A stretch of DNA of 64,000 nt from Syntrophotalea acetylenivorans (GTDB lineage Bacteria; Desulfobacterota; Desulfuromonadia; Desulfuromonadales; Syntrophotaleaceae). Where the stretch lies: positions 2,974,001-3,038,000 of the forward strand of contig NZ_CP015519.1 in NCBI RefSeq assembly GCF_001887775.1, in the 5' to 3' direction. The position numbers and the translations under genes are program-made. The notes beneath the pieces are model-generated. The model ran no database searches, was not told where the DNA came from, and worked only from the letters and a program-made list of their open reading frames with translations. Positions 1 to 64,000 of this stretch are shown here, in pieces (position 1 is the stretch's first letter; the number at the start of each line of letters is the position of its first letter).

Positions 1-1
1 C

Positions 2-541
2 AACGAAGCTCTTTTGCTGATGGATCCCGATAAGGATGCCGACGGTTTGCATCCTGTCAATCTCGGCCGCCTGGTATTGCAGGAGCCGGGGCCGGTACCC
101 TGTACCCCGGCGGGCATCCGCGAGATGCTTAAACATTACCAGATTGCCGTGGAAGGCAAGGAGGTGGTGATCATCGGTCGCGGACCGACCCTGGGGCGCC
201 CTCTGTCCCTGCTCATGACCCTTAAGCAACCCTTTGCCAATGCCGCGGTAACCGTAGTTCATTCGGGTATCGCCGATCTGGGATCCTATACCCGGCGGGC
301 CGATATCATCATCGCTGCAGCCGGTTGCCCTGGTATCGTTCAGCCGGATATGGTGCGGCCGGGGGCGGTAGTGATCAGTGGCGGCATCAGCTGGGAAGGA
401 CGTAAGTTGTTGCCCGACGTGGCTGAAGAGGTCGGTGAGGTAGCCGGCTGGATCACCCCGCGTCTCGGCGGAGTCGGCCCGACCACGGTGGCTATGTTGC
501 TGCGCAATACGATGCTGGCCGCGGAACGGCGCTTAAGTTGA
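2..541 (+). CDS. folD: FolD, methylenetetrahydrofolate dehydrogenase/cyclohydrolase (5' end outside window)
   Basis: Cytosolic bifunctional enzyme that oxidises 5,10-methylene-tetrahydrofolate and hydrolyses the methenyl product to 10-formyl-tetrahydrofolate. The reading frame is open from the first bases, so the N-terminal third, including the catalytic lysine region, lies outside the window. What remains matches the family: the stretch DPDKDADGLHPVNLGRL, the PCTP motif before the nucleotide domain, the GRGPTLGRPLS dinucleotide loop, and the C-terminal GGVGPTTVAMLL signature. The usual serine of the VGRSxxVGxP loop reads as glycine-proline here. A hairpin terminator follows about 50 bases after the stop. 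Confidence 0.93.
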   Translation, partial: NEALLLMDPDKDADGLHPVNLGRLVLQEPGPVPCTPAGIREMLKHYQIAVEGKEVVIIGRGPTLGRPLSLLMTLKQPFANAAVTVVHSGIADLGSYTRRADIIIAAAGCPGIVQPDMVRPGAVVISGGISWEGRKLLPDVAEEVGEVAGWITPRLGGVGPTTVAMLLRNTMLAAERRLS

Positions 542-591
542 TGGCGCGATGTTGAACGGTTTCGTAATTGTTTTATGGTAAAATGACCCGT

Positions 592-624
592 AAGCACCCG
601 CACTCACCAGTAGCGCGGGTGCTT
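592..624 (+). terminator. Intrinsic terminator after folD
   Basis: A ten-base inverted repeat, AAGCACCCGC paired with GCGGGTGCTT, encloses a 13-base loop and is followed by a short T-rich tract. It lies 50 bases after the folD stop and ahead of the kinase gene, so it separates the two units. Confidence 0.75.
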
Positions 625-795
625 TTACTTATCCCTGTTAAGAAGCATTCGTAAAAACTTAATGGGATGGCTAAGACATCTTTTAATTCAGTAGAAAAAT
701 ATTGTCGGCTCTGGCGCCGGGAGATTGATGCGCTATAGTATGCCGCTGTAGTGGCTTGAAAAGTTTGTTTGTCTGGCTTGACTGGTGGAATATTC

Positions 796-3024
796 ATGTG
801 GATTAAAAAATATTTTCTGCTGATTTTGCTGCTTGCTCTGACGGTATTTGGAGTGTTCCGTTCTGATTCCGTTTGGTCCGGTGAGCAGTCTCCCTCTGTC
901 CTTATCGTACATTCCTATCATCCCGAGCTGGGATGGACAGGAAACATCAATAGTGTGTTACTCGGTGAGCTTAAGAAAGTCCACCCGGATATTGATGTTC
1001 AGATAGAATATCTGGATGCCAAGCGGTATGTCGAATCGTTCTATTACGAACAGACCCTCAGGGACCTCTACCGTTACAAACTCAAGGGCCGACGTTTCAG
1101 CGCCGTTCTGGTTTCGGACAACCGGGCACTCGATTTTGTACTGGGGATTCGCCAGGAGTTGCTGCCGGATGTTCCGGTAGTCTTTTGCGGGATCAATAAT
1201 TTTGATAAAAGCATGCTCCGTGGCCAGCGGGGGATTACCGGCGTTGCAGAGCAACCGGCCTATCTCGAGACCCTGCAGACGGCGCTTCAGCTGCACCCCA
1301 CTGCCAGGAAGGTGGTGGTTGTCGGCAACCAGCGGACAACCACCGGTCGCTTGATTCTACAGCGATTGCAGGAACTGCCCGGACGCGTATCGCCGGGGGT
1401 GGAGTTCTCTTTCTGGAACGACGTGCCGTTGGAAGAGCTGCAAACCCGGCTGAAGGGATTGGGGGCCGATAGCCTGGTGCTGTTGAGCGTCGTGGTCCGG
1501 AATGCCGCCGGCCAGCCCCTGTCCTTTGCCAAAAGCAGCGAGGCGCTGCGAGCCGCCTGCCCGGTTCCCATCTACGGATTTTGGGATTTTTTCCTTGGAC
1601 ACGGCATTGTCGGCGGCAAATTAATCTCTGCCGCAGAACAAGGTCGCCTGGCCGCCGGATTGCTGTTGCGTATTTTGGACGGTATGCCGGTCGATAATCT
1701 GCCGGTGATCACCTCCGGTGCCAATCAATACATGTTCGACCATCGTGAATTGGTCCGTTTTGGCTTAACCGTGCAGGACTTGCCGCCCAGAAGTCAGGTA
1801 ATTAACAGCCCGTCCAGTCGCTATGCCATAGAGAAGAGCTATCTGTGGCTCGGGGGCGTGGCGCTGGTTCTACTCACGATTATTACTCTTTTGCTGGTCT
1901 GGAATATCCATGGTCGGCAACGGGTCAAGAGGGAGTTGGAGCAAGCCCTTGTCGAGGCGGAACAGACCAGGGACAGCGTCGACCTCATTCTAAAGTCGAT
2001 GACTGAAGGTCTGATCGTTGCCGACATGAATCAGCGCATTATCCGGATGAACGGTGCCGCTGAAAAGTTGCTGGGGGTAACCTTTGAGCAAGCGCAGGGG
2101 CAGGCGGTGCGTTCGGTGTTGCCGCAGAAAGGATTGCCGGGAACCCGCTTGCAGCCGGGCTGCAGGCCTCGCCGACAGATCGAATGGGAGATTGTTGATC
2201 CAATTACCCGCAAACCGGTTTTGATCCAGGCCCATACCGGGTATGTGGAGAACGCCACCGGGCAACGTTCGGGAACTATTTCGATTTTGCGGGATGTTAC
2301 CCGTGAACGGGAGATTGATCGTTTCAAAAACGAATTTATCGCCACCGCCGCCCACGAGCTGCGCACACCGCTGACAGCAGTCATGGGTTTTGCGGAAATC
2401 CTTTTGCGGCAGGATCGGCTCGGTGGTTTTGATGCCGAGCAGCAACGTCACTACTTGGAGATCATTTTTCAAAAGAGCGACGCCTTGAGGCGGATCATCG
2501 GCGATCTGCTCGATATCAGCCGGGCGCAACTTGGCCAGGGGGTGGCCCTGGAAAAACGTCCCTGCGATCTTTGCGATCTGGTGCGGCGGGCAGTGACCCC
2601 TTTCCGGCAGGTACAGAACAGGCATTGTTTTGAGCTCGAGTTGCCAAAAGAATCGGTGGAAATGGACATCGACGAAGGGAAGGTGCTGCAGGTGCTGGAC
2701 AACGTGCTCAGCAATGCTGTGAAATTTTCACCCGATGGCGGTCGAATTTCGGTAAAGTGCCGCAAACTGGGTCCCGAATTTCGGGTTTCAGTGGAGGATC
2801 AGGGGGTTGGCATGTCGCCGGAACAGCTGGAGAAGATTTTCGATAAGTTTTTTCGGGTCGATGCATCCAACTCCGCCGCTGGCGGCTTGGGTCTCGGCAT
2901 GACTATCGCCAAGAACATCGTCGAAGCCCACGGCGGTCAGATCATGGTAGAGAGCTCCCTCGGCCAGGGGACCAAGGTGACCTTTAGTCTGGTGGAGGAA
3001 AACGCCATGTCGGCCTTGTTGTAG
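796..3024 (+). CDS. Membrane sensor histidine kinase with exported ABC_sub_bind-like domain and PAS domain
   Basis: A 742-residue sensor kinase. In order it shows an N-terminal signal/anchor helix (residues 4-22), an exported region of about 300 residues resembling the ABC_sub_bind solute-binding fold (starting VLIVHSYHPELGWT), a second membrane helix (about 349-373), a PAS-like domain, a HisKA dimerisation helix with phospho-acceptor His520 in AAHELRTPL, and a HATPase domain with the GLGLGMTIAK and DQGVGM boxes. The ATG at 796 is chosen over the TTG 27 bases upstream because it has a GGTGGA ribosome site and places the hydrophobic helix at the N terminus. No response regulator is adjacent; the next gene is a glutamine amidotransferase. 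The exported domain suggests sensing of a small organic ligand, which is inference. Confidence 0.9.
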   Translation: MWIKKYFLLILLLALTVFGVFRSDSVWSGEQSPSVLIVHSYHPELGWTGNINSVLLGELKKVHPDIDVQIEYLDAKRYVESFYYEQTLRDLYRYKLKGRRFSAVLVSDNRALDFVLGIRQELLPDVPVVFCGINNFDKSMLRGQRGITGVAEQPAYLETLQTALQLHPTARKVVVVGNQRTTTGRLILQRLQELPGRVSPGVEFSFWNDVPLEELQTRLKGLGADSLVLLSVVVRNAAGQPLSFAKSSEALRAACPVPIYGFWDFFLGHGIVGGKLISAAEQGRLAAGLLLRILDGMPVDNLPVITSGANQYMFDHRELVRFGLTVQDLPPRSQVINSPSSRYAIEKSYLWLGGVALVLLTIITLLLVWNIHGRQRVKRELEQALVEAEQTRDSVDLILKSMTEGLIVADMNQRIIRMNGAAEKLLGVTFEQAQGQAVRSVLPQKGLPGTRLQPGCRPRRQIEWEIVDPITRKPVLIQAHTGYVENATGQRSGTISILRDVTREREIDRFKNEFIATAAHELRTPLTAVMGFAEILLRQDRLGGFDAEQQRHYLEIIFQKSDALRRIIGDLLDISRAQLGQGVALEKRPCDLCDLVRRAVTPFRQVQNRHCFELELPKESVEMDIDEGKVLQVLDNVLSNAVKFSPDGGRISVKCRKLGPEFRVSVEDQGVGMSPEQLEKIFDKFFRVDASNSAAGGLGLGMTIAKNIVEAHGGQIMVESSLGQGTKVTFSLVEENAMSALL

Positions 3025-3049
3025 ATCGGTGCCGGCGGAGAGAAATGGG

Positions 3050-3757
3050 ATGAGAATTCATTGTTTGCAACATGTGCCTTTTGAGGGGCCTGCCGCCATT
3101 GCGAACTGGGCCTCCGCCAGGGGCCATCAAATGACCCTGACCAGATTGTATGCAGGGGAAAGGCTTCCTGGGGTCGAGGATTTTGATTGGTTACTGATCA
3201 TGGGTGGGCCGATGAACATCTACCAGGAAAAGCAATATCCCTGGTTGAAGACGGAAAAAGCTTATATCGACCAGGCTCTGATTGCCGGGAAGACTCTTCT
3301 TGGTATCTGTCTTGGCGCTCAGTTGCTGGCTGACCGGCTAGGCTCTCAAGTCTATGCCGGGGCCGAGAGGGAAATCGGTTGGTGGCCGCTGAGCTTGACC
3401 GAGGCAGGGCGTCAATCGGAGCTTTTCGGCGAATTGGACGAACCTCTGCAAGCCTATCACTGGCACGGAGATACCTTTGATCTGCCCGCCGGTTCGGTCT
3501 CCCTGGCCAGCAGTACCGCCTGTGCCCAGCAGGCTTTTCTCTATAACCATCGGGTGCTCGGTTTGCAATTCCATTTTGAGGTCACCCCGGAGAGTATGGA
3601 GCGGCTTATCGAGCAGTGTGGCGAGGAGATTCTTCCCGGTAGCTATGTACAGAGTGTCGAGCAGATGCTGGCGACCCCGCAGGCGACCTTTGATCGTCTG
3701 CATGAAAGCCTCTATCGTTTACTCGACGGTCTGTCGGCTGTTGACGGGTCTGTTTAG
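3050..3757 (+). CDS. Class I glutamine amidotransferase domain protein
   Basis: A 235-residue stand-alone GATase1-fold protein that would release ammonia from glutamine or hydrolyse a related gamma-glutamyl substrate. The nucleophile elbow GICLGAQLLA carries the cysteine, the LGLQFHFEVTPE segment supplies the His-x-Glu pair, and the early MGGPMNIY loop forms the oxyanion region. It resembles the YfeJ/GuaA-N-like single-domain group (gamma-glutamyl hydrolase-like) rather than a biosynthetic subunit. The ATG at 3050 follows GGAGAG and is preferred to the upstream in-frame start. It begins 25 bases after the histidine kinase gene, so the two are probably cotranscribed. Substrate unknown. Confidence 0.88.
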   Translation: MRIHCLQHVPFEGPAAIANWASARGHQMTLTRLYAGERLPGVEDFDWLLIMGGPMNIYQEKQYPWLKTEKAYIDQALIAGKTLLGICLGAQLLADRLGSQVYAGAEREIGWWPLSLTEAGRQSELFGELDEPLQAYHWHGDTFDLPAGSVSLASSTACAQQAFLYNHRVLGLQFHFEVTPESMERLIEQCGEEILPGSYVQSVEQMLATPQATFDRLHESLYRLLDGLSAVDGSV

Positions 3758-3788
3758 CCGTTTTGATGTTTGTTGTCCCGGGCAAAAG

Positions 3789-3821
3789 CGTCTGCCGCAA
3801 CTATGCGGTGGGCGTTTTTTT
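3789..3821 (+). terminator. Intrinsic terminator after the kinase/amidotransferase unit
   Basis: CGTCTGCCGCA pairs with TGCGGTGGGCG over a four-base loop if G-U pairs are allowed, and a run of seven T follows. It lies about 30 bases after the amidotransferase stop. The 290 bases from here to the next gene hold only the promoter listed next. Confidence 0.75.
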
Positions 3822-4052
3822 ATGCTTCGAGGGCGGTTTTCTGTGATGCTATCAATAGCTGCGGCAAGAGCAAGAATGTAGCGCTCCGGTGCGGATTGTG
3901 TCTGATTGAAACGCTTGTTCCAAATAGGTGGCCGCCATGATCTTTTAACTCCGGTTTTATAAGTATCTGTAATGGTTGAAGTTGTTCAGGAATTTTTGTG
4001 CGGACAGAATTTGTGGCAACAGCTTTGCAGAAAAACGTCTATGCGTTTTTTT

Positions 4053-4082
4053 TTGTCGATCAAGACCCGGTCCGGGTATGAT
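4053..4082 (+). promoter_or_regulatory. Sigma-70-type promoter with palindromic operator candidate
   Basis: TTGTCG and TATGAT are spaced by 18 bases, close to the sigma-70 consensus, and lie 33 bases before the ribbon-helix-helix start codon. The spacer contains the perfect 13-base palindrome ACCCGGTCCGGGT at 4065-4077, abutting the -10 box. A symmetric site there is where a dimeric repressor would block RNA polymerase. Autoregulation by the downstream gene product is inference. Confidence 0.5.
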
Positions 4083-4114
4083 TTGTTTGCCATAGTTTCT
4101 TGGAGAGTCGTGTT

Positions 4115-4273
4115 ATGGGTAAATCCGTTGAAAATCCTAAAAAGTTTATTGTCTCCTGTCGTATCAACGACCGTGAAATGGAGAAACTGCAGAAGCTGGC
4201 CAAGCAGTCGGGAACTAATATTTCCAATCTGTTGCGTAGAAGTCTGCTGGGATTGACGGAGGTCGAAGGTTGA
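4115..4273 (+). CDS. Small ribbon-helix-helix (CopG/Arc-like) DNA-binding protein
   Basis: A 52-residue protein that begins MGKSVENPKKFIVSCRINDR. The pattern is that of a ribbon-helix-helix regulator: a short strand (FIVSCRI), a first helix (REMEKLQKLAKQSG), a turn (TNIS) and a second helix (NLLRRSLLGL). The ATG has a GGAGAG site eight bases upstream and a plausible promoter. The TGA stop falls inside the first bases of a dispersed hairpin repeat, so the end of the gene may have been set by insertion of that repeat. The target is unknown; a palindrome in its own promoter is the obvious candidate. Confidence 0.75.
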   Translation: MGKSVENPKKFIVSCRINDREMEKLQKLAKQSGTNISNLLRRSLLGLTEVEG

Positions 4274-4423
4274 TGGTGTCGCAAAAAGCCCGCCCTACGG
4301 CGTTACGGTGTTTTTTCAGGCCTTCGACATACTAGATGTATGCCTTCACTCCTGAAAAAACACCAGGCCTTGTAGGACGAATTTTTTGATTAGCCATCTC
4401 ATGTCTTTTTGTGAAAGCGTCAA
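4263..4423. repeat. Dispersed long-hairpin repeat, family A, copy 1
   Basis: About 160 bases forming one long imperfect hairpin. The left arm (GATGGTGTCGCAAAAAGCCC onward) is the reverse complement, with mismatches, of the right arm ending in TAGCCATC. An inner palindrome CATACTAGATGTATG sits near the tip. The same element recurs at 56413-56574 with roughly 85% identity by eye, including the flank TGAAAG-x-x-TCAA. No ORF is inside it, so it resembles a REP/BIME or MITE-like extragenic element. Confidence 0.85.
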
Positions 4424-4456
4424 GATTGATGGCATCGCAAAAAGTCCCCCCCCCCA
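4418..4456. repeat. Truncated family A copy ending in a ten-C tract
   Basis: Directly after copy 1 the left-arm start of family A recurs (GTCAAGATTGATGGCATCGC, then AAAAAGT) but breaks off in ten consecutive C residues at 4446-4455. It looks like a tandem remnant of the same element. The rest of the stretch up to the terminator at 4528 has no gene. Confidence 0.7.
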
Positions 4457-4527
4457 TGGTGTTTTGGAAAATAATCAAGTTTAAACCTTGTTTTTAGCGT
4501 TGTCACCGACGCCCTGTACCTGAATTC

Positions 4528-4552
4528 AGGCCTCCTTTTGGAGGCCTTTTTT
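4528..4552 (+). terminator. Strong hairpin-plus-T terminator upstream of ileS
   Basis: AGGCCTCC-TTTT-GGAGGCCT is a perfect eight-pair stem followed by six T. It lies 76 bases before the ileS start codon. No T-box motif or other leader that would make it an attenuator was seen, so it most likely ends transcription arriving from upstream. Confidence 0.75.
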
Positions 4553-4627
4553 CTTGTACTTATGCGGCTGTTTTGCTAACTTGTTTGACTTGATTTTCAC
4601 CCATGAAAGTGACGCGGGAGCAGCGAT

Positions 4628-7411
4628 ATGGATTATAAAACGACCCTCAATCTGCCGGTAACTGACTTTCCCATGCGGGGCAATCTGCCCAAACGGGAAC
4701 CGCAGATGCTCGAGAAGTGGCAGGCCGACGGGCTTTATCAGAAGCTTGAAGAGACAGGGAAAACCCTGCCTAACTTCACCTTGCACGACGGCCCTCCCTA
4801 TGCCAACGGCCACATCCATATCGGACATGCGCTGAACAAGATTCTTAAGGACGTAGTGCTGAAAAGCCGCCGTATGCAGGGTTTCTATGCCCCTTATGTG
4901 CCGGGCTGGGACTGCCATGGTTTGCCCATCGAGCTGATGGTCGACAAAAAACTCGGCAAGAAGAAGCGGGAAATGAGCAAGACCGAGATTCGCAAGGCTT
5001 GCCGTGAATATGCCGCCGAATGGGTCAAGATTCAAAGCGAGGAATTCGAGCGTCTCGGTGTGTTCGGCGAATGGGACCGTCCCTACCTGACCATGACCGA
5101 GCACTACGAGGCCTCCACCGCCCGCGAGCTAGCTCATTTCGCCGAGCGTGGCGGGCTGTTCAAGGGCAAGAAGCCCATCCACTGGTGTTCTTCCTGTGTC
5201 ACCGCCCTGGCCGAGGCCGAAGTCGAATACGCCGATCACACTTCACCATCGATTTTCGTTAAGTTTCCCTTTGCCGATGAGCTGCCGGAAGAGCTGACGG
5301 AACTGGCTGGGCGGCGCTTGTCCTTTGTTATCTGGACCACCACCCCCTGGACCATTCCGGCCAACCTGGCGGTCTGCCTCAACCCGGAATTGCCTTATGC
5401 CGTCGTTGAAACCGGGGATGAGCTGCTGGTCCTTGCCGAAGGGTTGGTCGCCAGCGTCATGAGCGCGTTGGCCATCGACGATTACAAGGTGGTAACCACT
5501 TTCGATGCCAAGCTGTTCGAGCGCAAGGCCTGCCGCCATCCCTTTTATCAGCGGGATTCGTTGCTGATTCTCGGCGATCATGTCACCCTCGAAGCGGGTA
5601 CCGGTTGTGTACATACCGCACCCGGTCATGGTCAGGACGACTATGTGGTCGGCCTCGCTTACGGCTTGGAGATTCTCAACCCGGTTAATGACTACGGCAA
5701 ATATGTTAAGGATCTCGAGTTCTTCGGCGGCATGAAGCTGGCCGATGCCAACGAGGCGGTCAACGCCAAGCTGGAGGAGGTCGGCGCTCTGCTGCAGCAG
5801 AGCAAGGTGTCCCACAGCTACCCTCACTGCTGGCGCTGCAAAAAGCCGGTTATCTTCCGCGCCACCGAGCAGTGGTTCGTCTCCATGGCGGCCAACGATC
5901 TTCGCGACAAGGCTCTGCAACATATCAATGATGTGCAGTGGATTCCCCGCTGGGGCCAGGAACGCATCTACGGTATGATTGAAAAACGCCCCGACTGGTG
6001 CATCAGCCGCCAGCGCAGCTGGGGGGTGCCGATCACTATCTTCTATTGTGCCAGCTGCCGTGAGGCCATGACGGACGGCAAGCTGATGCATCATGTGGCG
6101 GATATCTTCGAAGAAACGGGCAGCGACGTGTGGTTCGAGAAGGAGGCCGCCGAGCTGGTTCCGGCCGGTACCGTTTGTCCCTCTTGCGGCGGTAGCGAAT
6201 TCGTCAAAGAGACCGACATCCTCGACGTTTGGTTCGATTCCGGAGTTTCCCACGCTGCTGTTCTCGAAAACCGCGACTATCTCAATACGCCGGCGGAACT
6301 CTACCTGGAAGGCAGCGACCAGCATCGCGGCTGGTTCCATTCCAGCCTGCTCGCTTCTGTCGGTACCCGCGGTGTGGCTCCCTACAAGGCGGTACTGACT
6401 CACGGTTTCGTGGTCGACGGCCAGGGTAAGAAGATGTCCAAATCGACGGGTAACGTGGTTGCTCCGGAGGAGGTCATCAAGAAATTCGGCGCCGAGATTT
6501 TGCGCCTGTGGGTAGCGGCTCAAGACTATCGGGACGATATCCGCATCAGCCAGGAGATCCTGCAGCGTATCTCTGACGCCTACCGGCGTATCCGTAACAC
6601 CGCCCGCTATATTCTCGGCAATGTTCACGACTTCGATCCGGCGACGGACAGTGTCGCCGACGGTGAACTGCTGGAGATCGATCGCTGGGCCCTCGGTCAA
6701 CTTGAGGGTTTGGTTGCCCGCGTGGAAAAATCTTACGACGATTACGAGTTTCATGTCATTTACCATGCGGTGCATAACTTCTGCAGCGTTGAGATGAGCT
6801 CCTTTTATCTCGACGTGCTCAAGGACCGGCTCTACGTGTCGCCGGCCAAGAGCGTGGCGCGACGCAGCGCCCAAACCGCCATGTATCGCATTCTCGATGC
6901 CTTGACTCGGCTGGTGGCTCCGGTTCTGTCCTTTACTGCCGAGGAAATCTGGCAGGAATTGCCTGGTGAACGGGAGCAGAGTGTGCATCTGGCCCGTTTC
7001 CCCCGTTTTGAAAGCAGCCTGATTGATACCGATCTTAACGAGCGTTATCAGCAATTGCTGGCGGTTCGTTCCGATGTGAGCAAAGCTCTGGAATTGGCCC
7101 GCAACGACAAAATGGTCGGTCATTCCCTCGATGCCCGGGTCCTGCTCGAGGCGCCGGCAGGGCCGGTGGCCGAACTGCTGGAAGAGTATCGGCAGGAACT
7201 GGCTACACTGTTTATTGTTTCCCAGGCGGAACTCTCCACGAACCTGGAAACCTCCCAGGTCGGCGAGGCGGTGCCCGGCCTTAAAATCCGTATTGAGAAG
7301 GCTCAGGGCGACAAATGCGAGCGTTGCTGGAACTATTCGGTTACCGTCGGTGCCGATGAGACCCATCCCGGTGCCTGCCAGCGTTGCCGGGAAGCCCTGG
7401 CGGCCTCATGA
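4628..7411 (+). CDS. ileS: Isoleucyl-tRNA synthetase
   Basis: A 927-residue class Ia synthetase that charges tRNA-Ile, with an editing domain that clears Val-tRNA-Ile. It shows the HIGH box as [12 protein letters not shown] near residue 64, the editing (CP1) domain with [13 protein letters not shown], the KMSKS box in [12 protein letters not shown], an anticodon-binding domain, and a C-terminal zinc finger (CERCWNYS ... CQRC). Length is normal for the bacterial type. The start has a GGGAG site about nine bases upstream. It overlaps lspA by four bases (ATGA), the usual ileS-lspA pairing. Confidence 0.98.
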
Positions 7412-7896
7412 TGATAAACCGTTTGCGCCTGGCCCTGCCCATTGCCGGATTGGTGGTCTTTTTCGACCAACTCAGCAAGATCTTCATCGATCGGCGCTTC
7501 GCTATCTATGAGTCCGTGGAGGTGGTGGAGAACTTTTTCCATATCACCTATGTGCGCAACAAGGGGGCGGCTTTTGGCCTGTTCGCCGACAGCGCCTTTC
7601 GAGTACCGTTCTTTATCTGCGTGGCCCTGTTGGCGGTGGTCGGTATCTTCTGGTATCTGGCCCAGGTCGAGGACTCTCAGAGGGGGCAGCAGGTCGGTTT
7701 AAGTCTGGTTCTCGGGGGCGCCCTTGGCAACCTGGTGGATCGGATTCGACTTGGCGAGGTAATCGATTTCCTCGATGTGCACTGGTATCGACACCACTGG
7801 CCGGCCTTCAACGTGGCCGATATCGCCATTTGTGTCGGGGTAGGTCTGCTGTTACTCGGCCTATGGCAAGCAGAACGACAGGCGAAGCGGGACTGA
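7408..7896 (+). CDS. lspA: Lipoprotein signal peptidase (signal peptidase II)
   Basis: A 162-residue inner-membrane aspartyl protease that removes signal peptides from diacylated prolipoproteins. Four hydrophobic helices are visible. The conserved blocks are [33 protein letters not shown] and FNVADIAI. The last two supply the catalytic pair, Asp120 and Asp138, with the family's usual 18-residue spacing. The ATG at 7408 overlaps the ileS stop; a second ATG follows at once (7411) and could equally be used. A substrate lipoprotein is encoded at 61308-62066. Confidence 0.96.
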
Positions 7897-8086
7897 TCTC
7901 CGCAACGGTTTAGCCGTTGTGTAGTTGGGTTTTAAAACCCAGCAAAAGATGGGCACCAAGGTGGCAGAAGATATGAGCCAATGGTGTTAGCATCGACCTT
8001 TCGCAATAGAAGAGCGTGGCAAAGAATCTACCGTAGGCAGGATACGTTTTAACGGTAGTTGGTGTTTCCCTTACCGACACTCTGCT

Positions 8087-8173
8087 GCCCCACGCAGTGG
8101 CAGGCATTTTTTGCTTCCTTTTTGTTGCCGCCTGGGCAAAAAGGAAGGCGTCTGGCGGGACGCGACCCGCCGG
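8087..8173. repeat. Dispersed palindromic repeat, family B, copy 1
   Basis: The element runs GCCCCACGCAGTGG, a hairpin of CTTCCTTTTTGTTGC with GGGCAAAAAGGAAG, then the GC palindrome GGCGGGACGCGACCCGCC. The reverse complement of the same element lies at 28559-28638, and a diverged relative at 63538-63622. No gene is present anywhere in 7897-8344; that stretch holds this repeat, a terminator and heptad repeats. Confidence 0.8.
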
Positions 8174-8231
8174 TTTGGAAGGTTTTTGATCGTCAGATTT
8201 CGGCCCCGTATTCAGTAAAGCTCAAACATAT

Positions 8232-8266
8232 AAACCGCCCCGCGCAAGGACAGCGGGGCGGTTTTT
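8232..8266 (+). terminator. Intrinsic terminator between lspA and the convergent rhomboid gene
   Basis: AACCGCCCCGC pairs with GCGGGGCGGTT over a short loop and is followed by a T run on the plus strand. It lies 335 bases after lspA, so it may end a leaky ileS-lspA transcript. On the minus strand the T run is only four bases. Confidence 0.75.
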
Positions 8267-8287
8267 CATTGGATATGATATTTTCTT

Positions 8288-8352
8288 GTTACTGATTACT
8301 GATAACTGATTACTGATAACGGATTACTGATAACGGATTACGGATTACTGAC
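8288..8352. repeat. Heptad tandem repeat (TGATTAC / TGATAAC / GGATTAC)
   Basis: About nine consecutive 7-base units alternate among TGATTAC, TGATAAC and GGATTAC. The array runs over the stop codon of the rhomboid gene, so the last codons of that gene are made from repeat sequence. A weaker relative (GTGATGGGTAATCGGTAACAG) is at 45260-45280. Confidence 0.85.
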
Positions 8353-9250
8353 TGAACGCCATCAGCCAGGCGCCGACCACCAGCGCCGCGCTTCCTAACC
8401 CGACCAGTCGGTTGCTCAGGCCATTGACTGTCGGCCCTGAAGGCCAGAGCAGACTGCTCAGCCAGCCCAGTCCTAGGCCGGCGACGAAGCCCCACAAATG
8501 GGCACCGATATCGGTTCTTTGCCCACCGCTGCCGAGCAGGCCGAGCAGAGCCAGCGCCGCGGCCAGGGGCAGGGGCCAGCGTCGCCGCAGGCTGCGGCGA
8601 TGGTGATAGACGCTGCGCACCGCTAGAATGGCCACCGTGCCGAAGACGGCCGTCGACAGGCCGACGGCGCGATGGTTGCTCGGTTGTATGAAGGCGTTGA
8701 TCAAATTACCCAGCGTCCCGGACATCAGCACCAGGGACCAGCCTCGACCGATTCCGAGTTCGCGGTTCAGGCGATCGATAAAGAAGCCGCCGATCAATAG
8801 ATTGCCGAGCAGGTGCAGGCCGTCGGCATGCAGGGTCAGGGCGGTGACGGCCCGCCACCATTGGCCGGCACGGATCGCTCCGGCATCGGCGTTGCCGAGT
8901 TGCAGCAAATCGATGTTCAGGCTGTGAATCCCGGGAAGGTGCAAAACAACCAGATTGTGAAAGATGCCGAGCAGCGCCAGTAAGGACAGGGTGACTAGGC
9001 TGTTGTTTTGCAGAGGCATCGGTGGCGTCAGGGGGGGCGGCCAGTGGCTGTTTTCCGTTTCGTAGCGGCGCAATTCATCGAGAGCCCGGGGCTGTTCTTT
9101 CTCCGGCACCCGCAGTAACCAGAGTCTCCCCTGCTGTTCGAGGCTGTAGGGCAGCCCCCGGGCTTCGAGAACCAAGGCCCATAGCCGGGCCCGTTTGCGG
9201 GCAAGGGGGACCTTCAAATGTTCGTCCACCTCCCGCGGGTCGATGGTCAC
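8345..9250 (-). CDS. Rhomboid family intramembrane serine protease
   Basis: A 301-residue protein with a soluble N-terminal segment (residues 1-80) and a six- or seven-helix rhomboid core. Active-site features are Asn150 in HLLGN, Ser199 in GLSTAVFG (family GxSxxxFG), and His251 in GAHLWGFVAG; the loop motif GQWWRAVTALTLHADGLHLL is also typical. It would cleave transmembrane helices of unknown substrates. The start is GTG with an AGAGG site about ten bases upstream. It reads towards lspA, and its final codons lie in a heptad tandem repeat. Confidence 0.92.
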   Translation of the reverse strand: MTIDPREVDEHLKVPLARKRARLWALVLEARGLPYSLEQQGRLWLLRVPEKEQPRALDELRRYETENSHWPPPLTPPMPLQNNSLVTLSLLALLGIFHNLVVLHLPGIHSLNIDLLQLGNADAGAIRAGQWWRAVTALTLHADGLHLLGNLLIGGFFIDRLNRELGIGRGWSLVLMSGTLGNLINAFIQPSNHRAVGLSTAVFGTVAILAVRSVYHHRRSLRRRWPLPLAAALALLGLLGSGGQRTDIGAHLWGFVAGLGLGWLSSLLWPSGPTVNGLSNRLVGLGSAALVVGAWLMAFSQ

Positions 9251-9335
9251 CCAGGTGGCCTCTGGGGTAGGTTTACATCCCTTGGTGAATCCGTGGGTGA
9301 TTTGTCGCTGGGAAAATTCTGCACAGGAGTATCCA

Positions 9336-9572
9336 TTGCTAAAGAGCTACTATCGTTTGCCCCGTCGGCAGATCGGCTATTTGCGATTTATTCTTGAAAG
9401 TTACGACGGGCTGGCTTTCGTGCGTACCTTGGATAACCGCCAGGCACTGGTCGAGATTGCCTATCCCGCTTCCCGCCGTGAGGACGCACAAGGCCTGCTG
9501 GCGGCGTTGGCCGAAGAATGCAGTATGACTGCGGTGGCCCCGCCGTCGGCCTCAGAATACCCACCTCTGTAA
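9336..9572 (+). CDS. DUF4911-like small protein
   Basis: A 78-residue protein starting LKSYYRLPRRQIGYLRFI. It resembles the DUF4911 family of small proteins common in Deltaproteobacteria, recalled by pattern only. The TTG at 9336 is taken as start because CAGGAG lies six bases upstream; the frame is open further upstream but that part is antisense to the rhomboid gene and of different composition. It has the compact alpha/beta look of a ligand-binding or regulatory domain, with no catalytic motif. Function unknown. It lies just upstream of the phosphoenolpyruvate synthase gene. Confidence 0.65.
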   Translation: MLKSYYRLPRRQIGYLRFILESYDGLAFVRTLDNRQALVEIAYPASRREDAQGLLAALAEECSMTAVAPPSASEYPPL

Positions 9573-9677
9573 ATCCCCCCGTTGGTCATGGTCAGCATCC
9601 TGTTTTCTGGTAGATTTTAAGGTGTGAGGCAGGGTTCACTTGCTCCTTATATCCATCAATCTAACGGAGGTGGGGTG

Positions 9678-12067
9678 ATGACGCAAGCCAACATGATCCG
9701 CTGGTTTCAGAATATTCGTTTGACCGACCTGCCGCTGGTTGGTGGCAAGAACGCCTCCCTCGGTGAGATGATCACCGCTCTTGGCGATGGGGGATTTCCG
9801 TGCCCGGCGGTTTTGCAATTACCGCCGAGGGGTATCGCCTTTTTCTGAGCGAGACCGGCCTCGACCGACAGATCGAAGCATTGCTCGGAGAACTCGACAA
9901 AGACCAACTGGCCAGCCTGAATTATGTCGGCAGTCGCATCCGCCGGGCCATTCGCCATGCGGAGCTTCCCGCAGGACTGTGCCAGGAGATTCGTGCGGCC
10001 TACGCTCAACTCGAAGAGCAATACGGTTCTGACTGCGACGTAGCAGTCCGCTCCAGTGCCACCGCCGAAGATCTGCCCGACGCCTCCTTTGCCGGTCAGC
10101 AGGAAACCTTTCTGCATGTCCGGGGGGCCGATGACTTGTTGCTGGCCTGTCGCAATTGTTTCGCCTCCCTGTTTACCGACCGGGCGATCAGTTACCGGGA
10201 GGACAAGGGATTTGATCAGCAGGAGGTAGCCTTGTCCATCGGGGTGCAGAAAATGGTCCGGTCCGATCTTGCTTGCGCGGGGGTCATGTTCACCATCGCC
10301 ACCGAGTCGGGTTTTCCCCATGTGGTGTTGATCAACGCGGCCTGGGGCCTGGGAGAGAACGTGGTGCGCGGCGCGGTCAATCCCGACGAGTTTTATGTCT
10401 TTAAGACGACCTTGCGCGAAGGCTACCAGCCGATTTTATCCCGACGGTTGGGCAGCAAGGAAAAGAAGATCGTTTATGCCCCGGACGGGGGAATTAAAGG
10501 CACCCGAGAGATTCAGGTGCCTGTCGAGGATAGGCGGCGTTTTTGCCTGAGCGATGACGAAGTGCTGGAGTTGGCGCGTATGGCCTGTACCATCGAGGCT
10601 CACTACGGCCGGCCGATGGACATCGAATGGGCCAAGGACGGCCAAACCGGGGAGCTGTTTATTCTGCAGGCGCGGCCGGAAACCGTTCAGTCGGCTGCTG
10701 CCACCAACGTCATGGAAACCTATCGCCTCAAGGAAACGGGCCGGCGCTTGACCGAGGGGCGGGCGGTAGGCAGCAAGGTCGGGTGTGGTCCGGCGATGGT
10801 TATTCGAAACGCCGAAGAGATTAGGCGCTTTACCGAGGGCAGCGTGCTTGTTACCGATATGACCGATCCCGACTGGGAGCCGATCATGAAGCGGGCGGCG
10901 GCCATCGTCACCAATCGGGGTGGGCGCACTTGCCATGCGGCCATCGTCAGCCGCGAACTCGGCATCCCCTGTGTGATCGGCACCGGTGATGCCACCAGCG
11001 CTGTTGCCGAAGGGCTGCGGGTCACCGTCGCCTGCTGCGAAGGAGAGACCGGTGTCGTCTATGAAGGTGAACTGGCCTATGATATCCAGCGAACCGATCT
11101 GCAGGAACTTCAGCGGCCACGGACCAAGATCATGCTCAACCTCGGTGACCCCAGTCAAGCATACAGTCTGGCCTGCATCCCCAACGACGGGGTCGGTCTG
11201 GCCCGTCTCGAATTTATCATCAATAACGCCATTCAGGCCCATCCCATGGCCCTGCTTTATCCCGAACGGGTGACGGACAGCGAGGAACGGCAGCGTATCG
11301 AAGCACTGACCGCCGGCTATAGCGATGGCGCGGCGTTCTTTGTCGATCAACTCGCCCAGGGGGTGGCCACCATCGCAGCGGCCTTCTATCCCAACGACGT
11401 CATCGTGCGCATGAGCGATTTCAAGAGTAACGAATATGCCAATCTGCTCGGCGGGCAGGATTTCGAACCGGAGGAATCCAATCCCATGATCGGATTTCGC
11501 GGCGCCTCCCGTTACTACGATGAACGCTACCGGGAGGGCTTTCTCCTCGAATGCCAAGCCATGCAACGGGCGCGGCAGGAGATGGGGCTGAAGAACATCA
11601 AGCTGATGGTGCCCTTCTGTCGCACGGTGAATGAAGGACGGCGGGTGATCGAGGTCATGGCCCAGGCCGGACTGAAGCAGGGCGAGGAGGGCCTGGAGCT
11701 GTACGTGATGTGTGAAATACCCGCTAACGTGATTCTAGCTGAGGAATTCGCTGAGCTGTTCGACGGCTTTTCCATCGGCTCCAACGACCTGACCCAGCTA
11801 ATCCTTGGTCTCGACCGCGACTCGGAGATCGTCGCCCATCTCTATGATGAACGTAACGCCGCGGTGACCCGCTCCATCGCCGACGTAATCGCCCGGGTGA
11901 AAAAGGCCGGTCGCAAGATCGGTATCTGCGGTCAGGCGCCCAGTGACTACCCCGAGTTTGCGGAATTTCTCGTCAAGTGTGGCATCGACAGTCTGTCTCT
12001 TACCGCCGACACGGTGCTTTCCACCACCCTGCGGGTGTTGGAACTGGAAAAAAGATTGGAGGGGTAG
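9678..12067 (+). pseudogene. ppsA: Phosphoenolpyruvate synthase, interrupted by one frameshift
   Basis: The product would convert pyruvate, ATP and water to phosphoenolpyruvate, AMP and phosphate, feeding gluconeogenesis. The frame opens at ATG 9678 after GGAGGT (residues [11 protein letters not shown]), but near 9798-9801 the sequence CCG-TGC reads as if one G were lost from CCGGTGCCC. The +2 frame then continues from 9800 with [15 protein letters not shown] through to the stop. Downstream blocks are intact: the swivelling-domain histidine in GGRTCHAAIVSRELGIPC, the PEP-binding GSNDLTQLILGLDRDS, and the catalytic cysteine in CGQAPSDYPEF. Combined length is about 797 residues, normal for PpsA. 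Everything else is well conserved, so a recent mutation or an assembly error is likelier than an old pseudogene. Confidence 0.85.
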
Positions 12068-12109
12068 GGGGCGGATTGTAAATGTTTTTGGCATTGCTTG
12101 ATCTGCGAA

Positions 12110-12190
12110 TGCGCAGCATCCGGTTTTATCTGCGTCCGAATCAGGGGACAAAGGCTTTACGGGCCGCAGATGAACGCAGATAAGGTCAAA
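12110..12190. repeat. Intergenic repeat family D, copy 1
   Basis: The unit reads GCGCAGCATC, TTTTATCTGCGTCC, about 20 variable bases, then GCCGCAGATGAACGCAGATA. TATCTGCGT pairs with ACGCAGATA, so it folds as a hairpin. A second copy is 297 bases downstream at 12407-12486. It opens the 610-base gene-free stretch after ppsA. Confidence 0.75.
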
Positions 12191-12249
12191 GACTGGAAAC
12201 CGGGTCATTTCACTTGGGCCTGTTGATCCCCGTGGAATCAAGAGCATTT

Positions 12250-12396
12250 ACCACAGAGCTCACGGAGGACACGGAGAAAGTCCACATTCTTCCCCCTCAA
12301 CAAACAGGATTATCAGGAGCCATCGGTCCACGGAAGTCACGGAAAGCACGGAATGGTTGGAGAGCTTTTCAGTGTGTTCCGTGTATTCCGTGGACA
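12250..12396. repeat. CACGGA-type intergenic repeat block
   Basis: Short related motifs CACAGAGCTCACGGAGGACA, GTCCACGGAAGTCACGGAAA and TTCCGTGTATTCCGTGGACA appear in succession. The last is an inverted copy of the second, giving a hairpin of about 70 bases. Nothing protein-like is encoded. Confidence 0.65.
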
Positions 12397-12406
12397 AGGA
12401 AGGATA

Positions 12407-12486
12407 TGCGCAGCATCGGATTTTATCAGCGTCCAGATCGAGGGTCAAAACATGTCGGGACGCAGATGAACGCTGATAGTTTCAAA
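12407..12486. repeat. Intergenic repeat family D, copy 2
   Basis: Matches the copy at 12110-12190: TGCGCAGCATC, TTTTATCAGCGTCC, a variable centre, GACGCAGATGAACGCTGATA. Both arms changed together (CTGC to CAGC and GCAG to GCTG), so the hairpin TATCAGCGT/ACGCTGATA is kept. Paired change points to selection on, or copying of, the folded form. Confidence 0.75.
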
Positions 12487-12532
12487 ATCCGTCCCTGGTT
12501 ATTTACTTAGAACCTGGCAAGGTCAAATGTTT

Positions 12533-12632
12533 GCACCGCAGAGGGCACAGAGAAATTCAGTTAAAGCAACAGATTTTCTCTGTGATCTCTAGTGAACGAA
12601 GTGAACGGGTGGTAAAACTGGTTTTTTGGTCA
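12533..12632. repeat. Intergenic repeat family C, copy 1
   Basis: The element reads CACCGCAGAGGGCACAGAGA, a variable centre, TTTCTCTGTGATCTCTAGTG, then AACGAAGTGAACGGGTGGTA and AAACTGGTTTT. Its two ends CAGAGGGCACAGAGAAA and TTTCTCTGTGATCTCT are near-complementary. A second copy is at 58033-58126. Confidence 0.75.
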
Positions 12633-12678
12633 GCCACCGCTGCTGCAGGCAAATGCATAACCAGATTCAAGTGTCTTC

Positions 12679-13803
12679 TCAGTGTTCCACCATTGGCAGG
12701 GTTTCTTCCTCGTCGGCACCGCGCAGGTAGACGGTGCGGCTGGGAAAGGCGATCTCCAGGCCGTGGGCCTCGAGAAGGTCCATGATCTTCAGGCAGACGT
12801 CCTCGCGGGCGTCGAGATACTCACCCCAGACCGTGGTTTTTGTGAAGCAGTAGACCAGAATATCGAGAGACGAGGCGTTGAAATCAGTGAAGTTGACCAG
12901 AAAGAAATCCTGGTCGATTGCGGGATGTTCGCGCAATAATTTACGAATCCCTTCGACGGCCAGACGCATCTGTTCCGGGCTGGTTTCGTAGGTTACTCCT
13001 ACGGTTATTTTGATGCGCCGTTTGGGCATGCGGCTGATGTTGTCCACCGACAGGTTGGCAATAATGTTATTCGGAACCGTGATCAGGGTTTTGGCGAAGG
13101 TGCGGATCTTGGTAGAACGAAAGCCAATTTCTTCGATGGTGCCCTCCATGTCGCCGGCCTTGATCCAATCGCCGATATGAAAAGGGCGGTCGAGAATGAT
13201 CATTATCGAGCCGAAGATGTTGGACAGGGTGTCTTTGGCAGCCAGGGCTACCGCCAAACCACCGATACCGAGAGAAGCGAGAAGGCCGGAGATGGAATAA
13301 CCGAGATTCTGAATGGTCATGATCAGGGCCAAAAAGACGATGAAGGCGCGCGCGCTTTTGCGAATAAAGGGCAGCAGGTGGTCGTCGAGGGTCGATTCGG
13401 TTTTACTCACCCAACCGGAGAGGAAGGCTTCGAGAATAGACACCAAATTGAAAAGGGCCCAGGCGATATCGAAGGTGACCAGTCCCTTGAGCAAACCGTA
13501 GGCACCTCGGCGCAGATCGGCGGGTTCGGTAGGTAATTGCAGAATCTGCAGAGCGACGAACAAGCCGATGATCACCAGCAGGAATTCCGCCGGTTTGCGA
13601 ATACTCTGCAAAAACAGGTCGTCATAGCGGCTCTTGGTGCGCGTCGCCAGGGGGAAAATCACTTTAACGAACAGGTGAGCGAAGACCCTTTTCAATACGA
13701 GGGCACCGATCAGTACCAGAAAAGCGCCGGCAAAGCGGCTCAGGCTGATGCCAAGAAAGGTTTCCCGCAGAATAGCTTCCAACGTGGCGAAGAATTCGCT
13801 CAT
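12679..13803 (-). CDS. Mechanosensitive ion channel, MscS family
   Basis: A 374-residue inner-membrane channel that would release solutes on hypo-osmotic shock. There are about four to five membrane helices, the last being the glycine/alanine-rich pore helix (SGLLASLGIGGLAVALAAKDTLSNIFGS), followed by the beta domain with DRPFHIGDWI and GTIEEIGFRSTKIRT, then the C-terminal alpha/beta domain. The ATG at 13803 is preferred over an upstream in-frame ATG at 13848 because it has a GGAG site eight bases before it. It is divergent from the aconitase gene, and the 220 bases between them should hold both promoters. Confidence 0.94.
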   Translation of the reverse strand: MSEFFATLEAILRETFLGISLSRFAGAFLVLIGALVLKRVFAHLFVKVIFPLATRTKSRYDDLFLQSIRKPAEFLLVIIGLFVALQILQLPTEPADLRRGAYGLLKGLVTFDIAWALFNLVSILEAFLSGWVSKTESTLDDHLLPFIRKSARAFIVFLALIMTIQNLGYSISGLLASLGIGGLAVALAAKDTLSNIFGSIMIILDRPFHIGDWIKAGDMEGTIEEIGFRSTKIRTFAKTLITVPNNIIANLSVDNISRMPKRRIKITVGVTYETSPEQMRLAVEGIRKLLREHPAIDQDFFLVNFTDFNASSLDILVYCFTKTTVWGEYLDAREDVCLKIMDLLEAHGLEIAFPSRTVYLRGADEEETLPMVEH

Positions 13804-13906
13804 CTTAATTGCTCCATTGACTGATACCTGGGTGAGTAATTGAGTCATGATTAGAGCAAGACAAACACTTGCACTCTTTTCTCGCCCCTGATTTACAGAA
13901 CCGGGT

Positions 13907-13912
13907 TATAAT
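13907..13912 (+). promoter_or_regulatory. Possible -10 box upstream of aconitase
   Basis: A perfect TATAAT stands 111 bases before the aconitase start codon in the divergent intergenic region. No convincing -35 hexamer is found 16-18 bases upstream, so this may need an activator or be chance. Confidence 0.25.
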
Positions 13913-14022
13913 AAGCCGCTTTTTACTTAACAGAAGGGGGCCGGGATTGCAAGCAACCCTTGATCTTTCCCGTCTTTTTATCGTATTGCCACCGTGGATT
14001 ATCGCTTGATAAGGGAGTTTTC

Positions 14023-15960
14023 ATGGCTCACAATCTGACCGAAAAGATTCTCGCTGTCCATCTAGTGGAAGGGGCTCTTGAGCCCGGCACAGAGATTGCC
14101 ATTCGTATCGACCATACCCTGCTGCAGGACGCTACGGGCACCATGGCTCTCCTCGAATTCGAAGCCCTTGGTCTCGAAACGGTGCTCGTCGATCTGGCCG
14201 CCCAGTATGTTGATCATAACCTGTTGCAGACTGATTTTCGCAATGCCGACGACCATCGCTATCTGCAGAGCGCCTGCGCTCGCTACGGTATCCATTTCAG
14301 CCGCCCCGGCAACGGGATCTCCCACCAGGTGCATCTGGAAAACTTCGGTCGGCCCGGCTTGACCCTGCTCGGCGCCGACAGCCATACCCCGGCCGCTGCG
14401 GGCTTGTCGATGCTGGCCATGGGGGCCGGCGGCCTCGACGTGGCTCTGGCCATGGCTGGCCGCCCCTATTATCTGCCCTGTCCGAAGGTGCTGGGGGTGA
14501 AACTGACGGGAAAATTGTCCGACTGGGTGAGCGCCAAGGATGTGATCCTGGAGATGCTTCGCCGTTATGACGTCAAAGGCTGCCTGGGCAAGGTGGTGGA
14601 ATACTACGGCCCCGGAGTTGCCACCCTGTCCGTCGAGGATAGGGCGGCGATCGGCAACATGGGCACCGAGCTCGGTGCTACCAGTTCGCTGTTTCCTTCC
14701 GATGAACAGACCCGTGCCTACCTGGCCGCTCAAGGCCGGGAAGAAGCCTGGCAGCCTTTGTCCGCCGATGAAGGTGCCCGTTACGATGAATACGACGAGA
14801 TCGACCTTGCTACCGTTGAACCTCTTATCGCTTGCCCGTCTTCTCCGGGCAAGGTGGTGAGGGTGGCCGAGGTCGCCGGCACAAAAGTCGATCAGGTCAT
14901 CGTCGGGTCCAGTGCTAACAGCGGCTATAAGGATCTGTTGCGGGTAGTGCGCATCCTCGAAGGGCGCCACAGCGCCCCGGAGACCGATTTGCACATCAAT
15001 CCCGGTAGCCGTCAAGTGTTGGAGAACATTGCCGAGGCTGACGGTATTCTGCCGCTGATGATGGCGGGGGCTAAGATTCATCAGTCCGGTTGCCTCGGTT
15101 GCATAGGCATGGGCCAGGCCCCCGGCACCGGCCAGGTCAGCTTGCGTACTTTTCCTCGTAATTTTCCTGGTCGCTCCGGCACCAAGGGCGATCAGGTCTA
15201 CCTCTGTTCCCCCGAAACAGCGGTAGCCGCTGCGTTGACCGGAATGATCACCGATCCCCGGGACCTTGGCCGGAAGATGACATACCCGTTCGTCGAAGAG
15301 CCGAAAAAGCGGGTCATCGACCGCTCGTCGGTGGTCTATCCCGGCGAGGAGTTATACCAGACCGAGGTGGTGCGCGGCCCCAACATCAAACCTTTTCCCG
15401 AATTTGAGCCCCTTCCCGAGAGTTTGCGGCTGACTGTAGCCATTAAGGTTGGCGACAACATCTCCACCGATGGCATCATGCCCGCCGGCAACAAGGTTCT
15501 GCCGCTGCGATCCAATATCGAGGCAATCAGCGAATTCGTTTTCTATCAGCTTGATCCCGATTTCCACACTCGATGCCAATCCCTGAACCAGGCGGCGGTG
15601 GTGGGTGGCGATAACTACGGTCAGGGTTCCAGTCGCGAGCATGCCGCTTTGGCTCCGCGTTATCTTGGCGTGCGTCTTAAACTGGCCAAGAGCTTTGCCC
15701 GTATTCATCAGGCCAACCTGTGTAATTTCGGTGTGCTACCGCTGACTTTTCAAAATCCAGATGACTATCATCGTTTAGAAGAGGGGATGGAACTGACCAT
15801 TGAGAATGTACGGCAGCTCATCGAAGATGGCGAAACGGAAATTCCCGTACATTTGAATGGTGAAAGAATCATCACCCTGCTGAATGTGTCGCAACGTCAG
15901 CGGTTGAGCTTGCTGGCAGGAGGAACCTTGAATCGCGTACGGCAGGAATTGGTGGAATAA
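14023..15960 (+). CDS. Aconitate hydratase (645-residue type) with altered Fe-S ligand site
   Basis: TCA-cycle enzyme interconverting citrate and isocitrate. The shortened aconitase architecture is clear: GADSHTPAAAGLSMLAMGAGG, the Fe-S segment HQSGCLGCIGMGQAPGTG with Cys357 and Cys360, and the swivel domain with YGQGSSREHAALAPRYLG. The position that supplies the third cluster cysteine in well-known aconitases (GSCTNS) reads GSSANSG here (residues 295-301), so serine replaces cysteine. Start ATG has AAGGGAG seven bases upstream. The 645-residue length fits the putative short aconitase subfamily rather than AcnA (about 890). Whether serine is normal for this subfamily I cannot tell. Confidence 0.87.
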   Translation: MAHNLTEKILAVHLVEGALEPGTEIAIRIDHTLLQDATGTMALLEFEALGLETVLVDLAAQYVDHNLLQTDFRNADDHRYLQSACARYGIHFSRPGNGISHQVHLENFGRPGLTLLGADSHTPAAAGLSMLAMGAGGLDVALAMAGRPYYLPCPKVLGVKLTGKLSDWVSAKDVILEMLRRYDVKGCLGKVVEYYGPGVATLSVEDRAAIGNMGTELGATSSLFPSDEQTRAYLAAQGREEAWQPLSADEGARYDEYDEIDLATVEPLIACPSSPGKVVRVAEVAGTKVDQVIVGSSANSGYKDLLRVVRILEGRHSAPETDLHINPGSRQVLENIAEADGILPLMMAGAKIHQSGCLGCIGMGQAPGTGQVSLRTFPRNFPGRSGTKGDQVYLCSPETAVAAALTGMITDPRDLGRKMTYPFVEEPKKRVIDRSSVVYPGEELYQTEVVRGPNIKPFPEFEPLPESLRLTVAIKVGDNISTDGIMPAGNKVLPLRSNIEAISEFVFYQLDPDFHTRCQSLNQAAVVGGDNYGQGSSREHAALAPRYLGVRLKLAKSFARIHQANLCNFGVLPLTFQNPDDYHRLEEGMELTIENVRQLIEDGETEIPVHLNGERIITLLNVSQRQRLSLLAGGTLNRVRQELVE

Positions 15961-16157
15961 AAGAGGGCCAAGAAACACACCTGTAGCCGTCTCTTGATTT
16001 GACAGAGATGCAAGGGCTGGTGTAAGTAACACGGGTTGTTTTGATGTGACTTTTCCCATAGGAAATATCTGTCACCCGTGTGCAGATTTTTTTGCCGGTG
16101 ACATGGCGAATGCCGTATATTCGAACCGAAAACTATTACTGACAGGCTTTTTCTGTT

Positions 16158-18380
16158 TTGAACGAATCCCTTAAACGCCGTTATTGTTTACCCCTCGCCA
16201 TAGGCGATGTCATCACCAGCATGCTCTCGCCCTTTACCTGGGGCCGTCGGAGTCATAAATATCAGGACTCCCTGCGAATTCCCGATGATTTTTTCGGTAT
16301 AAATATCGCCTCCTCCGAAGACGAGCGTTGCGATGATTATGTTTTGGAACGTCTTAGAGAACTTGGCATTGATAATGTGCGGTTGGGATTCAGTTACTGT
16401 AGTTTTGACGGCCCGGCGGCCAGGTTTCTTGAGAAACTTCTTTCTGAGAAATTTGAGGTAACCCTGGTCGTTTTACCGCCCTTGGAGATGGCCAGAGAAA
16501 TGCTTGCGGATAAGGGCGTGCAGGAACAATGGCGGTCCTTTGTTGCCGAGGTGTTTAGCCGCTACGCCCAGCGTGTTGCGGTTTTCGAGATTGGAAGCAC
16601 CCCCAACCGCAAGAAATGGTCCGGTTTTCATCCTCGCAGCTATCTGCAGGCCTGGGAGATCGCCTGCGAAGCGGCAAAAGACCATGCCGTCATTCTGGCC
16701 GGGCCAAATATCCAGGATTTTGAGCCGTTTTACAACGCCGCCATTTTGTCCGCCATGGGGCGTCTTTCACGAGCCCCCGATATTCATACCAACAACTTGT
16801 TTGTCGAGCGGGTGGTTGAACCCGAGGCCTATGACCATCGTGTCCTTGGGCGCTGGGCGACCAACCTGCTAAAATTCAATCTGGCCAAAAAAGCGCGTAT
16901 CTTAAAGTCTTTGGGAAAGAGGGTCGGTTGCCGGCAGTTTTTTTCGACCTGCAAGTTCTGGTCGACCAAACGGCTGCGGCGCTGGTCTCTCTATCCGCAG
17001 GATAAGAAGGTCGATTACCTGGCCCGCTACTTGGTGCTGGCTGCTACCAGCGGTTCTCTGGGCCGGGTTTACTGGGGGCCGATGATCTGCGGGCGCGATG
17101 GGCTGATTGATGACCTGGCCGAAGACTATCCCACCATCGACCATTCAAGCTTTTATAAACGGGTTCGCGGAGATATCGAGGACTTTACCGTGACCCCGGC
17201 ATTTTTTGCCCTCGGCCATGTTGCCCAGCGCCTGCGCAATGCTTACTGCGACCATGCTTTTAGCGACGCCAACGGGATCAGTCATTTTGCCTTTACCGGT
17301 GCTGAAAACGAAGTGTTTCATATCTGCTGGTGCCGGGACGGTCAGGCCTATCGCCTGGATGAACTGTACAGCGCGGAGCAGTTGGCCGACGCTGTTTTCA
17401 CCAATGCCTGTGGCAAAATCGTCGATTTGCCTGTGACGATCAATGAACGACCGCTGTTCATCGATTTCCCGCGGTTGACCGGCCAGCAGCTGCCTGAGCA
17501 CCGATCCGCGATGGCAGGGAAAAAAGCAGATGTCTTCTATGTTGCCCAGCCCAAGGTGCAGGCCTTTCCCTGGAAAAATCGTCACTGGCGCGGAGCTTTT
17601 ACCAGTATCGCCGAGTTACCGTCCCCGGCGCTTGGCGACCTGTTGGCTCCGGACGAAGTGGTGCAAAGAGCCGAACTGACAGTATTGCGGGATCGGCGCA
17701 ACCGGCTGTGGAATATCGCTCATCCCCTTGATGAGAAGCAACAGCTGACGGTTAAATTCAATCGCCCGCGGGGCAGTAAGCGGCTGCTTTACCTCTTCAA
17801 GCCAAGCAAGGGACTGCGCCACTGGAATACCGCCTCCAGGATGCTGCACAAGGGCATCAGCACACCTTTGCCCGTAGCCTTTTATGAACGTCACCGCTTC
17901 AGCGGGGTCAGGGACAGTTATTATATCTGTCAATATATCCCCGGAGCGTTTTCCTCGCGCCAGGTCTGCAACGCCTTTCGACAAGGACAAAAAGAGTACC
18001 GGGGGCTTGATAAACAGCAGTGGTTTGACTTGCTGACCGGCTTTATTTGCAATATGCACAATGCCGGCATCCTGCATCGGGACCTTTCCGTGGGCAACCT
18101 TATGCTCACCCAGGATGATGACGGTAAAATCACCCCTTATCTGATCGATATCGGTCGGGCCAAAGTGGTAAAAAATACCCTTGGTGGCCGCCAGCGCATT
18201 CTGGATCTGATGCGAATCTGTTATAAACTCGATTGGCCGGATCGCGAACTGTTAATCCAATGTTATAGCCAGCATTGGGGAAGATCATTCTCTTCGTATT
18301 GGCGGTTGGCGGTTAAATATTATGACATAAAGCAAGGCGGCAAAAAGAAGCTAAAAGGGAAGCTTAAGAAAAAACGCTGA
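16158..18380 (+). CDS. Fusion protein: glycosidase-like barrel plus WaaP/InaA-type kinase
   Basis: A 740-residue protein not matched to a named family. Residues about 40-330 look like a GH5/GH39-like TIM barrel: FFGINI, then LRELGIDNVRLG, then VAVFEIGSTPNRKKWSGF followed by YLQAWEIACEAAK. In active glycosidases that site reads WNEPN with a catalytic Glu; here it is GSTPN, so the acid/base is missing. Residues about 530-740 are a small protein-kinase-like domain of the lipopolysaccharide kinase type: catalytic loop HRDLSVGNL (His640) and metal loop YLIDIGRAK (Asp664). The C terminus is very lysine-rich. No signal peptide is evident. TTG at 16158 is the longest start; ATG at 16221 is an alternative. 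A role in cell-surface sugar phosphorylation is inference. Confidence 0.7.
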   Translation: MNESLKRRYCLPLAIGDVITSMLSPFTWGRRSHKYQDSLRIPDDFFGINIASSEDERCDDYVLERLRELGIDNVRLGFSYCSFDGPAARFLEKLLSEKFEVTLVVLPPLEMAREMLADKGVQEQWRSFVAEVFSRYAQRVAVFEIGSTPNRKKWSGFHPRSYLQAWEIACEAAKDHAVILAGPNIQDFEPFYNAAILSAMGRLSRAPDIHTNNLFVERVVEPEAYDHRVLGRWATNLLKFNLAKKARILKSLGKRVGCRQFFSTCKFWSTKRLRRWSLYPQDKKVDYLARYLVLAATSGSLGRVYWGPMICGRDGLIDDLAEDYPTIDHSSFYKRVRGDIEDFTVTPAFFALGHVAQRLRNAYCDHAFSDANGISHFAFTGAENEVFHICWCRDGQAYRLDELYSAEQLADAVFTNACGKIVDLPVTINERPLFIDFPRLTGQQLPEHRSAMAGKKADVFYVAQPKVQAFPWKNRHWRGAFTSIAELPSPALGDLLAPDEVVQRAELTVLRDRRNRLWNIAHPLDEKQQLTVKFNRPRGSKRLLYLFKPSKGLRHWNTASRMLHKGISTPLPVAFYERHRFSGVRDSYYICQYIPGAFSSRQVCNAFRQGQKEYRGLDKQQWFDLLTGFICNMHNAGILHRDLSVGNLMLTQDDDGKITPYLIDIGRAKVVKNTLGGRQRILDLMRICYKLDWPDRELLIQCYSQHWGRSFSSYWRLAVKYYDIKQGGKKKLKGKLKKKR

Positions 18381-18483
18381 AAGATTTATGCTCCGATGTA
18401 TTGGCAGGTTCAGGTGCAAGGTCTTATTTAATGACCTGGGTTGAATTAACGCAGATCATGTCCTGTTCAGTAGAGAGAATTAA

Positions 18484-19959
18484 ATGAGACATATGACCCT
18501 GAAAACAAAGCTGATATTGTCCGTCAGTATTCTGCTGGTGTTTGGTTTTGTGCTGACCAACGTCAATCACTACCGTGTCTCTACCCGCTCGATCCGTAAA
18601 AACATCGTTGAACATTCTCTGCCGCTGACCCGCGACAATATCTATTCGGAAATTCAGGCCGACCTGATGCGCCCCATCTTTATTTCGTCGCTGATGGCCA
18701 ACGACACCTTCCTCAAGGACTGGGCTATTGGCGGCGAACAGGATAAGGGCAAAGTCCTGCGCTATCTGCAGGAAATCAAGGATCAATACGGTTTTTTCTC
18801 AACCTTTTTCGTCTCGGAGCAAACCGGGCTTTATTACCATTTCAAAGGAGTGCAGAAAAAGCTCAGCCGGGAAAATGACCACGATGTCTGGTATTACGAC
18901 TTCAAGTCCCTGAATAAACCCTATGATCTGGTTGTCGATACCAATGAGGCCGAAGAAAACAGCCTGACTATTTTCATCAATCATCGCCTTAACGACTACC
19001 AGGGCAAACTGCTTGGGGTGACCGGTGTCGGATTGAATATGGAAATGGTCGCTGATCTGCTCAAGTCTTATCGTCAACGTTATGACCGGGATATCTACCT
19101 GGTCGATCGCGATGGATTGATCAAGGTGCACAACGACCAGAGTCTGGTAGACCGGGTCAACATTGCCGACCAAGAAGGATTAGGCGAGGTGGCTTCGCAG
19201 GCGGTGAAGATTAAGCCCGGAAGTGATGCTCTGGATTTCTGGCGAAATGGTCGACATATCCTTCTGGCTTCGCGATATATCCCCGAGTTTGAATGGTTCC
19301 TGTTTGTCGAGCAGGACGAAACAACGGCGATCGCTGAAATCCGCAAGAGCTTTTATAAAAACCTGCTTTTTGATCTCGCCATTATTCTGGCGATCCTTGC
19401 CGTCACTGCTTATACCGTCAATCGGTTTCAAAGCCGATTGGAGGAGATGGCCACCACCGATAAGTTGACCGGTGTTTGCAACCGGCGGGAGTTCGATCGC
19501 TTTTTTGATGCGGCTGTCTACCTCCACAAAAGGCAGGATGCGTCCTTTTCTGTCATTTTGTTGGATGTCGACGGTTTTAAGACGATCAATGATCAGCTCG
19601 GACATATGGCGGGAGACCATGTGTTGAAGGTGATTGCCAGACTAGCCGGCGAAAATATTCGGCAAAACGACCTGGTAGTGCGTTGGGGTGGGGATGAGTT
19701 TGTTCTTCTGGTGCATAACGACTTGAATCATGCCTGGCAGGTGGCGGAACGCTTGCGGAAGCAGATTCGCAGTCAGAATATGTTGGCTGTGTTTACCAAC
19801 AATGGCGCCGATGAGTCGGTCACCATCAGTTGCGGTGTGGTGAGTTATGAGGCCGGAGAGACCCAGGATCAACTTATGATGAGGGTCGATGGGGCTCTCT
19901 ATGAGTCCAAAAAGGAGGGCAGGGACCGGAGTGTAGCTTTCCCGACCATTGTCTCGTAG
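18484..19959 (+). CDS. Membrane diguanylate cyclase with periplasmic Cache-type sensor
   Basis: A 491-residue enzyme predicted to make cyclic di-GMP. Two membrane helices (residues about 8-26 and 294-313) bracket an exported dCache-like region of about 260 residues, containing LVDRDGLIKVHND. The GGDEF domain has an intact active site RWGGDEF, and the inhibitory I-site RQND lies five residues before it, so product inhibition is expected. The start codon has a weak AGAGAG upstream; ATG at 18493 is also possible. It follows the kinase fusion gene by about 100 bases. A bidirectional terminator lies 200 bases downstream. Confidence 0.93.
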   Translation: MRHMTLKTKLILSVSILLVFGFVLTNVNHYRVSTRSIRKNIVEHSLPLTRDNIYSEIQADLMRPIFISSLMANDTFLKDWAIGGEQDKGKVLRYLQEIKDQYGFFSTFFVSEQTGLYYHFKGVQKKLSRENDHDVWYYDFKSLNKPYDLVVDTNEAEENSLTIFINHRLNDYQGKLLGVTGVGLNMEMVADLLKSYRQRYDRDIYLVDRDGLIKVHNDQSLVDRVNIADQEGLGEVASQAVKIKPGSDALDFWRNGRHILLASRYIPEFEWFLFVEQDETTAIAEIRKSFYKNLLFDLAIILAILAVTAYTVNRFQSRLEEMATTDKLTGVCNRREFDRFFDAAVYLHKRQDASFSVILLDVDGFKTINDQLGHMAGDHVLKVIARLAGENIRQNDLVVRWGGDEFVLLVHNDLNHAWQVAERLRKQIRSQNMLAVFTNNGADESVTISCGVVSYEAGETQDQLMMRVDGALYESKKEGRDRSVAFPTIVS

Positions 19960-20159
19960 TCGATAGAGGCCGATTGAATCAATTGCGGTCAGTAGCTGGG
20001 CCGGTGCAGTTCGTTGAGGCAGAGTTATCCACAGAGTTTGTGGAAAATCTCCCCTATGCTCTGAAAGAGGCCTTTGTTATCCCGTGATTTTACAAAAGAA
20101 TCATCCGTTTGCCTAAAAAATAATCAGATACAAAAGTCATCTTTCCCGTCGATAAATGT

Positions 20160-20194
20160 AAAGGCCCGTCTTCGCAATCGCGAGACGGGCCTTT
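20160..20194. terminator. Bidirectional terminator between diguanylate cyclase and msrA
   Basis: AAAGGCCCGTCT pairs perfectly with AGACGGGCCTTT around a short loop, giving A/T flanks on both strands. It serves the two convergent units. Confidence 0.85.
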
Positions 20195-20219
20195 AAGCAC
20201 TGGTCACTGTTATCCGAGC

Positions 20220-20876
20220 CTATTTGTTGAGGCGTTCTTCGCCCCACTCCCTATCGAGGAATCGGTCTCTACCCGAGTTATAACGGTAAAACTTGTAGCG
20301 CAGCGGATTTTTTTTGTAGTAATCCTGGTGATACTCTTCGGCAGGATAAAAGGTTGAGGCCGGTACGATTTCGGTGACGATGGGCTTGTCGAAACGTCCC
20401 GATTTTTCCAAAGCTTGTTTCGATTCCTCGGCCAGCAACCGTTGCTCTTCATTCAAATAAAAAATCCCCGAACGGTACTGGTTGCCCCGATCGACAAACT
20501 GGCCTTGTCCATCGGTCGGATCGATGTTCATCCACAGGATCTCAAGTAGCTGTGGATAACTTATTTGTGACGGGTCGAAGACAATTTCAATGGCCTCGGT
20601 ATGACCGGTTCCGCCGGCGGAGACCTCATTATAGGTTGGGTTGAGCTTCTGTCCGCCGGTATAGCCGGAGGTCACGGAAAGCACTCCCGTCAGTTTTTCG
20701 AAAGGAGGCTCCATGCACCAGAAGCAGCCTCCGGCAAAGATCGCCAGTTCTGTGTTGGCCGCCACGGCGGCCGTTCGTTCATTTTGCATCATCTCCCTGT
20801 CCTTTTTGTCTGCGGCCACCACCGTAAACAGTCCGGCGGCAAGCAGGGTGAGTACCAGAAATACAAGTCGTTTCAT
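20220..20876 (-). CDS. msrA: Peptide methionine sulfoxide reductase MsrA, exported form
   Basis: Reduces the S-epimer of methionine sulfoxide in proteins. The catalytic motif [11 protein letters not shown] places the nucleophile at Cys51, after an N-terminal signal sequence ([22 protein letters not shown]), so it acts in the periplasm. The GYTGG and [12 protein letters not shown] segments are typical. ATG 20876 is chosen because AAGGAGGC lies seven bases upstream; an earlier in-frame ATG would add ten residues before the signal peptide. It is 47 bases behind msrB and probably cotranscribed. Confidence 0.96.
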
Positions 20877-20923
20877 AGTCGCCTCCTTGTCTGTTTCACG
20901 ACCCAACTTTATGCAAACCCGGA

Positions 20924-21448
20924 CTATTTATACGTTACGAAATTGAGAGCAGCGGAATTCATGCAGTAGCGCTTGCCGGTGGGCGCCGGACCATCATCAA
21001 ATACATGGCCCAGATGACCGCCGCAGCGGGGGCAAAGCACTTCGGTGCGTACTATGAAAAATTTACGATCCGTTTTCAATTCCACGTTTTCTTTAGCGAT
21101 CGGTTCATAGAAGCTTGGCCACCCGGTTCCCGAGTCGTACTTGGTCTCGGAGCGGAACAGCTCAAGTCCGCAACCGGCGCAGGTGTAGATGCCCGCCTCG
21201 TGGTGATCGTTATATTTGCCGCTGAAGGCGCGCTCTGTCCCTTCTTCGCGGAGCACATGGTACTGCATGGGTTCCAGTTGCGCTTTCCACTCCGCATCGC
21301 TCTTAATGACCTTTTCGCTCATAACGTATTCCTCTTGCTCGGTTGAAAAGACACGAATCGATTCCGCCTTTGCAATACCGTCACCCAAAGGTACGGATAG
21401 CAGCAGAGCGGAGAAAAAGAACAACTGAAAGATGCTTCGATAGGCCAT
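20924..21448 (-). CDS. msrB: Peptide methionine sulfoxide reductase MsrB, exported form
   Basis: Reduces the R-epimer of methionine sulfoxide, complementing the MsrA next to it. The catalytic block [11 protein letters not shown] is present at the C terminus, and two CxxC pairs (CAGCG and CPRCG) form the structural zinc site. An N-terminal hydrophobic signal (residues about 8-28) indicates export. The ATG has AAGGAGG seven to eight bases upstream. First gene of the msrB-msrA unit; separately exported MsrA and MsrB differ from the fused MsrAB of some bacteria and from the MsrPQ system. Confidence 0.96.
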
Positions 21449-21617
21449 TGTTAAACCTCCTTGCTTTCATTTATGGTTATTTGCACCTTAACGCAAGCCG
21501 GTAAAGGAGCGGGCAAGGATTGGTAAAGATTGTGTAAAGCTATCCGATTATTTTACCCCGGGGCGAGATCGGAGCGATAGGTAGGGGGAGGGCGTAACTG
21601 CTCTTACCCAGCACAGA

Positions 21618-22712
21618 TTACTCGTCACGGCCCTTGCCCGGTAACCAGAACCAGATACGCGTCCGGTCGGCATCGCTTTCTGCGCCGACTTTGCCGCCGT
21701 GGGCTTCGATAATCTGTTTGACGATGGCCAGACCCAGGCCGGCGCCGCCGGCTTCGCGGGAGCGGGAAGCATCGGTGCGGTAGAACCGCTCAAAGATCAG
21801 GGGCAGATCCTTTGCGGCGATAGGGGCGCCGTTGTTGGTGAAAGCCACTGTGACTCCCCCTTTGGTCTCCTCGGTTTCGACTGTCAGGTTTCCTTCGGCG
21901 GGAGTGTATTTCCAGGCGTTTTCAAGTAGATTGCGGACCGCTTGCAGTAGCTTATCGCGGTCGCCGCTGATGCGGTTTGCCTGTGGCTTGATGGTGCGAG
22001 AAACCACGATGCTCTTTTCTTCGAAATTAGGCTGGTAGAGGGCCAGCATTTCAGCGATCAAATCGCCCAAGTCCAGCTCTTGTCTGTTGAGGTAGGCATC
22101 GGCTGCGTCGGCCTTAGCCAGCTGCTGTAGATCCTCGACCAGATGCACCAGGCGCAGGTTCTCCTCTTGCAGCATGGCGAAGGTTTGCTTCTCCGGCGGC
22201 AAAACCCCGTCGCTAAGACCTTCCAGGTAGCCGCGCAGGTTGGTTAAAGGGGTCCGCAGTTCGTGGGCCACATCAGCGACCATCGTCTTGCGTAGCTTTT
22301 CTACCCGTTCCAGGCTGTCGGCCATGGAGTTAAAGGCACTGCCCAGCTCTCCGACTTCATCGTTAACCTTGACCTCGACACGGGTGGTGAAGTTGCCGGC
22401 GGCCACTTCGCGGGTCGCCGTCACCATCTGCGACAGGGGGCGCAGCACTCGGCGAGTAAGCAGATAGCTGAGCAGCAGCGCAAGCAGCAGGCCGGCCAAG
22501 CTGGCCCAGAGCAGATAGTAGTTGATGGCGGTGAGAAAGGCGCGATGGGTCTCCACCGGTTCGATCATGTAGTCATCCATCAGTACCATGAAATAGTTCG
22601 CCGCCAGGCGGTCGATGGCCAGCCAGATAGTTAGTACTATTACGGCAATCACCGGCACCACATTGACCAGTAGCAGTTTCCAGAGCAGGCGCTGTTTGAT
22701 CGGCTCTTTCAT
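21618..22712 (-). CDS. Sensor histidine kinase of OmpR-type two-component pair
   Basis: A 364-residue membrane kinase with two helices (about 12-32 and 62-84) around a short periplasmic loop, a HAMP linker, a HisKA helix with ADVAHELRTPLTNLRGYLEGL and a HATPase domain (GGAGLGLAIVKQIIEAHGG). ATG 22712 starts four bases after the response regulator stop, and upstream in-frame residues are discarded since they are antisense to the regulator's end in composition. It most resembles the BaeS/PhoR-like group. With the small periplasmic loop it probably senses envelope state; the signal is unknown. Confidence 0.95.
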   Translation of the reverse strand: MKEPIKQRLLWKLLLVNVVPVIAVIVLTIWLAIDRLAANYFMVLMDDYMIEPVETHRAFLTAINYYLLWASLAGLLLALLLSYLLTRRVLRPLSQMVTATREVAAGNFTTRVEVKVNDEVGELGSAFNSMADSLERVEKLRKTMVADVAHELRTPLTNLRGYLEGLSDGVLPPEKQTFAMLQEENLRLVHLVEDLQQLAKADAADAYLNRQELDLGDLIAEMLALYQPNFEEKSIVVSRTIKPQANRISGDRDKLLQAVRNLLENAWKYTPAEGNLTVETEETKGGVTVAFTNNGAPIAAKDLPLIFERFYRTDASRSREAGGAGLGLAIVKQIIEAHGGKVGAESDADRTRIWFWLPGKGRDE

Positions 22713-22716
22713 GGAC

Positions 22717-23433
22717 TCACCCTTCCTCGTCGGCGAACCGGTAGCCGAAACCACGCACCGTGTGAATGTAGCGGGGCGCATTGGGATCGTCCGCTATCTT
22801 CTGGCGCAACTTGCCGATGTGCACATCCACCACCCGGTCGATCACCGCCTCGCCGTGATCATAGAGTCGGTTCAGCAGTTCCTCCCGGCTCAATACCCGG
22901 CCCGGCGAACGCATCAGAGCGTAGAGAAGCTTGTATTCAACGGCCGTCAGGGTCACCGGTTGATCATCCACGGTCACCCGATGCTTTTCCAGGTCGAGGG
23001 TCAAACCATCGTGTATAAGAACATTGGGAACATCGGTTTTAGGTGGTGCGGCGGGCCTCATTCGACGCAGGATGGCTTTGACTCGCTCCACCAGCTCCCG
23101 GGGGCTGAAAGGTTTAACTACGTAGTCGTCTGCCCCCAGGGATAGACCCAGCACCCGGTCGATTTCCTCCTCACGAGCGGTCAGCATCAATATCGGTACG
23201 TCTGATACCTTGCGCAATTCCCGGCAAATCTCCCAACCGTCCATCCCCGGCAGCATTACATCCAGGATTACGAAGCCGGGTTTTTCCTTCTGTGCCGTTT
23301 CCAGAGCTTGCGCACCGTCATGCACCTTCAGAGTGGTGAATCCTTCTCTTTCCAGGTAGGTTGTCACCAACGCCGCTGTGTTGCGGTCGTCTTCGACGAT
23401 CAGGATCGGACCGGGCAGGTCGGCAGGGTTCAT
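22717..23433 (-). CDS. OmpR/PhoB-family response regulator
   Basis: A 238-residue regulator: receiver domain with acidic pair EDD (residues 14-16), phospho-acceptor Asp in VILDVMLPGMDG and the conserved Lys in VVKPFSPREL, then a winged-helix DNA-binding domain ending RYIHTVRGFGYRF. It is partner of the kinase encoded immediately downstream. The ATG has GGAG eight bases upstream. The 360 bases upstream of it, shared with the divergent PduL gene, should carry its promoter. Confidence 0.96.
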   Translation of the reverse strand: MNPADLPGPILIVEDDRNTAALVTTYLEREGFTTLKVHDGAQALETAQKEKPGFVILDVMLPGMDGWEICRELRKVSDVPILMLTAREEEIDRVLGLSLGADDYVVKPFSPRELVERVKAILRRMRPAAPPKTDVPNVLIHDGLTLDLEKHRVTVDDQPVTLTAVEYKLLYALMRSPGRVLSREELLNRLYDHGEAVIDRVVDVHIGKLRQKIADDPNAPRYIHTVRGFGYRFADEEG

Positions 23434-23796
23434 GGGTGGGCTCCGATATGGATTATTTGTGGCGGGTGAAAAGTTGCTGTCATTATAACAACTTTCCGTT
23501 GCAGGGTGGAAGGGGCGGAGTTGGTTTTTAGGTTGACAACCGGAAGGTGGCGCAAGAGAATGTTTTTTGCTTCATTGGGTATGGCTTATTTATGCGAGAG
23601 GTAAGCACTTAGAAAAAATAAGGACAGGCCTCTGTTTCTTAACGTTAGTTCGAAGTTCCTGGGAGAATTTCTTTAATTTTCAGAAATTCAGTATACTGTA
23701 TCAAGAATTCAAAAGTTTCTGATTCCTGTCACCTGTGTGCTCGATAACTACAATGGCCGCGTTCGTATCGTGCGGCGCTAAGAGAGAGGCTTGTCG
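23434..23796. other. Divergent intergenic region, response regulator / PduL
   Basis: A 363-base AT-richer gap with no ORF of coding character. It holds an AT-rich tract (23640-23710) including GTATACTGTATC, which could contribute a -10 box for the PduL gene, but I could not pair it with a convincing -35. Confidence 0.5.
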
Positions 23797-24408
23797 ATGA
23801 GTGAGGAACTTCGTATTCCCATCAGCGCCAGTGTACGCCATATTCACCTCTGTCGCGAAGATGTCGAGGCGCTCTTCGGCGCCGGCCATCAGCTTGCCCC
23901 CGCCAAGGCGTTAAGCCAGCCCGGGCAGTTTGCCTGTGAAGAGACTGTCTCCGTCTGCGGACCCAAAGGTCGTATTGAGCGCGTGCGGGTGCTCGGCCCC
24001 GAGCGCGAAGAGACGCAGCTTGAAATATCCCGCACCGACGAGTTCAAACTCGGCGTTGATGCACCGGTCCGCGCCTCGGGTAAGCTCGAGGGCACGCCTG
24101 GTATCCGCCTCGAGGGCCCTCACGGTGCCGTGGAGCTCGAACAAGGCGTGATTCAGGCGGCGCGACATATCCATATGACACCGGCCGACGCCAAGCGCTT
24201 AGGTGTTGAGGATGGGCAAATGGTGATGGTGCGCGTGGGCGGCGAGCGCGGGATCATATACGATGATGTGCTGGTGCGGGTCAAAAAGAGCTACGCCCTC
24301 GATATGCATATCGACACCGATGAAGCCAATGCGGCGAATTTAGGCTCCGATGCGTGGGGCGTACTGATCAAAGGCCCCACCGAGGTTGCCCCTGACCCCA
24401 ACGATTGA
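23797..24408 (+). CDS. pduL: PduL-type phosphate acyltransferase
   Basis: A 203-residue enzyme that interconverts acyl-CoA (acetyl- or propionyl-CoA) and acyl phosphate, structurally unrelated to Pta. Two metal-binding barrel repeats are visible, each with the conserved histidines: SVRHIHLCREDVEALFG near the start and AARHIHMTPADAKRLGV later; also LSQPGQFACEETV, GPKGRIERVRVLGP and the end motif MHIDTDEANAANLG. ATG 23797 follows GAGAGAGG at seven bases. No microcompartment shell genes and no encapsulation-type N-terminal extension are present, so this is likely a free cytosolic phosphotransacetylase. No ackA is nearby. Confidence 0.93.
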   Translation: MSEELRIPISASVRHIHLCREDVEALFGAGHQLAPAKALSQPGQFACEETVSVCGPKGRIERVRVLGPEREETQLEISRTDEFKLGVDAPVRASGKLEGTPGIRLEGPHGAVELEQGVIQAARHIHMTPADAKRLGVEDGQMVMVRVGGERGIIYDDVLVRVKKSYALDMHIDTDEANAANLGSDAWGVLIKGPTEVAPDPND

Positions 24409-24691
24409 ACGGCAAGAGCGAGACAAGGGGCACGGCCGGAAACGAAAGTACTGCCGAAAATCCAAATGCAAATAACGGTGGGAGAAGACTTGACAAATAG
24501 AGCTGTTGGTCTGTCTCTAATACGTATTCCTTGGTCCGGGGCAAGCGATTTTAAGGCCGTGTTTGCGGTGTTTAAATCAGCCGCGAAAAAATCCTTTCTG
24601 AGCGCCATATAACCTTGCGTCTTCTTCATAAAGTGGTGTTTTATAGTAGAGTATTGACTGAGGCGATGATTGCACGGGAGTCGGGGGAGTG

Positions 24692-25204
24692 ATGGCATTG
24701 GACAAAAAAACAGTGGTACTCGCGGTGTTGATCGGCGTTGTTGCCGGAACCGGAGCCTATACCTTTAAATATGCCAAGGGCCTTTCCTACCTCAGCGCCG
24801 AACCCAAGGCCTGTGTCAACTGCCACATTATGACGCCTCAATACGATTCGTGGCAGAAGTCCAGCCATCATGCGGCCGCCACTTGTGTCGACTGCCATCT
24901 CCCACACGATTTTATTGGGAAGTACATCGCCAAGGCGGAAAACGGCTGGCACCACTCAAAGGGCTTCACTTTGCAGGATTTTCAAGAGCCCATCATGATC
25001 AAGGGAAAGAACCGCCAAATTCTTCAGCGCAATTGTGTCAAGTGCCATGAAGATATGGTTCATGAAATGTTCCGGCAGGATATAACCAATCCCGATGCAG
25101 TCAGCTGCGTCCATTGCCATGCTTCAGTAGGTCACGGTGAATTGCCGACAAGCATCGGCGGAGCGGATCGGGGAGAAGAAAGGGAGAGGATAGGCCATGA
25201 GTGA
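24692..25204 (+). CDS. nrfH: NrfH, membrane tetraheme quinol dehydrogenase of nitrite reductase
   Basis: A 170-residue NapC/NirT-family cytochrome that passes electrons from menaquinol to NrfA. One N-terminal membrane helix (residues about 7-27) is followed by four CxxCH heme sites: CVNCH, CVDCH, CVKCH and CVHCH. The first site precedes IMTPQYDSW, the segment that shapes the high-spin heme. GTG at 24689 is an alternative start directly before the ATG. The nrfA start codon overlaps its 3' end by eight bases, indicating coupled translation. Position 24409-24691 upstream has no gene and should hold the promoter. Confidence 0.95.
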
Positions 25205-26624
25205 CCTGAGCAAAAAACGCCGCGGTCTCGGAATTTTCATTGGGCTGATAGTGGTCGTCGCAATTGCTGCTGTGGCGGTAACCGCATTGCTGACCAATGT
25301 TTTCGAGCGCAAGAGCGAAGGCAGATCGCCGTATTTGCGGTTGGTCGAAGTAAACGAGGATACGACCGATCCAGCAATATGGGGAAAAAACTGGCCGAAG
25401 CAGTACGATGGTTATAAACGCACTGCAATTGCCACCCGCACACGTTTCGGAGGCCACGGCGGCAGCGAAGCGCTGCCCGAAGAAAAGATAGAGCGTGATC
25501 CGTGGCTTAAGCGCATGTTCCTCGGCTACGCCTTCTCCATCGATTATCGCGACCGCCGCGGCCACGCATTCATGCTTTCCGACCAGGAACAGACCGAGCG
25601 ACAAACCAAACCGCAGTCGGGCTCCTGCATGCACTGCCACGCCTCGATCATGCCCGTGTACCGTGAACTCGGCGATGGTGATGCTCTGGCGGGTATGAAC
25701 AAAACCCACGCCATGTCGTATCAGGAACTCAATAAAATGGTCCATGAGATGGGGCATGCACACCCGGTCTCTTGTGTCGACTGTCATGACCCCGATACGA
25801 TGCAGGTCCGGGTAACCCGCCCGGCCTTTATTGTCGGAGTGCAGCGTCTTGCGGAATCCGATGCACCGGTTCCGGCCATCCCTTCTATAGATATCTGGCG
25901 AAAGGGTTCGCGTTCCAAGCCCTATGACCCGAATGTCGATGCTACTCGCAACGAATTGCGCTCCTTTGCCTGTGGCCAGTGTCACGTGGAATACTACTGT
26001 TCTTCCGACTTTCCGCTCACCTTTCCCTGGAGCAACGGCCTGAAGATGGAAGATCTCGAAAAGGACTGGGACGAAACCAAATTGACCAGCGGGGCACGTT
26101 TCTACGACTACAAACATAAGGAATCCGGTGCTGAAATCCTCAAGGCACAGCATCCGGAATTTGAACTGTGGAGTCAGGGTATACATGCTCGCAGCGGCGT
26201 TTCATGCTCCGACTGCCATATGCCGTACCAGCGCGATGGAGCATCCAAGGTTTCCGACCACTGGGTGCGCAGCCCGTTGTTAAATGTTAACCGGGCCTGC
26301 CAGACCTGCCACCATACCAACGAAAAGGAACTCCTCGCCCGGGTTGATTCTATCCAACAGAAGAACTTCGATCTGCTGCAACGTGGCGGAACGGCACTGA
26401 TGGGGCTGCTTGATGCGGTTCAGGAAGCCAAGAGCGCCGGGGCGACCAGTGAACAGCTCAAACCTGCGCTTGAATTCCAACGTAAGGCGCAATGGCGACT
26501 TGACTATATTGCCGCAGAAAACTCCATGGGATTCCACGCCCCACAGGAAGCGGCCCGTATTTTGGCTGAAGCCGCCGACTATGCCCGCCAAGGGCAGGTC
26601 GAAGCACTTAAACTGGCAAAATAG
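25197..26624 (+). CDS. nrfA: NrfA, pentaheme ammonia-forming nitrite reductase
   Basis: Periplasmic enzyme reducing nitrite to ammonium with six electrons. This 475-residue form keeps an uncleaved-looking N-terminal helix (residues 11-32). Five heme sites are present: CMHCH (144-148), CVDCH (193-197), CGQCH (259-263), CSDCH (337-341) and CQTCH (368-372). The active-site segments [10 protein letters not shown] and [17 protein letters not shown], which also carry the calcium ligands, are conserved. The first site, the catalytic heme, is CxxCH rather than the CxxCK of classic NrfA. It overlaps nrfH by eight bases and ends in a strong terminator. Confidence 0.96.
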
Positions 26625-26641
26625 AGACCTCCACCACACAC

Positions 26642-26673
26642 AAAAAAGGCCGCATTTCGATGCGGCCTTTTTT
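26642..26673. terminator. Terminator after nrfHA
   Basis: AAAAAAGGCCGCAT-TTCG-ATGCGGCCTTTTTT is a perfect 14-pair hairpin with a stable tetraloop and T run, 18 bases after the nrfA stop. Confidence 0.92.
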
Positions 26674-26720
26674 GCGGCAACGCATCAAATGCAAGCGACT
26701 GATAGTTTATGGAAGGTGCG

Positions 26721-27500
26721 ATGAAAGAACTTCTCGAAACGGCAAGTATTTTGGCTGAGAAGGCCGGCGAACACATCCGCCAATCGGCATCGCAACTGCG
26801 CCAGGTGGATTACAAAGGCCGAGCCGACATGGTCACTGATGTTGATCGGCGGGCGGAGAAAATCATTCTCGAAGGTATCCGTCAGGCCTACCCCGACCAT
26901 GCGGTGCTGGCCGAAGAATCGGGCGAAAAGGAGGCTCAAAGCGATTATCGCTGGGTGGTCGACCCCCTCGACGGCACCACCAACTTCGTCCACGGCTACC
27001 CCTTTTACTGCGTCTCCATCGCCGTGCAATATCGTCAGGAGACGGTGGCCGCCTTGGTGCTGAATCCGGTTCTGGACGAACTCTTTTCTGCCCTAAAAGG
27101 GGACGGTGCCCATCTCAACGGAAAACCGATCGAGGTTTCCCCAACCTGCGAACTATCCAGAGCCCTGGTAGCTACCGGCTTTCCCTATGAGTTCGGCGAA
27201 CACTGGGAGCATTCCATGACCCTGTTCGAAACTTTTTACCGCAACTGCCACGGGGTGCGCCGGGACGGCGCAGCAGCTCTGGATCTTTGCTACGTGGCGG
27301 CGGGGCGCTTCGACGGTTTTTGGGAATATGAGTTGCAACCCTGGGACGTGGCGGCGGGCTTGCTGATTGTCCAGGAAGCGGGGGGCAAGACCACCGACTT
27401 CAAGGATAATCCCAGCGGCATTTGCGATGGGCAAGTCCTGGCCAGTAACGGCCGGATTCACGATGAGATGCTGCGGGTGATTGGCTCACATGTTGTTTAG
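26721..27500 (+). CDS. suhB: Inositol monophosphatase family protein (SuhB-like)
   Basis: A 259-residue magnesium-dependent sugar-phosphate phosphatase. The metal-binding motifs are in order: the Glu-Glu site LAEESGEK, WVVDPLDGTTNFVHGYP, and the C-terminal WDVAAGLLIVQEAGG. The family also hydrolyses fructose-1,6-bisphosphate or NADP in some bacteria and SuhB binds ribosomal transcription complexes, so the substrate is not settled. ATG 26721 is preferred as GGAAGG lies just before it; ATG 26709 would add four residues but lacks a ribosome site. Confidence 0.92.
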   Translation: MKELLETASILAEKAGEHIRQSASQLRQVDYKGRADMVTDVDRRAEKIILEGIRQAYPDHAVLAEESGEKEAQSDYRWVVDPLDGTTNFVHGYPFYCVSIAVQYRQETVAALVLNPVLDELFSALKGDGAHLNGKPIEVSPTCELSRALVATGFPYEFGEHWEHSMTLFETFYRNCHGVRRDGAAALDLCYVAAGRFDGFWEYELQPWDVAAGLLIVQEAGGKTTDFKDNPSGICDGQVLASNGRIHDEMLRVIGSHVV

Positions 27501-27557
27501 CACCTGAAGAAAACCACGCCCCTGTTTGGGCCAACATCATTCCCATCCCGGAATTCA

Positions 27558-28157
27558 ATGGAAGATCGACACACAGTACTCAGATATTGGTTCGGCAGAG
27601 ACCCTGATGACCCCGGATTAGCAAAGGAGCGTGCTTCCCTCTGGTGGTCCAAGGCCCCCCAAACCGATAAGGAAATCCGCGAGCGGTTCAAACCATTGGT
27701 CCTTGCGGCCGGCAGGGGCTTTCTCGGGAACTGGAAGTCGACGGTTCACGGCAGGTTGGCTCTAATCCTGCTCACCGATCAGTTTCCGCGCAACATTTAT
27801 CGTGGCCAACCGCAGGCTTTCGCTTTTGATGGCATCGCTCTGGAGTTGAGCCTTAAGGGGCTGGCTTCGGGGGAAGACCGTCTGTTGAAACCCATCCATA
27901 GAGTGTTCTTCTATCTGCCTTTGGAACATTCCGAGGTACTTGAGCACCAACATCGTTCCGTCGATCTCTTTCAGGAATTGGTTCTTGAAGTTCCCGAAAG
28001 CAGGAAACAGTTCTTTGCGGGCTTCTTGAACTTCGCCATCCGGCACTGCGCCATCATCGAGCGGTTCGGCCGGTTCCCCCATCGCAACGCGATCCTCGGT
28101 CGTGAGTCCACGCCGGAGGAGGTCGAGTTTCTCAAGCAGCCCGGGTCATCCTTTTGA
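27558..28157 (+). CDS. DUF924 family protein
   Basis: A 199-residue soluble protein of the DUF924 family, an all-helical TPR-like fold of unknown biochemical role. Family hallmarks are YWFGRDPDDPG near the N terminus, WWSKAPQTDKEIRERF, LILLTDQFPRNIYRG and the phenylalanine-rich HRVFFYLPLEHSE. The C-terminal segment RFGRFPHRNAILGRESTPEE is nearly invariant in the family. The ATG at 27558 has no strong ribosome site. It stands alone between suhB and the nitroreductase remnant. Confidence 0.9.
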   Translation: MEDRHTVLRYWFGRDPDDPGLAKERASLWWSKAPQTDKEIRERFKPLVLAAGRGFLGNWKSTVHGRLALILLTDQFPRNIYRGQPQAFAFDGIALELSLKGLASGEDRLLKPIHRVFFYLPLEHSEVLEHQHRSVDLFQELVLEVPESRKQFFAGFLNFAIRHCAIIERFGRFPHRNAILGRESTPEEVEFLKQPGSSF

Positions 28158-28269
28158 GTCGGCTGATTTAGAAAATAAGGGTGTTCTTCGTTTTGAAGCG
28201 CGGATTTTTGATAAACTTGGACCTGTGTTGCGGTATTTTTAACTAGCTGGCCTCAAAATTGAAGTGCTA

Positions 28270-28508
28270 CCATTCCGACGTCGGGACAGAGAGCTTCTGG
28301 TGACTCTGGAGCTTGCCGTACTCTCCTTCGGTCTCGGAACCTGTTGACCGGTTTTCTTCATCAGGCGGTGCACAGTTCCTCCGGGATTGCACGAGCTCTC
28401 GACCTGCCGCCCGGTCATCGCATGATCGGCGGCCTGATGATCAGCCATCCGGAAATGGAATATGCACGGGTTCCTGTGCGCAAGCCTGCGGTGGTGATTT
28501 GGCGGTAA
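28270..28508 (+). pseudogene. Remnant of a nitroreductase-family gene (C-terminal end only)
   Basis: Translation of this stretch recovers the last third of a nitroreductase/4Fe-4S-nitroreductase type enzyme in two frames. The first frame reads ELLVTLELAVLSFGLGTC and then meets TGA. After restoring one G near 28345 (TGTTGACC as TGTTGGACC) it continues WTGFLHQAV, then ALDLPPGHRMIGGLMISHPE and ARVPVRKPAVVIWR, stop at 28506. That order (LGLGTCWxGF, GLPxGxxxxGxxxxGxP, RxPxRKPxxVxW) is the usual C terminus of the family. No start or FMN-binding N-terminal half is found upstream. It lies in a 640-base stretch otherwise free of genes. Confidence 0.65.
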
Positions 28509-28558
28509 AGTCGAAGTTACAGTTTTAGATTCCAGCAGGTCGTGAAAAGCCTCAGATC

Positions 28559-28638
28559 CGGCGGGTCGCGTCCCGCCAGACGCCCTACTTTTGTCCAAGC
28601 AACAAAAGTAGGCAAAAATGGCTCCACTGCGTGGGGCA
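28559..28638. repeat. Dispersed palindromic repeat, family B, copy 2 (inverted)
   Basis: Reverse-oriented copy of the element at 8087-8173: GGCGGGTCGCGTCCCGCC, the hairpin CCTACTTTTGT...ACAAAAGTAGG, then CCACTGCGTGGGGC. Compared with copy 1 the two hairpin arms differ in step (CTTCC/GGAAG against CTACT/AGTAG), so pairing is kept. It ends about 160 bases before the MoxR start codon. Confidence 0.8.
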
Positions 28639-28795
28639 TCAACTTGTCAGTAGGGATCCTTTAACAGACCCACCTGAAATTGACATTGATCAAGGCAGCT
28701 CCTACCCGTTATTTTATATCTTTAAAACAAAAAAATACCCCAAATGCCAAAAATACGAACCCTACACACCGGGACGGCCTCAAAGGGAGACATGT

Positions 28796-29794
28796 ATGGA
28801 GACTTCAGTAAGCGTTAAACCATCGCTGGCTATAGCGATTCTCAAAAGCGGGCTTGATGTGAACGTGCCCATGTTCCTCTGGGGGCCCCCTGGAATCGGC
28901 AAGTCCCAAATCGTGGCTCAGGTGGCTGCGGATCTGGATCTGCCGCTGATCGATGTGCGAGCGGTCCTGCTGGACCCCGTCGATCTGCGCGGCGTCCCGT
29001 CTGTTGAAAATGGCACGACCCGTTGGAACCCTCCTAACTTCCTGCCCACCGAAGGAGAGGGATTGCTGTTCCTCGATGAACTTTCCCAGGCTCCTGAATC
29101 GGTGCAGAGTTCGCTGCTGCAGCTCGTATTGGATCGTAAACTCGGTGAATATTCCCTGCCTGACGGCTGGAGAATTCTGGCTGCGGGCAACCGGGTGACG
29201 GACGGTACCTTTAGTCGGAAAATCAGCAAGGCGCTCGGTTCCCGTTTTGCGACTCATCTCGAACTGGCTACCGACCTGGACGAATGGTGCGCCTGGGCTA
29301 TGAATAACGACGTGCCCTCGGAAATTATCGGTTTCTTGCGCCTGCGGCCCGATCTGCTGCATCATTTTGATCCCAAAGCCCAGGGCAATTCCTTTCCCTG
29401 CCCACGGGTCTGGGCCAGTGTCGGCCAGTTTATGGGCAAGCTCCCTTTAGAGGCGGAACTGCCTTTTTTTGCTGGGGCATTGGGCTTCGGAGCCGCTGCT
29501 GAATTTACTTCGTTCCTGCATATTTATCGTGACTTGCCGGACATCGAATCGATTATGCTCGATCCGGATAAATCGGACGTCCCCGAAGAACCTTCGGTTC
29601 TTTACGCCCTTTGCGGTGCCATGAGCCGAAAAATTACGGAAGAAAATGCTTCGCCGGCTTTTCGCTACATGAAGCGATTGCCCTCAGAATTTCAAGTGGT
29701 CTGGCTGCGCGATGCGCTGCAAGCCCAACCCAAGCTGGCGACCAGCAAGGAATTCACCAAATGGGCCAAAGAAAACGGCGATCTGCTGCTGTGA
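28796..29794 (+). CDS. MoxR-type AAA+ ATPase
   Basis: A 332-residue AAA+ protein of the MoxR branch, chaperones thought to remodel or mature partner complexes together with VWA proteins. Walker A is GPPGIGKSQIV, Walker B is GLLFLDELSQAP, sensor 1 is RILAAGNRV, and the arginine-finger region is SKALGSRFATHLEL. ATG 28796 has AGGGAG eight bases upstream; the upstream open frame runs into repeat sequence and is not used. Only 85 bases separate it from the VWA gene, forming the classical MoxR-VWA pair. Confidence 0.92.
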   Translation: METSVSVKPSLAIAILKSGLDVNVPMFLWGPPGIGKSQIVAQVAADLDLPLIDVRAVLLDPVDLRGVPSVENGTTRWNPPNFLPTEGEGLLFLDELSQAPESVQSSLLQLVLDRKLGEYSLPDGWRILAAGNRVTDGTFSRKISKALGSRFATHLELATDLDEWCAWAMNNDVPSEIIGFLRLRPDLLHHFDPKAQGNSFPCPRVWASVGQFMGKLPLEAELPFFAGALGFGAAAEFTSFLHIYRDLPDIESIMLDPDKSDVPEEPSVLYALCGAMSRKITEENASPAFRYMKRLPSEFQVVWLRDALQAQPKLATSKEFTKWAKENGDLLL

Positions 29795-29879
29795 TCGCCC
29801 AGTAGGTCTTTTTAATTCAACTGTTTCTGCCGCAAGACTATCGGCATTCTTGAACTAGCCCACTTGGGAAGGCAAAGCG

Positions 29880-31043
29880 ATGAAAAAATCCCCAAAGCTG
29901 GCAAAAGCGATTGCAAGGACGGTACTTGATCACCCGTTTTTCGCTACTTTGCTGCTGCGCATGAAATTGCATGAGGATGAAGAGATCAAAACTGCCTGCA
30001 CCGACGGTCGACAGATCCGCTATAACCCCAACTTCATTAACTCGCTGCAGGTCGATCAGATCGTGTTCGTCCTCGCCCACCTGGTGATGCACGTCGCTCA
30101 CTTTCACCCCTTACGGCGCAGTGCCCGCAATAAGGGTCGTTTCAACAAGGCCGGCGATTATGCTATTAACGGCATCCTTAAGGATGCCGGCCTCAGCATG
30201 CTGCCCAAGGCTCTGTACCATAAGGACTTTCACAACCTGGCTGCGGAACAGATCTACGATCGCTTGCCCGGTTCGCCGAGCGATGAAGACGGCGAAGTCG
30301 AACGCAACGACGATCTGGAGGAAGGGGATCCCGGAGGCTGCGGCAGTTTCGAAGATGCCCGGGACGAATACGGCAATCCCTTGACCAAGGCGGAACGGGA
30401 CCGCGCAGAAGCAGAAATCACCGTGGCCATCCAACAGGCCGCCCAGGCCGCTAAAGCTCAGGGCAAGTTGCCCGGATCCTTGGCGCGCCTGGTTGACGAG
30501 TTGGTCCATCCGATACTCGACTGGCGGGAAATGCTGCGGTCTTTCATCGATCACTCGGCGCGTACCGATTATTCCTGGAGACAGCCCAACCGGCGTCATA
30601 TCGCCGACGGTCTCTATCTACCCAGTTTTCGCTCCGATGGCCTCAAGCCCTTGGTGCTGGCCATAGACACTTCCGGCTCGATCATGCAAAAAGAGCTCAA
30701 TCAGTTTCAGGCCGAGTTGAATGATATCCTGCTCAGCTATCCCGCAACGGTCAACGTGGTATACTGCGACAGCGAGATATCTGATACTCAGACCATTACC
30801 CCGGACGAGTATCCCGTGCAGCTTAAAACCACGGGCTTTGGCGGTACCGATTTGTGTCCGCCTTTCGAATGGGCGATAAAAAACGTTCCCAATGCCGGAT
30901 GTCTGATCTACCTGACCGACCTTAAGGGCAACAGCCCGGAAATCGACCCCGGGATTCCTACGCTGTGGATCAGTACCACCAAGGACCGGGATCTGGCCGA
31001 GAGCTATCGGCCGAAATTTGGTAACATAGCCACACTGGAATAA
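29880..31043 (+). CDS. DUF2201/VWA-like domain protein, partner of MoxR ATPase
   Basis: A 387-residue protein. The N-terminal half follows the DUF2201 putative metallopeptidase pattern: LAHLVMHVAHFHPLRR, then AGDYAINGILKDAG and the segment EQIYDRLP. In active members the first motif contains HExxH; here it is HLxxH, so the catalytic Glu is lost. An acidic linker (residues about 135-160) leads to a C-terminal VWA-like domain with the MIDAS motif DTSGS, Thr in GFGGTD and the aspartate in IYLTDLKG. The protein probably binds a metal-dependent partner that the MoxR ATPase helps to remodel. Start codon follows the segment GGAAGG by about eight bases. Confidence 0.9.
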   Translation: MKKSPKLAKAIARTVLDHPFFATLLLRMKLHEDEEIKTACTDGRQIRYNPNFINSLQVDQIVFVLAHLVMHVAHFHPLRRSARNKGRFNKAGDYAINGILKDAGLSMLPKALYHKDFHNLAAEQIYDRLPGSPSDEDGEVERNDDLEEGDPGGCGSFEDARDEYGNPLTKAERDRAEAEITVAIQQAAQAAKAQGKLPGSLARLVDELVHPILDWREMLRSFIDHSARTDYSWRQPNRRHIADGLYLPSFRSDGLKPLVLAIDTSGSIMQKELNQFQAELNDILLSYPATVNVVYCDSEISDTQTITPDEYPVQLKTTGFGGTDLCPPFEWAIKNVPNAGCLIYLTDLKGNSPEIDPGIPTLWISTTKDRDLAESYRPKFGNIATLE

Positions 31044-31091
31044 CCATCAAGCGGCAACATCCGACACCCAATCAGGCCGTGGAGAACAAAG

Positions 31092-31292
31092 ATGAAGAAG
31101 ATCATATCCCTTACTTTCCTCCAGCGAGACACTGTCAGGGCCAACCACCCTGATCTCTGGAAAAAATGCACATATCTGGATACAGGAAAGTTGAGCGTGA
31201 AGCTCTACTCCTGGCGTTATTCCACTACCGTAGAAAATGCCCTGGCGTTGCGCTTGATGGGGTTATGCACCATTGAGGACCAAGTCGATTAA
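31092..31292 (+). CDS. Small hypothetical protein downstream of VWA gene
   Basis: A 66-residue protein, MKKIISLTFLQRDTVRANHP onward, with no family recognised. It starts 48 bases after the VWA gene, has GGAG seven bases before the ATG, and keeps an ordinary codon pattern, so it is likely translated as third gene of the moxR unit. It is mildly basic, has no signal peptide or membrane helix, and contains one cysteine in WKKCTYLD and another in MGLCTIED. Confidence 0.55.
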   Translation: MKKIISLTFLQRDTVRANHPDLWKKCTYLDTGKLSVKLYSWRYSTTVENALALRLMGLCTIEDQVD

Positions 31293-31403
31293 GCCAGGTC
31301 TGATTGGTGAGTGCTCGAGCAGCAAAGACAAAGCCGATCCCAGTCCCTGCTGTTGAGTATGATGTAACGCTCAATCCTTCAGACCCTGCTTAAGGAGAAC
31401 GCC

Positions 31404-32339
31404 ATGCCTCTTCGACCGAATATTCTTGTTATCGGTGGCAGCTATTTTGTGGGTCGTGTTTTTATTGAAAAACTTCTGGCACTGAACAAATATAATATCT
31501 ATGCACTTAACCGCGGGACCCTCCCTATGCGGCTGGAAGGCGTCACCCACCTGTGCTGCGATCGTAACGATGAAGACCTGCTTCGCAAGGTGGTTCCCGA
31601 TGTGCCCTGGCAGGCGGTGATTGATTTTTGCGCCTACACGCCGAAAGACATAGAAAAAACCTTTAAGGCACTTTCCAGTCACACGCTGACCCAATACATC
31701 TATATCAGTACCGCTTCGGTTTACGCACCTTCTTCTCAGCAGCCCATTGACGAATTGGGCGCAACCCTCATCGCCAGCCAACCGCAACTGGGCTCGGCCG
31801 CCGACTACGGTTTTCACAAGCGGTTGGCTGAGTTGGCGGTGATCGAGCAGTGTGGCATGCGAAATATCGCCTATACCATCGTGCGCCCCACCTTCATCTT
31901 CGGTAAATACAACTATGCACCGCGCGAGAGCTATTTCTTCGAAGAGATTCTGAAGCACAATGTGGTGGTGATTCCCGATCACGAACCCCCGGCGCGGTTT
32001 AGTTTTGTCTCGGTATGGGATGTGGCGTTTATCACTGCCGCCTGCATTGACAACCCGACGGCTTACGGAGAGATTTTCAATGCTTCCGGCGATGAAGTGT
32101 TGTCCTACTCGTCGCTGGTCGAATGCTTCAAACAGGTTACTGGTGTCAATTTTACTGTCAAAGTGTTGCCCATTTCTGAGATAGAGGCGCAGAGAATTCC
32201 TCTACCGTTCCCCTTAGACGAGGATTTGCTCTATTCCGGCCAACGCAGCAAACAGTTGTTGAATTATAGCTACTTTCCATTCCAGAAGGCCATGCAGGAA
32301 ACTTATCGCCTCTACCGAGTGGGCGCCGGTCTCGGTTAA
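31404..32339 (+). CDS. NAD-dependent epimerase/dehydratase (extended SDR)
   Basis: A 311-residue Rossmann protein. The nucleotide loop VIGGSYFVGR replaces the usual GxxGxxG in the manner of the atypical SDR_a5/CSP41-like group, and the catalytic YxxxK is in SAADYGFHKRLAE. A threonine/serine-rich strand (YISTASVYAP) supplies the third active residue. Likely substrate is a nucleotide sugar or isoprenoid-type molecule; the sequence does not decide. AAGGAG lies eight bases before the ATG. The gene stands alone and ends before a bidirectional terminator. Confidence 0.85.
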   Translation: MPLRPNILVIGGSYFVGRVFIEKLLALNKYNIYALNRGTLPMRLEGVTHLCCDRNDEDLLRKVVPDVPWQAVIDFCAYTPKDIEKTFKALSSHTLTQYIYISTASVYAPSSQQPIDELGATLIASQPQLGSAADYGFHKRLAELAVIEQCGMRNIAYTIVRPTFIFGKYNYAPRESYFFEEILKHNVVVIPDHEPPARFSFVSVWDVAFITAACIDNPTAYGEIFNASGDEVLSYSSLVECFKQVTGVNFTVKVLPISEIEAQRIPLPFPLDEDLLYSGQRSKQLLNYSYFPFQKAMQETYRLYRVGAGLG

Positions 32340-32467
32340 TCGTTCCCTACCTCAGAGGGAAGTTGTGATGTTCTTGAATCTTTCCTTTTTCCGGGGATGG
32401 ATTTTTATGAACTGCAATCGTGGCGAGCAAAGGCAAAATTACGGGTTTCTGTTTTAACAAAGATAAA

Positions 32468-32503
32468 AAGAGGGGGCGGCCATACGGCACGCCCCCTTCT
32501 TTA
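32468..32503. terminator. Bidirectional terminator between SDR gene and tex
   Basis: AGGGGGC pairs with GCCCCCT across a 13-base loop, with A-rich sequence on the left and CTTTATT on the right, serving two converging genes. Confidence 0.7.
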
Positions 32504-32533
32504 TTGTCTCATGCGGTATTGAGGAGCCTGCAC

Positions 32534-34828
32534 TCAGTGTTTCTGCCTCTTCTTAACCCGAAACCCGGACTTCTCAAGTGCCGCCGCCAGGTCGGTCACC
32601 GGTTTGGCGGCCTTTTCCTCGGGTCGCGTTTTTCTGCTCCGTTCCTTCGTTTCCGGCTGCTTCTCCAACTTACCGCTGCGCATAGTCAAGCCGATCCGCT
32701 TGCGTTGCAGATCGACGGACATCACCCGCACTTGAACCTGCTGACCGACCTTGACCACCTGGTTGGGGTCTTTGACGAAGCGGTCGGCGAGCTGGCTGAT
32801 ATGCACCAAACCGTCCTGATGTACGCCGATATCGACGAAGGCGCCGAAAGCGGCGACGTTGGTGACGATGCCGTTGAGGGTCATCCCTTCCTGCAGATCT
32901 TTGATATCCTGCACGTCTTCGCGGAAGCTGGCGGTGACAAAGCTTTCGCGGGGGTCACGGCCCGGCTTCTTTAATTCCGCCAGAATATCCCGTAGGGTCG
33001 GCAGACCGATATCCTCCCCGACATACTGCTCCAGTTGGATTTTGTCGAGCAGCGCCGGTTTGGCGATCAGTTCCTGCAGGGAAACGCCAAGGTCCGCCGC
33101 CATCTGTTCAACCAGCGTGTAACGCTCCGGATGGACGGCGGTATTGTCGAGGGGCTGCTCGGCATTTCTGATCCGCAAGAATCCTCCGGCTTGCTCGTAG
33201 GCCTTCTTGCCGAAGCGGGCTACCTTGAGCAGTTGCTTGCGCTGGGCAAAGGCTCCCTCGCTGTCGCGATGGCGGACGATGGCTTTGGCCAACGATTCGC
33301 CGATCCCCGAGACGAAGCTGAGCAGGGCCCAGCTGGCGGTATTCAGGTCGACCCCGACGTAGTTGACACAGGATTCCACCACCTCGTCGAGGGCCTTTTT
33401 CAAGGCCGCCTGGCTGACATCGTGCTGATACTGGCCGACGCCGATGCTCTTGGGATCGACCTTGACCAGCTCGGCCAGGGGATCCTGCAGGCGCCGGGCG
33501 ATGGAGATGGCGCCGCGCACGGTCAAGTCGAGATCGGGGAACTCCTCGCGAGCGATATCCGACGCCGAATAGACACTGGCACCAGCCTCGCTGATCATGA
33601 CTACCGGCAGCTTGAGGCCGTCCTCTTTAAGGGAGTGGCGGACGAACTGCTCCATCTCGCGACCGGCGGTACCGTTGCCGATAGCCACCATTTCGATATC
33701 GTGGGATTTAACCAGGCGCAGCAGTTCGTGGCGGGCGCTCTCAACCTTGGCGCCACCTCCGGCATGGGGATAGATGTTGACATGCTCGATAAATTGGCCG
33801 GTGGCATCGACGGCGGCCAGCTTGGAGCCGGTGCGCAGGCCGGGGTCGACGCCCAGCACCCGATGGCTGCCGGCTGGAGGGGCAAGGAGAAGGTTGCGCA
33901 GATTTTCGGCGAAGACCCGTATGGCTTCGTCATCGGCGGCGGTTTTCGCCTGCAGGCGCAATTCCACCTCGATGGACGGGGCCAGCAGGCGATGGTAGGC
34001 ATCGGTTACCACCTCCCGCAACAGGTTGGCGAAACGGTTTTCTCCCGGCACGAACAGGGCCGACAGACGGCCGAGAATATCTTCCTCCGGGGCTTCGATG
34101 CTCAGGCGCAGGATGTCTTCCTTTTCGCCCCGGCGCATGGCCAGCATACGGTGGGAGGGGATCTGCCGCAGTGGCTCGCTGAAATCGTAATACATCTCAA
34201 ACTTGCTGACGGTGCCTTCCTTGCCCCGGGCTACCTGGGAACAGAACAGCCCCTGCTGCCAGGTCAGCTCGCGGACCAGAGCGCGGGCCGCGGCCTCATC
34301 AGCAAATCTTTCGGCGAGGATATGGCCGGCTCCGGTGAGGGCATCCTCAGCCGTTGTTACTTCCAGTTCCGGGTTGACAAAGGCATTGGCCAGTTCCTCG
34401 GCCGTCTGGCCGCTTCCACTTGCCGCCAACAGTTGCTCGGCTAGCGGCTCCAACTCCCGATCCCGGGCGATAGACGCTTTGGTCCGACGTTTGGGCTTGT
34501 AGGGCAAGTAGAGGTCTTCCAGTTCGGTCTTCTGGCGGGTGGTCTCGATCTTACCGCGTAATTCGGTGGTCAGCTTGCCCTGCTCGTCGATCGACTTGAG
34601 GATCGTCTCCCGGCGCTTGTTCAGCTCGGTGTGGTATTCGAGACGCTCCTGTAGCAGACGAATCTGCACCTCGTCCAGCTCTCCGGTGGCTTCTTTGCGG
34701 TAGCGGGCGATAAAGGGCACTGTGGCCCCTTCTTGCAGCAGGGCTACTGTCTGCTCAACCTGCCCCTGTTGAAGCCCGGTTTCATCGGTCAGAATTTGCA
34801 GGGTCATTTTTTTTTCAGTTCCAGGCAT
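32534..34828 (-). CDS. tex: Tex-family RNA-binding transcription accessory protein
   Basis: A 764-residue cytosolic protein of the Tex/Spt6-like family. Order of parts: N-terminal helix-turn-helix region (VPFIARYRKEATGELDE), a YqgF-like RNase H fold domain (LGVDPGLRTGSKLAAVD), a helix-hairpin-helix part (LLSFVSGIGESLAKAIVRHR), and a C-terminal S1 domain (GMTLNGIVTNVAAFGAFVDIGVHQDGLVHISQLAD region). The extreme C terminus is lysine/arginine-rich. ATG 34828 has AAGGA about ten bases upstream; ATG 34807 is the alternative. It is followed, in the same direction, 30 bases after the ABC-F gene stop, so both may be one unit. Confidence 0.97.
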   Translation of the reverse strand: MPGTEKKMTLQILTDETGLQQGQVEQTVALLQEGATVPFIARYRKEATGELDEVQIRLLQERLEYHTELNKRRETILKSIDEQGKLTTELRGKIETTRQKTELEDLYLPYKPKRRTKASIARDRELEPLAEQLLAASGSGQTAEELANAFVNPELEVTTAEDALTGAGHILAERFADEAAARALVRELTWQQGLFCSQVARGKEGTVSKFEMYYDFSEPLRQIPSHRMLAMRRGEKEDILRLSIEAPEEDILGRLSALFVPGENRFANLLREVVTDAYHRLLAPSIEVELRLQAKTAADDEAIRVFAENLRNLLLAPPAGSHRVLGVDPGLRTGSKLAAVDATGQFIEHVNIYPHAGGGAKVESARHELLRLVKSHDIEMVAIGNGTAGREMEQFVRHSLKEDGLKLPVVMISEAGASVYSASDIAREEFPDLDLTVRGAISIARRLQDPLAELVKVDPKSIGVGQYQHDVSQAALKKALDEVVESCVNYVGVDLNTASWALLSFVSGIGESLAKAIVRHRDSEGAFAQRKQLLKVARFGKKAYEQAGGFLRIRNAEQPLDNTAVHPERYTLVEQMAADLGVSLQELIAKPALLDKIQLEQYVGEDIGLPTLRDILAELKKPGRDPRESFVTASFREDVQDIKDLQEGMTLNGIVTNVAAFGAFVDIGVHQDGLVHISQLADRFVKDPNQVVKVGQQVQVRVMSVDLQRKRIGLTMRSGKLEKQPETKERSRKTRPEEKAAKPVTDLAAALEKSGFRVKKRQKH

Positions 34829-34861
34829 TTCAGGGAAGTCCTTGTCTGAGTTTATTATGGC

Positions 34862-36514
34862 TTATTGGCCTGCAGGGAGTGGTTCCGATAATGCTTCCCG
34901 ACCCGATTTATGCAGGTAGTAGTCGTAATCCCCCTCATAGCTCAGCATCTGGCCGTGATCAACCTCGAATACCCTGTTCACCAGGCAACGAAGGAAATGG
35001 CGGTCATGGCTGACCAGTACCACGGTACCGGCAAAGCCTTGCAGGGCTTCAAGCAGAATCTCCCGGGAAACGATATCCAGATGGTTGGTCGGTTCGTCGA
35101 GGACCAGAAAGTTGATCGGCCGGGCCAGCAGGGTGGCCAGAACCACCCGGCTCTTTTCGCCGCCGGAGAGGATGGAAATGCGTTTCTCCACATCGTCGCC
35201 TTGAAACAGGAAGGCGGCGCATAGGTTGCGCACCACGCCGACGGTGGCCATGGGAAGGGCCTCGCTGACCGTTTCGAAGACAGTCTTGGCGGGATCGAGG
35301 ATATCCATGGAATGCTGGCTGAAGTAGCCCAGCTGAACGTTAGCGCCGATGGTTGCGGTGCCGGAAGTGGGCTCGGTCTGGCCGGACAATACCTTGAGAA
35401 AGGTCGACTTTCCGGCGCCGTTGACACCGGTAATCGCAATCTTTTCGCCCCGTCGAATGAGTCCTGAAATACCGCTGAATACCGGGTGCTCTCCGCCCTC
35501 GGGGGTTGGCCAGGCCTTGGCCAGATCTCTCATGGCGACCACATCGTCGCCGCTGCGGGGAGGTTCGGCGAATTCGAAGCGGATGGTTTTCTGCTCCGGC
35601 GGCAGCTGGATGCGCTCGATCTTCTCCAGCTTCTTGACCCGTGACTGGACCTGGGCGGCATGGGAGGCGCGGGCGGCGAAGCGGGCGATGAATTCCTCTT
35701 CCTTGGCCAGCATCTCCTGCTGTCGGCGGTGACTGGCGATAAGCTGCTCACGGCGGATCTCCCGTTCCCGCAGATAAAAGTCGTAATTACCGCCGTAGGT
35801 GGTGACGGTTTGATTTCCGACCTCGATGATCCGCGACACCAGCCGGTTCATGAAGTCACGGTCGTGACTGGTCATCAGTACCGCGCCCTTGTAATCTTCG
35901 GACAGCCAGTTTTCCAGCCAGATGATCGACTCGACATCAAGATGGTTGGTCGGTTCATCGAGGAGCAACACGTCAGGATTGAGGGTCAGGATGCGGGCCA
36001 AGGCGATGCGCATCTTCCACCCGCCGCTGAAAGATTCCGCCGGCCGGTCGTAGGCCTCCGGGCCGATGCCAAGACCGGTGAGCACCGTCTGGGCTCGGCT
36101 CTCCAGATCGTAACCGCCGCGGTGCTCAAATTCCTCCTGAGCCTCGCCGTAGCGTTCCAGCAGCGTTGCCAGGGCGTCATCGGCCATCGGTTCGCACATG
36201 GCCGCTTCCATCTCACTGATCTGCCGGCCTAACTCCATGGTGCGGGCCGAGGCGGCCATTACTTCCGCAAGGGCTGAACGGCCGGCCATCTCGCCCACAT
36301 CCTGGGAAAAATAGCCGATAACGGTCTTCTTTGCACAAGTGATCTCGCCGCTGTCGATGGATTCCTCGCCGGTAATTAAACGAAATACCGAGGTCTTTCC
36401 GGCTCCGTTGGGGCCGACCAACCCGGTGCGGGTGCCGGCGGGAATCTGAAAACTGGCCCCCAGAAAAAGGATCTGCGAACCGTACTGTTTGGAAATATTG
36501 GTCAGGTGAATCAT
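34862..36514 (-). CDS. ABC-F family ATPase
   Basis: A 550-residue soluble protein with two ABC ATPase cassettes and no membrane part. The first has Walker A GPNGAGKTSVF, signature ESFSGGWKMRIALAR and Walker B VLLLDEPTNHLD. The second has GVNGAGKSTFL, LSGGEKSRVVLAT and FLVLDEPTNHLD. Between them lies the charged helical linker (RREQLIASHRRQQEMLAKEEEF) of translation-acting ABC-F proteins, such as YheS/YkpA. It most likely binds the ribosomal exit site; antibiotic protection cannot be inferred. ATG 36514 follows GAGAGG; the upstream frame is not coding. Confidence 0.95.
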   Translation of the reverse strand: MIHLTNISKQYGSQILFLGASFQIPAGTRTGLVGPNGAGKTSVFRLITGEESIDSGEITCAKKTVIGYFSQDVGEMAGRSALAEVMAASARTMELGRQISEMEAAMCEPMADDALATLLERYGEAQEEFEHRGGYDLESRAQTVLTGLGIGPEAYDRPAESFSGGWKMRIALARILTLNPDVLLLDEPTNHLDVESIIWLENWLSEDYKGAVLMTSHDRDFMNRLVSRIIEVGNQTVTTYGGNYDFYLREREIRREQLIASHRRQQEMLAKEEEFIARFAARASHAAQVQSRVKKLEKIERIQLPPEQKTIRFEFAEPPRSGDDVVAMRDLAKAWPTPEGGEHPVFSGISGLIRRGEKIAITGVNGAGKSTFLKVLSGQTEPTSGTATIGANVQLGYFSQHSMDILDPAKTVFETVSEALPMATVGVVRNLCAAFLFQGDDVEKRISILSGGEKSRVVLATLLARPINFLVLDEPTNHLDIVSREILLEALQGFAGTVVLVSHDRHFLRCLVNRVFEVDHGQMLSYEGDYDYYLHKSGREALSEPLPAGQ

Positions 36515-36656
36515 GGCGCCTCTCTGATAAAATGATGCGCATTGGTACCACAGGCCAGGGGCTGGCGGCAAGGTTCTTGATGCGCGTCGGAGGGGAGAGT
36601 CAGGCCGGTCTCTGCAGAGGGTGGGAAAGGTAACTGGTGATGGTAGACTGCGGGGA

Positions 36657-37223
36657 TTACAGGGTCCCCTGGCGCAGCCGATCAAGCTGTTCCTTGTACA
36701 CTTCATAATGGGCCGCTGAGTAGACCGCCAGAATGACTTTTTCAATGACGTCGCATTGCTGCAGAAAGTCGTGAATAGTGCGCAGGGCGATGGCGCAGGC
36801 CTTCTTCACCGGGAAGCGGTAGACCCCGCAGCTGATGGCCGGAAAGGCGATGCTGCGGATGTTGTGCTCTGCTGCCAGCTGCAGGCTGCGGCGGTAGCAG
36901 GAGGCGAGCAACTCTTCCGGTTTGAGATCGAGGCCGTAGACCGGGCCGACGGTGTGAATGACGTAGCGGGCGGGTAGCCGATAGCCCCTGGTGAGGCGGG
37001 CTTCGCCGGTAGGGCAGCCGCCCAGGTGTCGGCATTCCTCCGCCAGTCCGGAACCGGCCGCCCAGTGTATAGCCCCGTCGACCCCGGCACCGCCGGACAG
37101 GGAGGCATTGGCGGCGTTGACGATGGCGTCGACTTCCAGGCTGGTGATGTCGGTCCAGTGTAATTCGATACGCTGAAGTATGTTTTCCTCTGCATTGCGT
37201 TCCATGTCTTTCATAGATAGCAT
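36657..37223 (-). CDS. Macrodomain protein (O-acetyl-ADP-ribose deacetylase-like)
   Basis: A 188-residue or slightly shorter macrodomain that binds or hydrolyses ADP-ribose derivatives. The family blocks are VDAIVNAANASLSGGAGVDGAIHWAAG, RYVIHTVGPVYG and SIAFPAISCGVYRFP. The arrangement NAAN, GGGVDGAIH-like loop and GIYRFP equivalent is that of YmdB-type deacetylases. Three in-frame ATG codons at 37223, 37214 and 37205 are possible; none has a clear ribosome site, so the first residues are uncertain. Located 143 bases upstream of the ABC-F gene in the same direction. Confidence 0.93.
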   Translation of the reverse strand: MLSMKDMERNAEENILQRIELHWTDITSLEVDAIVNAANASLSGGAGVDGAIHWAAGSGLAEECRHLGGCPTGEARLTRGYRLPARYVIHTVGPVYGLDLKPEELLASCYRRSLQLAAEHNIRSIAFPAISCGVYRFPVKKACAIALRTIHDFLQQCDVIEKVILAVYSAAHYEVYKEQLDRLRQGTL

Positions 37224-37292
37224 GAAATAGACGATATAAAACCTGGAAAGTGATTACTCGCTCGGCTGCATAAACCAGAGGAGATCGAAATT

Positions 37293-37688
37293 ATGCATGT
37301 GACGCCTTTTTACGCTGCCCTTTTGGTCCTGGTATTTTTGCGACTCAGCATGCGCACCATCAAACTGCGCCGCCAGCTGAAAATCGCCATCGGCGCCGGC
37401 GGCAATCCGACGATGCACCGGGCCATGCGGGTTCACGGAAATTTCGCCGAATACGTGCCCCTTTCTCTGTTATTGATCTTTTTGTTCGAACTGCAGGGAG
37501 CGCATTTTCTTCTCATCCATCTTTTCGGTGCCTGCCTGCTGCTGGGGCGGCTCGCTCATGCACACGGCGTCAGCCGGGAAAAGGAGGATTACCGCTATCG
37601 GGTGTATGGCATGCTCATGACCTTCACTGTCCTGGCAGGTTCTGCAGTTGGTGTGCTGGTGCTTTATGTTGTGGAGTTGATAGGCTGA
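37293..37688 (+). CDS. MAPEG-family membrane protein
   Basis: A 131-residue protein with four membrane helices. The MAPEG signature is in KIAIGAGGNPTMHRAMRVHGNFAEYVP, where the asparagine and glutamate-containing segment lies in the second helix; RLAHAHGVSREKEDYRYRV follows. It resembles bacterial YecN-like members, whose substrates are not defined, although eukaryotic relatives conjugate glutathione to lipophilic compounds. GAGGAG lies 12 bases before the ATG. Confidence 0.9.
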   Translation: MHVTPFYAALLVLVFLRLSMRTIKLRRQLKIAIGAGGNPTMHRAMRVHGNFAEYVPLSLLLIFLFELQGAHFLLIHLFGACLLLGRLAHAHGVSREKEDYRYRVYGMLMTFTVLAGSAVGVLVLYVVELIG

Positions 37689-37830
37689 TCCTGCTCCTTA
37701 TTGATCAAGGGCATTGAAACATGTCCCGTTTTGCTTGATAATTGGCAACGGCTCATATTGTTGCTCGTATCCCAATGCCGGCATGGCCAGGTTGCCGTGC
37801 CGAATAGGCGAAAATGATAAGGAGAGGATT

Positions 37831-39072
37831 ATGCAAGCCAGCGAAGTGACCGACGGTATTTACCGTCTTTCCGCCAACATCGGTCCGGAGATCCTGTTTG
37901 AGGGTATCTGGCCGCTGCCCCACGGGGCGTCGATGAACTCCTTCCTGGTCAAGGGAGAGCAGGTGGCTATCATCGACGGTGTCTGCGACTGGGACGGCGT
38001 TCCGGAGACCCTCTATGCCCAGTTCGAACAGCTTGGCATGCGCATCGAGGATGTGCGTTACGTGGTGATCAACCATACCGAACCGGATCATACCGGTTGG
38101 CTCAAATCCTTCGCCAATATAGCCGGCAATTTCGAAGTGTTGATAACCGCCAAGGGGGCGGAACTGGCTAAAGCCTTTTATGACCTGGATGTGCCGCTGC
38201 GGGTGGTCAAGTCTGGTGACAGCGTCGACCTGGGTAACGGAAAGAAGTTGGTCTTCGAGGAGATCCCCAATGTTCACTGGCCCGACACCATGGTGACCTA
38301 TGAGCCGTCTACCGGCACCCTGTTCGCTTGCGATGCCTTCGGAACCTTCGGTGCCATGGACGACGCACCCTACGATGATCAGCTCGACGAGGCGCAGCTG
38401 CAGTTCTACGAAAGGGAAGGGCTGCGCTATTACGCGAATATTGTTGCGAAATTTTCCATTCCCGTGTGCAAGGCCCTGGAAAAGCTTCAGGGGCTCGATG
38501 TGCGCATCGTTGCGCCGGGGCACGGGCCGGTGTGGCGCAAGGACCCGCAGCGCATTATTCGCCTCTATGAGCGGTTCGCCGCCTTCGCCAAGGGGCCGGC
38601 TAAGCCAAAGGTGACGCTCCTGTGGGGCAGTATGTACGGCAACACCGAGCAGGCTCTGGCTCCGTTGCTGGAAGGCATCGCCGCCGGGGGAGTCGAGACG
38701 GTGGTGCACCAGGTGCCGCAGAGTCATATCAGCGACATTCTTGCCTCGGTCTGGGAGTCGACCGGTGTTGCCCTGGCCATGCCGACCTACGAGTACATGA
38801 TGTTTCCGCCCATGGCCGAAGTTTTGGATGAATTGGGACGCAAAGGGATCAAGAACAAACTGACGTTGCGGACCGGAAGCTACGGCTGGTCAGGCGGTGC
38901 GCAGAAAGAGCTGGACGAGATCATCGTCCGGCATAAGATGAATTGGTGTTTCCTGGAGCCGGTGGAATTCCGCGGAGCTCCGGTTGCGGACGATTTGCAA
39001 ATGCTTCGGCAACGTGGCGAAGAGCTGGCGCGACAAGTCAAGGAAAACGCCCTGGCCGACAACCCGAATTGA
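37831..39072 (+). CDS. fprA: A-type flavoprotein FprA (rubredoxin:oxygen / NO reductase)
   Basis: A 413-residue diiron flavoprotein that reduces O2 to water or NO to N2O. The metallo-beta-lactamase-like N-terminal domain has the diiron ligands in NHTEPDHTGWL and the segment GHGPVW; the C-terminal flavodoxin domain starts VTLLWGSMYGNTEQAL and binds FMN. There is no fused rubredoxin, so an external electron donor is needed; none is adjacent. ATG 37831 follows AAGGAGAGG directly; upstream in-frame ATG at 37714 is not used. Part of a forward run of genes to 42072 and consistent with an anaerobe dealing with oxygen. Confidence 0.94.
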   Translation: MQASEVTDGIYRLSANIGPEILFEGIWPLPHGASMNSFLVKGEQVAIIDGVCDWDGVPETLYAQFEQLGMRIEDVRYVVINHTEPDHTGWLKSFANIAGNFEVLITAKGAELAKAFYDLDVPLRVVKSGDSVDLGNGKKLVFEEIPNVHWPDTMVTYEPSTGTLFACDAFGTFGAMDDAPYDDQLDEAQLQFYEREGLRYYANIVAKFSIPVCKALEKLQGLDVRIVAPGHGPVWRKDPQRIIRLYERFAAFAKGPAKPKVTLLWGSMYGNTEQALAPLLEGIAAGGVETVVHQVPQSHISDILASVWESTGVALAMPTYEYMMFPPMAEVLDELGRKGIKNKLTLRTGSYGWSGGAQKELDEIIVRHKMNWCFLEPVEFRGAPVADDLQMLRQRGEELARQVKENALADNPN

Positions 39073-39116
39073 CCTGGAGGTCTTTAGCGACATATTCCTG
39101 GGAGGGAACCGAGACC

Positions 39117-40415
39117 ATGAGCAAAAGGGACGGGATTACCTGGCTCTACCGCGAACTGCCGGAACTGGTACGCAGCCGGGTACTGGACGAAACGACCGCC
39201 GAGCGACTGCGCGAACACTACGGCCCGGCACCACGGCAGCGCCGCAAGTCGTTGGGCGTGGTGATTTGCGCCGCTCTCGGCGCTTTGCTGGTCGGCTTAG
39301 GTATCATTCTGCTGCTGGCCCATAACTGGACCGAGCTGTCCAGGCCGCAGCGTACCTTGTTGTCTTTTGCACCGCTGCTCCTCGGTCAGGCGGTTGCCGG
39401 TTGGAGCTGGCTCAAGCGCCGCTCGTCAATCGCCTGGTGCGAAGGGGCGGCGACCTTTCTATTGCTGGCCGTCGGCGCCTCCATCGCCCTGGTCGGTCAG
39501 ACCTATCACATCTCAGGCGACCTGCCGCGTTTTGTGCTGGTGTGGATGCTGCTCGGGGTGCCCCTCGTCTACCTGCTGCGGGCTGCCCTGCCGGCGTTGC
39601 TCTACTGGCCCGGGGTGACCTGGTGGTGTGTTTTGGGAGCCTTCGACAGATTGCCGGTGATGTTTTTCTGGCTGTTGGCTGCCCTGCCGCTGCCTTTCTG
39701 GTGGCAGCTGGTACGCAGCGGTCAGCGCCGGTTGGTGGCAGCCTGGATGGCCTGGATGTTGAGCCTGTGCCTGGCCGTGGGGCTCGGTTTCAGCTGTTAC
39801 AGCTTCTTTGAAGACTTCTGGGCCCCCCTCTACCTGAGCCTGTTTGCCGTTTACTTCCTGCTGTTCGGGCAACTGTCGGTCCCTTCGGCAGTAGGCCGTC
39901 CTTTTCGTCTGCTTGGCAGTTGGGGGACGGTCGCTCTGTTGCTGCTGTTGACCCTTAAGGACGTCTGGCGGAGTTTTGCTTTTAACCCCCTGCTTGGCCC
40001 CGGCCGGGAAGCCTGGCCCCAATACCTACTGCTGGCCGTGCTGTTGCTGGCGGCCATCGGCCTGTTGACCCGCGCCCTGGCTTCTCGGCAGTGGATGGAC
40101 ACCCTGTTCGGCCTGGCGCCGCCGCTGGTTATTTTGCAACTGCTGGCCGGGCCGCAGCGGCTGGCGACCGGCATCAGTCTGATCCTCGCCAACCTCTACC
40201 TGCTGTTTCTTGGCGGCTTGGTGTTGCGGGATGGATTGCAGAGTGGCGGACTTCCGCGCATCAACGCCGGCCTCGGCATCCTCAGCGCCCTGATCGCGGT
40301 ACGGTTCTTCGACAGTCAGCTGCCCTTCACCGTGCGCGGGGTATTGTTCATCCTGATCGGTCTGGCTTTTTTGGGTGTCAATCTGCTGGTAAAACGAAGG
40401 GAGGTGAGCGTATGA
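39117..40415 (+). CDS. DUF2157 membrane protein
   Basis: A 432-residue inner-membrane protein with a soluble N-terminal stretch (ELPELVRSRVLDETTAERL) followed by about twelve hydrophobic helices, matching the DUF2157 pattern in which the GxxLLGLGIxLLxAHNW-like segment opens the membrane part (ALGALLVGLGIILLLAHNW). The ATG overlaps nothing upstream and has GGGAGGG nine to ten bases before it. Its last codons overlap the start of the GDYXXLXY gene (ATGA), a conserved partnership. Function unknown. Confidence 0.85.
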   Translation: MSKRDGITWLYRELPELVRSRVLDETTAERLREHYGPAPRQRRKSLGVVICAALGALLVGLGIILLLAHNWTELSRPQRTLLSFAPLLLGQAVAGWSWLKRRSSIAWCEGAATFLLLAVGASIALVGQTYHISGDLPRFVLVWMLLGVPLVYLLRAALPALLYWPGVTWWCVLGAFDRLPVMFFWLLAALPLPFWWQLVRSGQRRLVAAWMAWMLSLCLAVGLGFSCYSFFEDFWAPLYLSLFAVYFLLFGQLSVPSAVGRPFRLLGSWGTVALLLLLTLKDVWRSFAFNPLLGPGREAWPQYLLLAVLLLAAIGLLTRALASRQWMDTLFGLAPPLVILQLLAGPQRLATGISLILANLYLLFLGGLVLRDGLQSGGLPRINAGLGILSALIAVRFFDSQLPFTVRGVLFILIGLAFLGVNLLVKRREVSV

Positions 40416-40966
40416 GCCGCCTGCTCGGTTTAGCCCTGGCGATACTTTTTCTGCTGCAACTGGCGGTGCCGGCAAGCATGATCGCCGGCCGGGAAATGAC
40501 CCTGCGCCACGGGAAACAATACCGTTTTCGTACCGCACCGGTTGATCCCTACGATCCCTTTCGCGGCCGGTATGTGTCTCTCAATCTGGTGGCGAGCCGT
40601 GTTGCCCATCCGGAAGGCATGGAATTGGCGAGACGCCAGAGGGTCTATGCTCTGCTAGCGGTCGATGAGGAAGGCTTTGCCTATTGCCGTGACCTTGCTG
40701 TCGACCCGCCGACGACAGGAGATTATCTGGCAGCACGCGTCAGCTGGTGGAACAAGAAACACGTGGATTTGAAGTTGCCATTCGACCGCTATTACGCCGA
40801 AGAGGATATGGCCCCCGAGATCGAGCGGGCCTACCGTTCTCACAGCCGGCGGGACAAGCAGGAGGCTTACATCACGGTCCGGGTGCGTAAGGGCAATGGG
40901 GTATTGGAAGAACTCTATATCGAGGATCTACCGGTGAGCGAATACCTGCGCCGCCAAGCTGGATAA
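40412..40966 (+). CDS. GDYXXLXY domain protein
   Basis: A 184-residue protein with an N-terminal membrane anchor or signal (residues 5-25). The family motif PYDPFRGRYVSLN (usual form D-P-x-R-G-D-Y-x-x-L-x-Y) follows the residues YRFRTAPVD, and a second conserved block is DLPVSEYLR. It is the standard companion of DUF2157 proteins, translated by overlap with that gene. The role of the pair is not known; being membrane-tied, they may act in the envelope. Confidence 0.82.
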   Translation: MSRLLGLALAILFLLQLAVPASMIAGREMTLRHGKQYRFRTAPVDPYDPFRGRYVSLNLVASRVAHPEGMELARRQRVYALLAVDEEGFAYCRDLAVDPPTTGDYLAARVSWWNKKHVDLKLPFDRYYAEEDMAPEIERAYRSHSRRDKQEAYITVRVRKGNGVLEELYIEDLPVSEYLRRQAG

Positions 40967-40976
40967 GGAGAAATGA

Positions 40977-41600
40977 GTGACTGAAGAGGACAGGAACAAT
41001 GGGCAGAGGCCGTGGAAACTGTTGCGCTCGGAAGAGGGCGAGGATCTGCCAATTTTCAAGGTACGCTACGACTGGATGGAGAACCCTCGCAACGGGACCA
41101 CGCTCAAGGCGGTGGTGCTCGATGTGCCCGACTGGGTAACCATTTCTGCCGTGACACCCGATAAGAGGATCGTGGTGGTCCGCCAGTACCGCTTTGGCGC
41201 CGCCGAGTTCACTACCGAATTGCCCGCCGGGCTGGTCAACCCCGGCGAGCCTCATTGTGAGGCGGCCATGCGGGAGTTGCGCGAGGAGACCGGCTACACC
41301 AGTGACGACTGGGTCTATCTAGGCTGGGTGCAGCCCAACCCCGCCTATCAGAACAACCGTCTGCACCAGTGGCTGGCCCGCGACGCACGGCTGACCGAGC
41401 CTCGCCAGCTGGATGAAGGTGAAGATATAGACGTGTCGGTGTTGACCACGGACGAGATGCGTCGCGAGGTGGCCGAGGGGCGATTTCGCAACTCCCTGGC
41501 GTTGCTATCCCTTTCGCGGATCATGAACCTGTGGGATGGCGATCCGGCCAACAGCGGTTTGTTGGATGAATTCGTCACCCTCGACCGGACTGCGTTCTGA
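40977..41600 (+). CDS. NUDIX hydrolase, ADP-ribose pyrophosphatase type
   Basis: A 207-residue NUDIX protein. The Nudix box is complete: GLVNPGEPHCEAAMRELREETGY, giving G-x5-E-x7-REUxEExG. The N-terminal half has WVTISAVTPDKRIVVVRQYR, as in ADP-sugar diphosphatases. The start is GTG at 40977, six bases after AAGGAG; no better ATG is in frame. It lies ten bases after the GDYXXLXY gene and continues the same unit. Confidence 0.92.
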   Translation: MTEEDRNNGQRPWKLLRSEEGEDLPIFKVRYDWMENPRNGTTLKAVVLDVPDWVTISAVTPDKRIVVVRQYRFGAAEFTTELPAGLVNPGEPHCEAAMRELREETGYTSDDWVYLGWVQPNPAYQNNRLHQWLARDARLTEPRQLDEGEDIDVSVLTTDEMRREVAEGRFRNSLALLSLSRIMNLWDGDPANSGLLDEFVTLDRTAF

Positions 41601-41782
41601 TGCTGCCGGGTATTGTTCGCATCTGTCGTGCTGTAGATTGGGGAAGGATGGCTGTCGTTATTTCGGGAACCGGATTGCTGTTGATATGGCAGGCTTTCTT
41701 TCCTGCGTCGGCGTGGACGCTGAACGCCAATCAGCTGCTTATCGTCAACAATCGTGTCGTCTCATCCAGCGAAAGGGCCTGA
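41600..41782 (+). pseudogene. Short exported peptide, possibly a truncated N-terminal gene fragment
   Basis: A 60-codon frame that starts in the NUDIX stop (TGATG) or, better, at ATG 41648 after GGGAAGG. The latter gives a signal-peptide-like start ending PASAWTLNANQLLIVNNRVV and stops seven residues later. The end resembles the first strand of TIGR03790-family exported proteins, where the same motif continues into an SxxLAxYYxxKR segment. Here it ends at TGA and the J-domain gene begins three bases on. Recognition is by memory of pattern only. It could instead be a real small peptide or chance. Confidence 0.35.
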
Positions 41783-41784
41783 CT

Positions 41785-42072
41785 ATGGACTTTAGCGAAC
41801 TGCATGAGGCCCAGCAACTGCTGGAGCTTGGTGACCGGGCGAGCCTCAAGGAGATCAAGGAGCGTTACCGGGAGCTGGCCCGACGGCATCACCCCGATGC
41901 CGGTGGGGAGCAAAGCGCGAGGATGCAGGAGATCAACGCCGCCTATGCGTTGTTGCTTGCCTATTTGAAGGATTACCGGTTTTCCTTTGCCGAAGAGGAA
42001 TTTTACGAACAGCAGCCGGAAGAGCGCCTGCGTCAGCAGTTCGGCGACGATCCCCTGTGGGGTAATAAGTAG
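41785..42072 (+). CDS. Small J-domain (DnaJ-like) protein
   Basis: A 95-residue J-domain protein that would stimulate an Hsp70. The HPD tripeptide is in ELARRHHPDAGG after helix II (SLKEIKERYRELARR), and helix III follows (MQEINAAYALLLAYL). After the J domain there is only a 35-residue acidic tail, with no zinc finger or client domain. ATG 41785 has AAGGG nine bases upstream; the longer upstream frame is not used. Single J-domain proteins of this size often serve one client, unknown here. Confidence 0.87.
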   Translation: MDFSELHEAQQLLELGDRASLKEIKERYRELARRHHPDAGGEQSARMQEINAAYALLLAYLKDYRFSFAEEEFYEQQPEERLRQQFGDDPLWGNK

Positions 42073-42253
42073 TTATGTAGACGCAGGCTGGAGGTAGAGT
42101 CTTGTGCCCTCATTCCAGATCGTAGCAGATGGTACCGTTCGGGGATTTGCCAAATCTATTTTTTTAGAGTCAAGGCACAGACTTATTGTCCGTGAGGTAG
42201 AGACTCAGTTGTCAGCGGATATGGAATAGGGCGGAAATAGCAGGAAGGTGGAC

Positions 42254-42292
42254 AAACAAAAGGCGACGCATTGTGCGTCGCCTTTTGTTTGT
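42254..42292. terminator. Bidirectional terminator, J-domain gene / PEP-CTERM gene
   Basis: CAAACAAAAGGCGACGCA pairs perfectly with TGCGTCGCCTTTTGTTTG around a three-base loop, with A and T runs in both strands. Confidence 0.9.
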
Positions 42293-42310
42293 AAGTTTTC
42301 AAACGATCAA

Positions 42311-42988
42311 TTAGCTCTTCATGCGCTTACGGCCGAGGTAGCCAAGGCCCAGCAGGCCGCCGCCGAACAGCAGGAAGGTGGACGGCTCGGGAACAGCAGG
42401 AACGACATCCCCGGCAGAAGCTGCATTGTCGGTATCCGCAATAAAGCTCAGATTACCCAAGAATCCAGAAGCTCCGAAGTCGAGGTCCAACAGGGTGTAA
42501 AGGTCGCCTACCGGGTCGTTGCCGCCCACGCTCAGCAGATTTCTGTAAGTTGCAGTTAAATCGCCGGTATAAGCGGTAGTGAAAGTTCTGCCACTCGCTG
42601 AACCCGGTGTTCCCGAACCACTCCAGGTGATATCAAAGATGGTGTCGCCGGGTGCAGCATCGATCACCAGCTGGGACAACGTTACATCACTTGAAAGGCT
42701 CCAAGAATTAGTATACGTATCTCCGGATTGGCTCAAAGACCAGCTGGTTCCAGTGACTCCACCAGCATTAGCAACTGTGTCTGCCCAAGCGAGGGTCTGA
42801 CTGCCCCCTGCCGCAAAATAAGCCGTCACAGACATGCCATCCATCATGTCGCCATAGGTGGAGAATCCCGTAAGTGACGTTGTGTTATACTGCGTGCCAC
42901 TATCATAGTTAACAGTGAGTGCGTGCGACGCCATGGGTGCCATCAACACCAATGCCAGAACTGCCAACAATGCAGATTTCTTAAACAT
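42311..42988 (-). CDS. PEP-CTERM sorted surface protein
   Basis: A 225-residue secreted protein. It has a signal peptide (MFKKSALLAVLALVLMAPMASHA), a serine/threonine/glycine-rich beta-type body, and a C-terminal PEP-CTERM tail VPEPSTFLLFGGGLLGLGYL then GRKRMKS, recognised by exosortase (EpsH). Such proteins are exported, trimmed and attached or released with the extracellular matrix. AAGGAGGG precedes the ATG by six bases. Its promoter is of sigma-54 type. No exosortase gene is in the window. Confidence 0.92.
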   Translation of the reverse strand: MFKKSALLAVLALVLMAPMASHALTVNYDSGTQYNTTSLTGFSTYGDMMDGMSVTAYFAAGGSQTLAWADTVANAGGVTGTSWSLSQSGDTYTNSWSLSSDVTLSQLVIDAAPGDTIFDITWSGSGTPGSASGRTFTTAYTGDLTATYRNLLSVGGNDPVGDLYTLLDLDFGASGFLGNLSFIADTDNAASAGDVVPAVPEPSTFLLFGGGLLGLGYLGRKRMKS

Positions 42989-43708
42989 GTAAACCCTCCT
43001 TTTGGTAGCTACCCGTTCATATTTTATATTACGGTATTTCCTCTTTGAAATAAGAGTTTAGCAAAAAAGGTGCCATTCAATATGGAAGGTGATGCAGATT
43101 GCTGTGTCCTGAGAAAAAAGATTATAATATCAATGGGTTGTCCTATGGCCTTAGGTTGGTTCAGGAAGTGGTACTTCTTTATTGCAATGGGCCTGTGGAG
43201 ATGTGTAAAAAAAATCGACAGAAGCAGGACGGTAGTCTGGCCTGTTGTTGAAGTGTGGTATTGTCGGGTTATAAGGGCAATTACTCTCGGTTGGAAAAAG
43301 GAAAGGCCGGAAAGAGAGTTAGCGCGGAAAAAAGCTGATATGAAATTCGTGTAAAATTTGGCGACATTGAGAGACTCGTTCCTGAAAAACGCTCATTTCT
43401 CTAGACCTTTGGAGACAAGGTTTATTACGCGACGATTCCTTGGTGAATAATAAATATCTTTAGAATTAATTGACTGACCTTTCTGTAGTTCCGGTTCCCC
43501 CATCTATATCGCTTTCCATACCCCTGGTTTTTATTCTTTGCCTATTTCATAGCGTCTTGGACCTAAGTTAGCCCCCTATACGGTTGGTTTGTTTATGGCT
43601 CTAGGTTCTCAGTCGAAAAGCCCTCTCAGCTTTGGTCGTTGCCAGAGAGCTGCCGGTTGATAAACTAAAACTAACAAGCAACAGCCTTTTGGCAGCCGGG
43701 AGGTACGG
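42989..43708. other. Gene-free 720-base region, AT-rich
   Basis: Divergent region between the PEP-CTERM gene and the lysine-degradation operon. It is more AT-rich than its surroundings. It holds the sigma-54 promoter at 43060 and no ORF with convincing start, codon use or similarity; a 94-codon frame at 43070-43354 has no ribosome site. No riboswitch was recognised in the 350 bases ahead of the dehydrogenase, which must carry that operon's promoter. Confidence 0.6.
43060..43075 (-). promoter_or_regulatory. Sigma-54 promoter of the PEP-CTERM gene
   Basis: Read on the minus strand, TGGCAC-CTTTT-TTGCT fits the -24/-12 consensus (TGGCAC-N5-TTGC) exactly. It lies 72 bases before the start codon, giving a leader of about 60 bases. 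PEP-CTERM genes are known to be controlled by sigma-54 with the PrsK/PrsR pair. Confidence 0.8.
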
Positions 43709-45247
43709 ATGGACTTTCTCAGGCGATTGCATATTGAGGCCGTGAATTACGGTGCCTGTACGGGGCAGGATTGGGACGAGGAATGCGCCGAGCAGTGCTT
43801 TAAAAGCATTTCACCAGCCGACGGGCGAACCATTGCGGGGGTGCGACCGGCCTCGATGGCCGCTTGCGAACGGACCATTGCTGCTGCCGAAGCCGCTTTT
43901 GCCGAGTGGAGGCAGCGGCCGGCACCCCAGCGGGGCGAAATCGTCAGGCAGATTGGCCTGCGGCTGCGGGACTGCAAGCAAGATCTTGGCGCCCTGGTTT
44001 CCTACGAGATGGGAAAGTCGCTGCAGGAAGGGCTTGGCGAGGTTCAGGAAATGATCGACATCTGCGACTTTGCCGTTGGCCAGTCGCGCATGCTCTATGG
44101 CCTGAGCATGCATTCGGAACGCTCGCTGCATCGCATGTACGAGCAGTACCAGCCTCTCGGCATCGTCGGCATCGTCACCGCCTTCAACTTCCCGGTGGCG
44201 GTATGGGCTTGGAACGCTATGCTCGCTGCGGTGTGCGGTGATGTCTCGATTTGGAAACCTTCCTCTCAAGTGCCTTTGTCGGCCATCGCAGTCCAGAAAA
44301 TCATTGCCGGTGTGCTGAAGGATAATGAGCTTCCGGAAGGAATCTTTTCTCTGCTGATTGGTTCCGGTGCCACTATTGGCGAAACCTTGTTGCACGATGA
44401 GCGGTTGCCGCTGATATCCTTTACCGGGTCGGTTCCGACCGGCCGTCATGCCGCCGAAGTGGTGGCACGGCGCCTGGGACGTACGTTGCTGGAGTTAAGC
44501 GGTAACAACGCTATCATTCTAACGGAACACGCGGACCTGGAGGTGGCCCTGCCTGCAGTCGTTTTCGGGGCTGTAGGGACTGCTGGGCAGCGGTGTACCA
44601 CCACCCGGAGGTTGATCGTTCATGAACGGATCTATGAAAAGGTGAGTCGGGCTTTGCTGAAAGCCTATCGAGGGCTGCGTATCGGTCATCCCCTTGACGA
44701 GACCAATCATGTCGGGCCGCTGATCGATACTCGAGCGGTAACCGCCTTTCAGGACGCGCTATCCGCGGTAAAAGAGCAGGGTGGGCATCTTCTGTTCGGT
44801 GGCGAGGTGTTGAGTGGTAAAGGCTATGAGTCGGGCTGCTACGTGATCCCGGCTCTCGTCGAGGCTGAGAATCATTACCCCATCGTCCAGCAGGAGACTT
44901 TCGGCCCGATTCTCTACCTTATTCGTTATTCCGGCGAAGTGACGGAGGCTATTGCTTTGCAGAACGATGTTCGTCAGGGGCTTTCGTCGGCAATTTTTAC
45001 CGATCATCTGCGTCAGGCGGAAAAATTTCTTGCCGCTTCGGGGTCCGATTGTGGCATCGCTAACGTCAATATTGGGACCTCGGGGGCTGAGATCGGCGGC
45101 GCCTTCGGTGGCGAAAAGGAGACCGGCGGCGGACGCGAATCGGGCTCTGATGCCTGGAAGGTCTATATGCGCCGACAGACGGTAACCATTAACTACGGCG
45201 GTGAGTTGCCGCTGGCGCAGGGGATCCGCTTCGAGCTAAGCGAGTAA
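43709..45247 (+). CDS. amaB: ALDH7-type aldehyde dehydrogenase (2-aminoadipate 6-semialdehyde dehydrogenase)
   Basis: A 512-residue NAD-linked dehydrogenase predicted to oxidise 2-aminoadipate semialdehyde to 2-aminoadipate. It follows the antiquitin/ALDH7 pattern: AFNFPVAVWAWNAM, KPSSQVPLSAIA, ISFTGSVPTGR, catalytic Glu in LLELSGNNAII, nucleophile Cys in GTAGQRCTTTRRL, and the tail GGAFGGEKETGGGRESGSDAWK. GGAGG lies seven bases before the ATG. It opens the operon with lysine aminotransferase 115 bases downstream, which supports the assignment. Confidence 0.88.
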   Translation: MDFLRRLHIEAVNYGACTGQDWDEECAEQCFKSISPADGRTIAGVRPASMAACERTIAAAEAAFAEWRQRPAPQRGEIVRQIGLRLRDCKQDLGALVSYEMGKSLQEGLGEVQEMIDICDFAVGQSRMLYGLSMHSERSLHRMYEQYQPLGIVGIVTAFNFPVAVWAWNAMLAAVCGDVSIWKPSSQVPLSAIAVQKIIAGVLKDNELPEGIFSLLIGSGATIGETLLHDERLPLISFTGSVPTGRHAAEVVARRLGRTLLELSGNNAIILTEHADLEVALPAVVFGAVGTAGQRCTTTRRLIVHERIYEKVSRALLKAYRGLRIGHPLDETNHVGPLIDTRAVTAFQDALSAVKEQGGHLLFGGEVLSGKGYESGCYVIPALVEAENHYPIVQQETFGPILYLIRYSGEVTEAIALQNDVRQGLSSAIFTDHLRQAEKFLAASGSDCGIANVNIGTSGAEIGGAFGGEKETGGGRESGSDAWKVYMRRQTVTINYGGELPLAQGIRFELSE

Positions 45248-45362
45248 CGATCGTGACACGTGATGGGTAATCGGTAACAGGTGAACAGCACCATACCTGG
45301 CACTGCATAATCTCTTGCGCATTGAAACCTTACCGGGACCTTTTCGAAATGTGGGGTACAAC

Positions 45363-46724
45363 ATGATTCAACCTAATGACGTGAAAAAGATCCTGTCCCG
45401 TCATATGCTGACGGAGGGTTACGATATTATCCTCGATGTAAACCGGTCAAGCGGCAGTTGGTTCGTCGATGAGCGTAACGGCGAACGCTATCTTGATTTT
45501 TTCTCCATGTATGCCTCCATGGCGGTTGGTTACAATCATCCCCGTCTGCTGGATATCGAAGCTCAGTTGGGTCGGCTGGCAGTCAACAAACCCTCCAATT
45601 CCGATGTTTATACCATCGCCATGGCGGAGTTTGTCGAAACCTTCTCCCGGCTGGCGATTCCCGGGTATTTACCCCATGCTTTTTTCATCGATGGCGGTGC
45701 TCTGGCGGTAGAAAATGCCCTCAAGACAGCCTTCGACTGGAAAGTGCGCAAGAACCGCATGGCAGGTCTCCGGGAAAATTCCGGCGGTCAGGTGATCCAC
45801 TTTCGCCAGGCCTTTCACGGACGCAGCGGGTACACCCTCTCCCTGACCAATACCCACGATCTGCGCAAGATCAAATTTTTTCCTACCTTCGATTGGCCGC
45901 GTATCGTTAACCCAAAAGTAAGCTTTCCCCTTGACGAAGCGAACCTGGCGCAGGTTCTTGCCTTGGAAACTCAGGCGCTGGCGGAGATCGATCGCGTCGT
46001 TCAGGAGCAGGGCCCCTTTATCGCTGCGCTGATAATTGAACCGGTTCAGGGGGAAGGGGGGGACAACCATTTCCGGCGGGAATTTTTACAAGCCTTGCGC
46101 ACACTTTGCGATGAGCATGACATTCTGTTGATATTTGATGAGGTACAGACCGGTGTCGGTCTCACAGGTCGTTTCTGGGCACACGAGCACTTCGATGTAA
46201 AGCCGGATATCCTGGCCTTTGGGAAAAAGACCCAGGTTTGCGGCATCCTGGCGTCACGGCGTATCGATGAGGTCGGCTGCCACGTCTTTAAGGAGCGTAG
46301 CCGTATCAACTCGACCTTTGGCGGCAACCTGGTCGACATGGCCCGCTGTCGGCAAATTTTGCAGATCATCGAAGAAGAGCAGTTGCTGGAAAATGCCCGT
46401 TGTCAGGGCGAACGACTGCTCTTTGGACTGCAGCAGTTGGCGATCGATTTTTCCGAGACAGTCAGCAATCCCCGGGGGCTGGGCTTGATGTGCGCTTTCG
46501 ATGCACCGGATCATCTGTGCCGGGATCAGCTGGTCAAGGCTTGTTTCCAGAACAAGTTGTTGTTGGTGGGTTGCGGTCGTCGCAGTATCCGCTTTCGCCC
46601 CCATTTGATCGTTCGTGCCGAGGAAATCGAACAATGCCTCTCTATTCTGCGTGGGGTTTTGCAACGGGGTGATTATCGTAGTCTGGAGATTCATCGCGAC
46701 CCTTGCCTCGGCGGAGGTCCCTGA
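45363..46724 (+). CDS. lat: L-lysine 6-aminotransferase
   Basis: A 453-residue PLP enzyme of class III that transfers the epsilon-amino group of lysine to 2-oxoglutarate, giving 2-aminoadipate 6-semialdehyde. Landmarks are NVGYN-to-MIQPNDVKK start, FFIDGGALAVENALKTAFDWK, FHGRSGYTLSLTNT, IFDEVQTGVGLTGR and the PLP lysine in AFGKKTQVCG; TFGGNLVDMAR and a C-terminal GRRSIRFRP follow. These match lysine aminotransferase rather than acetylornithine or ornithine enzymes. The ATG at 45363 has only a weak GTGGGG site. The stop codon overlaps the next start by one base. Confidence 0.9.
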   Translation: MIQPNDVKKILSRHMLTEGYDIILDVNRSSGSWFVDERNGERYLDFFSMYASMAVGYNHPRLLDIEAQLGRLAVNKPSNSDVYTIAMAEFVETFSRLAIPGYLPHAFFIDGGALAVENALKTAFDWKVRKNRMAGLRENSGGQVIHFRQAFHGRSGYTLSLTNTHDLRKIKFFPTFDWPRIVNPKVSFPLDEANLAQVLALETQALAEIDRVVQEQGPFIAALIIEPVQGEGGDNHFRREFLQALRTLCDEHDILLIFDEVQTGVGLTGRFWAHEHFDVKPDILAFGKKTQVCGILASRRIDEVGCHVFKERSRINSTFGGNLVDMARCRQILQIIEEEQLLENARCQGERLLFGLQQLAIDFSETVSNPRGLGLMCAFDAPDHLCRDQLVKACFQNKLLLVGCGRRSIRFRPHLIVRAEEIEQCLSILRGVLQRGDYRSLEIHRDPCLGGGP

Positions 46725-48352
46725 TGAAACAAAAGGGAAAATTGCTGGCGGACAAACTGGGTGAATTGCTGCAGGGCAAGGTGCTGAGCGAAGCCCGGGA
46801 CTTGCGACGCTTTAACCGGGACCAGAGTATCTATCAGATCGATCCGCTGGTGGTGGCACTTCCGGCGAATCTGACTGATGTGCAGCGACTGATCGCGTTT
46901 GCTGCCGAAGAAGGCCTGCCGATCACTGCCCGGGGCGGGGGGTCAGGCACCGTGGGGAGCGCCTTGGGCAGCGGGATTGTGATGGCCCTGCCGGAAGCCG
47001 GATCGGCCAGTGAACCAAACGGTGATTCCTGGAACCGGATCGGGGAGCTTGCCGTCGATGCTCAATCGGCAAGGGTTTCTGTCGGTGCCGGAGTTTTTCA
47101 CAACCGGTTGCAAAGCTATCTAAAGGCGCAGGGTTTTTTTCTTCCTGCCGATGTCTCCAGTGCGGATATCAGCCGCATCGGTGGCAATATTGCTACCAAG
47201 GCCAGCGGCCCTCATGCGCTGAAGTATGGCTCGATCGACCGGTTTATCGAGAGCCTGGAGTTTGTTACTGATCGTGGGGAGTTGGTAAACACTGCCGATG
47301 AGCAGACCATCCCTCTGCGCTTTAAAGAGCAACTAACCGCGTTGCAATCCAGGGTGCTGGATGACGAAGCGGCCCGCACCTTTCTCGAGAGCCGCGCTCA
47401 AAGAAAGATAGCCAGCGGCTACAATCTGTTTGCTTTTATCCGCGAGTTGAATTTTGGGCAGCTTCTCGCCCAGTTGATGGCCGGCAGTGTCGGTACCCTC
47501 GGTCTGGTTATGTCTGCTAGCCTGCGAGCTGAAATTTATCAGCCGGAAAGAGCAGCGGTGTTGCTTTATTTCGATCGCTTGGCCGAAGCGATGCGGGCTG
47601 TGGGTGTATTACGTGAAGTCGAAGTGAGCGCCATCGAGGTGATCAGCCGGGAGACGGTGCGCATACTGCGCCAGCAGACCAAACTACCTACAGGTCTGAC
47701 AGTGGATGCCCACCTGCTGCTGGTCGAAGTGACCGGCCCCGAACGATTTGTTTTGCTGGATCAGGTCAGCAGAGATTTACAACGCAATCAGGTGCGAATG
47801 GCCAAGGGGCAGGTCGTGGCAAGGGAGACGGCTCAGGTGGATGAGATTTGGGCTCTGCGCAAGCAGTTGTTGTGGTTGATTCGCCATCCGGCACCCAACC
47901 TTCGGGCATTGTCGGTGGTCAACGATGTCGGTGTTCCTCCCGAAAACCTGGCAGCTTTTGTCACCGAGGTGGAACAGGTCTTTGTTCGCCAAGGCATGAC
48001 GGCCCTAATTTACGGACATGCCGGCAGCGGCAACCTTCATTTGAGACCGTTGTTTGATATTCATCGCCCCGACCTTGCAGAACATATTCGACATTTGGCG
48101 GATGAGGTATATGGGGTGGTGTTTCGTCACGGCGGTACCATATCTGCCGAACACGGCATGGGGCGGTTGCGGGCTCCTTACCTGCAGCGGGAATGGGGCT
48201 CGGCCCTTTACGAGACCATGCGGCAGCTGAAAAATATTTTCGATCCGCAGGATCTGTTCAATCCGGGAGTGATGTTCAATAACCGGCCGATAACCGATCA
48301 TCTGCGTCCGGACTTTCTGCAACGGAATACCCAGGGAGAGAATGATGATTGA
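46724..48352 (+). CDS. FAD-linked 2-hydroxyacid dehydrogenase (D-2-hydroxyglutarate/D-lactate type)
   Basis: A 542-residue flavoenzyme of the GlcD/D2HGDH/Dld superfamily. The FAD-binding part contains ITARGGGSGTVGSALGSG and the SSADISRIGGNIATKASGPHA segment; the C-terminal substrate domain has YGHAGSGNLHLRPLFDIHRP and GTISAEHGMGRLR with the metal-binding histidines. It resembles the FAD half of YdiJ-like proteins but lacks their C-terminal Fe-S part. In the lysine operon the likely substrate is D-2-hydroxyglutarate, oxidised to 2-oxoglutarate; that is inference from neighbours. Translation is coupled on both sides by overlaps. Confidence 0.85.
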   Translation: MKQKGKLLADKLGELLQGKVLSEARDLRRFNRDQSIYQIDPLVVALPANLTDVQRLIAFAAEEGLPITARGGGSGTVGSALGSGIVMALPEAGSASEPNGDSWNRIGELAVDAQSARVSVGAGVFHNRLQSYLKAQGFFLPADVSSADISRIGGNIATKASGPHALKYGSIDRFIESLEFVTDRGELVNTADEQTIPLRFKEQLTALQSRVLDDEAARTFLESRAQRKIASGYNLFAFIRELNFGQLLAQLMAGSVGTLGLVMSASLRAEIYQPERAAVLLYFDRLAEAMRAVGVLREVEVSAIEVISRETVRILRQQTKLPTGLTVDAHLLLVEVTGPERFVLLDQVSRDLQRNQVRMAKGQVVARETAQVDEIWALRKQLLWLIRHPAPNLRALSVVNDVGVPPENLAAFVTEVEQVFVRQGMTALIYGHAGSGNLHLRPLFDIHRPDLAEHIRHLADEVYGVVFRHGGTISAEHGMGRLRAPYLQREWGSALYETMRQLKNIFDPQDLFNPGVMFNNRPITDHLRPDFLQRNTQGENDD

Positions 48353-49691
48353 GCAACGTTTCATTTGGCAGAGACACGCCGAAGCAGAGCAATGGGTACT
48401 CAAATGTCTTGAGGACTTTTGCGAAAAAAATCCAAACTTGCAATACCTGTCCGAAAAATTTCTGCAGCAGGCCAGTTGCCGGCTTTACGATTGGGTCGAT
48501 CACCTGCTATTGTCCGATTCCCCAGCCTTACGTCGACAACTCTCCGGGTTAGGTTTTGAGCTGCTGCCGGATATGGTGCAGACGGTCTACAGTCATCCGG
48601 GGGCTCTGCTGCCGGATATTGTCTTGCTCGGTGACAGTGCCGGCATAGAGTCGGGCGTAACACTGCTGGTTGAGTGTGTTAGTGAATTTCTACAGGTTAA
48701 CGGCTTTAGCACTGAGATAGAGGGAAGTCCTTTTAGCGCCTATCGTCGTGCTTTGTTAGGGGTTACAGGGGATATTTCGCTTTCGGTCGCCGAACGGAGG
48801 GTCCGCCGGGTCTTTGAGCCTCAGGGGCTGACCGATGCCGAGTTGCGCGATTATTTGGCGGCGCTGGAACTGTGGCAGTGTCGACCGCGTAGCAGCACCG
48901 ATGAAGATTTGGCATGGAAGGAAACCCAACGTCTTGCCGAACAGTTAACAACTCAGCTGGGTAAAGATCGGGCCGCTCAAGTGGTTTGCCTGGGTGAGCG
49001 CACCTATTGGCAAAGCCGCAACCTGATCGGTCGGCTGCAGAAGGGTCGCCAAGACATCTTGGGCCTGGGCTGGGCCAATCACGATCACCATACCTTTCGA
49101 AGTTCGCGGCGTAATTTCGTCCACCTGGTGAATTTGTTTACAACGCTCGGTTTTCATTGCCGAGAACGCTTTTATGCCGGTCGCGAGGCCGGATGGGGTG
49201 CCCAGGTCATGGAGAACCCCGAGGCCGGTTTAAGTTTGTTTCTTGATGTCGATCTGGCGCCGGAAGAAGTGACCACCGACTTTTCGCGACAAGAGTTGCC
49301 TGAACAAGAGCAACTCGGTACCATCGGCCTGTGGTGTGCTTTGCATGGTGATTCCATCTTTGAGGCCGGCATGCACCATCTGGCGGCTCGTTGCGATTTT
49401 TTGAGGCTTGACGAAGATATTGCCAGGCACGGGCAACGATTCATGGCACCTTTCAGTGACTTCCCCTATCTCAAGCAGGCCTTCAGTGTCGCCGAGCGTT
49501 GGCAACCCGATTCGGCCAGGGTGAATAGTTTGGTCGAGTCAGGAAAAATCAGCGCCGAGCAGGGGGACAAATTTATTGAGGAGGGGGCGGTCGGCAGCCA
49601 CCTGGAAAACATTCAGCGCAGCGAAGGCTATAAGGGCTTCAATAAGAAAAACGTCAGCGCCATCATCCTGGAAACCGATCCTAGAAAGTAA
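48345..49691 (+). CDS. Unrecognised 448-residue protein of the lysine operon, possible VOC-like metalloenzyme
   Basis: I do not recognise the family. The gene overlaps the FAD dehydrogenase by eight bases, with AGGGAGAG before ATG 48345 (ATG 48342 also possible). The protein is soluble. Its middle (about residues 240-305) contains ANHDHHTFRSSRRNFVHLVN, then LGFHCRERFYAGREAGWGAQ and LFLDVDLAPEE, which by eye recalls the vicinal-oxygen-chelate fold: a metal histidine, a helix, then a beta-rich strand set. A similar weaker pattern lies at 84-140 (SHPGALLPDIVLLG, VSEFLQVNGF, PFSAYRRALLG). It lacks the characteristic HglS/DUF1338 sequences (for example SHTARFGEIEQRG). Position in the pathway suggests a role with 2-oxoadipate. 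Confidence 0.75.
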   Translation: MIEQRFIWQRHAEAEQWVLKCLEDFCEKNPNLQYLSEKFLQQASCRLYDWVDHLLLSDSPALRRQLSGLGFELLPDMVQTVYSHPGALLPDIVLLGDSAGIESGVTLLVECVSEFLQVNGFSTEIEGSPFSAYRRALLGVTGDISLSVAERRVRRVFEPQGLTDAELRDYLAALELWQCRPRSSTDEDLAWKETQRLAEQLTTQLGKDRAAQVVCLGERTYWQSRNLIGRLQKGRQDILGLGWANHDHHTFRSSRRNFVHLVNLFTTLGFHCRERFYAGREAGWGAQVMENPEAGLSLFLDVDLAPEEVTTDFSRQELPEQEQLGTIGLWCALHGDSIFEAGMHHLAARCDFLRLDEDIARHGQRFMAPFSDFPYLKQAFSVAERWQPDSARVNSLVESGKISAEQGDKFIEEGAVGSHLENIQRSEGYKGFNKKNVSAIILETDPRK

Positions 49692-49749
49692 CCGGCGACG
49701 GGGGAGAGGTTCCAGGAGGCGGTGGAGATTCGAAAGACAGGGGTAACGA

Positions 49750-50331
49750 ATGCGATCAAGTATAAACAAGATGTTTTTGCTGTTGGGGTTGGTGCTTCTG
49801 CTTGGCAGCAACTGTCAAGCACTGGCTATGGACACCGGGTTTGTGAGTCTTTACGGGGGGCGAGCCTGTTATGACGACTTGGCAAATATTCTCTCGAAGA
49901 GAGAATATGTCGATTCTTATGTTGCGGTTTTATCCGTCGGCAAGGGGCTAAGGGACTATAAACATTATCTTCGGCTGGAGGGCGAAGGACAGGTCGCAAA
50001 ACATTGGGGGGAGCAAGATCACTTTGAATTTAACGCCCTGCTCGGGTTGCGTTGGTTGCCGTTTCCATGGGACCGCTATCTCGATACCAGCTTTGCTATG
50101 GGAGCGGGGCTTTCCTATGCCACCGATGAGCCGGAAATCGAAGTTGAAAAAAACGATAGAACTGCGCGAATGCTTGGCTATCTAATGTTTGAGCTGGGGG
50201 TGGTCGTACCGCAACAGCCGAAGTGGACCTTGTTTGCCCGGGTGCATCATCGCTCTGGAGCTTTTGGCCTTTTTGACGGGGTGAGCGGCGGATCCAACGT
50301 GGTCGGGGCGGGGCTGAGGTATTCCTTTTAG
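49750..50331 (+). CDS. PagL-like outer-membrane lipid A deacylase
   Basis: A 193-residue outer-membrane protein. A signal peptide (residues 1-26) precedes a beta-barrel body with alternating hydrophobic strands and terminal aromatic Phe, the usual barrel-assembly signal. The C-terminal FARVHHRSGAFGLFDGV contains the His-x-Ser of PagL catalytic residues and GGSNVVGAGLRYSF ends the protein, as in PagL-type lipid A 3-O-deacylases. It starts 58 bases after the lysine operon and may be read through from it, but metabolic linkage is not expected. Confidence 0.75.
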   Translation: MRSSINKMFLLLGLVLLLGSNCQALAMDTGFVSLYGGRACYDDLANILSKREYVDSYVAVLSVGKGLRDYKHYLRLEGEGQVAKHWGEQDHFEFNALLGLRWLPFPWDRYLDTSFAMGAGLSYATDEPEIEVEKNDRTARMLGYLMFELGVVVPQQPKWTLFARVHHRSGAFGLFDGVSGGSNVVGAGLRYSF

Positions 50332-50551
50332 AAGTCTGGCTGCTTGTTTAAAGTCAGCTCATAAGGTTCTTTCTTGCGTTCTTCACCTGTAAGTTTGTGG
50401 ACCCTCTTTTGAAGCTGGCCCGGCTTGTCTTTTGCTCCCTGCGATGGCGTAATTATTGAACCGATAGTCTCGAATTGCTAATAGTAGGGTAAATAGTTCC
50501 AGCTTTAAATGGCATTTTGAGCCTTTGATATTAAAAATGGGGGGGAGATTC

Positions 50552-51388
50552 ATGACCGTTCGACTGACGATTCTGTGCGAGAATACCGTAGCCAGGCCCT
50601 TTGGTCTTCTCGGAGAACACGGTTTTTCCTGCTATCTGGAAACTCCTGAAGGCAAATATTTATTCGACACCGGACAGGGCCAGACTCTGGTTCCCAATGC
50701 CCGCACTCTCGGAAAAAATCTGGCGGACATCGATGCACTCCTTATCAGCCACGGTCATTACGACCATACAGGTGGTTTGCCGCAGGCCCTGGAAGCAAAC
50801 AATAGTCTCAAGGTCTACGGCCATCCCGATATTTTCACCGCTCGTTACTGGGACATTCAAGATCAGCGGCGTTATGTTGGTATCCCCTACCAACGCGATT
50901 ATCTTGAATCGCTTGGAGCTCATTTTTGCCTGCAACGAGAAATGCAGGTTATCGGCCCAGGGGTTTATCTGACCGGTGAAATTCCACGGCGGACTGCCTT
51001 TGAAAAAGGGGATAGCCAGCAACTGGCAGTGTCTCCGGACGGCACTATTCAACAACCCGATCCAGTGGCGGATGACCTATCCATGGTAGTGGCCTCACCG
51101 AAAGGGCTGATTCTGGTGCTCGGTTGTGCCCATGCGGGACTGGTGAATATTCTCCAGTATGTATCGGAAAAGTTTGATGGTAAGCGTATCTATGCGGTGG
51201 TTGGTGGGACTCATTTAGGGTTTGCCGGCGCCGAGCATTTTGAAGAAACCCTTAAGGTGCTCGATCATTTTCAAATCGAGAAGATCGGTGTTTCTCACTG
51301 CACCGGTTTGCCCAAAGCGGCGCAACTGGCTTCTCGCTTGGGAGAACGGTTTTTCTTCGCCAGTGTTGGCACCGTGCTCACGGTCTGA
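50552..51388 (+). CDS. Metallo-beta-lactamase-fold hydrolase
   Basis: A 278-residue MBL-fold protein with the metal motif SHGHYDHTGG and later histidines in GCAHAGLVN and GGTHLGFAG. It matches the group annotated as 7,8-dihydropterin-6-methyl-4-(beta-D-ribofuranosyl)aminobenzene 5'-phosphate synthase-like proteins in archaea and anaerobes, but substrate is unproven in bacteria. ATG 50552 has GGGGGGGAG five bases upstream. It stands alone. Confidence 0.85.
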   Translation: MTVRLTILCENTVARPFGLLGEHGFSCYLETPEGKYLFDTGQGQTLVPNARTLGKNLADIDALLISHGHYDHTGGLPQALEANNSLKVYGHPDIFTARYWDIQDQRRYVGIPYQRDYLESLGAHFCLQREMQVIGPGVYLTGEIPRRTAFEKGDSQQLAVSPDGTIQQPDPVADDLSMVVASPKGLILVLGCAHAGLVNILQYVSEKFDGKRIYAVVGGTHLGFAGAEHFEETLKVLDHFQIEKIGVSHCTGLPKAAQLASRLGERFFFASVGTVLTV

Positions 51389-51580
51389 TGAGGGGGGCAT
51401 CCCTGGCATAGCAAAAATGCTATTAAATTCTAATATATAAAAAGTAATATGTTGACAAAAAGGCTCTTTCTGCTTGAAAGTAGAACGGTGTTAGAATAAG
51501 GCCTTTCCAGGGTCGCTCTATTTGCTCGCATTCGAATCACAGTGTTCAAGAGAGACCGTCCGGGAATGTCTATACACTCT

Positions 51581-51615
51581 ATATGGCCACTTGTTGCGCT
51601 AGCCCGGGGCCATAT
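51581..51615 (+). promoter_or_regulatory. Leader hairpin upstream of PAS protein
   Basis: ATATGGCC and GGCCATAT form a perfect eight-pair stem over a 19-base loop, 45 bases before the PAS start codon. There is no T run, so it may stabilise or control the leader rather than terminate. A TTGACA at 51452-51457 might belong to the promoter, with no clear -10. Confidence 0.4.
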
Positions 51616-51660
51616 GTTGCAGCACATTGTCTGCTAACCATGCGCCTAGGAGGAGCAAAA

Positions 51661-52002
51661 ATGAGTGAGATCAACCAAGCTTGGGAAAACCTGAACACGG
51701 CTGTTGTTGTATCGGACCCTGATTTTAACGTAACCTACGCTAATAAAAGGGCTTACGAACTCTTTGATGAACTGGAGATTGCCGGACTGGAAGTTGGCAA
51801 AAACATGGCAGGCTGCCATCAGCCGGAAACCATGGTCAAATTGAAGGCCATTTACCAGGATTTTGCCGACAAAAAGATCAAGATCAACCACCTGACCATG
51901 GACGGCCCCGAAGGGACCCTGACCATCGTTAATGTGCCTTTCTACAATGGCGATGCTCTGGGGGGCGTAGTGGAAATGGTTTTCGAAGGTTCCTTGGCCT
52001 GA
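51661..52002 (+). CDS. Single PAS-domain protein
   Basis: A 113-residue protein consisting of one PAS domain and nothing else: NLNTAVVVSDPDFNVTYANKRAYELF at the N terminus, a helix around VGKNMAGCHQPETM, then TLTIVNVPFYNGDALGGVVEMV as the closing sheet. Such lone PAS proteins bind heme, flavin or small ligands, or act by pairing with another sensor. Cys and His in AGCHQPET could bind a cofactor. AGGAGG is eight bases before the ATG, and a strong terminator follows, so it is a monocistronic unit. Confidence 0.88.
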   Translation: MSEINQAWENLNTAVVVSDPDFNVTYANKRAYELFDELEIAGLEVGKNMAGCHQPETMVKLKAIYQDFADKKIKINHLTMDGPEGTLTIVNVPFYNGDALGGVVEMVFEGSLA

Positions 52003-52050
52003 TTAACTTGAAACCGAAGCCTGCAATTATTGGCAAAGGGGTAGATTGTA

Positions 52051-52095
52051 AACAAGGAACCTGACGGAATTTCTCGTCAGGTTCCTTGTTTTTTG
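52051..52095. terminator. Terminator after PAS protein
   Basis: AACAAGGAACCTGACG pairs perfectly with CGTCAGGTTCCTTGTT around eight bases and is followed by TTTT. It lies 49 bases after the PAS stop, between converging genes. Confidence 0.92.
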
Positions 52096-52134
52096 CCTGG
52101 ATGTCCGTTTGAGGTTATGGCCCTTTGCCGTTGG

Positions 52135-52980
52135 TCATCGCCCCTGATGGGCCGATGGCGGAAAGGATTCTTTGATGAAATCCCGCCACTGTTCCCAATA
52201 GGGCTCACCGCCGATATTATAGGTGTCGTTGTGGCCGGCACCGGGGATGAGATAGAGGGTCTTGGGGTGTGAAACTCGGGCGAAGAGCTGCTGAGCCATC
52301 TTTGGCGGTACGATGCGATCGCGGTCGCCTTGGAGTATGAGTACCGGACAGCGCAGTTGATCGATCTTGCCCAGGTTGTCGTAACGGGAACTGAGGGCCC
52401 ACCAACCGAACAGAGCATAGCTCAAAGGTTGGTGGTGCCATCCCATGCGCGCCACCGAGGTGAAGGCCGATTCCAGCACCAGGCCGTCTGGCGGCTTCTC
52501 AAGGGCCAGCTGCAGGGCCACCGCGGCTCCCAGTGAACGGCCGAAATAGATCATTTGCTGCGGCTTCCAGCCCCGTTGCTGCAGCCAGGCCAACGCTCCG
52601 CGCATGTCTTTATAGCTGCCCTGTTCGCTAATCTGGCCTTCACTTATTCCGTAACCCCGGTAATCGAAGATAAACACCGACAGCCCCAGTTTCTGGAAGT
52701 GAGCCAGATTATCGATGCGGTGTGAGATGTTGCCGGCGTTACCATGGGCAAAGAGCAGTAGCGGCTTCCCCTTCTTGCCCGGCAAAAACCAGCCGTGCAG
52801 ACTCACGCCGTCGGCCGCAGAGAAACGCACCTCCTCGTAGGTCAGCCCGGCCACCCCGGGGGAGGCCTGCAGGGTTCGCTCAGGAAAAAAGATATAGTGT
52901 CGGTCCATGGCGTCGAAGGCGTACGCAGTGCCGCTGAGCAGCAGTGCGATAATCGGGAACAGCAGCCGCTTAGCGCTCAT
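52135..52980 (-). CDS. Exported alpha/beta hydrolase (BEM46/ABHD13-like)
   Basis: A 281-residue alpha/beta hydrolase. A signal sequence is present (LLFPIIALLLSGTAYA). The oxyanion part is FAHGNAGNISHRI, the nucleophile serine is in YFGRSLGAAVAL, the acid in QGDRDRIVPP and the histidine in IPGAGHND. This set, with the FDYRGYGISEG block, is that of serine hydrolases like bacterial YfhR and eukaryotic BEM46. Substrate unknown; a periplasmic esterase or thioesterase is likely. Confidence 0.92.
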   Translation of the reverse strand: MSAKRLLFPIIALLLSGTAYAFDAMDRHYIFFPERTLQASPGVAGLTYEEVRFSAADGVSLHGWFLPGKKGKPLLLFAHGNAGNISHRIDNLAHFQKLGLSVFIFDYRGYGISEGQISEQGSYKDMRGALAWLQQRGWKPQQMIYFGRSLGAAVALQLALEKPPDGLVLESAFTSVARMGWHHQPLSYALFGWWALSSRYDNLGKIDQLRCPVLILQGDRDRIVPPKMAQQLFARVSHPKTLYLIPGAGHNDTYNIGGEPYWEQWRDFIKESFPPSAHQGR

Positions 52981-53185
52981 GATTCCCCCATTCAGGTTTG
53001 GTTATTACCAGTTTACCAAGCGGGAACCTTATCGCCGACAATGTATAGATTGTTTTCTGTGCTGATTTCAAACCTGAAAAGTTGTTTAAACTGTTTGCAA
53101 TTATTAAATTTAGTGGCAAACTTCTAATAAAGAAAGTGCTCAGGCAACGTCAGCCCTGTTCGATTTAGTCAAGGGAGGAGTCACG

Positions 53186-53485
53186 ATGGTCAAATGTAAG
53201 AGTTGTGGACGTAAAGTGGGAGAGTCTTTGCTTTGCTGTCACTGTGGTTATCCTCATTCGGTAGCCAAGGTCATTCCTTGGCCCCGGAAACTTTGGCCGG
53301 TAGCTCCGCGGCAGTTCTGGAAGGCAACCATGTTGCTGTCCATACTTCTCGGGGTTGTGTCTGCGGTCGGAATTTATATCAATATTCAACGTGGCTTGTC
53401 GTGTCTGTATTACATTTATCCTTTTGCACTGAGCGTGATCGTCTTCCTGTGGGCCGACCTGGGTTCGCGGAAGAACCTCCGTTAA
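53186..53485 (+). CDS. Zinc-ribbon membrane protein
   Basis: A 99-residue protein with an N-terminal zinc ribbon (CKSCGRKV and CCHCGYPH) and two membrane helices at residues about 48-68 and 73-91. GGGAGGAG lies ten bases before the ATG. It ends just before a strong terminator. This zinc-ribbon plus two-helix layout is common among uncharacterised small membrane proteins; role unknown. Confidence 0.75.
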   Translation: MVKCKSCGRKVGESLLCCHCGYPHSVAKVIPWPRKLWPVAPRQFWKATMLLSILLGVVSAVGIYINIQRGLSCLYYIYPFALSVIVFLWADLGSRKNLR

Positions 53486-53516
53486 GGCAGTTGTCCGAGC
53501 AGCTTGAAGAAATAAC

Positions 53517-53547
53517 AAAGCCAGGCAGATAGATTCTGCCTGGCTTT
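53517..53547. terminator. Terminator after zinc-ribbon gene
   Basis: AAAGCCAGGCAGA pairs with TCTGCCTGGCTTT around a five-base loop, 32 bases after the stop. It works for the facing nuclease gene too. Confidence 0.85.
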
Positions 53548-53642
53548 CAAACTTTTTGTGCGCAAGAAGGGAGGGCAGCTAGAATAAGCATGCTTCTTGA
53601 TCATGGCCCTGAGAAAAATCAATCTGCAATATGTCTGTCCAC

Positions 53643-54158
53643 CTAAAGATGTTTTCTTTGCCACAGGCCATTCTTATTGCACCGTGCCTGGGATTCGGCT
53701 TCAAGAAAGTCGGTTTTCTGTTCAAAATCAAAGCGCTTGTAAACCACGGCAAAGCCTTTCTCCAATAGCAATCGGTTGAGCAATCGGCCATCCGGTAAAT
53801 AGACGTAAGCCAGCAGGCGGTTATAGCGGTCCCGTTCTTTGTTCTCGGTTTTCAGTACTACAGTCTCCCCCTTAACAGATTCGATAAGGTAGGTTTTCCC
53901 TGCCTGGTTGATGTGGCGCAGGGTGGCCGGTTCAATGCCCCAGCGAAGGTAATAGCGATCCCTCTGAGAAGCCTTGTGCTCCGGTGCGTCGATACCGAGC
54001 AGGCGCACGGTGCCGATGCCAGTGACTTCGATGCTGTCACCGTCGTAGATCCATTTAACCCGGCCGGAAAGAGTTTCGGCAGAGGCTGATGATGGCAGCA
54101 GGGCCAATAGCAACAAGAATGAGCAGATTAGGGTGCTGCGACGAAGTTGCCGGAACAT
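53643..54158 (-). CDS. Exported thermonuclease (SNase-like) family protein
   Basis: A 171-residue nuclease of the staphylococcal nuclease fold with a signal peptide (residues about 8-26, ending ASAETL). Blocks include WIYDGDSIEV, VRLLGIDAPE, the arginine in RDRYNRLLAYVYL and LLLEKGFAVVYKR. Conserved Asp, Glu and Arg of the metal site are present. ATG 54158 overlaps the stop of the upstream membrane protein gene by one base (TGATG), fixing start and operon. Confidence 0.88.
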   Translation of the reverse strand: MFRQLRRSTLICSFLLLLALLPSSASAETLSGRVKWIYDGDSIEVTGIGTVRLLGIDAPEHKASQRDRYYLRWGIEPATLRHINQAGKTYLIESVKGETVVLKTENKERDRYNRLLAYVYLPDGRLLNRLLLEKGFAVVYKRFDFEQKTDFLEAESQARCNKNGLWQRKHL

Positions 54159-54583
54159 CAGGAACGGCCCCATAGCAGGCGGGCAAAGAAACCGGTGAAG
54201 AATCCCCATGTCAGGTTATAGGCGAAAACGAACAGGGGGGTGAAGGTGCCGAGGCCGAAACCGAAGGCGCCATGAAGGGTCTGGTTGGGGAATACGTAGA
54301 AAAGTTGCCAGGCGGTAGGCAACAGACTGACCCAGAGGCCTTTGCGAATCCAGCCGGTTCGGGCCCGGGGGCCGGCAACGGTAATGAAATAGGCCAACCC
54401 CCAGAGACCGCCCCAGATCAGCCGGGGATAGAGCCAGGCCAAAGACCATTGGGGGGCCAGGGTTACCCCGGCCAGTTGGGGCAGGCCGAGGTTGCCGCTG
54501 AGGCAAACGACCAGGCTGTTAAATAGAGCACCGAGTAGTCCGGCGCAGAAACAGACGCTTAGTATGGCCTTGGTGCGATGCAT
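54158..54583 (-). CDS. Hypothetical four-helix membrane protein
   Basis: A 141-residue protein with four predicted membrane helices, rich in Trp, Gly and Leu, and with few charged residues except the SLAWLYPRLIWGGLWGLAYF region and cytosolic RARTGWIRK. GGGAGGGG is seven bases before the ATG. No family is recognised. It is coupled to the nuclease gene by a one-base overlap, and lies 22 bases after larE in the same direction, so a four-gene unit cysK-larE-membrane-nuclease is possible. Confidence 0.7.
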   Translation of the reverse strand: MHRTKAILSVCFCAGLLGALFNSLVVCLSGNLGLPQLAGVTLAPQWSLAWLYPRLIWGGLWGLAYFITVAGPRARTGWIRKGLWVSLLPTAWQLFYVFPNQTLHGAFGFGLGTFTPLFVFAYNLTWGFFTGFFARLLWGRS

Positions 54584-54605
54584 GTGCCCCTCCCAAAAAA
54601 CAGGT

Positions 54606-55415
54606 TTAAGAGAGCTCCTCGTTCAGGCTGCCGGTGCGGTAGCCTTCCAGATCGAGGGTTACAAAGTGAAATCCGGCTTGTTTGCAGTGGGCGACCAGCT
54701 CACTGCGCAATGGTTCCTGGATCAACTCGTACAGTTGGGCTGGTGGCACCTCGATTCGGGCGGTGTTTCCATGATGTCGGACCCGGTAGTTGTTGAGCCC
54801 CGCCCGGTTGAGAAAGGCTTCGCAGGTTTCCACCTGGGAAAGGGCTGCGGTTGTAATCGCCGTGCCGTATGGGATGCGTGAAGCCAGACAAGCGAAGGCT
54901 GGTTTGTCTGCCGTCGGCAAGCCAAGCTGATGGCTCAGAAAGCGTATATCCTGTTTGGTCAGGCCTGCTGTGACCAGAGGAGAGGAAATTCCCAGCTCTT
55001 TGATCGCTTCGCTACCAGGACGATAATCGCTAAGATCATCGAGGTTGGAACCGTCCACCAGCCGAGGAAAACCTAATTCCTGAGCCCGGTCCAGGCAGGA
55101 TCGCATCAAAACCTTTTTGCAATAATAGCAGCGTTTGGCGTCGTTGCGAGTCACCTCTGGTGTTTGTAGCGGGTCGATGCTGATCAGTTCTTGATGAACA
55201 CCGAGTTGGGCGGCCAGGGCTTTGCTTTCTTTTTGTTCGCGGATGGGAAAAAAGGGTGAAACGGCTGTTACGGCAAGCACGCGCTTCGCTCCCAGCAGAT
55301 CTCTTGCAACGCGTAACAGTAAGGTTGAATCGACACCGCCGGAAAAAGCCACGGCGATAGATTCTAAGGAGGCCAGTTGGTTTTGCAGGGCAAGTAATTT
55401 TTCCTGCGGGCTCAT
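54606..55415 (-). CDS. larE: LarE-type ATP-dependent sulfur transferase
   Basis: A 269-residue PP-loop enzyme. LarE adds sulfur to the pyridinium dicarboxylate precursor of the nickel-pincer (NPN) cofactor. The PP-loop AFSGGVDSTLLLRVA is near the N terminus. The cysteines are in RCYYCKKVL and in KPAFACLASRIPYG, the three-cysteine arrangement seen in the 4Fe-4S type of LarE rather than the single-cysteine sacrificial type. larB, larC and a lactate racemase are not in the window. It starts four bases after the cysK stop. Confidence 0.9.
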   Translation of the reverse strand: MSPQEKLLALQNQLASLESIAVAFSGGVDSTLLLRVARDLLGAKRVLAVTAVSPFFPIREQKESKALAAQLGVHQELISIDPLQTPEVTRNDAKRCYYCKKVLMRSCLDRAQELGFPRLVDGSNLDDLSDYRPGSEAIKELGISSPLVTAGLTKQDIRFLSHQLGLPTADKPAFACLASRIPYGTAITTAALSQVETCEAFLNRAGLNNYRVRHHGNTARIEVPPAQLYELIQEPLRSELVAHCKQAGFHFVTLDLEGYRTGSLNEELS

Positions 55416-55419
55416 TGGC

Positions 55420-56349
55420 TCAGCCCTTCACATCGAAGACGCCGGTCGACAGATAGCGTTCGCCCGTATCGCACAACACGGTGACTATGTTGTGACCGGG
55501 ACCGAGCCGCTTGGCGATCAGCTGAGCGGCCGCGACATTGGCGCCTGCAGAGATGCCGACAAACAAGCCTTCCTCACGGGCCAGACGGGCAGTAGTCTCC
55601 ATGGCCAGTTGATCGTCGATAGTTATCACTTCCTGGTAGATGGCGGTGTCGAGCACTTCGGGGATGAAACCGGCTCCGATGCCTTGAATGCGATGGGGCC
55701 CGGGTACACCGCCCGACAATACGGGGGAGGCGGCCGGTTCCACGGCGACAATGAGTACCTCGGGGATATGCGCTCTCAAGGCACGACCGACACCGGTAAT
55801 GGTACCTCCGGTACCTACTCCGGCGACAAAGGCGGCGATCTGGCCTTCCAGGGCGGCCAGAATCTCCGGGCCGGTGGTCTGCTCATGGACCAGGGGGTTG
55901 GCCGGGTTGTTGAACTGCATGGGCATAAAGCATTTCTTTTTGGTGCTGATCTCCTGGGCCTTGGCAATGGCCCCGCGCATGCCTTTAGCGCCGGGAGTCA
56001 ATACAAGTTCGGCACCGTAGGCGCCGAGCAGTCGCTGGCGCTCTATGCTCATGGTGTCCGGCATGGTCAGAATTAGCCGATATCCCTTGACCGCGCAGAC
56101 CAGAGACAGACCAATACCGGTATTGCCGCTGGTCGGTTCAACCAGGGTGTCTCCCGGTTTGATGCAGCCGTCCTGCTCTGCTTGTTCGATCATGGCCAGG
56201 GCAATGCGGTCTTTAACACTGCCACCCGGGTTGGTCGATTCCATTTTACCCCAGATACTGGCGCTGCCGGGCTCAGCTATTTTGTTGAGGCGCACCAGAG
56301 CGGTTTTGCCGATCTGATCAAGGGAACTGTCGCTGATGGGGATGGTCAC
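55420..56349 (-). CDS. cysK: Cysteine synthase A (O-acetylserine sulfhydrylase)
   Basis: A 309-residue PLP enzyme that makes cysteine from O-acetylserine and sulfide. The PLP lysine is in STNPGGSVKDRIA, the substrate loop is EPTSGNTGIGL, and the phosphate loop is GVGTGGTITGVG. Start is GTG at 56349 with GGAGG five bases upstream; upstream in-frame codons are not needed. It is directly followed by larE, so sulfide or cysteine supply may feed the sulfur transferase. Confidence 0.96.
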   Translation of the reverse strand: MTIPISDSSLDQIGKTALVRLNKIAEPGSASIWGKMESTNPGGSVKDRIALAMIEQAEQDGCIKPGDTLVEPTSGNTGIGLSLVCAVKGYRLILTMPDTMSIERQRLLGAYGAELVLTPGAKGMRGAIAKAQEISTKKKCFMPMQFNNPANPLVHEQTTGPEILAALEGQIAAFVAGVGTGGTITGVGRALRAHIPEVLIVAVEPAASPVLSGGVPGPHRIQGIGAGFIPEVLDTAIYQEVITIDDQLAMETTARLAREEGLFVGISAGANVAAAQLIAKRLGPGHNIVTVLCDTGERYLSTGVFDVKG

Positions 56350-56412
56350 GGGTACCTCCAGGTGGATGGGTCGAAAAGGGATCTCTCCCACTTAAATGGA
56401 TTTTGGCAGAGC

Positions 56413-56574
56413 TGTCAAGGTTGATGGCGTCGCAAAAAGTCCGCCCTACGGCGTTACGGTGTATTTTCAGAGCCTCGACATACTCGATGTATGCTTTCAC
56501 CCCTGAAAAAACACCAAGCCTTGTAGGAAAACATTTTTGCTTAGCCATCCTGCAAATTTTGGTGAAAGTATCAA
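56413..56574. repeat. Dispersed long-hairpin repeat, family A, copy 2
   Basis: Same element as at 4263-4423: GTCAAGGTTGATGGCGTCGC, then CGCCCTACGGCGTTACGGTG, an inner CATACTCGATGTATG, then CACCAAGCCTTGTAGG and TTTTTGCTTAGCCATC, closing with GGTGAAAGTATCAA. It stands between cysK and the dapL terminator. The two copies share both arms and flank but differ in the loop. Confidence 0.85.
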
Positions 56575-56649
56575 ATTCGAAATAGTTCGGTTCCTACCGT
56601 CTGAAAACTGACACCGTCTTGTCCCGCCAGCTTTTTTTCAGGGTTCAAC

Positions 56650-56678
56650 AAAAAGGCGGCCTTATGGCCGCCTTTCCT
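56650..56678 (-). terminator. Terminator of dapL
   Basis: On the minus strand AAGGCGGCC-ATAA-GGCCGCCTTTTTG is a strong stem with a five-T tail, 18 bases after the dapL stop. Confidence 0.85.
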
Positions 56679-56695
56679 TCTTCTTAACCTTTGAA

Positions 56696-57928
56696 TTACG
56701 CCAGGTTTTCTTTGATCCGCTTTACGGCTTCAATGACGTTTTCACGGTCACCGAAGGCCGAGAGCCGGTAGAAGCCTTCGCCGCTGGGGCCAAAGCCGCT
56801 GCCAGGGGTGCCAACGACGTGGCATTCAGAGAGTAATTTGTCAAAAAAGTCCCAACTGCTCATGCCACCCGGGGTCTTGAGCCAGATGTAGGGGGCGTTG
56901 ATGCCGCCGTAAACGGTCAGACCGGCCGCCTGCAGGCCTTCGCGAATGAGGCGGGCGTTTTCCATGTAGTAGTCGATGGTTTCCTGTATTTGAGCCCAGC
57001 CTTCATCTGAATAGACGGCGGCGGCGGCTTTCTGTACGGGGTAGGATACGCCGTTGAACTTGGTCGACTGACGGCGGTTCCACAGTTTGTTGAGAGAAGT
57101 CAGTTCGCCGCCTTCGGTACGGGCCATCAGAGCTTCCGGTACCACGGTGAGAGCGCAGCGTACGCCGGTAAAACCGGCAGTCTTGGAGAAACTGCGGAAT
57201 TCGATGGCACACTTTTCTGCGCCTTCGATTTCGTAGATGGAACGGGGAATGCCCGGTTCGGTAATGAAGGCTTCGTAGGCAGCATCGTAAAAAAGCACCG
57301 CTTCGTTGGCCAGAGCATAATCGACCCACTGCTTCAAAGCTTCTTTAGTGGCTACGGTACCCGTCGGATTATTGGGATAGCACAGATAGACGATGTCGAC
57401 CTTTTCAGTGGGAATAGCCGGGGTAAAGCCGTTTTCCTCGGTACAGGGCAGGTAGACCAGGCCATCGTAGTAGCCCTTTTCGTTGGCTTCTCCGGTGCGG
57501 CCGACCATGACGTTGGTGTCATTGTAGACAGGGTAAACCGGATCGCAGATGGCCACTTTGTTGTCTAGGGCAAAGATATCGAGGATATTGGCGCAGTCGC
57601 ACTTGCTGCCGTCGGAGATAAAAATCTCTGAGGTCTTCAAGGAGACACCCAGAGGCTTATAGGCCTTCTCGATGAGGGTGTCGATAAGAAATTCGTAGCC
57701 TTGTTCGGGGCCGTAACCCATGAAAGAGTCGCCTTGGGTCAGATCGTCTACCGCCTTATGAAAAGCGTCGATGATCGCAGGCGCCAGGGGCTGGGTAACA
57801 TCGCCGATGCCGAGTTTGATGACCTTGGCTTCAGGATTGGCGTCGGTAAAGGCTTTAACTCGCCGGCCGATTTCGGGAAACAGGTAACCGGCCTTGAGCT
57901 TGAGATAGTTGTCGTTTAAACGTGCCAC
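56696..57928 (-). CDS. dapL: LL-diaminopimelate aminotransferase
   Basis: A 410-residue PLP enzyme that turns tetrahydrodipicolinate directly into LL-diaminopimelate, bypassing the succinylase or acetylase steps. The features are [66 protein letters not shown] and the PLP lysine in [13 protein letters not shown]. Start is GTG with GGAGG upstream. It is the last gene of the lysA-dapA-dapB-dapL run, separated from dapB by 213 bases that hold a family C repeat. Confidence 0.97.
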
Positions 57929-58032
57929 AGAAAACCCTCCAGTTGTTTTATTGATTCAGTGCGAATTCTTAGTAGCTTAGATTGGTGAGCGAAGTCACTT
58001 AAGCTATGAACCGATCAAAAACCAAGTCCTTA

Positions 58033-58126
58033 TCGCAGAGGTCGCAGAGAAAATTAAAGCGATACTTTCAAGCAGCTCTCTGCGTTCTCTAGTGAGCAAA
58101 GCGAACGGGCGGTGAAAACTGGTTTT
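58033..58126. repeat. Intergenic repeat family C, copy 2
   Basis: Matches 12533-12632: TCGCAGAGGTCGCAGAGAAA, a variable centre, CTCTGCGTTCTCTAGTGAGC, then AAAGCGAACGGGCGGTGAAA and ACTGGTTTT. The ends are complementary to each other, so the unit folds. It lies between dapB and dapL. Confidence 0.75.
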
Positions 58127-58141
58127 GATTATTGTCTTTGC

Positions 58142-58945
58142 TCATTTCAGCCCGAGAATATCCTGCATGTCGTAAATGCCGGGCTGTTGTGCGTCGATCC
58201 AGCCGGCCGCCCGTACCGCGCCGCGGGCGAACATGTCGCGGCTCATGGCCCGGTGGGTAATCTCAATGCGCTCACCCATGCCGATGAAGTAAACGGTATG
58301 CTCGCCGACAATATCGCCGCCGCGCACGGTTTGCATGCCGATCTCGTCCTTGGTCCGGGCGCCGCACATACCTTCGCGATGGTAAACGGCACTCTGCTGA
58401 TAGTCGCGGCCAAGGGCGTCGGCGACGATTTCCCCCATGCGCACCGCGGTACCGCTCGGGGAGTCCTTTTTCTGGTTGTGGTGCAGTTCCACAATTTCCA
58501 CGTCGAATTCAGGCCCGAGGATTTTGGCGGTCTCCTTGAGAAGCTTGAAGCAGGCGTTGACCCCGACACTCATGTTGGGCGCCAGGACCACCGGAATCTG
58601 TTCCGCAAATTTCTCTACAGCGGCCCGCTGTTCCGGGGTAAATCCGGTAGAGCCGATGACCATTTTCTTGCCAAGGCGGGCACAGACTTCGAGGTTTTTA
58701 AGAGTCACCTCGGGGAAGGTGAAATCGATGAGCACCTCGGCATTCTGCAGGGCCTGTTCGTGACTGTCGGTAATAGTGACGCCAAGGGGCCCGCAGCCGG
58801 CGATGCTTCCGGCGTCCTGGCCGAGCATATCGTGGCCGGCCATTTCAAGCGCGCCGGCCAGTTCCAGGCCTTCGCTTTCCTTGATGGCGGTGATGATGCG
58901 ACCGCCCATACGTCCGGCAGCGCCATTTACAGCGATTTTAACCAT
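58142..58945 (-). CDS. dapB: 4-hydroxy-tetrahydrodipicolinate reductase
   Basis: A 267-residue NAD(P)H-linked enzyme of lysine and cell-wall synthesis, reducing hydroxy-tetrahydrodipicolinate to tetrahydrodipicolinate. The nucleotide loop is NGAAGRMGGRI; the active-site block is VELHHNQKKDSPSGTAVRMG with the catalytic lysine; the C-terminal part contains GERIEITHRAMSRDMFARGA. GGAGG lies six bases upstream of ATG. dapA is 34 bases upstream in the operon. Confidence 0.97.
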   Translation of the reverse strand: MVKIAVNGAAGRMGGRIITAIKESEGLELAGALEMAGHDMLGQDAGSIAGCGPLGVTITDSHEQALQNAEVLIDFTFPEVTLKNLEVCARLGKKMVIGSTGFTPEQRAAVEKFAEQIPVVLAPNMSVGVNACFKLLKETAKILGPEFDVEIVELHHNQKKDSPSGTAVRMGEIVADALGRDYQQSAVYHREGMCGARTKDEIGMQTVRGGDIVGEHTVYFIGMGERIEITHRAMSRDMFARGAVRAAGWIDAQQPGIYDMQDILGLK

Positions 58946-58979
58946 AGTTTCCTCCCCGGATTGACGGGTTATCTGTGAC

Positions 58980-59858
58980 TTAAGCGATCAGGCCGTGACG
59001 GGCCATGACCGTTTTCAGTTGTTCGATGCTCTGTGGCTGCATGGTCACCAGAGGTAGCCGCACCCCGGCTTTGCATCGTCCCATCAGTTCCAGAGCTGCC
59101 TTGGCCGGGGTCGGATTCGACTCGATGAACATAATGTTGTGGATGTCGAGCAGTTTAAAGTGCTGCTGCCGAGCATCCTCCCAACGGCCTTCCTCAATAG
59201 CGGCAACCAGGGCTTTGACCGCCGCCGGCATAATGTTGGCCGTGACCGAGATCACTCCTTTGGCGCCGACGGACATGAAGGGCAGGGTCAGGCTGTCATC
59301 ACCGGACAGGATGGCGAAATCTTCACCGGTACAGGCCAGAATCTCACCGGCCTGGTTGACGCCGCCGGAAGCATCCTTGAGACCGATGACATTGGATATC
59401 TCGGCGAGACGCACGGTGGTCTCTACGGTCAGGTTGATGCCGGTACGACCGGGGACGTTATACAGCATTTGCGGAATGGCAACCTGCTCCGCTACCGTCT
59501 TGAAGTGCTGGTAAAGCCCCTCCTGGGAAGGTTTGTTGTAATAAGGGGTGATGAGCAACGCACCGTCCGCTCCCGCCTCTTTGGCCGCCTTGGTCAGTTC
59601 AATGGCTTCGCTGGTAGAGTTGGAGCCGGTGCCTGCCAAAATCGGCACCCGCTTGTTGACCTGCTCGACACAGGCGCGAATGACCTCCATGTGGCCCTGG
59701 TGATCGAGGGTGGCCGCTTCACCGGTGCTGCCGCAGGGTACGATGCCGTCGGTACCGTTCTCGATCTGGAACTCGACAAGTTGTCGAAAGGCCTCTTCGT
59801 CAAAGCGTCCCTCACTGTCGAAGGGGGTGACGATGGCCACAATAGATCCTCTGAACAT
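58980..59858 (-). CDS. dapA: 4-hydroxy-tetrahydrodipicolinate synthase
   Basis: A 292-residue aldolase that condenses pyruvate and aspartate semialdehyde, the committed step of lysine synthesis. The substrate signature is GSTGEAATLDHQGH, the active tyrosine is in MLYNVPGRTG, and the Schiff-base lysine is in VIGLKDASGG. GGAGG precedes the ATG by about eight bases. Middle of the lysA-dapA-dapB run. Confidence 0.98.
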   Translation of the reverse strand: MFRGSIVAIVTPFDSEGRFDEEAFRQLVEFQIENGTDGIVPCGSTGEAATLDHQGHMEVIRACVEQVNKRVPILAGTGSNSTSEAIELTKAAKEAGADGALLITPYYNKPSQEGLYQHFKTVAEQVAIPQMLYNVPGRTGINLTVETTVRLAEISNVIGLKDASGGVNQAGEILACTGEDFAILSGDDSLTLPFMSVGAKGVISVTANIMPAAVKALVAAIEEGRWEDARQQHFKLLDIHNIMFIESNPTPAKAALELMGRCKAGVRLPLVTMQPQSIEQLKTVMARHGLIA

Positions 59859-59931
59859 GACTGGTTCCTCCAGTATTTACTTATCGATTAGTCGCCTTTT
59901 GCTTTGGGATCTCCCGCGCAAGGCAGTGGGG

Positions 59932-61185
59932 TTAGATCCCTTCCGGGATGCTTTCCCCTTTGATCAGGTCGTCATAGGTTTCCCGCTGGCGAATTACCAG
60001 TACCTGGTCGCCTTTGACCATCACCTCCGGGGTGCGGGGGCGGCTGTTGTAGTTGGAAGCCATGGTAAAACCATAGGCTCCGGCCGAGGAGACGGCAATC
60101 AGGTCGCCCTGTTTGAAAGCGGGTATTTCCCGGTCCTGGGCGAGAAAATCGCCGGACTCGCAAATCGGACCAACCACATCGGCGACCATACGCTCTTTGG
60201 TGGAACGGTCCACCGGTTCGATGCCCTGGTAAGAACCGTAAAGGGCAGGGCGGGCCAGGTCGTTCATGGCCGCATCGACGATGACGAAGTTTTTCGCTTC
60301 CCCTTCCTTGACGTACAGAACCTTGGCCGCAAGGATGCCGGCGTTGCCGACCATCATCCGGCCCGGTTCGAAGATCAAGGTCACGTCCAGGCCCTTGGTG
60401 GCCTCGATGATCGCTTCTGCGTAATCGGTCGGAGTTGGTGGTTCTTCGTCTTCGTAGGTGATACCCAGGCCGCCGCCCAGATCGAGATACTTGATGGCGA
60501 AGCCTTCTTGTTTCAGGGTTTCGACCAGTTCGCGAATCTTTTTGATGGCGTCGACAAAGGGGGATAGTTTGGTCAACTGACTGCCGATGTGGCAATCGAC
60601 ACCGATTACCTCCAGGTTGGGCATGGCAGCGGCGCGGCGGTAATCTTCCAGCGCCTGGCTGATATTGATGCCGAACTTGGCTTGTTTCATCCCCGTGGAG
60701 ATATAGGGGTGAGTCTGGGGATCGACATCGGGATTGACCCGAATGGCGATACCGGCCTTTTTTCCGAGCCTCCCGGCCACCCGGTCGATGGTCTCCAGTT
60801 CCTGGGGAGATTCGACGTTGAACATCAGGATGTTGGCGTTGAGGGCCGCTTCGATCTCCGGTTCGGTTTTGCCGACCCCGGAATAGACGATCTTCTGCGG
60901 ATCGCAGCCGACCTGTTGGGCGCGAAACAGTTCCCCACCGGAAACCATGTCAAAACCGGAGCCGAGAGTGACAAAAGTCTTGAGTACGGCCAGGTTGCTG
61001 TTGGCTTTGATGGAGTAGCAAACGATGTGGGGAACGCTGGCAAAAGCCGACGTAAAGGCTTGCATATGCCGGCTCAGGGTGGCGTGAGAGTAGAGATAGA
61101 ATGGGGTGCCAACCTGGGCAGCGATGTCCTTGACGGCAACATCTTCGCAATAAAGGTCATTGCCCTGATACTCAAAGTGGTTCAT
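59932..61185 (-). CDS. lysA: Diaminopimelate decarboxylase
   Basis: A 417-residue alanine-racemase-fold PLP enzyme that decarboxylates meso-diaminopimelate to lysine. The PLP lysine is in VCYSIKANSNLAVLK; GSGFDMVSGGELF, then LDLGGGLGI and EPGRMMVGNAG follow, and the C-terminal cysteine motif is GPICESGDFLAQDR. GGAGAA lies seven bases before ATG. It leads dapA by 73 bases. Confidence 0.98.
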   Translation of the reverse strand: MNHFEYQGNDLYCEDVAVKDIAAQVGTPFYLYSHATLSRHMQAFTSAFASVPHIVCYSIKANSNLAVLKTFVTLGSGFDMVSGGELFRAQQVGCDPQKIVYSGVGKTEPEIEAALNANILMFNVESPQELETIDRVAGRLGKKAGIAIRVNPDVDPQTHPYISTGMKQAKFGINISQALEDYRRAAAMPNLEVIGVDCHIGSQLTKLSPFVDAIKKIRELVETLKQEGFAIKYLDLGGGLGITYEDEEPPTPTDYAEAIIEATKGLDVTLIFEPGRMMVGNAGILAAKVLYVKEGEAKNFVIVDAAMNDLARPALYGSYQGIEPVDRSTKERMVADVVGPICESGDFLAQDREIPAFKQGDLIAVSSAGAYGFTMASNYNSRPRTPEVMVKGDQVLVIRQRETYDDLIKGESIPEGI

Positions 61186-61307
61186 GGGAATTTCTCCTGA
61201 AGATCGAAATCGATACTATGAAAAAAGTAAGCGCTTATATACGTTGCTGGCCTGGGATCAGAAAAATTAATCCTTAACACAGGCTCGGCAAGGATGTCAA
61301 AACCTGC

Positions 61308-62066
61308 CTATGGGGTGATAACCAGGGTCTCTGAAAGGGCGCTTTCAAGCACTTTGTCCCCCTGGCGCACCACAGTGCGCACGGCATAAACGTAACTGCG
61401 GTCTGTTTCGAAACCGCTATCCGTAAATCGCGGCTGTTCGAGCAGGCCTTCGTTTCGGGGGGCCGCGCTGAAGGCTCTTCCGGGACGGCGGCGGTAGACC
61501 TGGTAACCAAGAAGTTCCATTCCTTCAGGCATTTCTGCGGTTTGCCAGCTGAGAAGCAGGCCGCTGTTTTGCCGTTCGGCTTTGGGAGCGGCGGGAGCGG
61601 GAGGCGGCACAGCGAGAGTCTGGCGCGTTTCAACGGACTGTCCGTCCTGTCCCCATCGATTAAAGGGTACCACTTTGTAGCTATAACCCAGTCCTGCGTC
61701 AAGGTCGCTGTCGAGCAGAAACAGCCGGCCGTTACGGCGCTGGGCATGTCCCAGATAGTCAAGCTCAACCAGCTTCCATAGGGGAGCATTGTCCCGACAT
61801 TCGGGGCAGTCTTCAACGGGGTCGAAGCTTTGCCGGTAGACCCGAAACCCGGCCAGGTCGGTCAACTCACTGCCGTCCTGATTGCTGCGGGGCAGACTCC
61901 AACTGAGTAGCAGAGCGTCGCCCTGCTGGTGCAGGGTTATCTCAGAAGGTGCACTCGGCGCAGGTTGCGCCAGCGGCTGCACCGGTCCTTTGACGCCGCA
62001 GCCGGCGAGGGGAGCCAGGAACAGAATAGCGAGTATCAGGATGACGGGTCGCAATCGACTATTCAT
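61308..62066 (-). CDS. Lipoprotein with fibronectin type III-like repeats
   Basis: A 252-residue lipoprotein. The signal LILAILFLAPLAGCGVKGPVQ has the lipobox LAGC and would be processed by the LspA of this window. The start of the mature chain, GCGVKGP, is also that of LptM/YifL-like small lipoproteins, but here two beta-sandwich repeats follow (WSLPRSNQDGSELTDLAGFRVYRQ and SWQTAEMPEGMELLGYQVYRR), typical of FN3-type folds. It starts four bases after argH and precedes lysA, a placement kept in related genomes as far as I recall. Function unknown. Confidence 0.85.
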   Translation of the reverse strand: MNSRLRPVILILAILFLAPLAGCGVKGPVQPLAQPAPSAPSEITLHQQGDALLLSWSLPRSNQDGSELTDLAGFRVYRQSFDPVEDCPECRDNAPLWKLVELDYLGHAQRRNGRLFLLDSDLDAGLGYSYKVVPFNRWGQDGQSVETRQTLAVPPPAPAAPKAERQNSGLLLSWQTAEMPEGMELLGYQVYRRRPGRAFSAAPRNEGLLEQPRFTDSGFETDRSYVYAVRTVVRQGDKVLESALSETLVITP

Positions 62067-62070
62067 GGCA

Positions 62071-63456
62071 TCAGGACCTTTCGCTCCGTTCCTGGCGAGC
62101 CCGGGCTATCTCCCGTTGCACGGCCTCGCGGGCGGTGCCGCCGGTGGCACGACGGCTATTAACCGAGGCGTCCAAGGTCACGTAGTCGTAGATGTCTTCC
62201 TCGATGTGCTCTGAAAACGAGCGGAATTCCTCGAGAGTCAATTCCGGAATGTCTTTATCGTTCTCAATGCAGTAGCGCACGGTCTTACCGACGATCTCGT
62301 GAGCATCACGAAAGGGGATGCCTTTGCGAACCACATAGTCGGCAACATCGGTGGCCGTGGAGAAGCCCCGTGCGGCAGCTTCCCGCATGTTGTCCGCATT
62401 AACCGTGAGCTGGGCGATCATGTCAGCGAAAACCTTGAGGCTGCCTTTGACGGTGTCCAAGGTATCGAACAAGGGCTCTTTGTCTTCCTGCATGTCCTTA
62501 TTGTAGGCCAGCGGCAGAGCTTTCATCACCGTCAGCAGGCTTACCATGTTTCCGTAGACCCGGCCGGTTTTGCCTCGTACCAGTTCCGGAACGTCGGGGT
62601 TCTTTTTCTGCGGCATGATCGAGCTGCCGGTGCAGAAAGAATCGGACAAAGAGATAAAGTCAAAGTCGGCGCTGGACCAGATAATCAATTCTTCGGAGAG
62701 CCGTGAGAGGTGCATCATCAGGATGGCCGAAGCGCCGCAGAATTCCAGGGCGAAGTCCCGGTCGGAAACCGAATCGAGACTGTTGCGGGTTACGCCGTCA
62801 AAGCCGAGCTGTTCCGCAACGAATTCCCGGTCAATGGGGAAGGTGGTTCCGGCCAGAGCCCCGGCACCCAGGGGCAGCAGATTGAGTCGCTTGAAGAGGT
62901 CTTTGAGACGACCGGCATCACGGCGCAACATCTCGTAATAGGCCAGCATATGGTGAGAAAAGAGCACCGGCTGGGCAGTTTGCAGGTGGGTATAGCCGGG
63001 CATGATTACCGACAGGTTGCTTTCCGCCTGTTCAAGCAATGATTCCTGCAACTTGTCAAGGTAGTCCTGGATCGTTTGCAACTCATCCCGCAGATAGAGG
63101 CGTATGTCCAGCGCGACCTGATCGTTACGGGAGCGGGCCGTGTGGAGTTTGCCACCCACCGAGCCGATGCGCTCGATAAGCTTCGCCTCAATGTTCATGT
63201 GGATATCTTCGAGAGATACGGAAAACTCGAAGTTGCCTTCCTCAATGTCCGTTAGGATCGACTCTAGACCGGAGACGATGGTCTGTGCTTCCTCATCGGT
63301 GATGATACTCTGTTTCGCCAGCATGCGTGCATGGGCGATGGACCCCTGAATATCGTAACGGTAAAGGCGCTGGTCGAAATCGATAGAAGCGGTAAAGGCC
63401 TCGACAAATTCATCGGTGGGCTGAGTGAAACGGCCAGCCCAGGGTTTTTTACTCAT
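62071..63456 (-). CDS. argH: Argininosuccinate lyase
   Basis: A 461-residue lyase of the fumarase/aspartase superfamily that cleaves argininosuccinate to arginine and fumarate. Landmarks are [21 protein letters not shown] at the start, [18 protein letters not shown], and the fumarase signature [24 protein letters not shown] 63456 is preferred over the longer frame because it opens the conserved N terminus. The lipoprotein gene starts four bases after its stop; argG lies upstream past a repeat-filled gap. Confidence 0.98.
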
Positions 63457-63537
63457 GGTGGATGTACTCCGTTTATGGGTACAGAGCATCCGGTAGGTTG
63501 CCGGATGTCCCAAGGAAAAAGGTCAAAGTCATTTAAA

Positions 63538-63622
63538 TCGGCCGGTTCCGCCCGGCCAGGCGGGTTACTTTTCTTTGTGCCGACGAAAGAAAAGTAACCA
63601 AAAGAAAGCGGCCCCACCGTTT
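63538..63622. repeat. Dispersed palindromic repeat, family B-like, copy 3
   Basis: CCGGTTCCGCCCGGCC is followed by the hairpin GGTTACTTTTCTTTG / CGAAAGAAAAGTAACC and then GGCCCCACCG, the same layout as the copies at 8.1 and 28.6 kb but with changed sequence. It lies in the 406-base gap between argG and argH. Confidence 0.65.
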
Positions 63623-63651
63623 GCCCCTGCGGGGTTCCCTCTCTTCGGGAG

Positions 63652-63711
63652 TTTTAATCCGGGAAAGACGAGATTCGCTGCGCTCAGACGTCTTTCTGTG
63701 CCGGATTAAAA
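63652..63711. repeat. Hairpin in the argG-argH gap
   Basis: TTTTAATCCGGGAAAGACG is mirrored by CGTCTTTCTGTGCCGGATTA with AAA following, over an 18-base loop. Together with the preceding copy it makes one composite extragenic element; no gene is present in 63514-63862. Confidence 0.65.
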
Positions 63712-63862
63712 TCCCTGCGTTCGGCGGCACTCAAAGGGTGTAAAGGCCGTAAATCGTAACGCGTAAGACCTGTTGCCGTTACACCCGCTGTGACGCAGCG
63801 CAGGGCCGCAACCCCGCGGTGTTGCAGTTTTTACTAAAAAGTAAAAAGGTTGAACCGCCGAA

Positions 63863-64000
63863 TCAAATAGGCTGGTGCTGTTTCTTCTTCATCGCACTGC
63901 GAACCCGCAATCGCAAGGAATTGAGACGGATGAAACCTTCGGCGTCGGCCTGGTTGTAAACTTCGTCGGCCTCAAAAGTGGCGATTTCCGGATCGAACAG
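63863..64000 (-). CDS. argG: Argininosuccinate synthase, C-terminal end (continues beyond window)
   Basis: The last 45 codons of a minus-strand gene: [20 protein letters not shown], then [20 protein letters not shown] and QHQPI before a TGA stop at 63863. The FxxDxVYNQxDAxGFIxLxxLxxRxxA pattern is the C terminus of argininosuccinate synthase, which joins citrulline and aspartate with ATP. It precedes argH in transcription order, supporting the call. Confidence 0.9.

Follow-up and report, generated by a model that had tools for sequence, protein, structure and literature searches.

The genome of Syntrophotalea acetylenivorans encodes a protein in which a glycosidase-type barrel, predicted to have lost its catalytic residues, is joined to a kinase domain of the lipopolysaccharide (LPS) type. 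That this fused architecture is real is strongly supported, and we give an even chance to the reading that the protein is a cytoplasmic glycan kinase equipped with a pseudo-glycosidase as sugar-recognition module, with the LPS core as its most likely acceptor.

The fused protein

The reading frame and its features are listed in Table 1. The frame belongs to a 3.2-Mb genome represented by a single contig, and lies in the window, that is, the whole 64-kb (64,000-nucleotide) stretch of DNA that was analysed. An earlier note on this DNA had described a 740-residue frame joining a barrel to a WaaP-type kinase; the frame is present, and a PF06293 match, together with fold matches to WaaP (PDB 6dfl) and PslG, bears out both halves. 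Its start region is common to close homologues. Searches of the fusion gene or the 64-kb window against PHROGs and Rfam gave no matches. Comparisons within the family were made on a fused set of 46 distinct full or near-full homologues.

The protein begins with a hydrophobic or amphipathic helix, and in a hydropathy and moment scan neither a transmembrane segment nor a signal peptide was evident. In nearly all homologues the protein ends in a strongly basic tail: over its last 35 residues the net charge is +12 in the source protein and typically +8 to +14 elsewhere. From these features we assign the protein to the cytoplasm, where it would probably sit at the membrane, like WaaP.

Table 1. Features of the fusion gene (window positions) and stand-alone relatives of its barrel (locus positions)
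Feature	Position	Strand	Basis or remark
Pseudo-glycosidase/LPS-kinase-like fusion, complete reading frame	16158..18380	+	740 aa, TTG start; full-length homologues, purifying selection
N-terminal helix, residues 3-23	16164..16226	+	DSSP of AF2 model, mostly pLDDT <50; hydropathy and moment scan
(beta/alpha)8 barrel, GH39/PslG-like, residues 40-335	16275..17162	+	PslG sequence alignments; AF2 and fold matches
EIGSTPNR, residues 144-151, end of strand 4	16587..16610	+	46 fused homologues; hhalign to PslG-like L129
QDFEP, residues 186-190, acidic motif, end of strand 5	16713..16727	+	D187, F188, E189 46/46
NNLFVER, residues 212-218, after strand 6	16791..16811	+	N213, E217, R218 46/46
STCKFW, residues 263-268, end of strand 7	16944..16961	+	PslG STEWGW alignment; hhalign; 46 fused sequences
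Beta-domain as typical for GH39-type enzymes, residues 340-440	17175..17477	+	AF2 strands; hhalign
Linker subdomain, residues 441-504	17478..17669	+	31% mean pairwise identity over 336-500
Kinase domain, Kdo/WaaP superfamily, residues 505-715	17670..18302	+	PF06293; 6dfl WaaP matches
Lys533, candidate ATP-binding lysine (WaaP K51)	17754..17756	+	46/46; WaaP roles from PMC6147952
HRDLSVGN, residues 640-647, catalytic Asp642 and metal-binding Asn647	18075..18098	+	D642 46/46, N647 45/45
DIGR, residues 664-667, metal-binding Asp664, Arg667	18147..18158	+	45/45 each
Basic C-terminal tail, residues 716-740	18303..18377	+	Net charge
Stand-alone barrel	L051:9197-10243
Stand-alone barrel	L052:1723-2826
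Stand-alone barrel	L053:1156-2232
Stand-alone barrel	L054:9060-10154
Stand-alone barrel	L055:8778-10415
Stand-alone barrel	L124:1921-2976
Stand-alone barrel	L125:9423-10475

Fold of the barrel

Residues 1-500 match no Pfam or NCBIfam family, and no curated glycoside hydrolase (GH) profile of either library detects the barrel. A family profile of 13 homologues gave PslG as its sole meaningful match among 177,635 PDB sequences; this match is weak (E 0.007), and consists of two collinear segments in the same order as in PslG. When the AF2 model of residues 38-440 (pLDDT 80.6, pTM 0.85) was run against the PDB with Foldseek, the top four matches were PslG (three entries) and one GH39 enzyme, with E 8e-17 to 2.5e-13 and TM ~0.66. 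An hhalign alignment with a PslG-like protein, L129, runs on through the beta-domain to residue 401. Since the top fold matches are PslG and GH39, we call the barrel GH39-like, and the model indicates that this fold includes the beta-domain. The N-terminal half, which the earlier note had taken for a GH5/GH39-like barrel, is thus modelled as a TIM barrel even though the Pfam and NCBIfam profiles are silent. The GH39 part of that description stands, in the form of a GH39/PslG-like barrel; the GH5 reading was rejected, the best fold matches being PslG and GH39.

PslG, a GH39-type endoglycosidase of Psl synthesis in Pseudomonas aeruginosa (PDB 5bx9, 4zn2, 9g17), is the best fold match of barrel and beta-domain, and its sequence matches the fusion collinearly at ~17% identity. 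It lacks a kinase domain and is found partly in the periplasm.

Loss of the catalytic glutamates

Hydrolysis by PslG requires E165 and E276 (PMC6813494), and both are replaced in the fusion. Where WNEPN has the acid/base Glu, the fusion has Thr148 (16599-16601), and threonine occupies this position in 46/46 distinct fused homologues, with E144, N150 and R151 equally invariant (46/46). A search of 369 gammaproteobacterial genomes with a PslG fragment yielded one PslG-like protein, L129; its hhalign alignment with the fusion (E 0.0013, probability 18.5%) sets QIWNEPN opposite EIGSTPN and ATEWGW opposite STCKFW. The acid/base alignment rests on this single protein, the EIGSTPN motif itself and the fold match. 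Because the loop is modelled with pLDDT <50, the register around residue 148 was taken from the sequence motifs and not from the model.

The nucleophile position, an addition to the earlier note, which had looked at the acid/base position only, is changed as well. Cys265 (16950-16952) stands where PslG has E276 (STCKFW versus STEWGW in PslG), and the 46 fused sequences have A, Y, V, C, H or N there, never Glu. As judged by these alignments, both catalytic glutamates of the retaining mechanism are gone across the fused family, and for that reason the fusion is not filed as a glycoside hydrolase despite its GH39/PslG fold. The earlier claims that GSTPN stands in place of WNEPN, and that hydrolysis seems lost with the overall shape kept, agree with the alignments and with the modelled fold.

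Other residues of the barrel are strictly kept. In addition to those in Table 1, E223 and D226 are invariant in 46/46, and an IDFE counterpart of QDFEP is found in 7/7 stand-alone relatives. In the AF2 model N150, R151, D187, E189, N213, E217 and R218 follow strands 4, 5 and 6. The region just after these strands is the sugar-binding or substrate face of such barrels.

Constraint on the two halves

Mean pairwise identity is 50% in the barrel, 31% in region 336-500 and 43% in the kinase, and the numbers of invariant residues are 40, 9 and 21 respectively. The linker (441-504) together with residues 336-440 is the least conserved part of the fusion. Comparisons between Desulfuromonadales orthologues give dN/dS values of 0.07-0.17 (barrel) and 0.06-0.18 (kinase), which indicate purifying selection on both halves. 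Conservation of the barrel above that of the kinase, with both glutamates lost, fits retained binding and not decay.

The constraint could also belong to a barrel that is re-tooled and not dead, in which invariant acidic and Arg residues would run another glycan reaction and make the protein bifunctional. E144, D187, E189, E217, R218, E223 and D226 are invariant in 46/46, the barrel is under more constraint than the kinase, and the stand-alone relatives retain the nucleophile Glu and the IDFE motif; but the fused family has lost both Glu of the retaining mechanism, and the analysis turned up no known GH39-fold enzyme that has such a site. We regard such a re-tooled barrel as quite unlikely. 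A further suggestion, which we put forward tentatively and as an unlikely one, would make the barrel a new active or gating site, its invariant acidic/Arg cleft either reacting on the growing LPS core or serving as a checkpoint that restricts firing of the kinase to a correctly built core.

Two decayed remnants of the gene were observed. One (G009:C163:11764-12444; loci L008 and L135) has only residues 1-110 and 626-739 left, with 9 bases between them, and the other (G007:C90:52664-52909; L007) has only the last ~80 residues. They lie in two genomes of the source's family, and show that loss of the gene is possible. Such broken copies would favour an artefact, a lone variant or a decaying gene, but the substitutions are common to 46 distinct homologues. 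The lone-variant reading was rejected because Thr148 is found in 46/46 fused homologues, with Glu at the GSTPN position in 0/46, and decay was rejected for the source copy because its dN/dS is ~0.1; the probability left to explanations of this kind is negligible.

The kinase domain

Residues 551-687 match PF06293 (Kdo/WaaP) at 33.4 bits against a cut-off of 21.3. WaaP, the LPS core heptose(I) kinase also called RfaP (6dfl), is the best match to the kinase half, both with the family profile (E 2e-8) and as a fold match of the full-length AF2 model (E 2.3e-9). The NCBIfam equivalogs were not reached, either for WaaP/RfaP (34.6 bits, cut-off 170) or for the Kdo kinase KdkA (26.4 bits, cut-off 142). 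The kinase half is accordingly classed by its sequence matches as a Kdo/WaaP superfamily member that is neither an RfaP nor a KdkA equivalog. KdkA and other PF06293 proteins share the Pfam family with the fusion, and differ from it in lacking the fused barrel.

The principal kinase residues have counterparts in WaaP: K533 corresponds to K51, D642 to D163, D664 to D188 and R667 to R191, the substrate-binding Arg, which is essential in WaaP (PMC6147952). Kinase counts of 45 instead of 46 reflect one fused sequence that ends early. The HRD triplet (640-642) and metal-binding Asp664 are present, as the earlier note had it. WaaP differs from the fusion in several respects: Asn647 stands where WaaP has metal-binding H168, Y165 is not retained, and the N-terminal pseudo-glycosidase is extra. 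His640 of the HRD triplet is found in 20/46 sequences, including the source protein, and is Phe in 26/46. The alpha-C Glu (WaaP E78, PMC6147952), whose position was assigned by alignment with WaaP, is absent: residue 555 is Ser in 26 and His in 20 of the 46 fused homologues, in which residues 549-559 contain no conserved acid. Assignment to a WaaP/InaA-type kinase therefore holds for the Kdo/WaaP family, by profile and fold, but not for the usual alpha-C Glu.

These replacements raise the question of whether neither half is a working enzyme, so that the protein would act as a scaffold or regulate the assembly of envelope glycans. The change of alpha-C Glu to His or Ser in 46/46 and of the HRD His to Phe in 26/46 would favour this, as would the WaaP mutants E78A, with EDTA sensitivity up 128-fold, and H161A, with no growth (PMC6147952). 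Against it stands the invariance of K533, D642, N647, D664 and R667. One stand-alone kinase carries a related SKA/SW motif that lacks the alpha-C Glu, and so does the C-terminal kinase domain of the WaaP double protein at L058; since the loss extends to these kinases, we read it as a trait of a subfamily and not as decay of the fusion gene. That both halves are pseudoenzymes seems very unlikely.

Double-kinase proteins, composed of an RfaP or Kdo-type kinase and a second kinase-like domain, were observed in LPS-core loci (L058:13851-16088, L112:12428-13867 and L126:9254-10750, the last in the source genome at about 321-323 kb). The second domain lacks the alpha-C Glu in L058.

Stand-alone relatives, distribution and phylogeny

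Seven stand-alone relatives of 350-545 aa without a kinase (Table 1) were homologous to the fused form in reciprocal searches. In 7/7 the acid/base position is Ala (QIGNAxNRxKWG) and the nucleophile Glu is kept (ITEFNWP), so that this ~350-aa barrel family is, on its motifs, a half-dead glycosidase. A sequence search of the PDB with a profile of the stand-alone family gave no GH match of meaningful E-value. In the unlikely reading that makes the fused barrel an active or gating site, glycosidase relatives would have lost the acid/base Glu, and the fused form the nucleophile too, with the acidic/Arg cleft gained.

In some genomes stand-alone barrels adjoin thiG/trmB-like or LPS genes, and those of L124 and L125 adjoin a GT9 gene. 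In L125 a stand-alone barrel belongs to an LPS-core operon, a run of genes on a single strand that goes on with GT9, GT2, a Kdo kinase and an O-antigen ligase. Among the fetched ORFs no other unfused protein matches the source kinase half as well as this Kdo kinase, which is also the sole match to it in that 2.0-Mb genome. With barrel and kinase in one gene run, the two modules evidently stand unfused side by side at least once. No genome but this one showed an unfused pair in one operon; three others have their best kinase match on a different contig from the barrel.

The fused gene is patchy in distribution. A long fused copy is present in 6/14 genomes of the source's family, and the fused form in 3/395 genomes of the phylum sample (source genome counted), in 35/63 genomes of one gammaproteobacterial order, where some copies are broken, and also in Methylophilaceae, a Pseudomonadales MAG and others. 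The closest named relatives are Desulfuromonadales MAGs. The stand-alone form occurs in two of the 63 genomes of the gammaproteobacterial order, and none of the 63 has both forms. One genome, G828, has two divergent fused copies (L113:8742-10979 and L128:1329-3560) on separate branches of the tree.

The fused sequences group together in the tree (88/95), as do the stand-alone sequences (97/86); deep nodes are unsure on account of long branches. The Desulfuromonadales clade joins gammaproteobacterial lineages, including LPS-core-linked ones (91/100), a grouping likely to be explained by cross-phylum transfer.

Gene neighbourhoods

At the source locus an aconitase gene lies 197 bp upstream, and a dCache-GGDEF gene begins 103 bp downstream. 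These flanks are kept within the genus (source, L021, L032) and absent in L023 and L060; a functional tie to the aconitase and GGDEF neighbours was dropped because the arrangement is genus-only. Downstream of the fusion (18484-19959, 20220-21448) are the dCache-GGDEF diguanylate cyclase and separate MsrA and MsrB, in an order that is again genus-only. The source gene is 2.67 Mb from the LPS-core locus of its own genome, which encodes a heptosyltransferase, a canonical RfaP/WaaP, GmhA and a double Kdo kinase.

Neighbours belonging to LPS-core or LPS-kinase genes were found within the fetched flanks of 7/45 other fused loci, five of which make up one related group. In that group (L058, L059, L115, L117, L118) the fused gene lies amid a waaC-type GT9 heptosyltransferase, HldE, GmhA, WaaP and a WaaG-like GT. 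L112 has a different arrangement, with a GT9 relative, three Kdo-kinase-cluster proteins, a carbamoyltransferase, a pyruvyltransferase and GmhA, and L123, from the source's phylum, has a looser LPS context of a double Kdo kinase and GT2. The expectation that neighbours in other genomes would be LPS genes therefore holds for some loci, but most homologues lie outside LPS clusters. In a 16-member gammaproteobacterial clade the neighbours are unrelated to LPS. In Methylophilaceae a sulfatase-superfamily membrane protein is encoded directly upstream of the fused gene in 7/7 loci (L025-L031; for example L028:5902-7887), and in several of these an acyltransferase/AMP-binding protein and an MFS transporter are further upstream.

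The Methylophilaceae arrangement would suit a protein of the same mechanism with another acceptor, namely some other glycan or glycolipid associated with the membrane, for instance an intermediate of exopolysaccharide synthesis or a glycan that bears phosphoglycerol. The relative nearest to the barrel among solved structures, PslG, has Psl exopolysaccharide as its substrate and takes part in polysaccharide synthesis at the inner membrane (PMC6813494, PMC9075953), and the source gene is outside its own LPS locus. The core-heptose genes around the fused gene in LPS-linked loci argue against such an acceptor, as does the fact that characterised members of the kinase family act on Kdo or heptose; we consider it possible but rather unlikely.

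Discussion

We propose that a GH39/PslG-type barrel lost both catalytic glutamates, and that its substrate cleft would have been retained and remodelled for a glycan acceptor. This acceptor is most likely the (lipo)polysaccharide core oligosaccharide at the inner face of the inner membrane. To it the WaaP/Kdo-type kinase domain would then move phosphate from ATP while the barrel holds it, and the N-terminal helix and basic C-terminal tail may hold the protein near anionic membrane lipid or LPS. A role in recognition is probable for the barrel, and the LPS core is the likeliest acceptor. The fusion recurs across bacterial groups, sometimes within LPS-core clusters, which points to the dead barrel as the part that recognises the sugar chain on behalf of the kinase.

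An LPS-core kinase of this kind is consistent with PslG and WaaP as the best fold matches of the two halves, with the invariance of the main kinase residues, and with a barrel that is strongly constrained although positions 148 and 265 have uniformly lost their glutamates and that keeps invariant polar residues after strands 4, 5 and 6. LPS-core neighbours in part of the family, the unfused pair of L125 and the grouping in the tree with LPS-linked gammaproteobacterial lineages point the same way. Several observations weigh against it: the source gene is far from a core locus that already holds RfaP/WaaP and a double Kdo kinase, only 7/45 other fused loci are LPS-linked and five of these are related, the Methylophilaceae gene follows a sulfatase-superfamily membrane protein, the alpha-C Glu is absent, the T148 loop is modelled poorly (pLDDT <50), the unfused pair is found in a single genome, and the gene has a patchy distribution, with decayed copies in some close relatives.

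Pseudo-glycosidases are known chiefly for roles in recognition, Klotho being one example. The likeness of the fusion to these animal co-receptors is one of concept, in that a glycosidase fold that has lost catalytic Glu would be used for recognition; Klotho-type proteins belong to another GH family and are extracellular receptors without a kinase, so that the comparison is by analogy alone. No published description of the fusion was found in the open-licence papers searched, and the protein would be an undescribed player in envelope glycan phosphorylation. If the proposal is true, a dead enzyme would supply acceptor specificity to a live glycan kinase of which it is covalently part, and a Pfam-dark barrel family gains a testable role. 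The stand-alone form, with one Glu lost, and the fused form, with two, may mark a stepwise route from enzyme to recognition module that is experimentally accessible.
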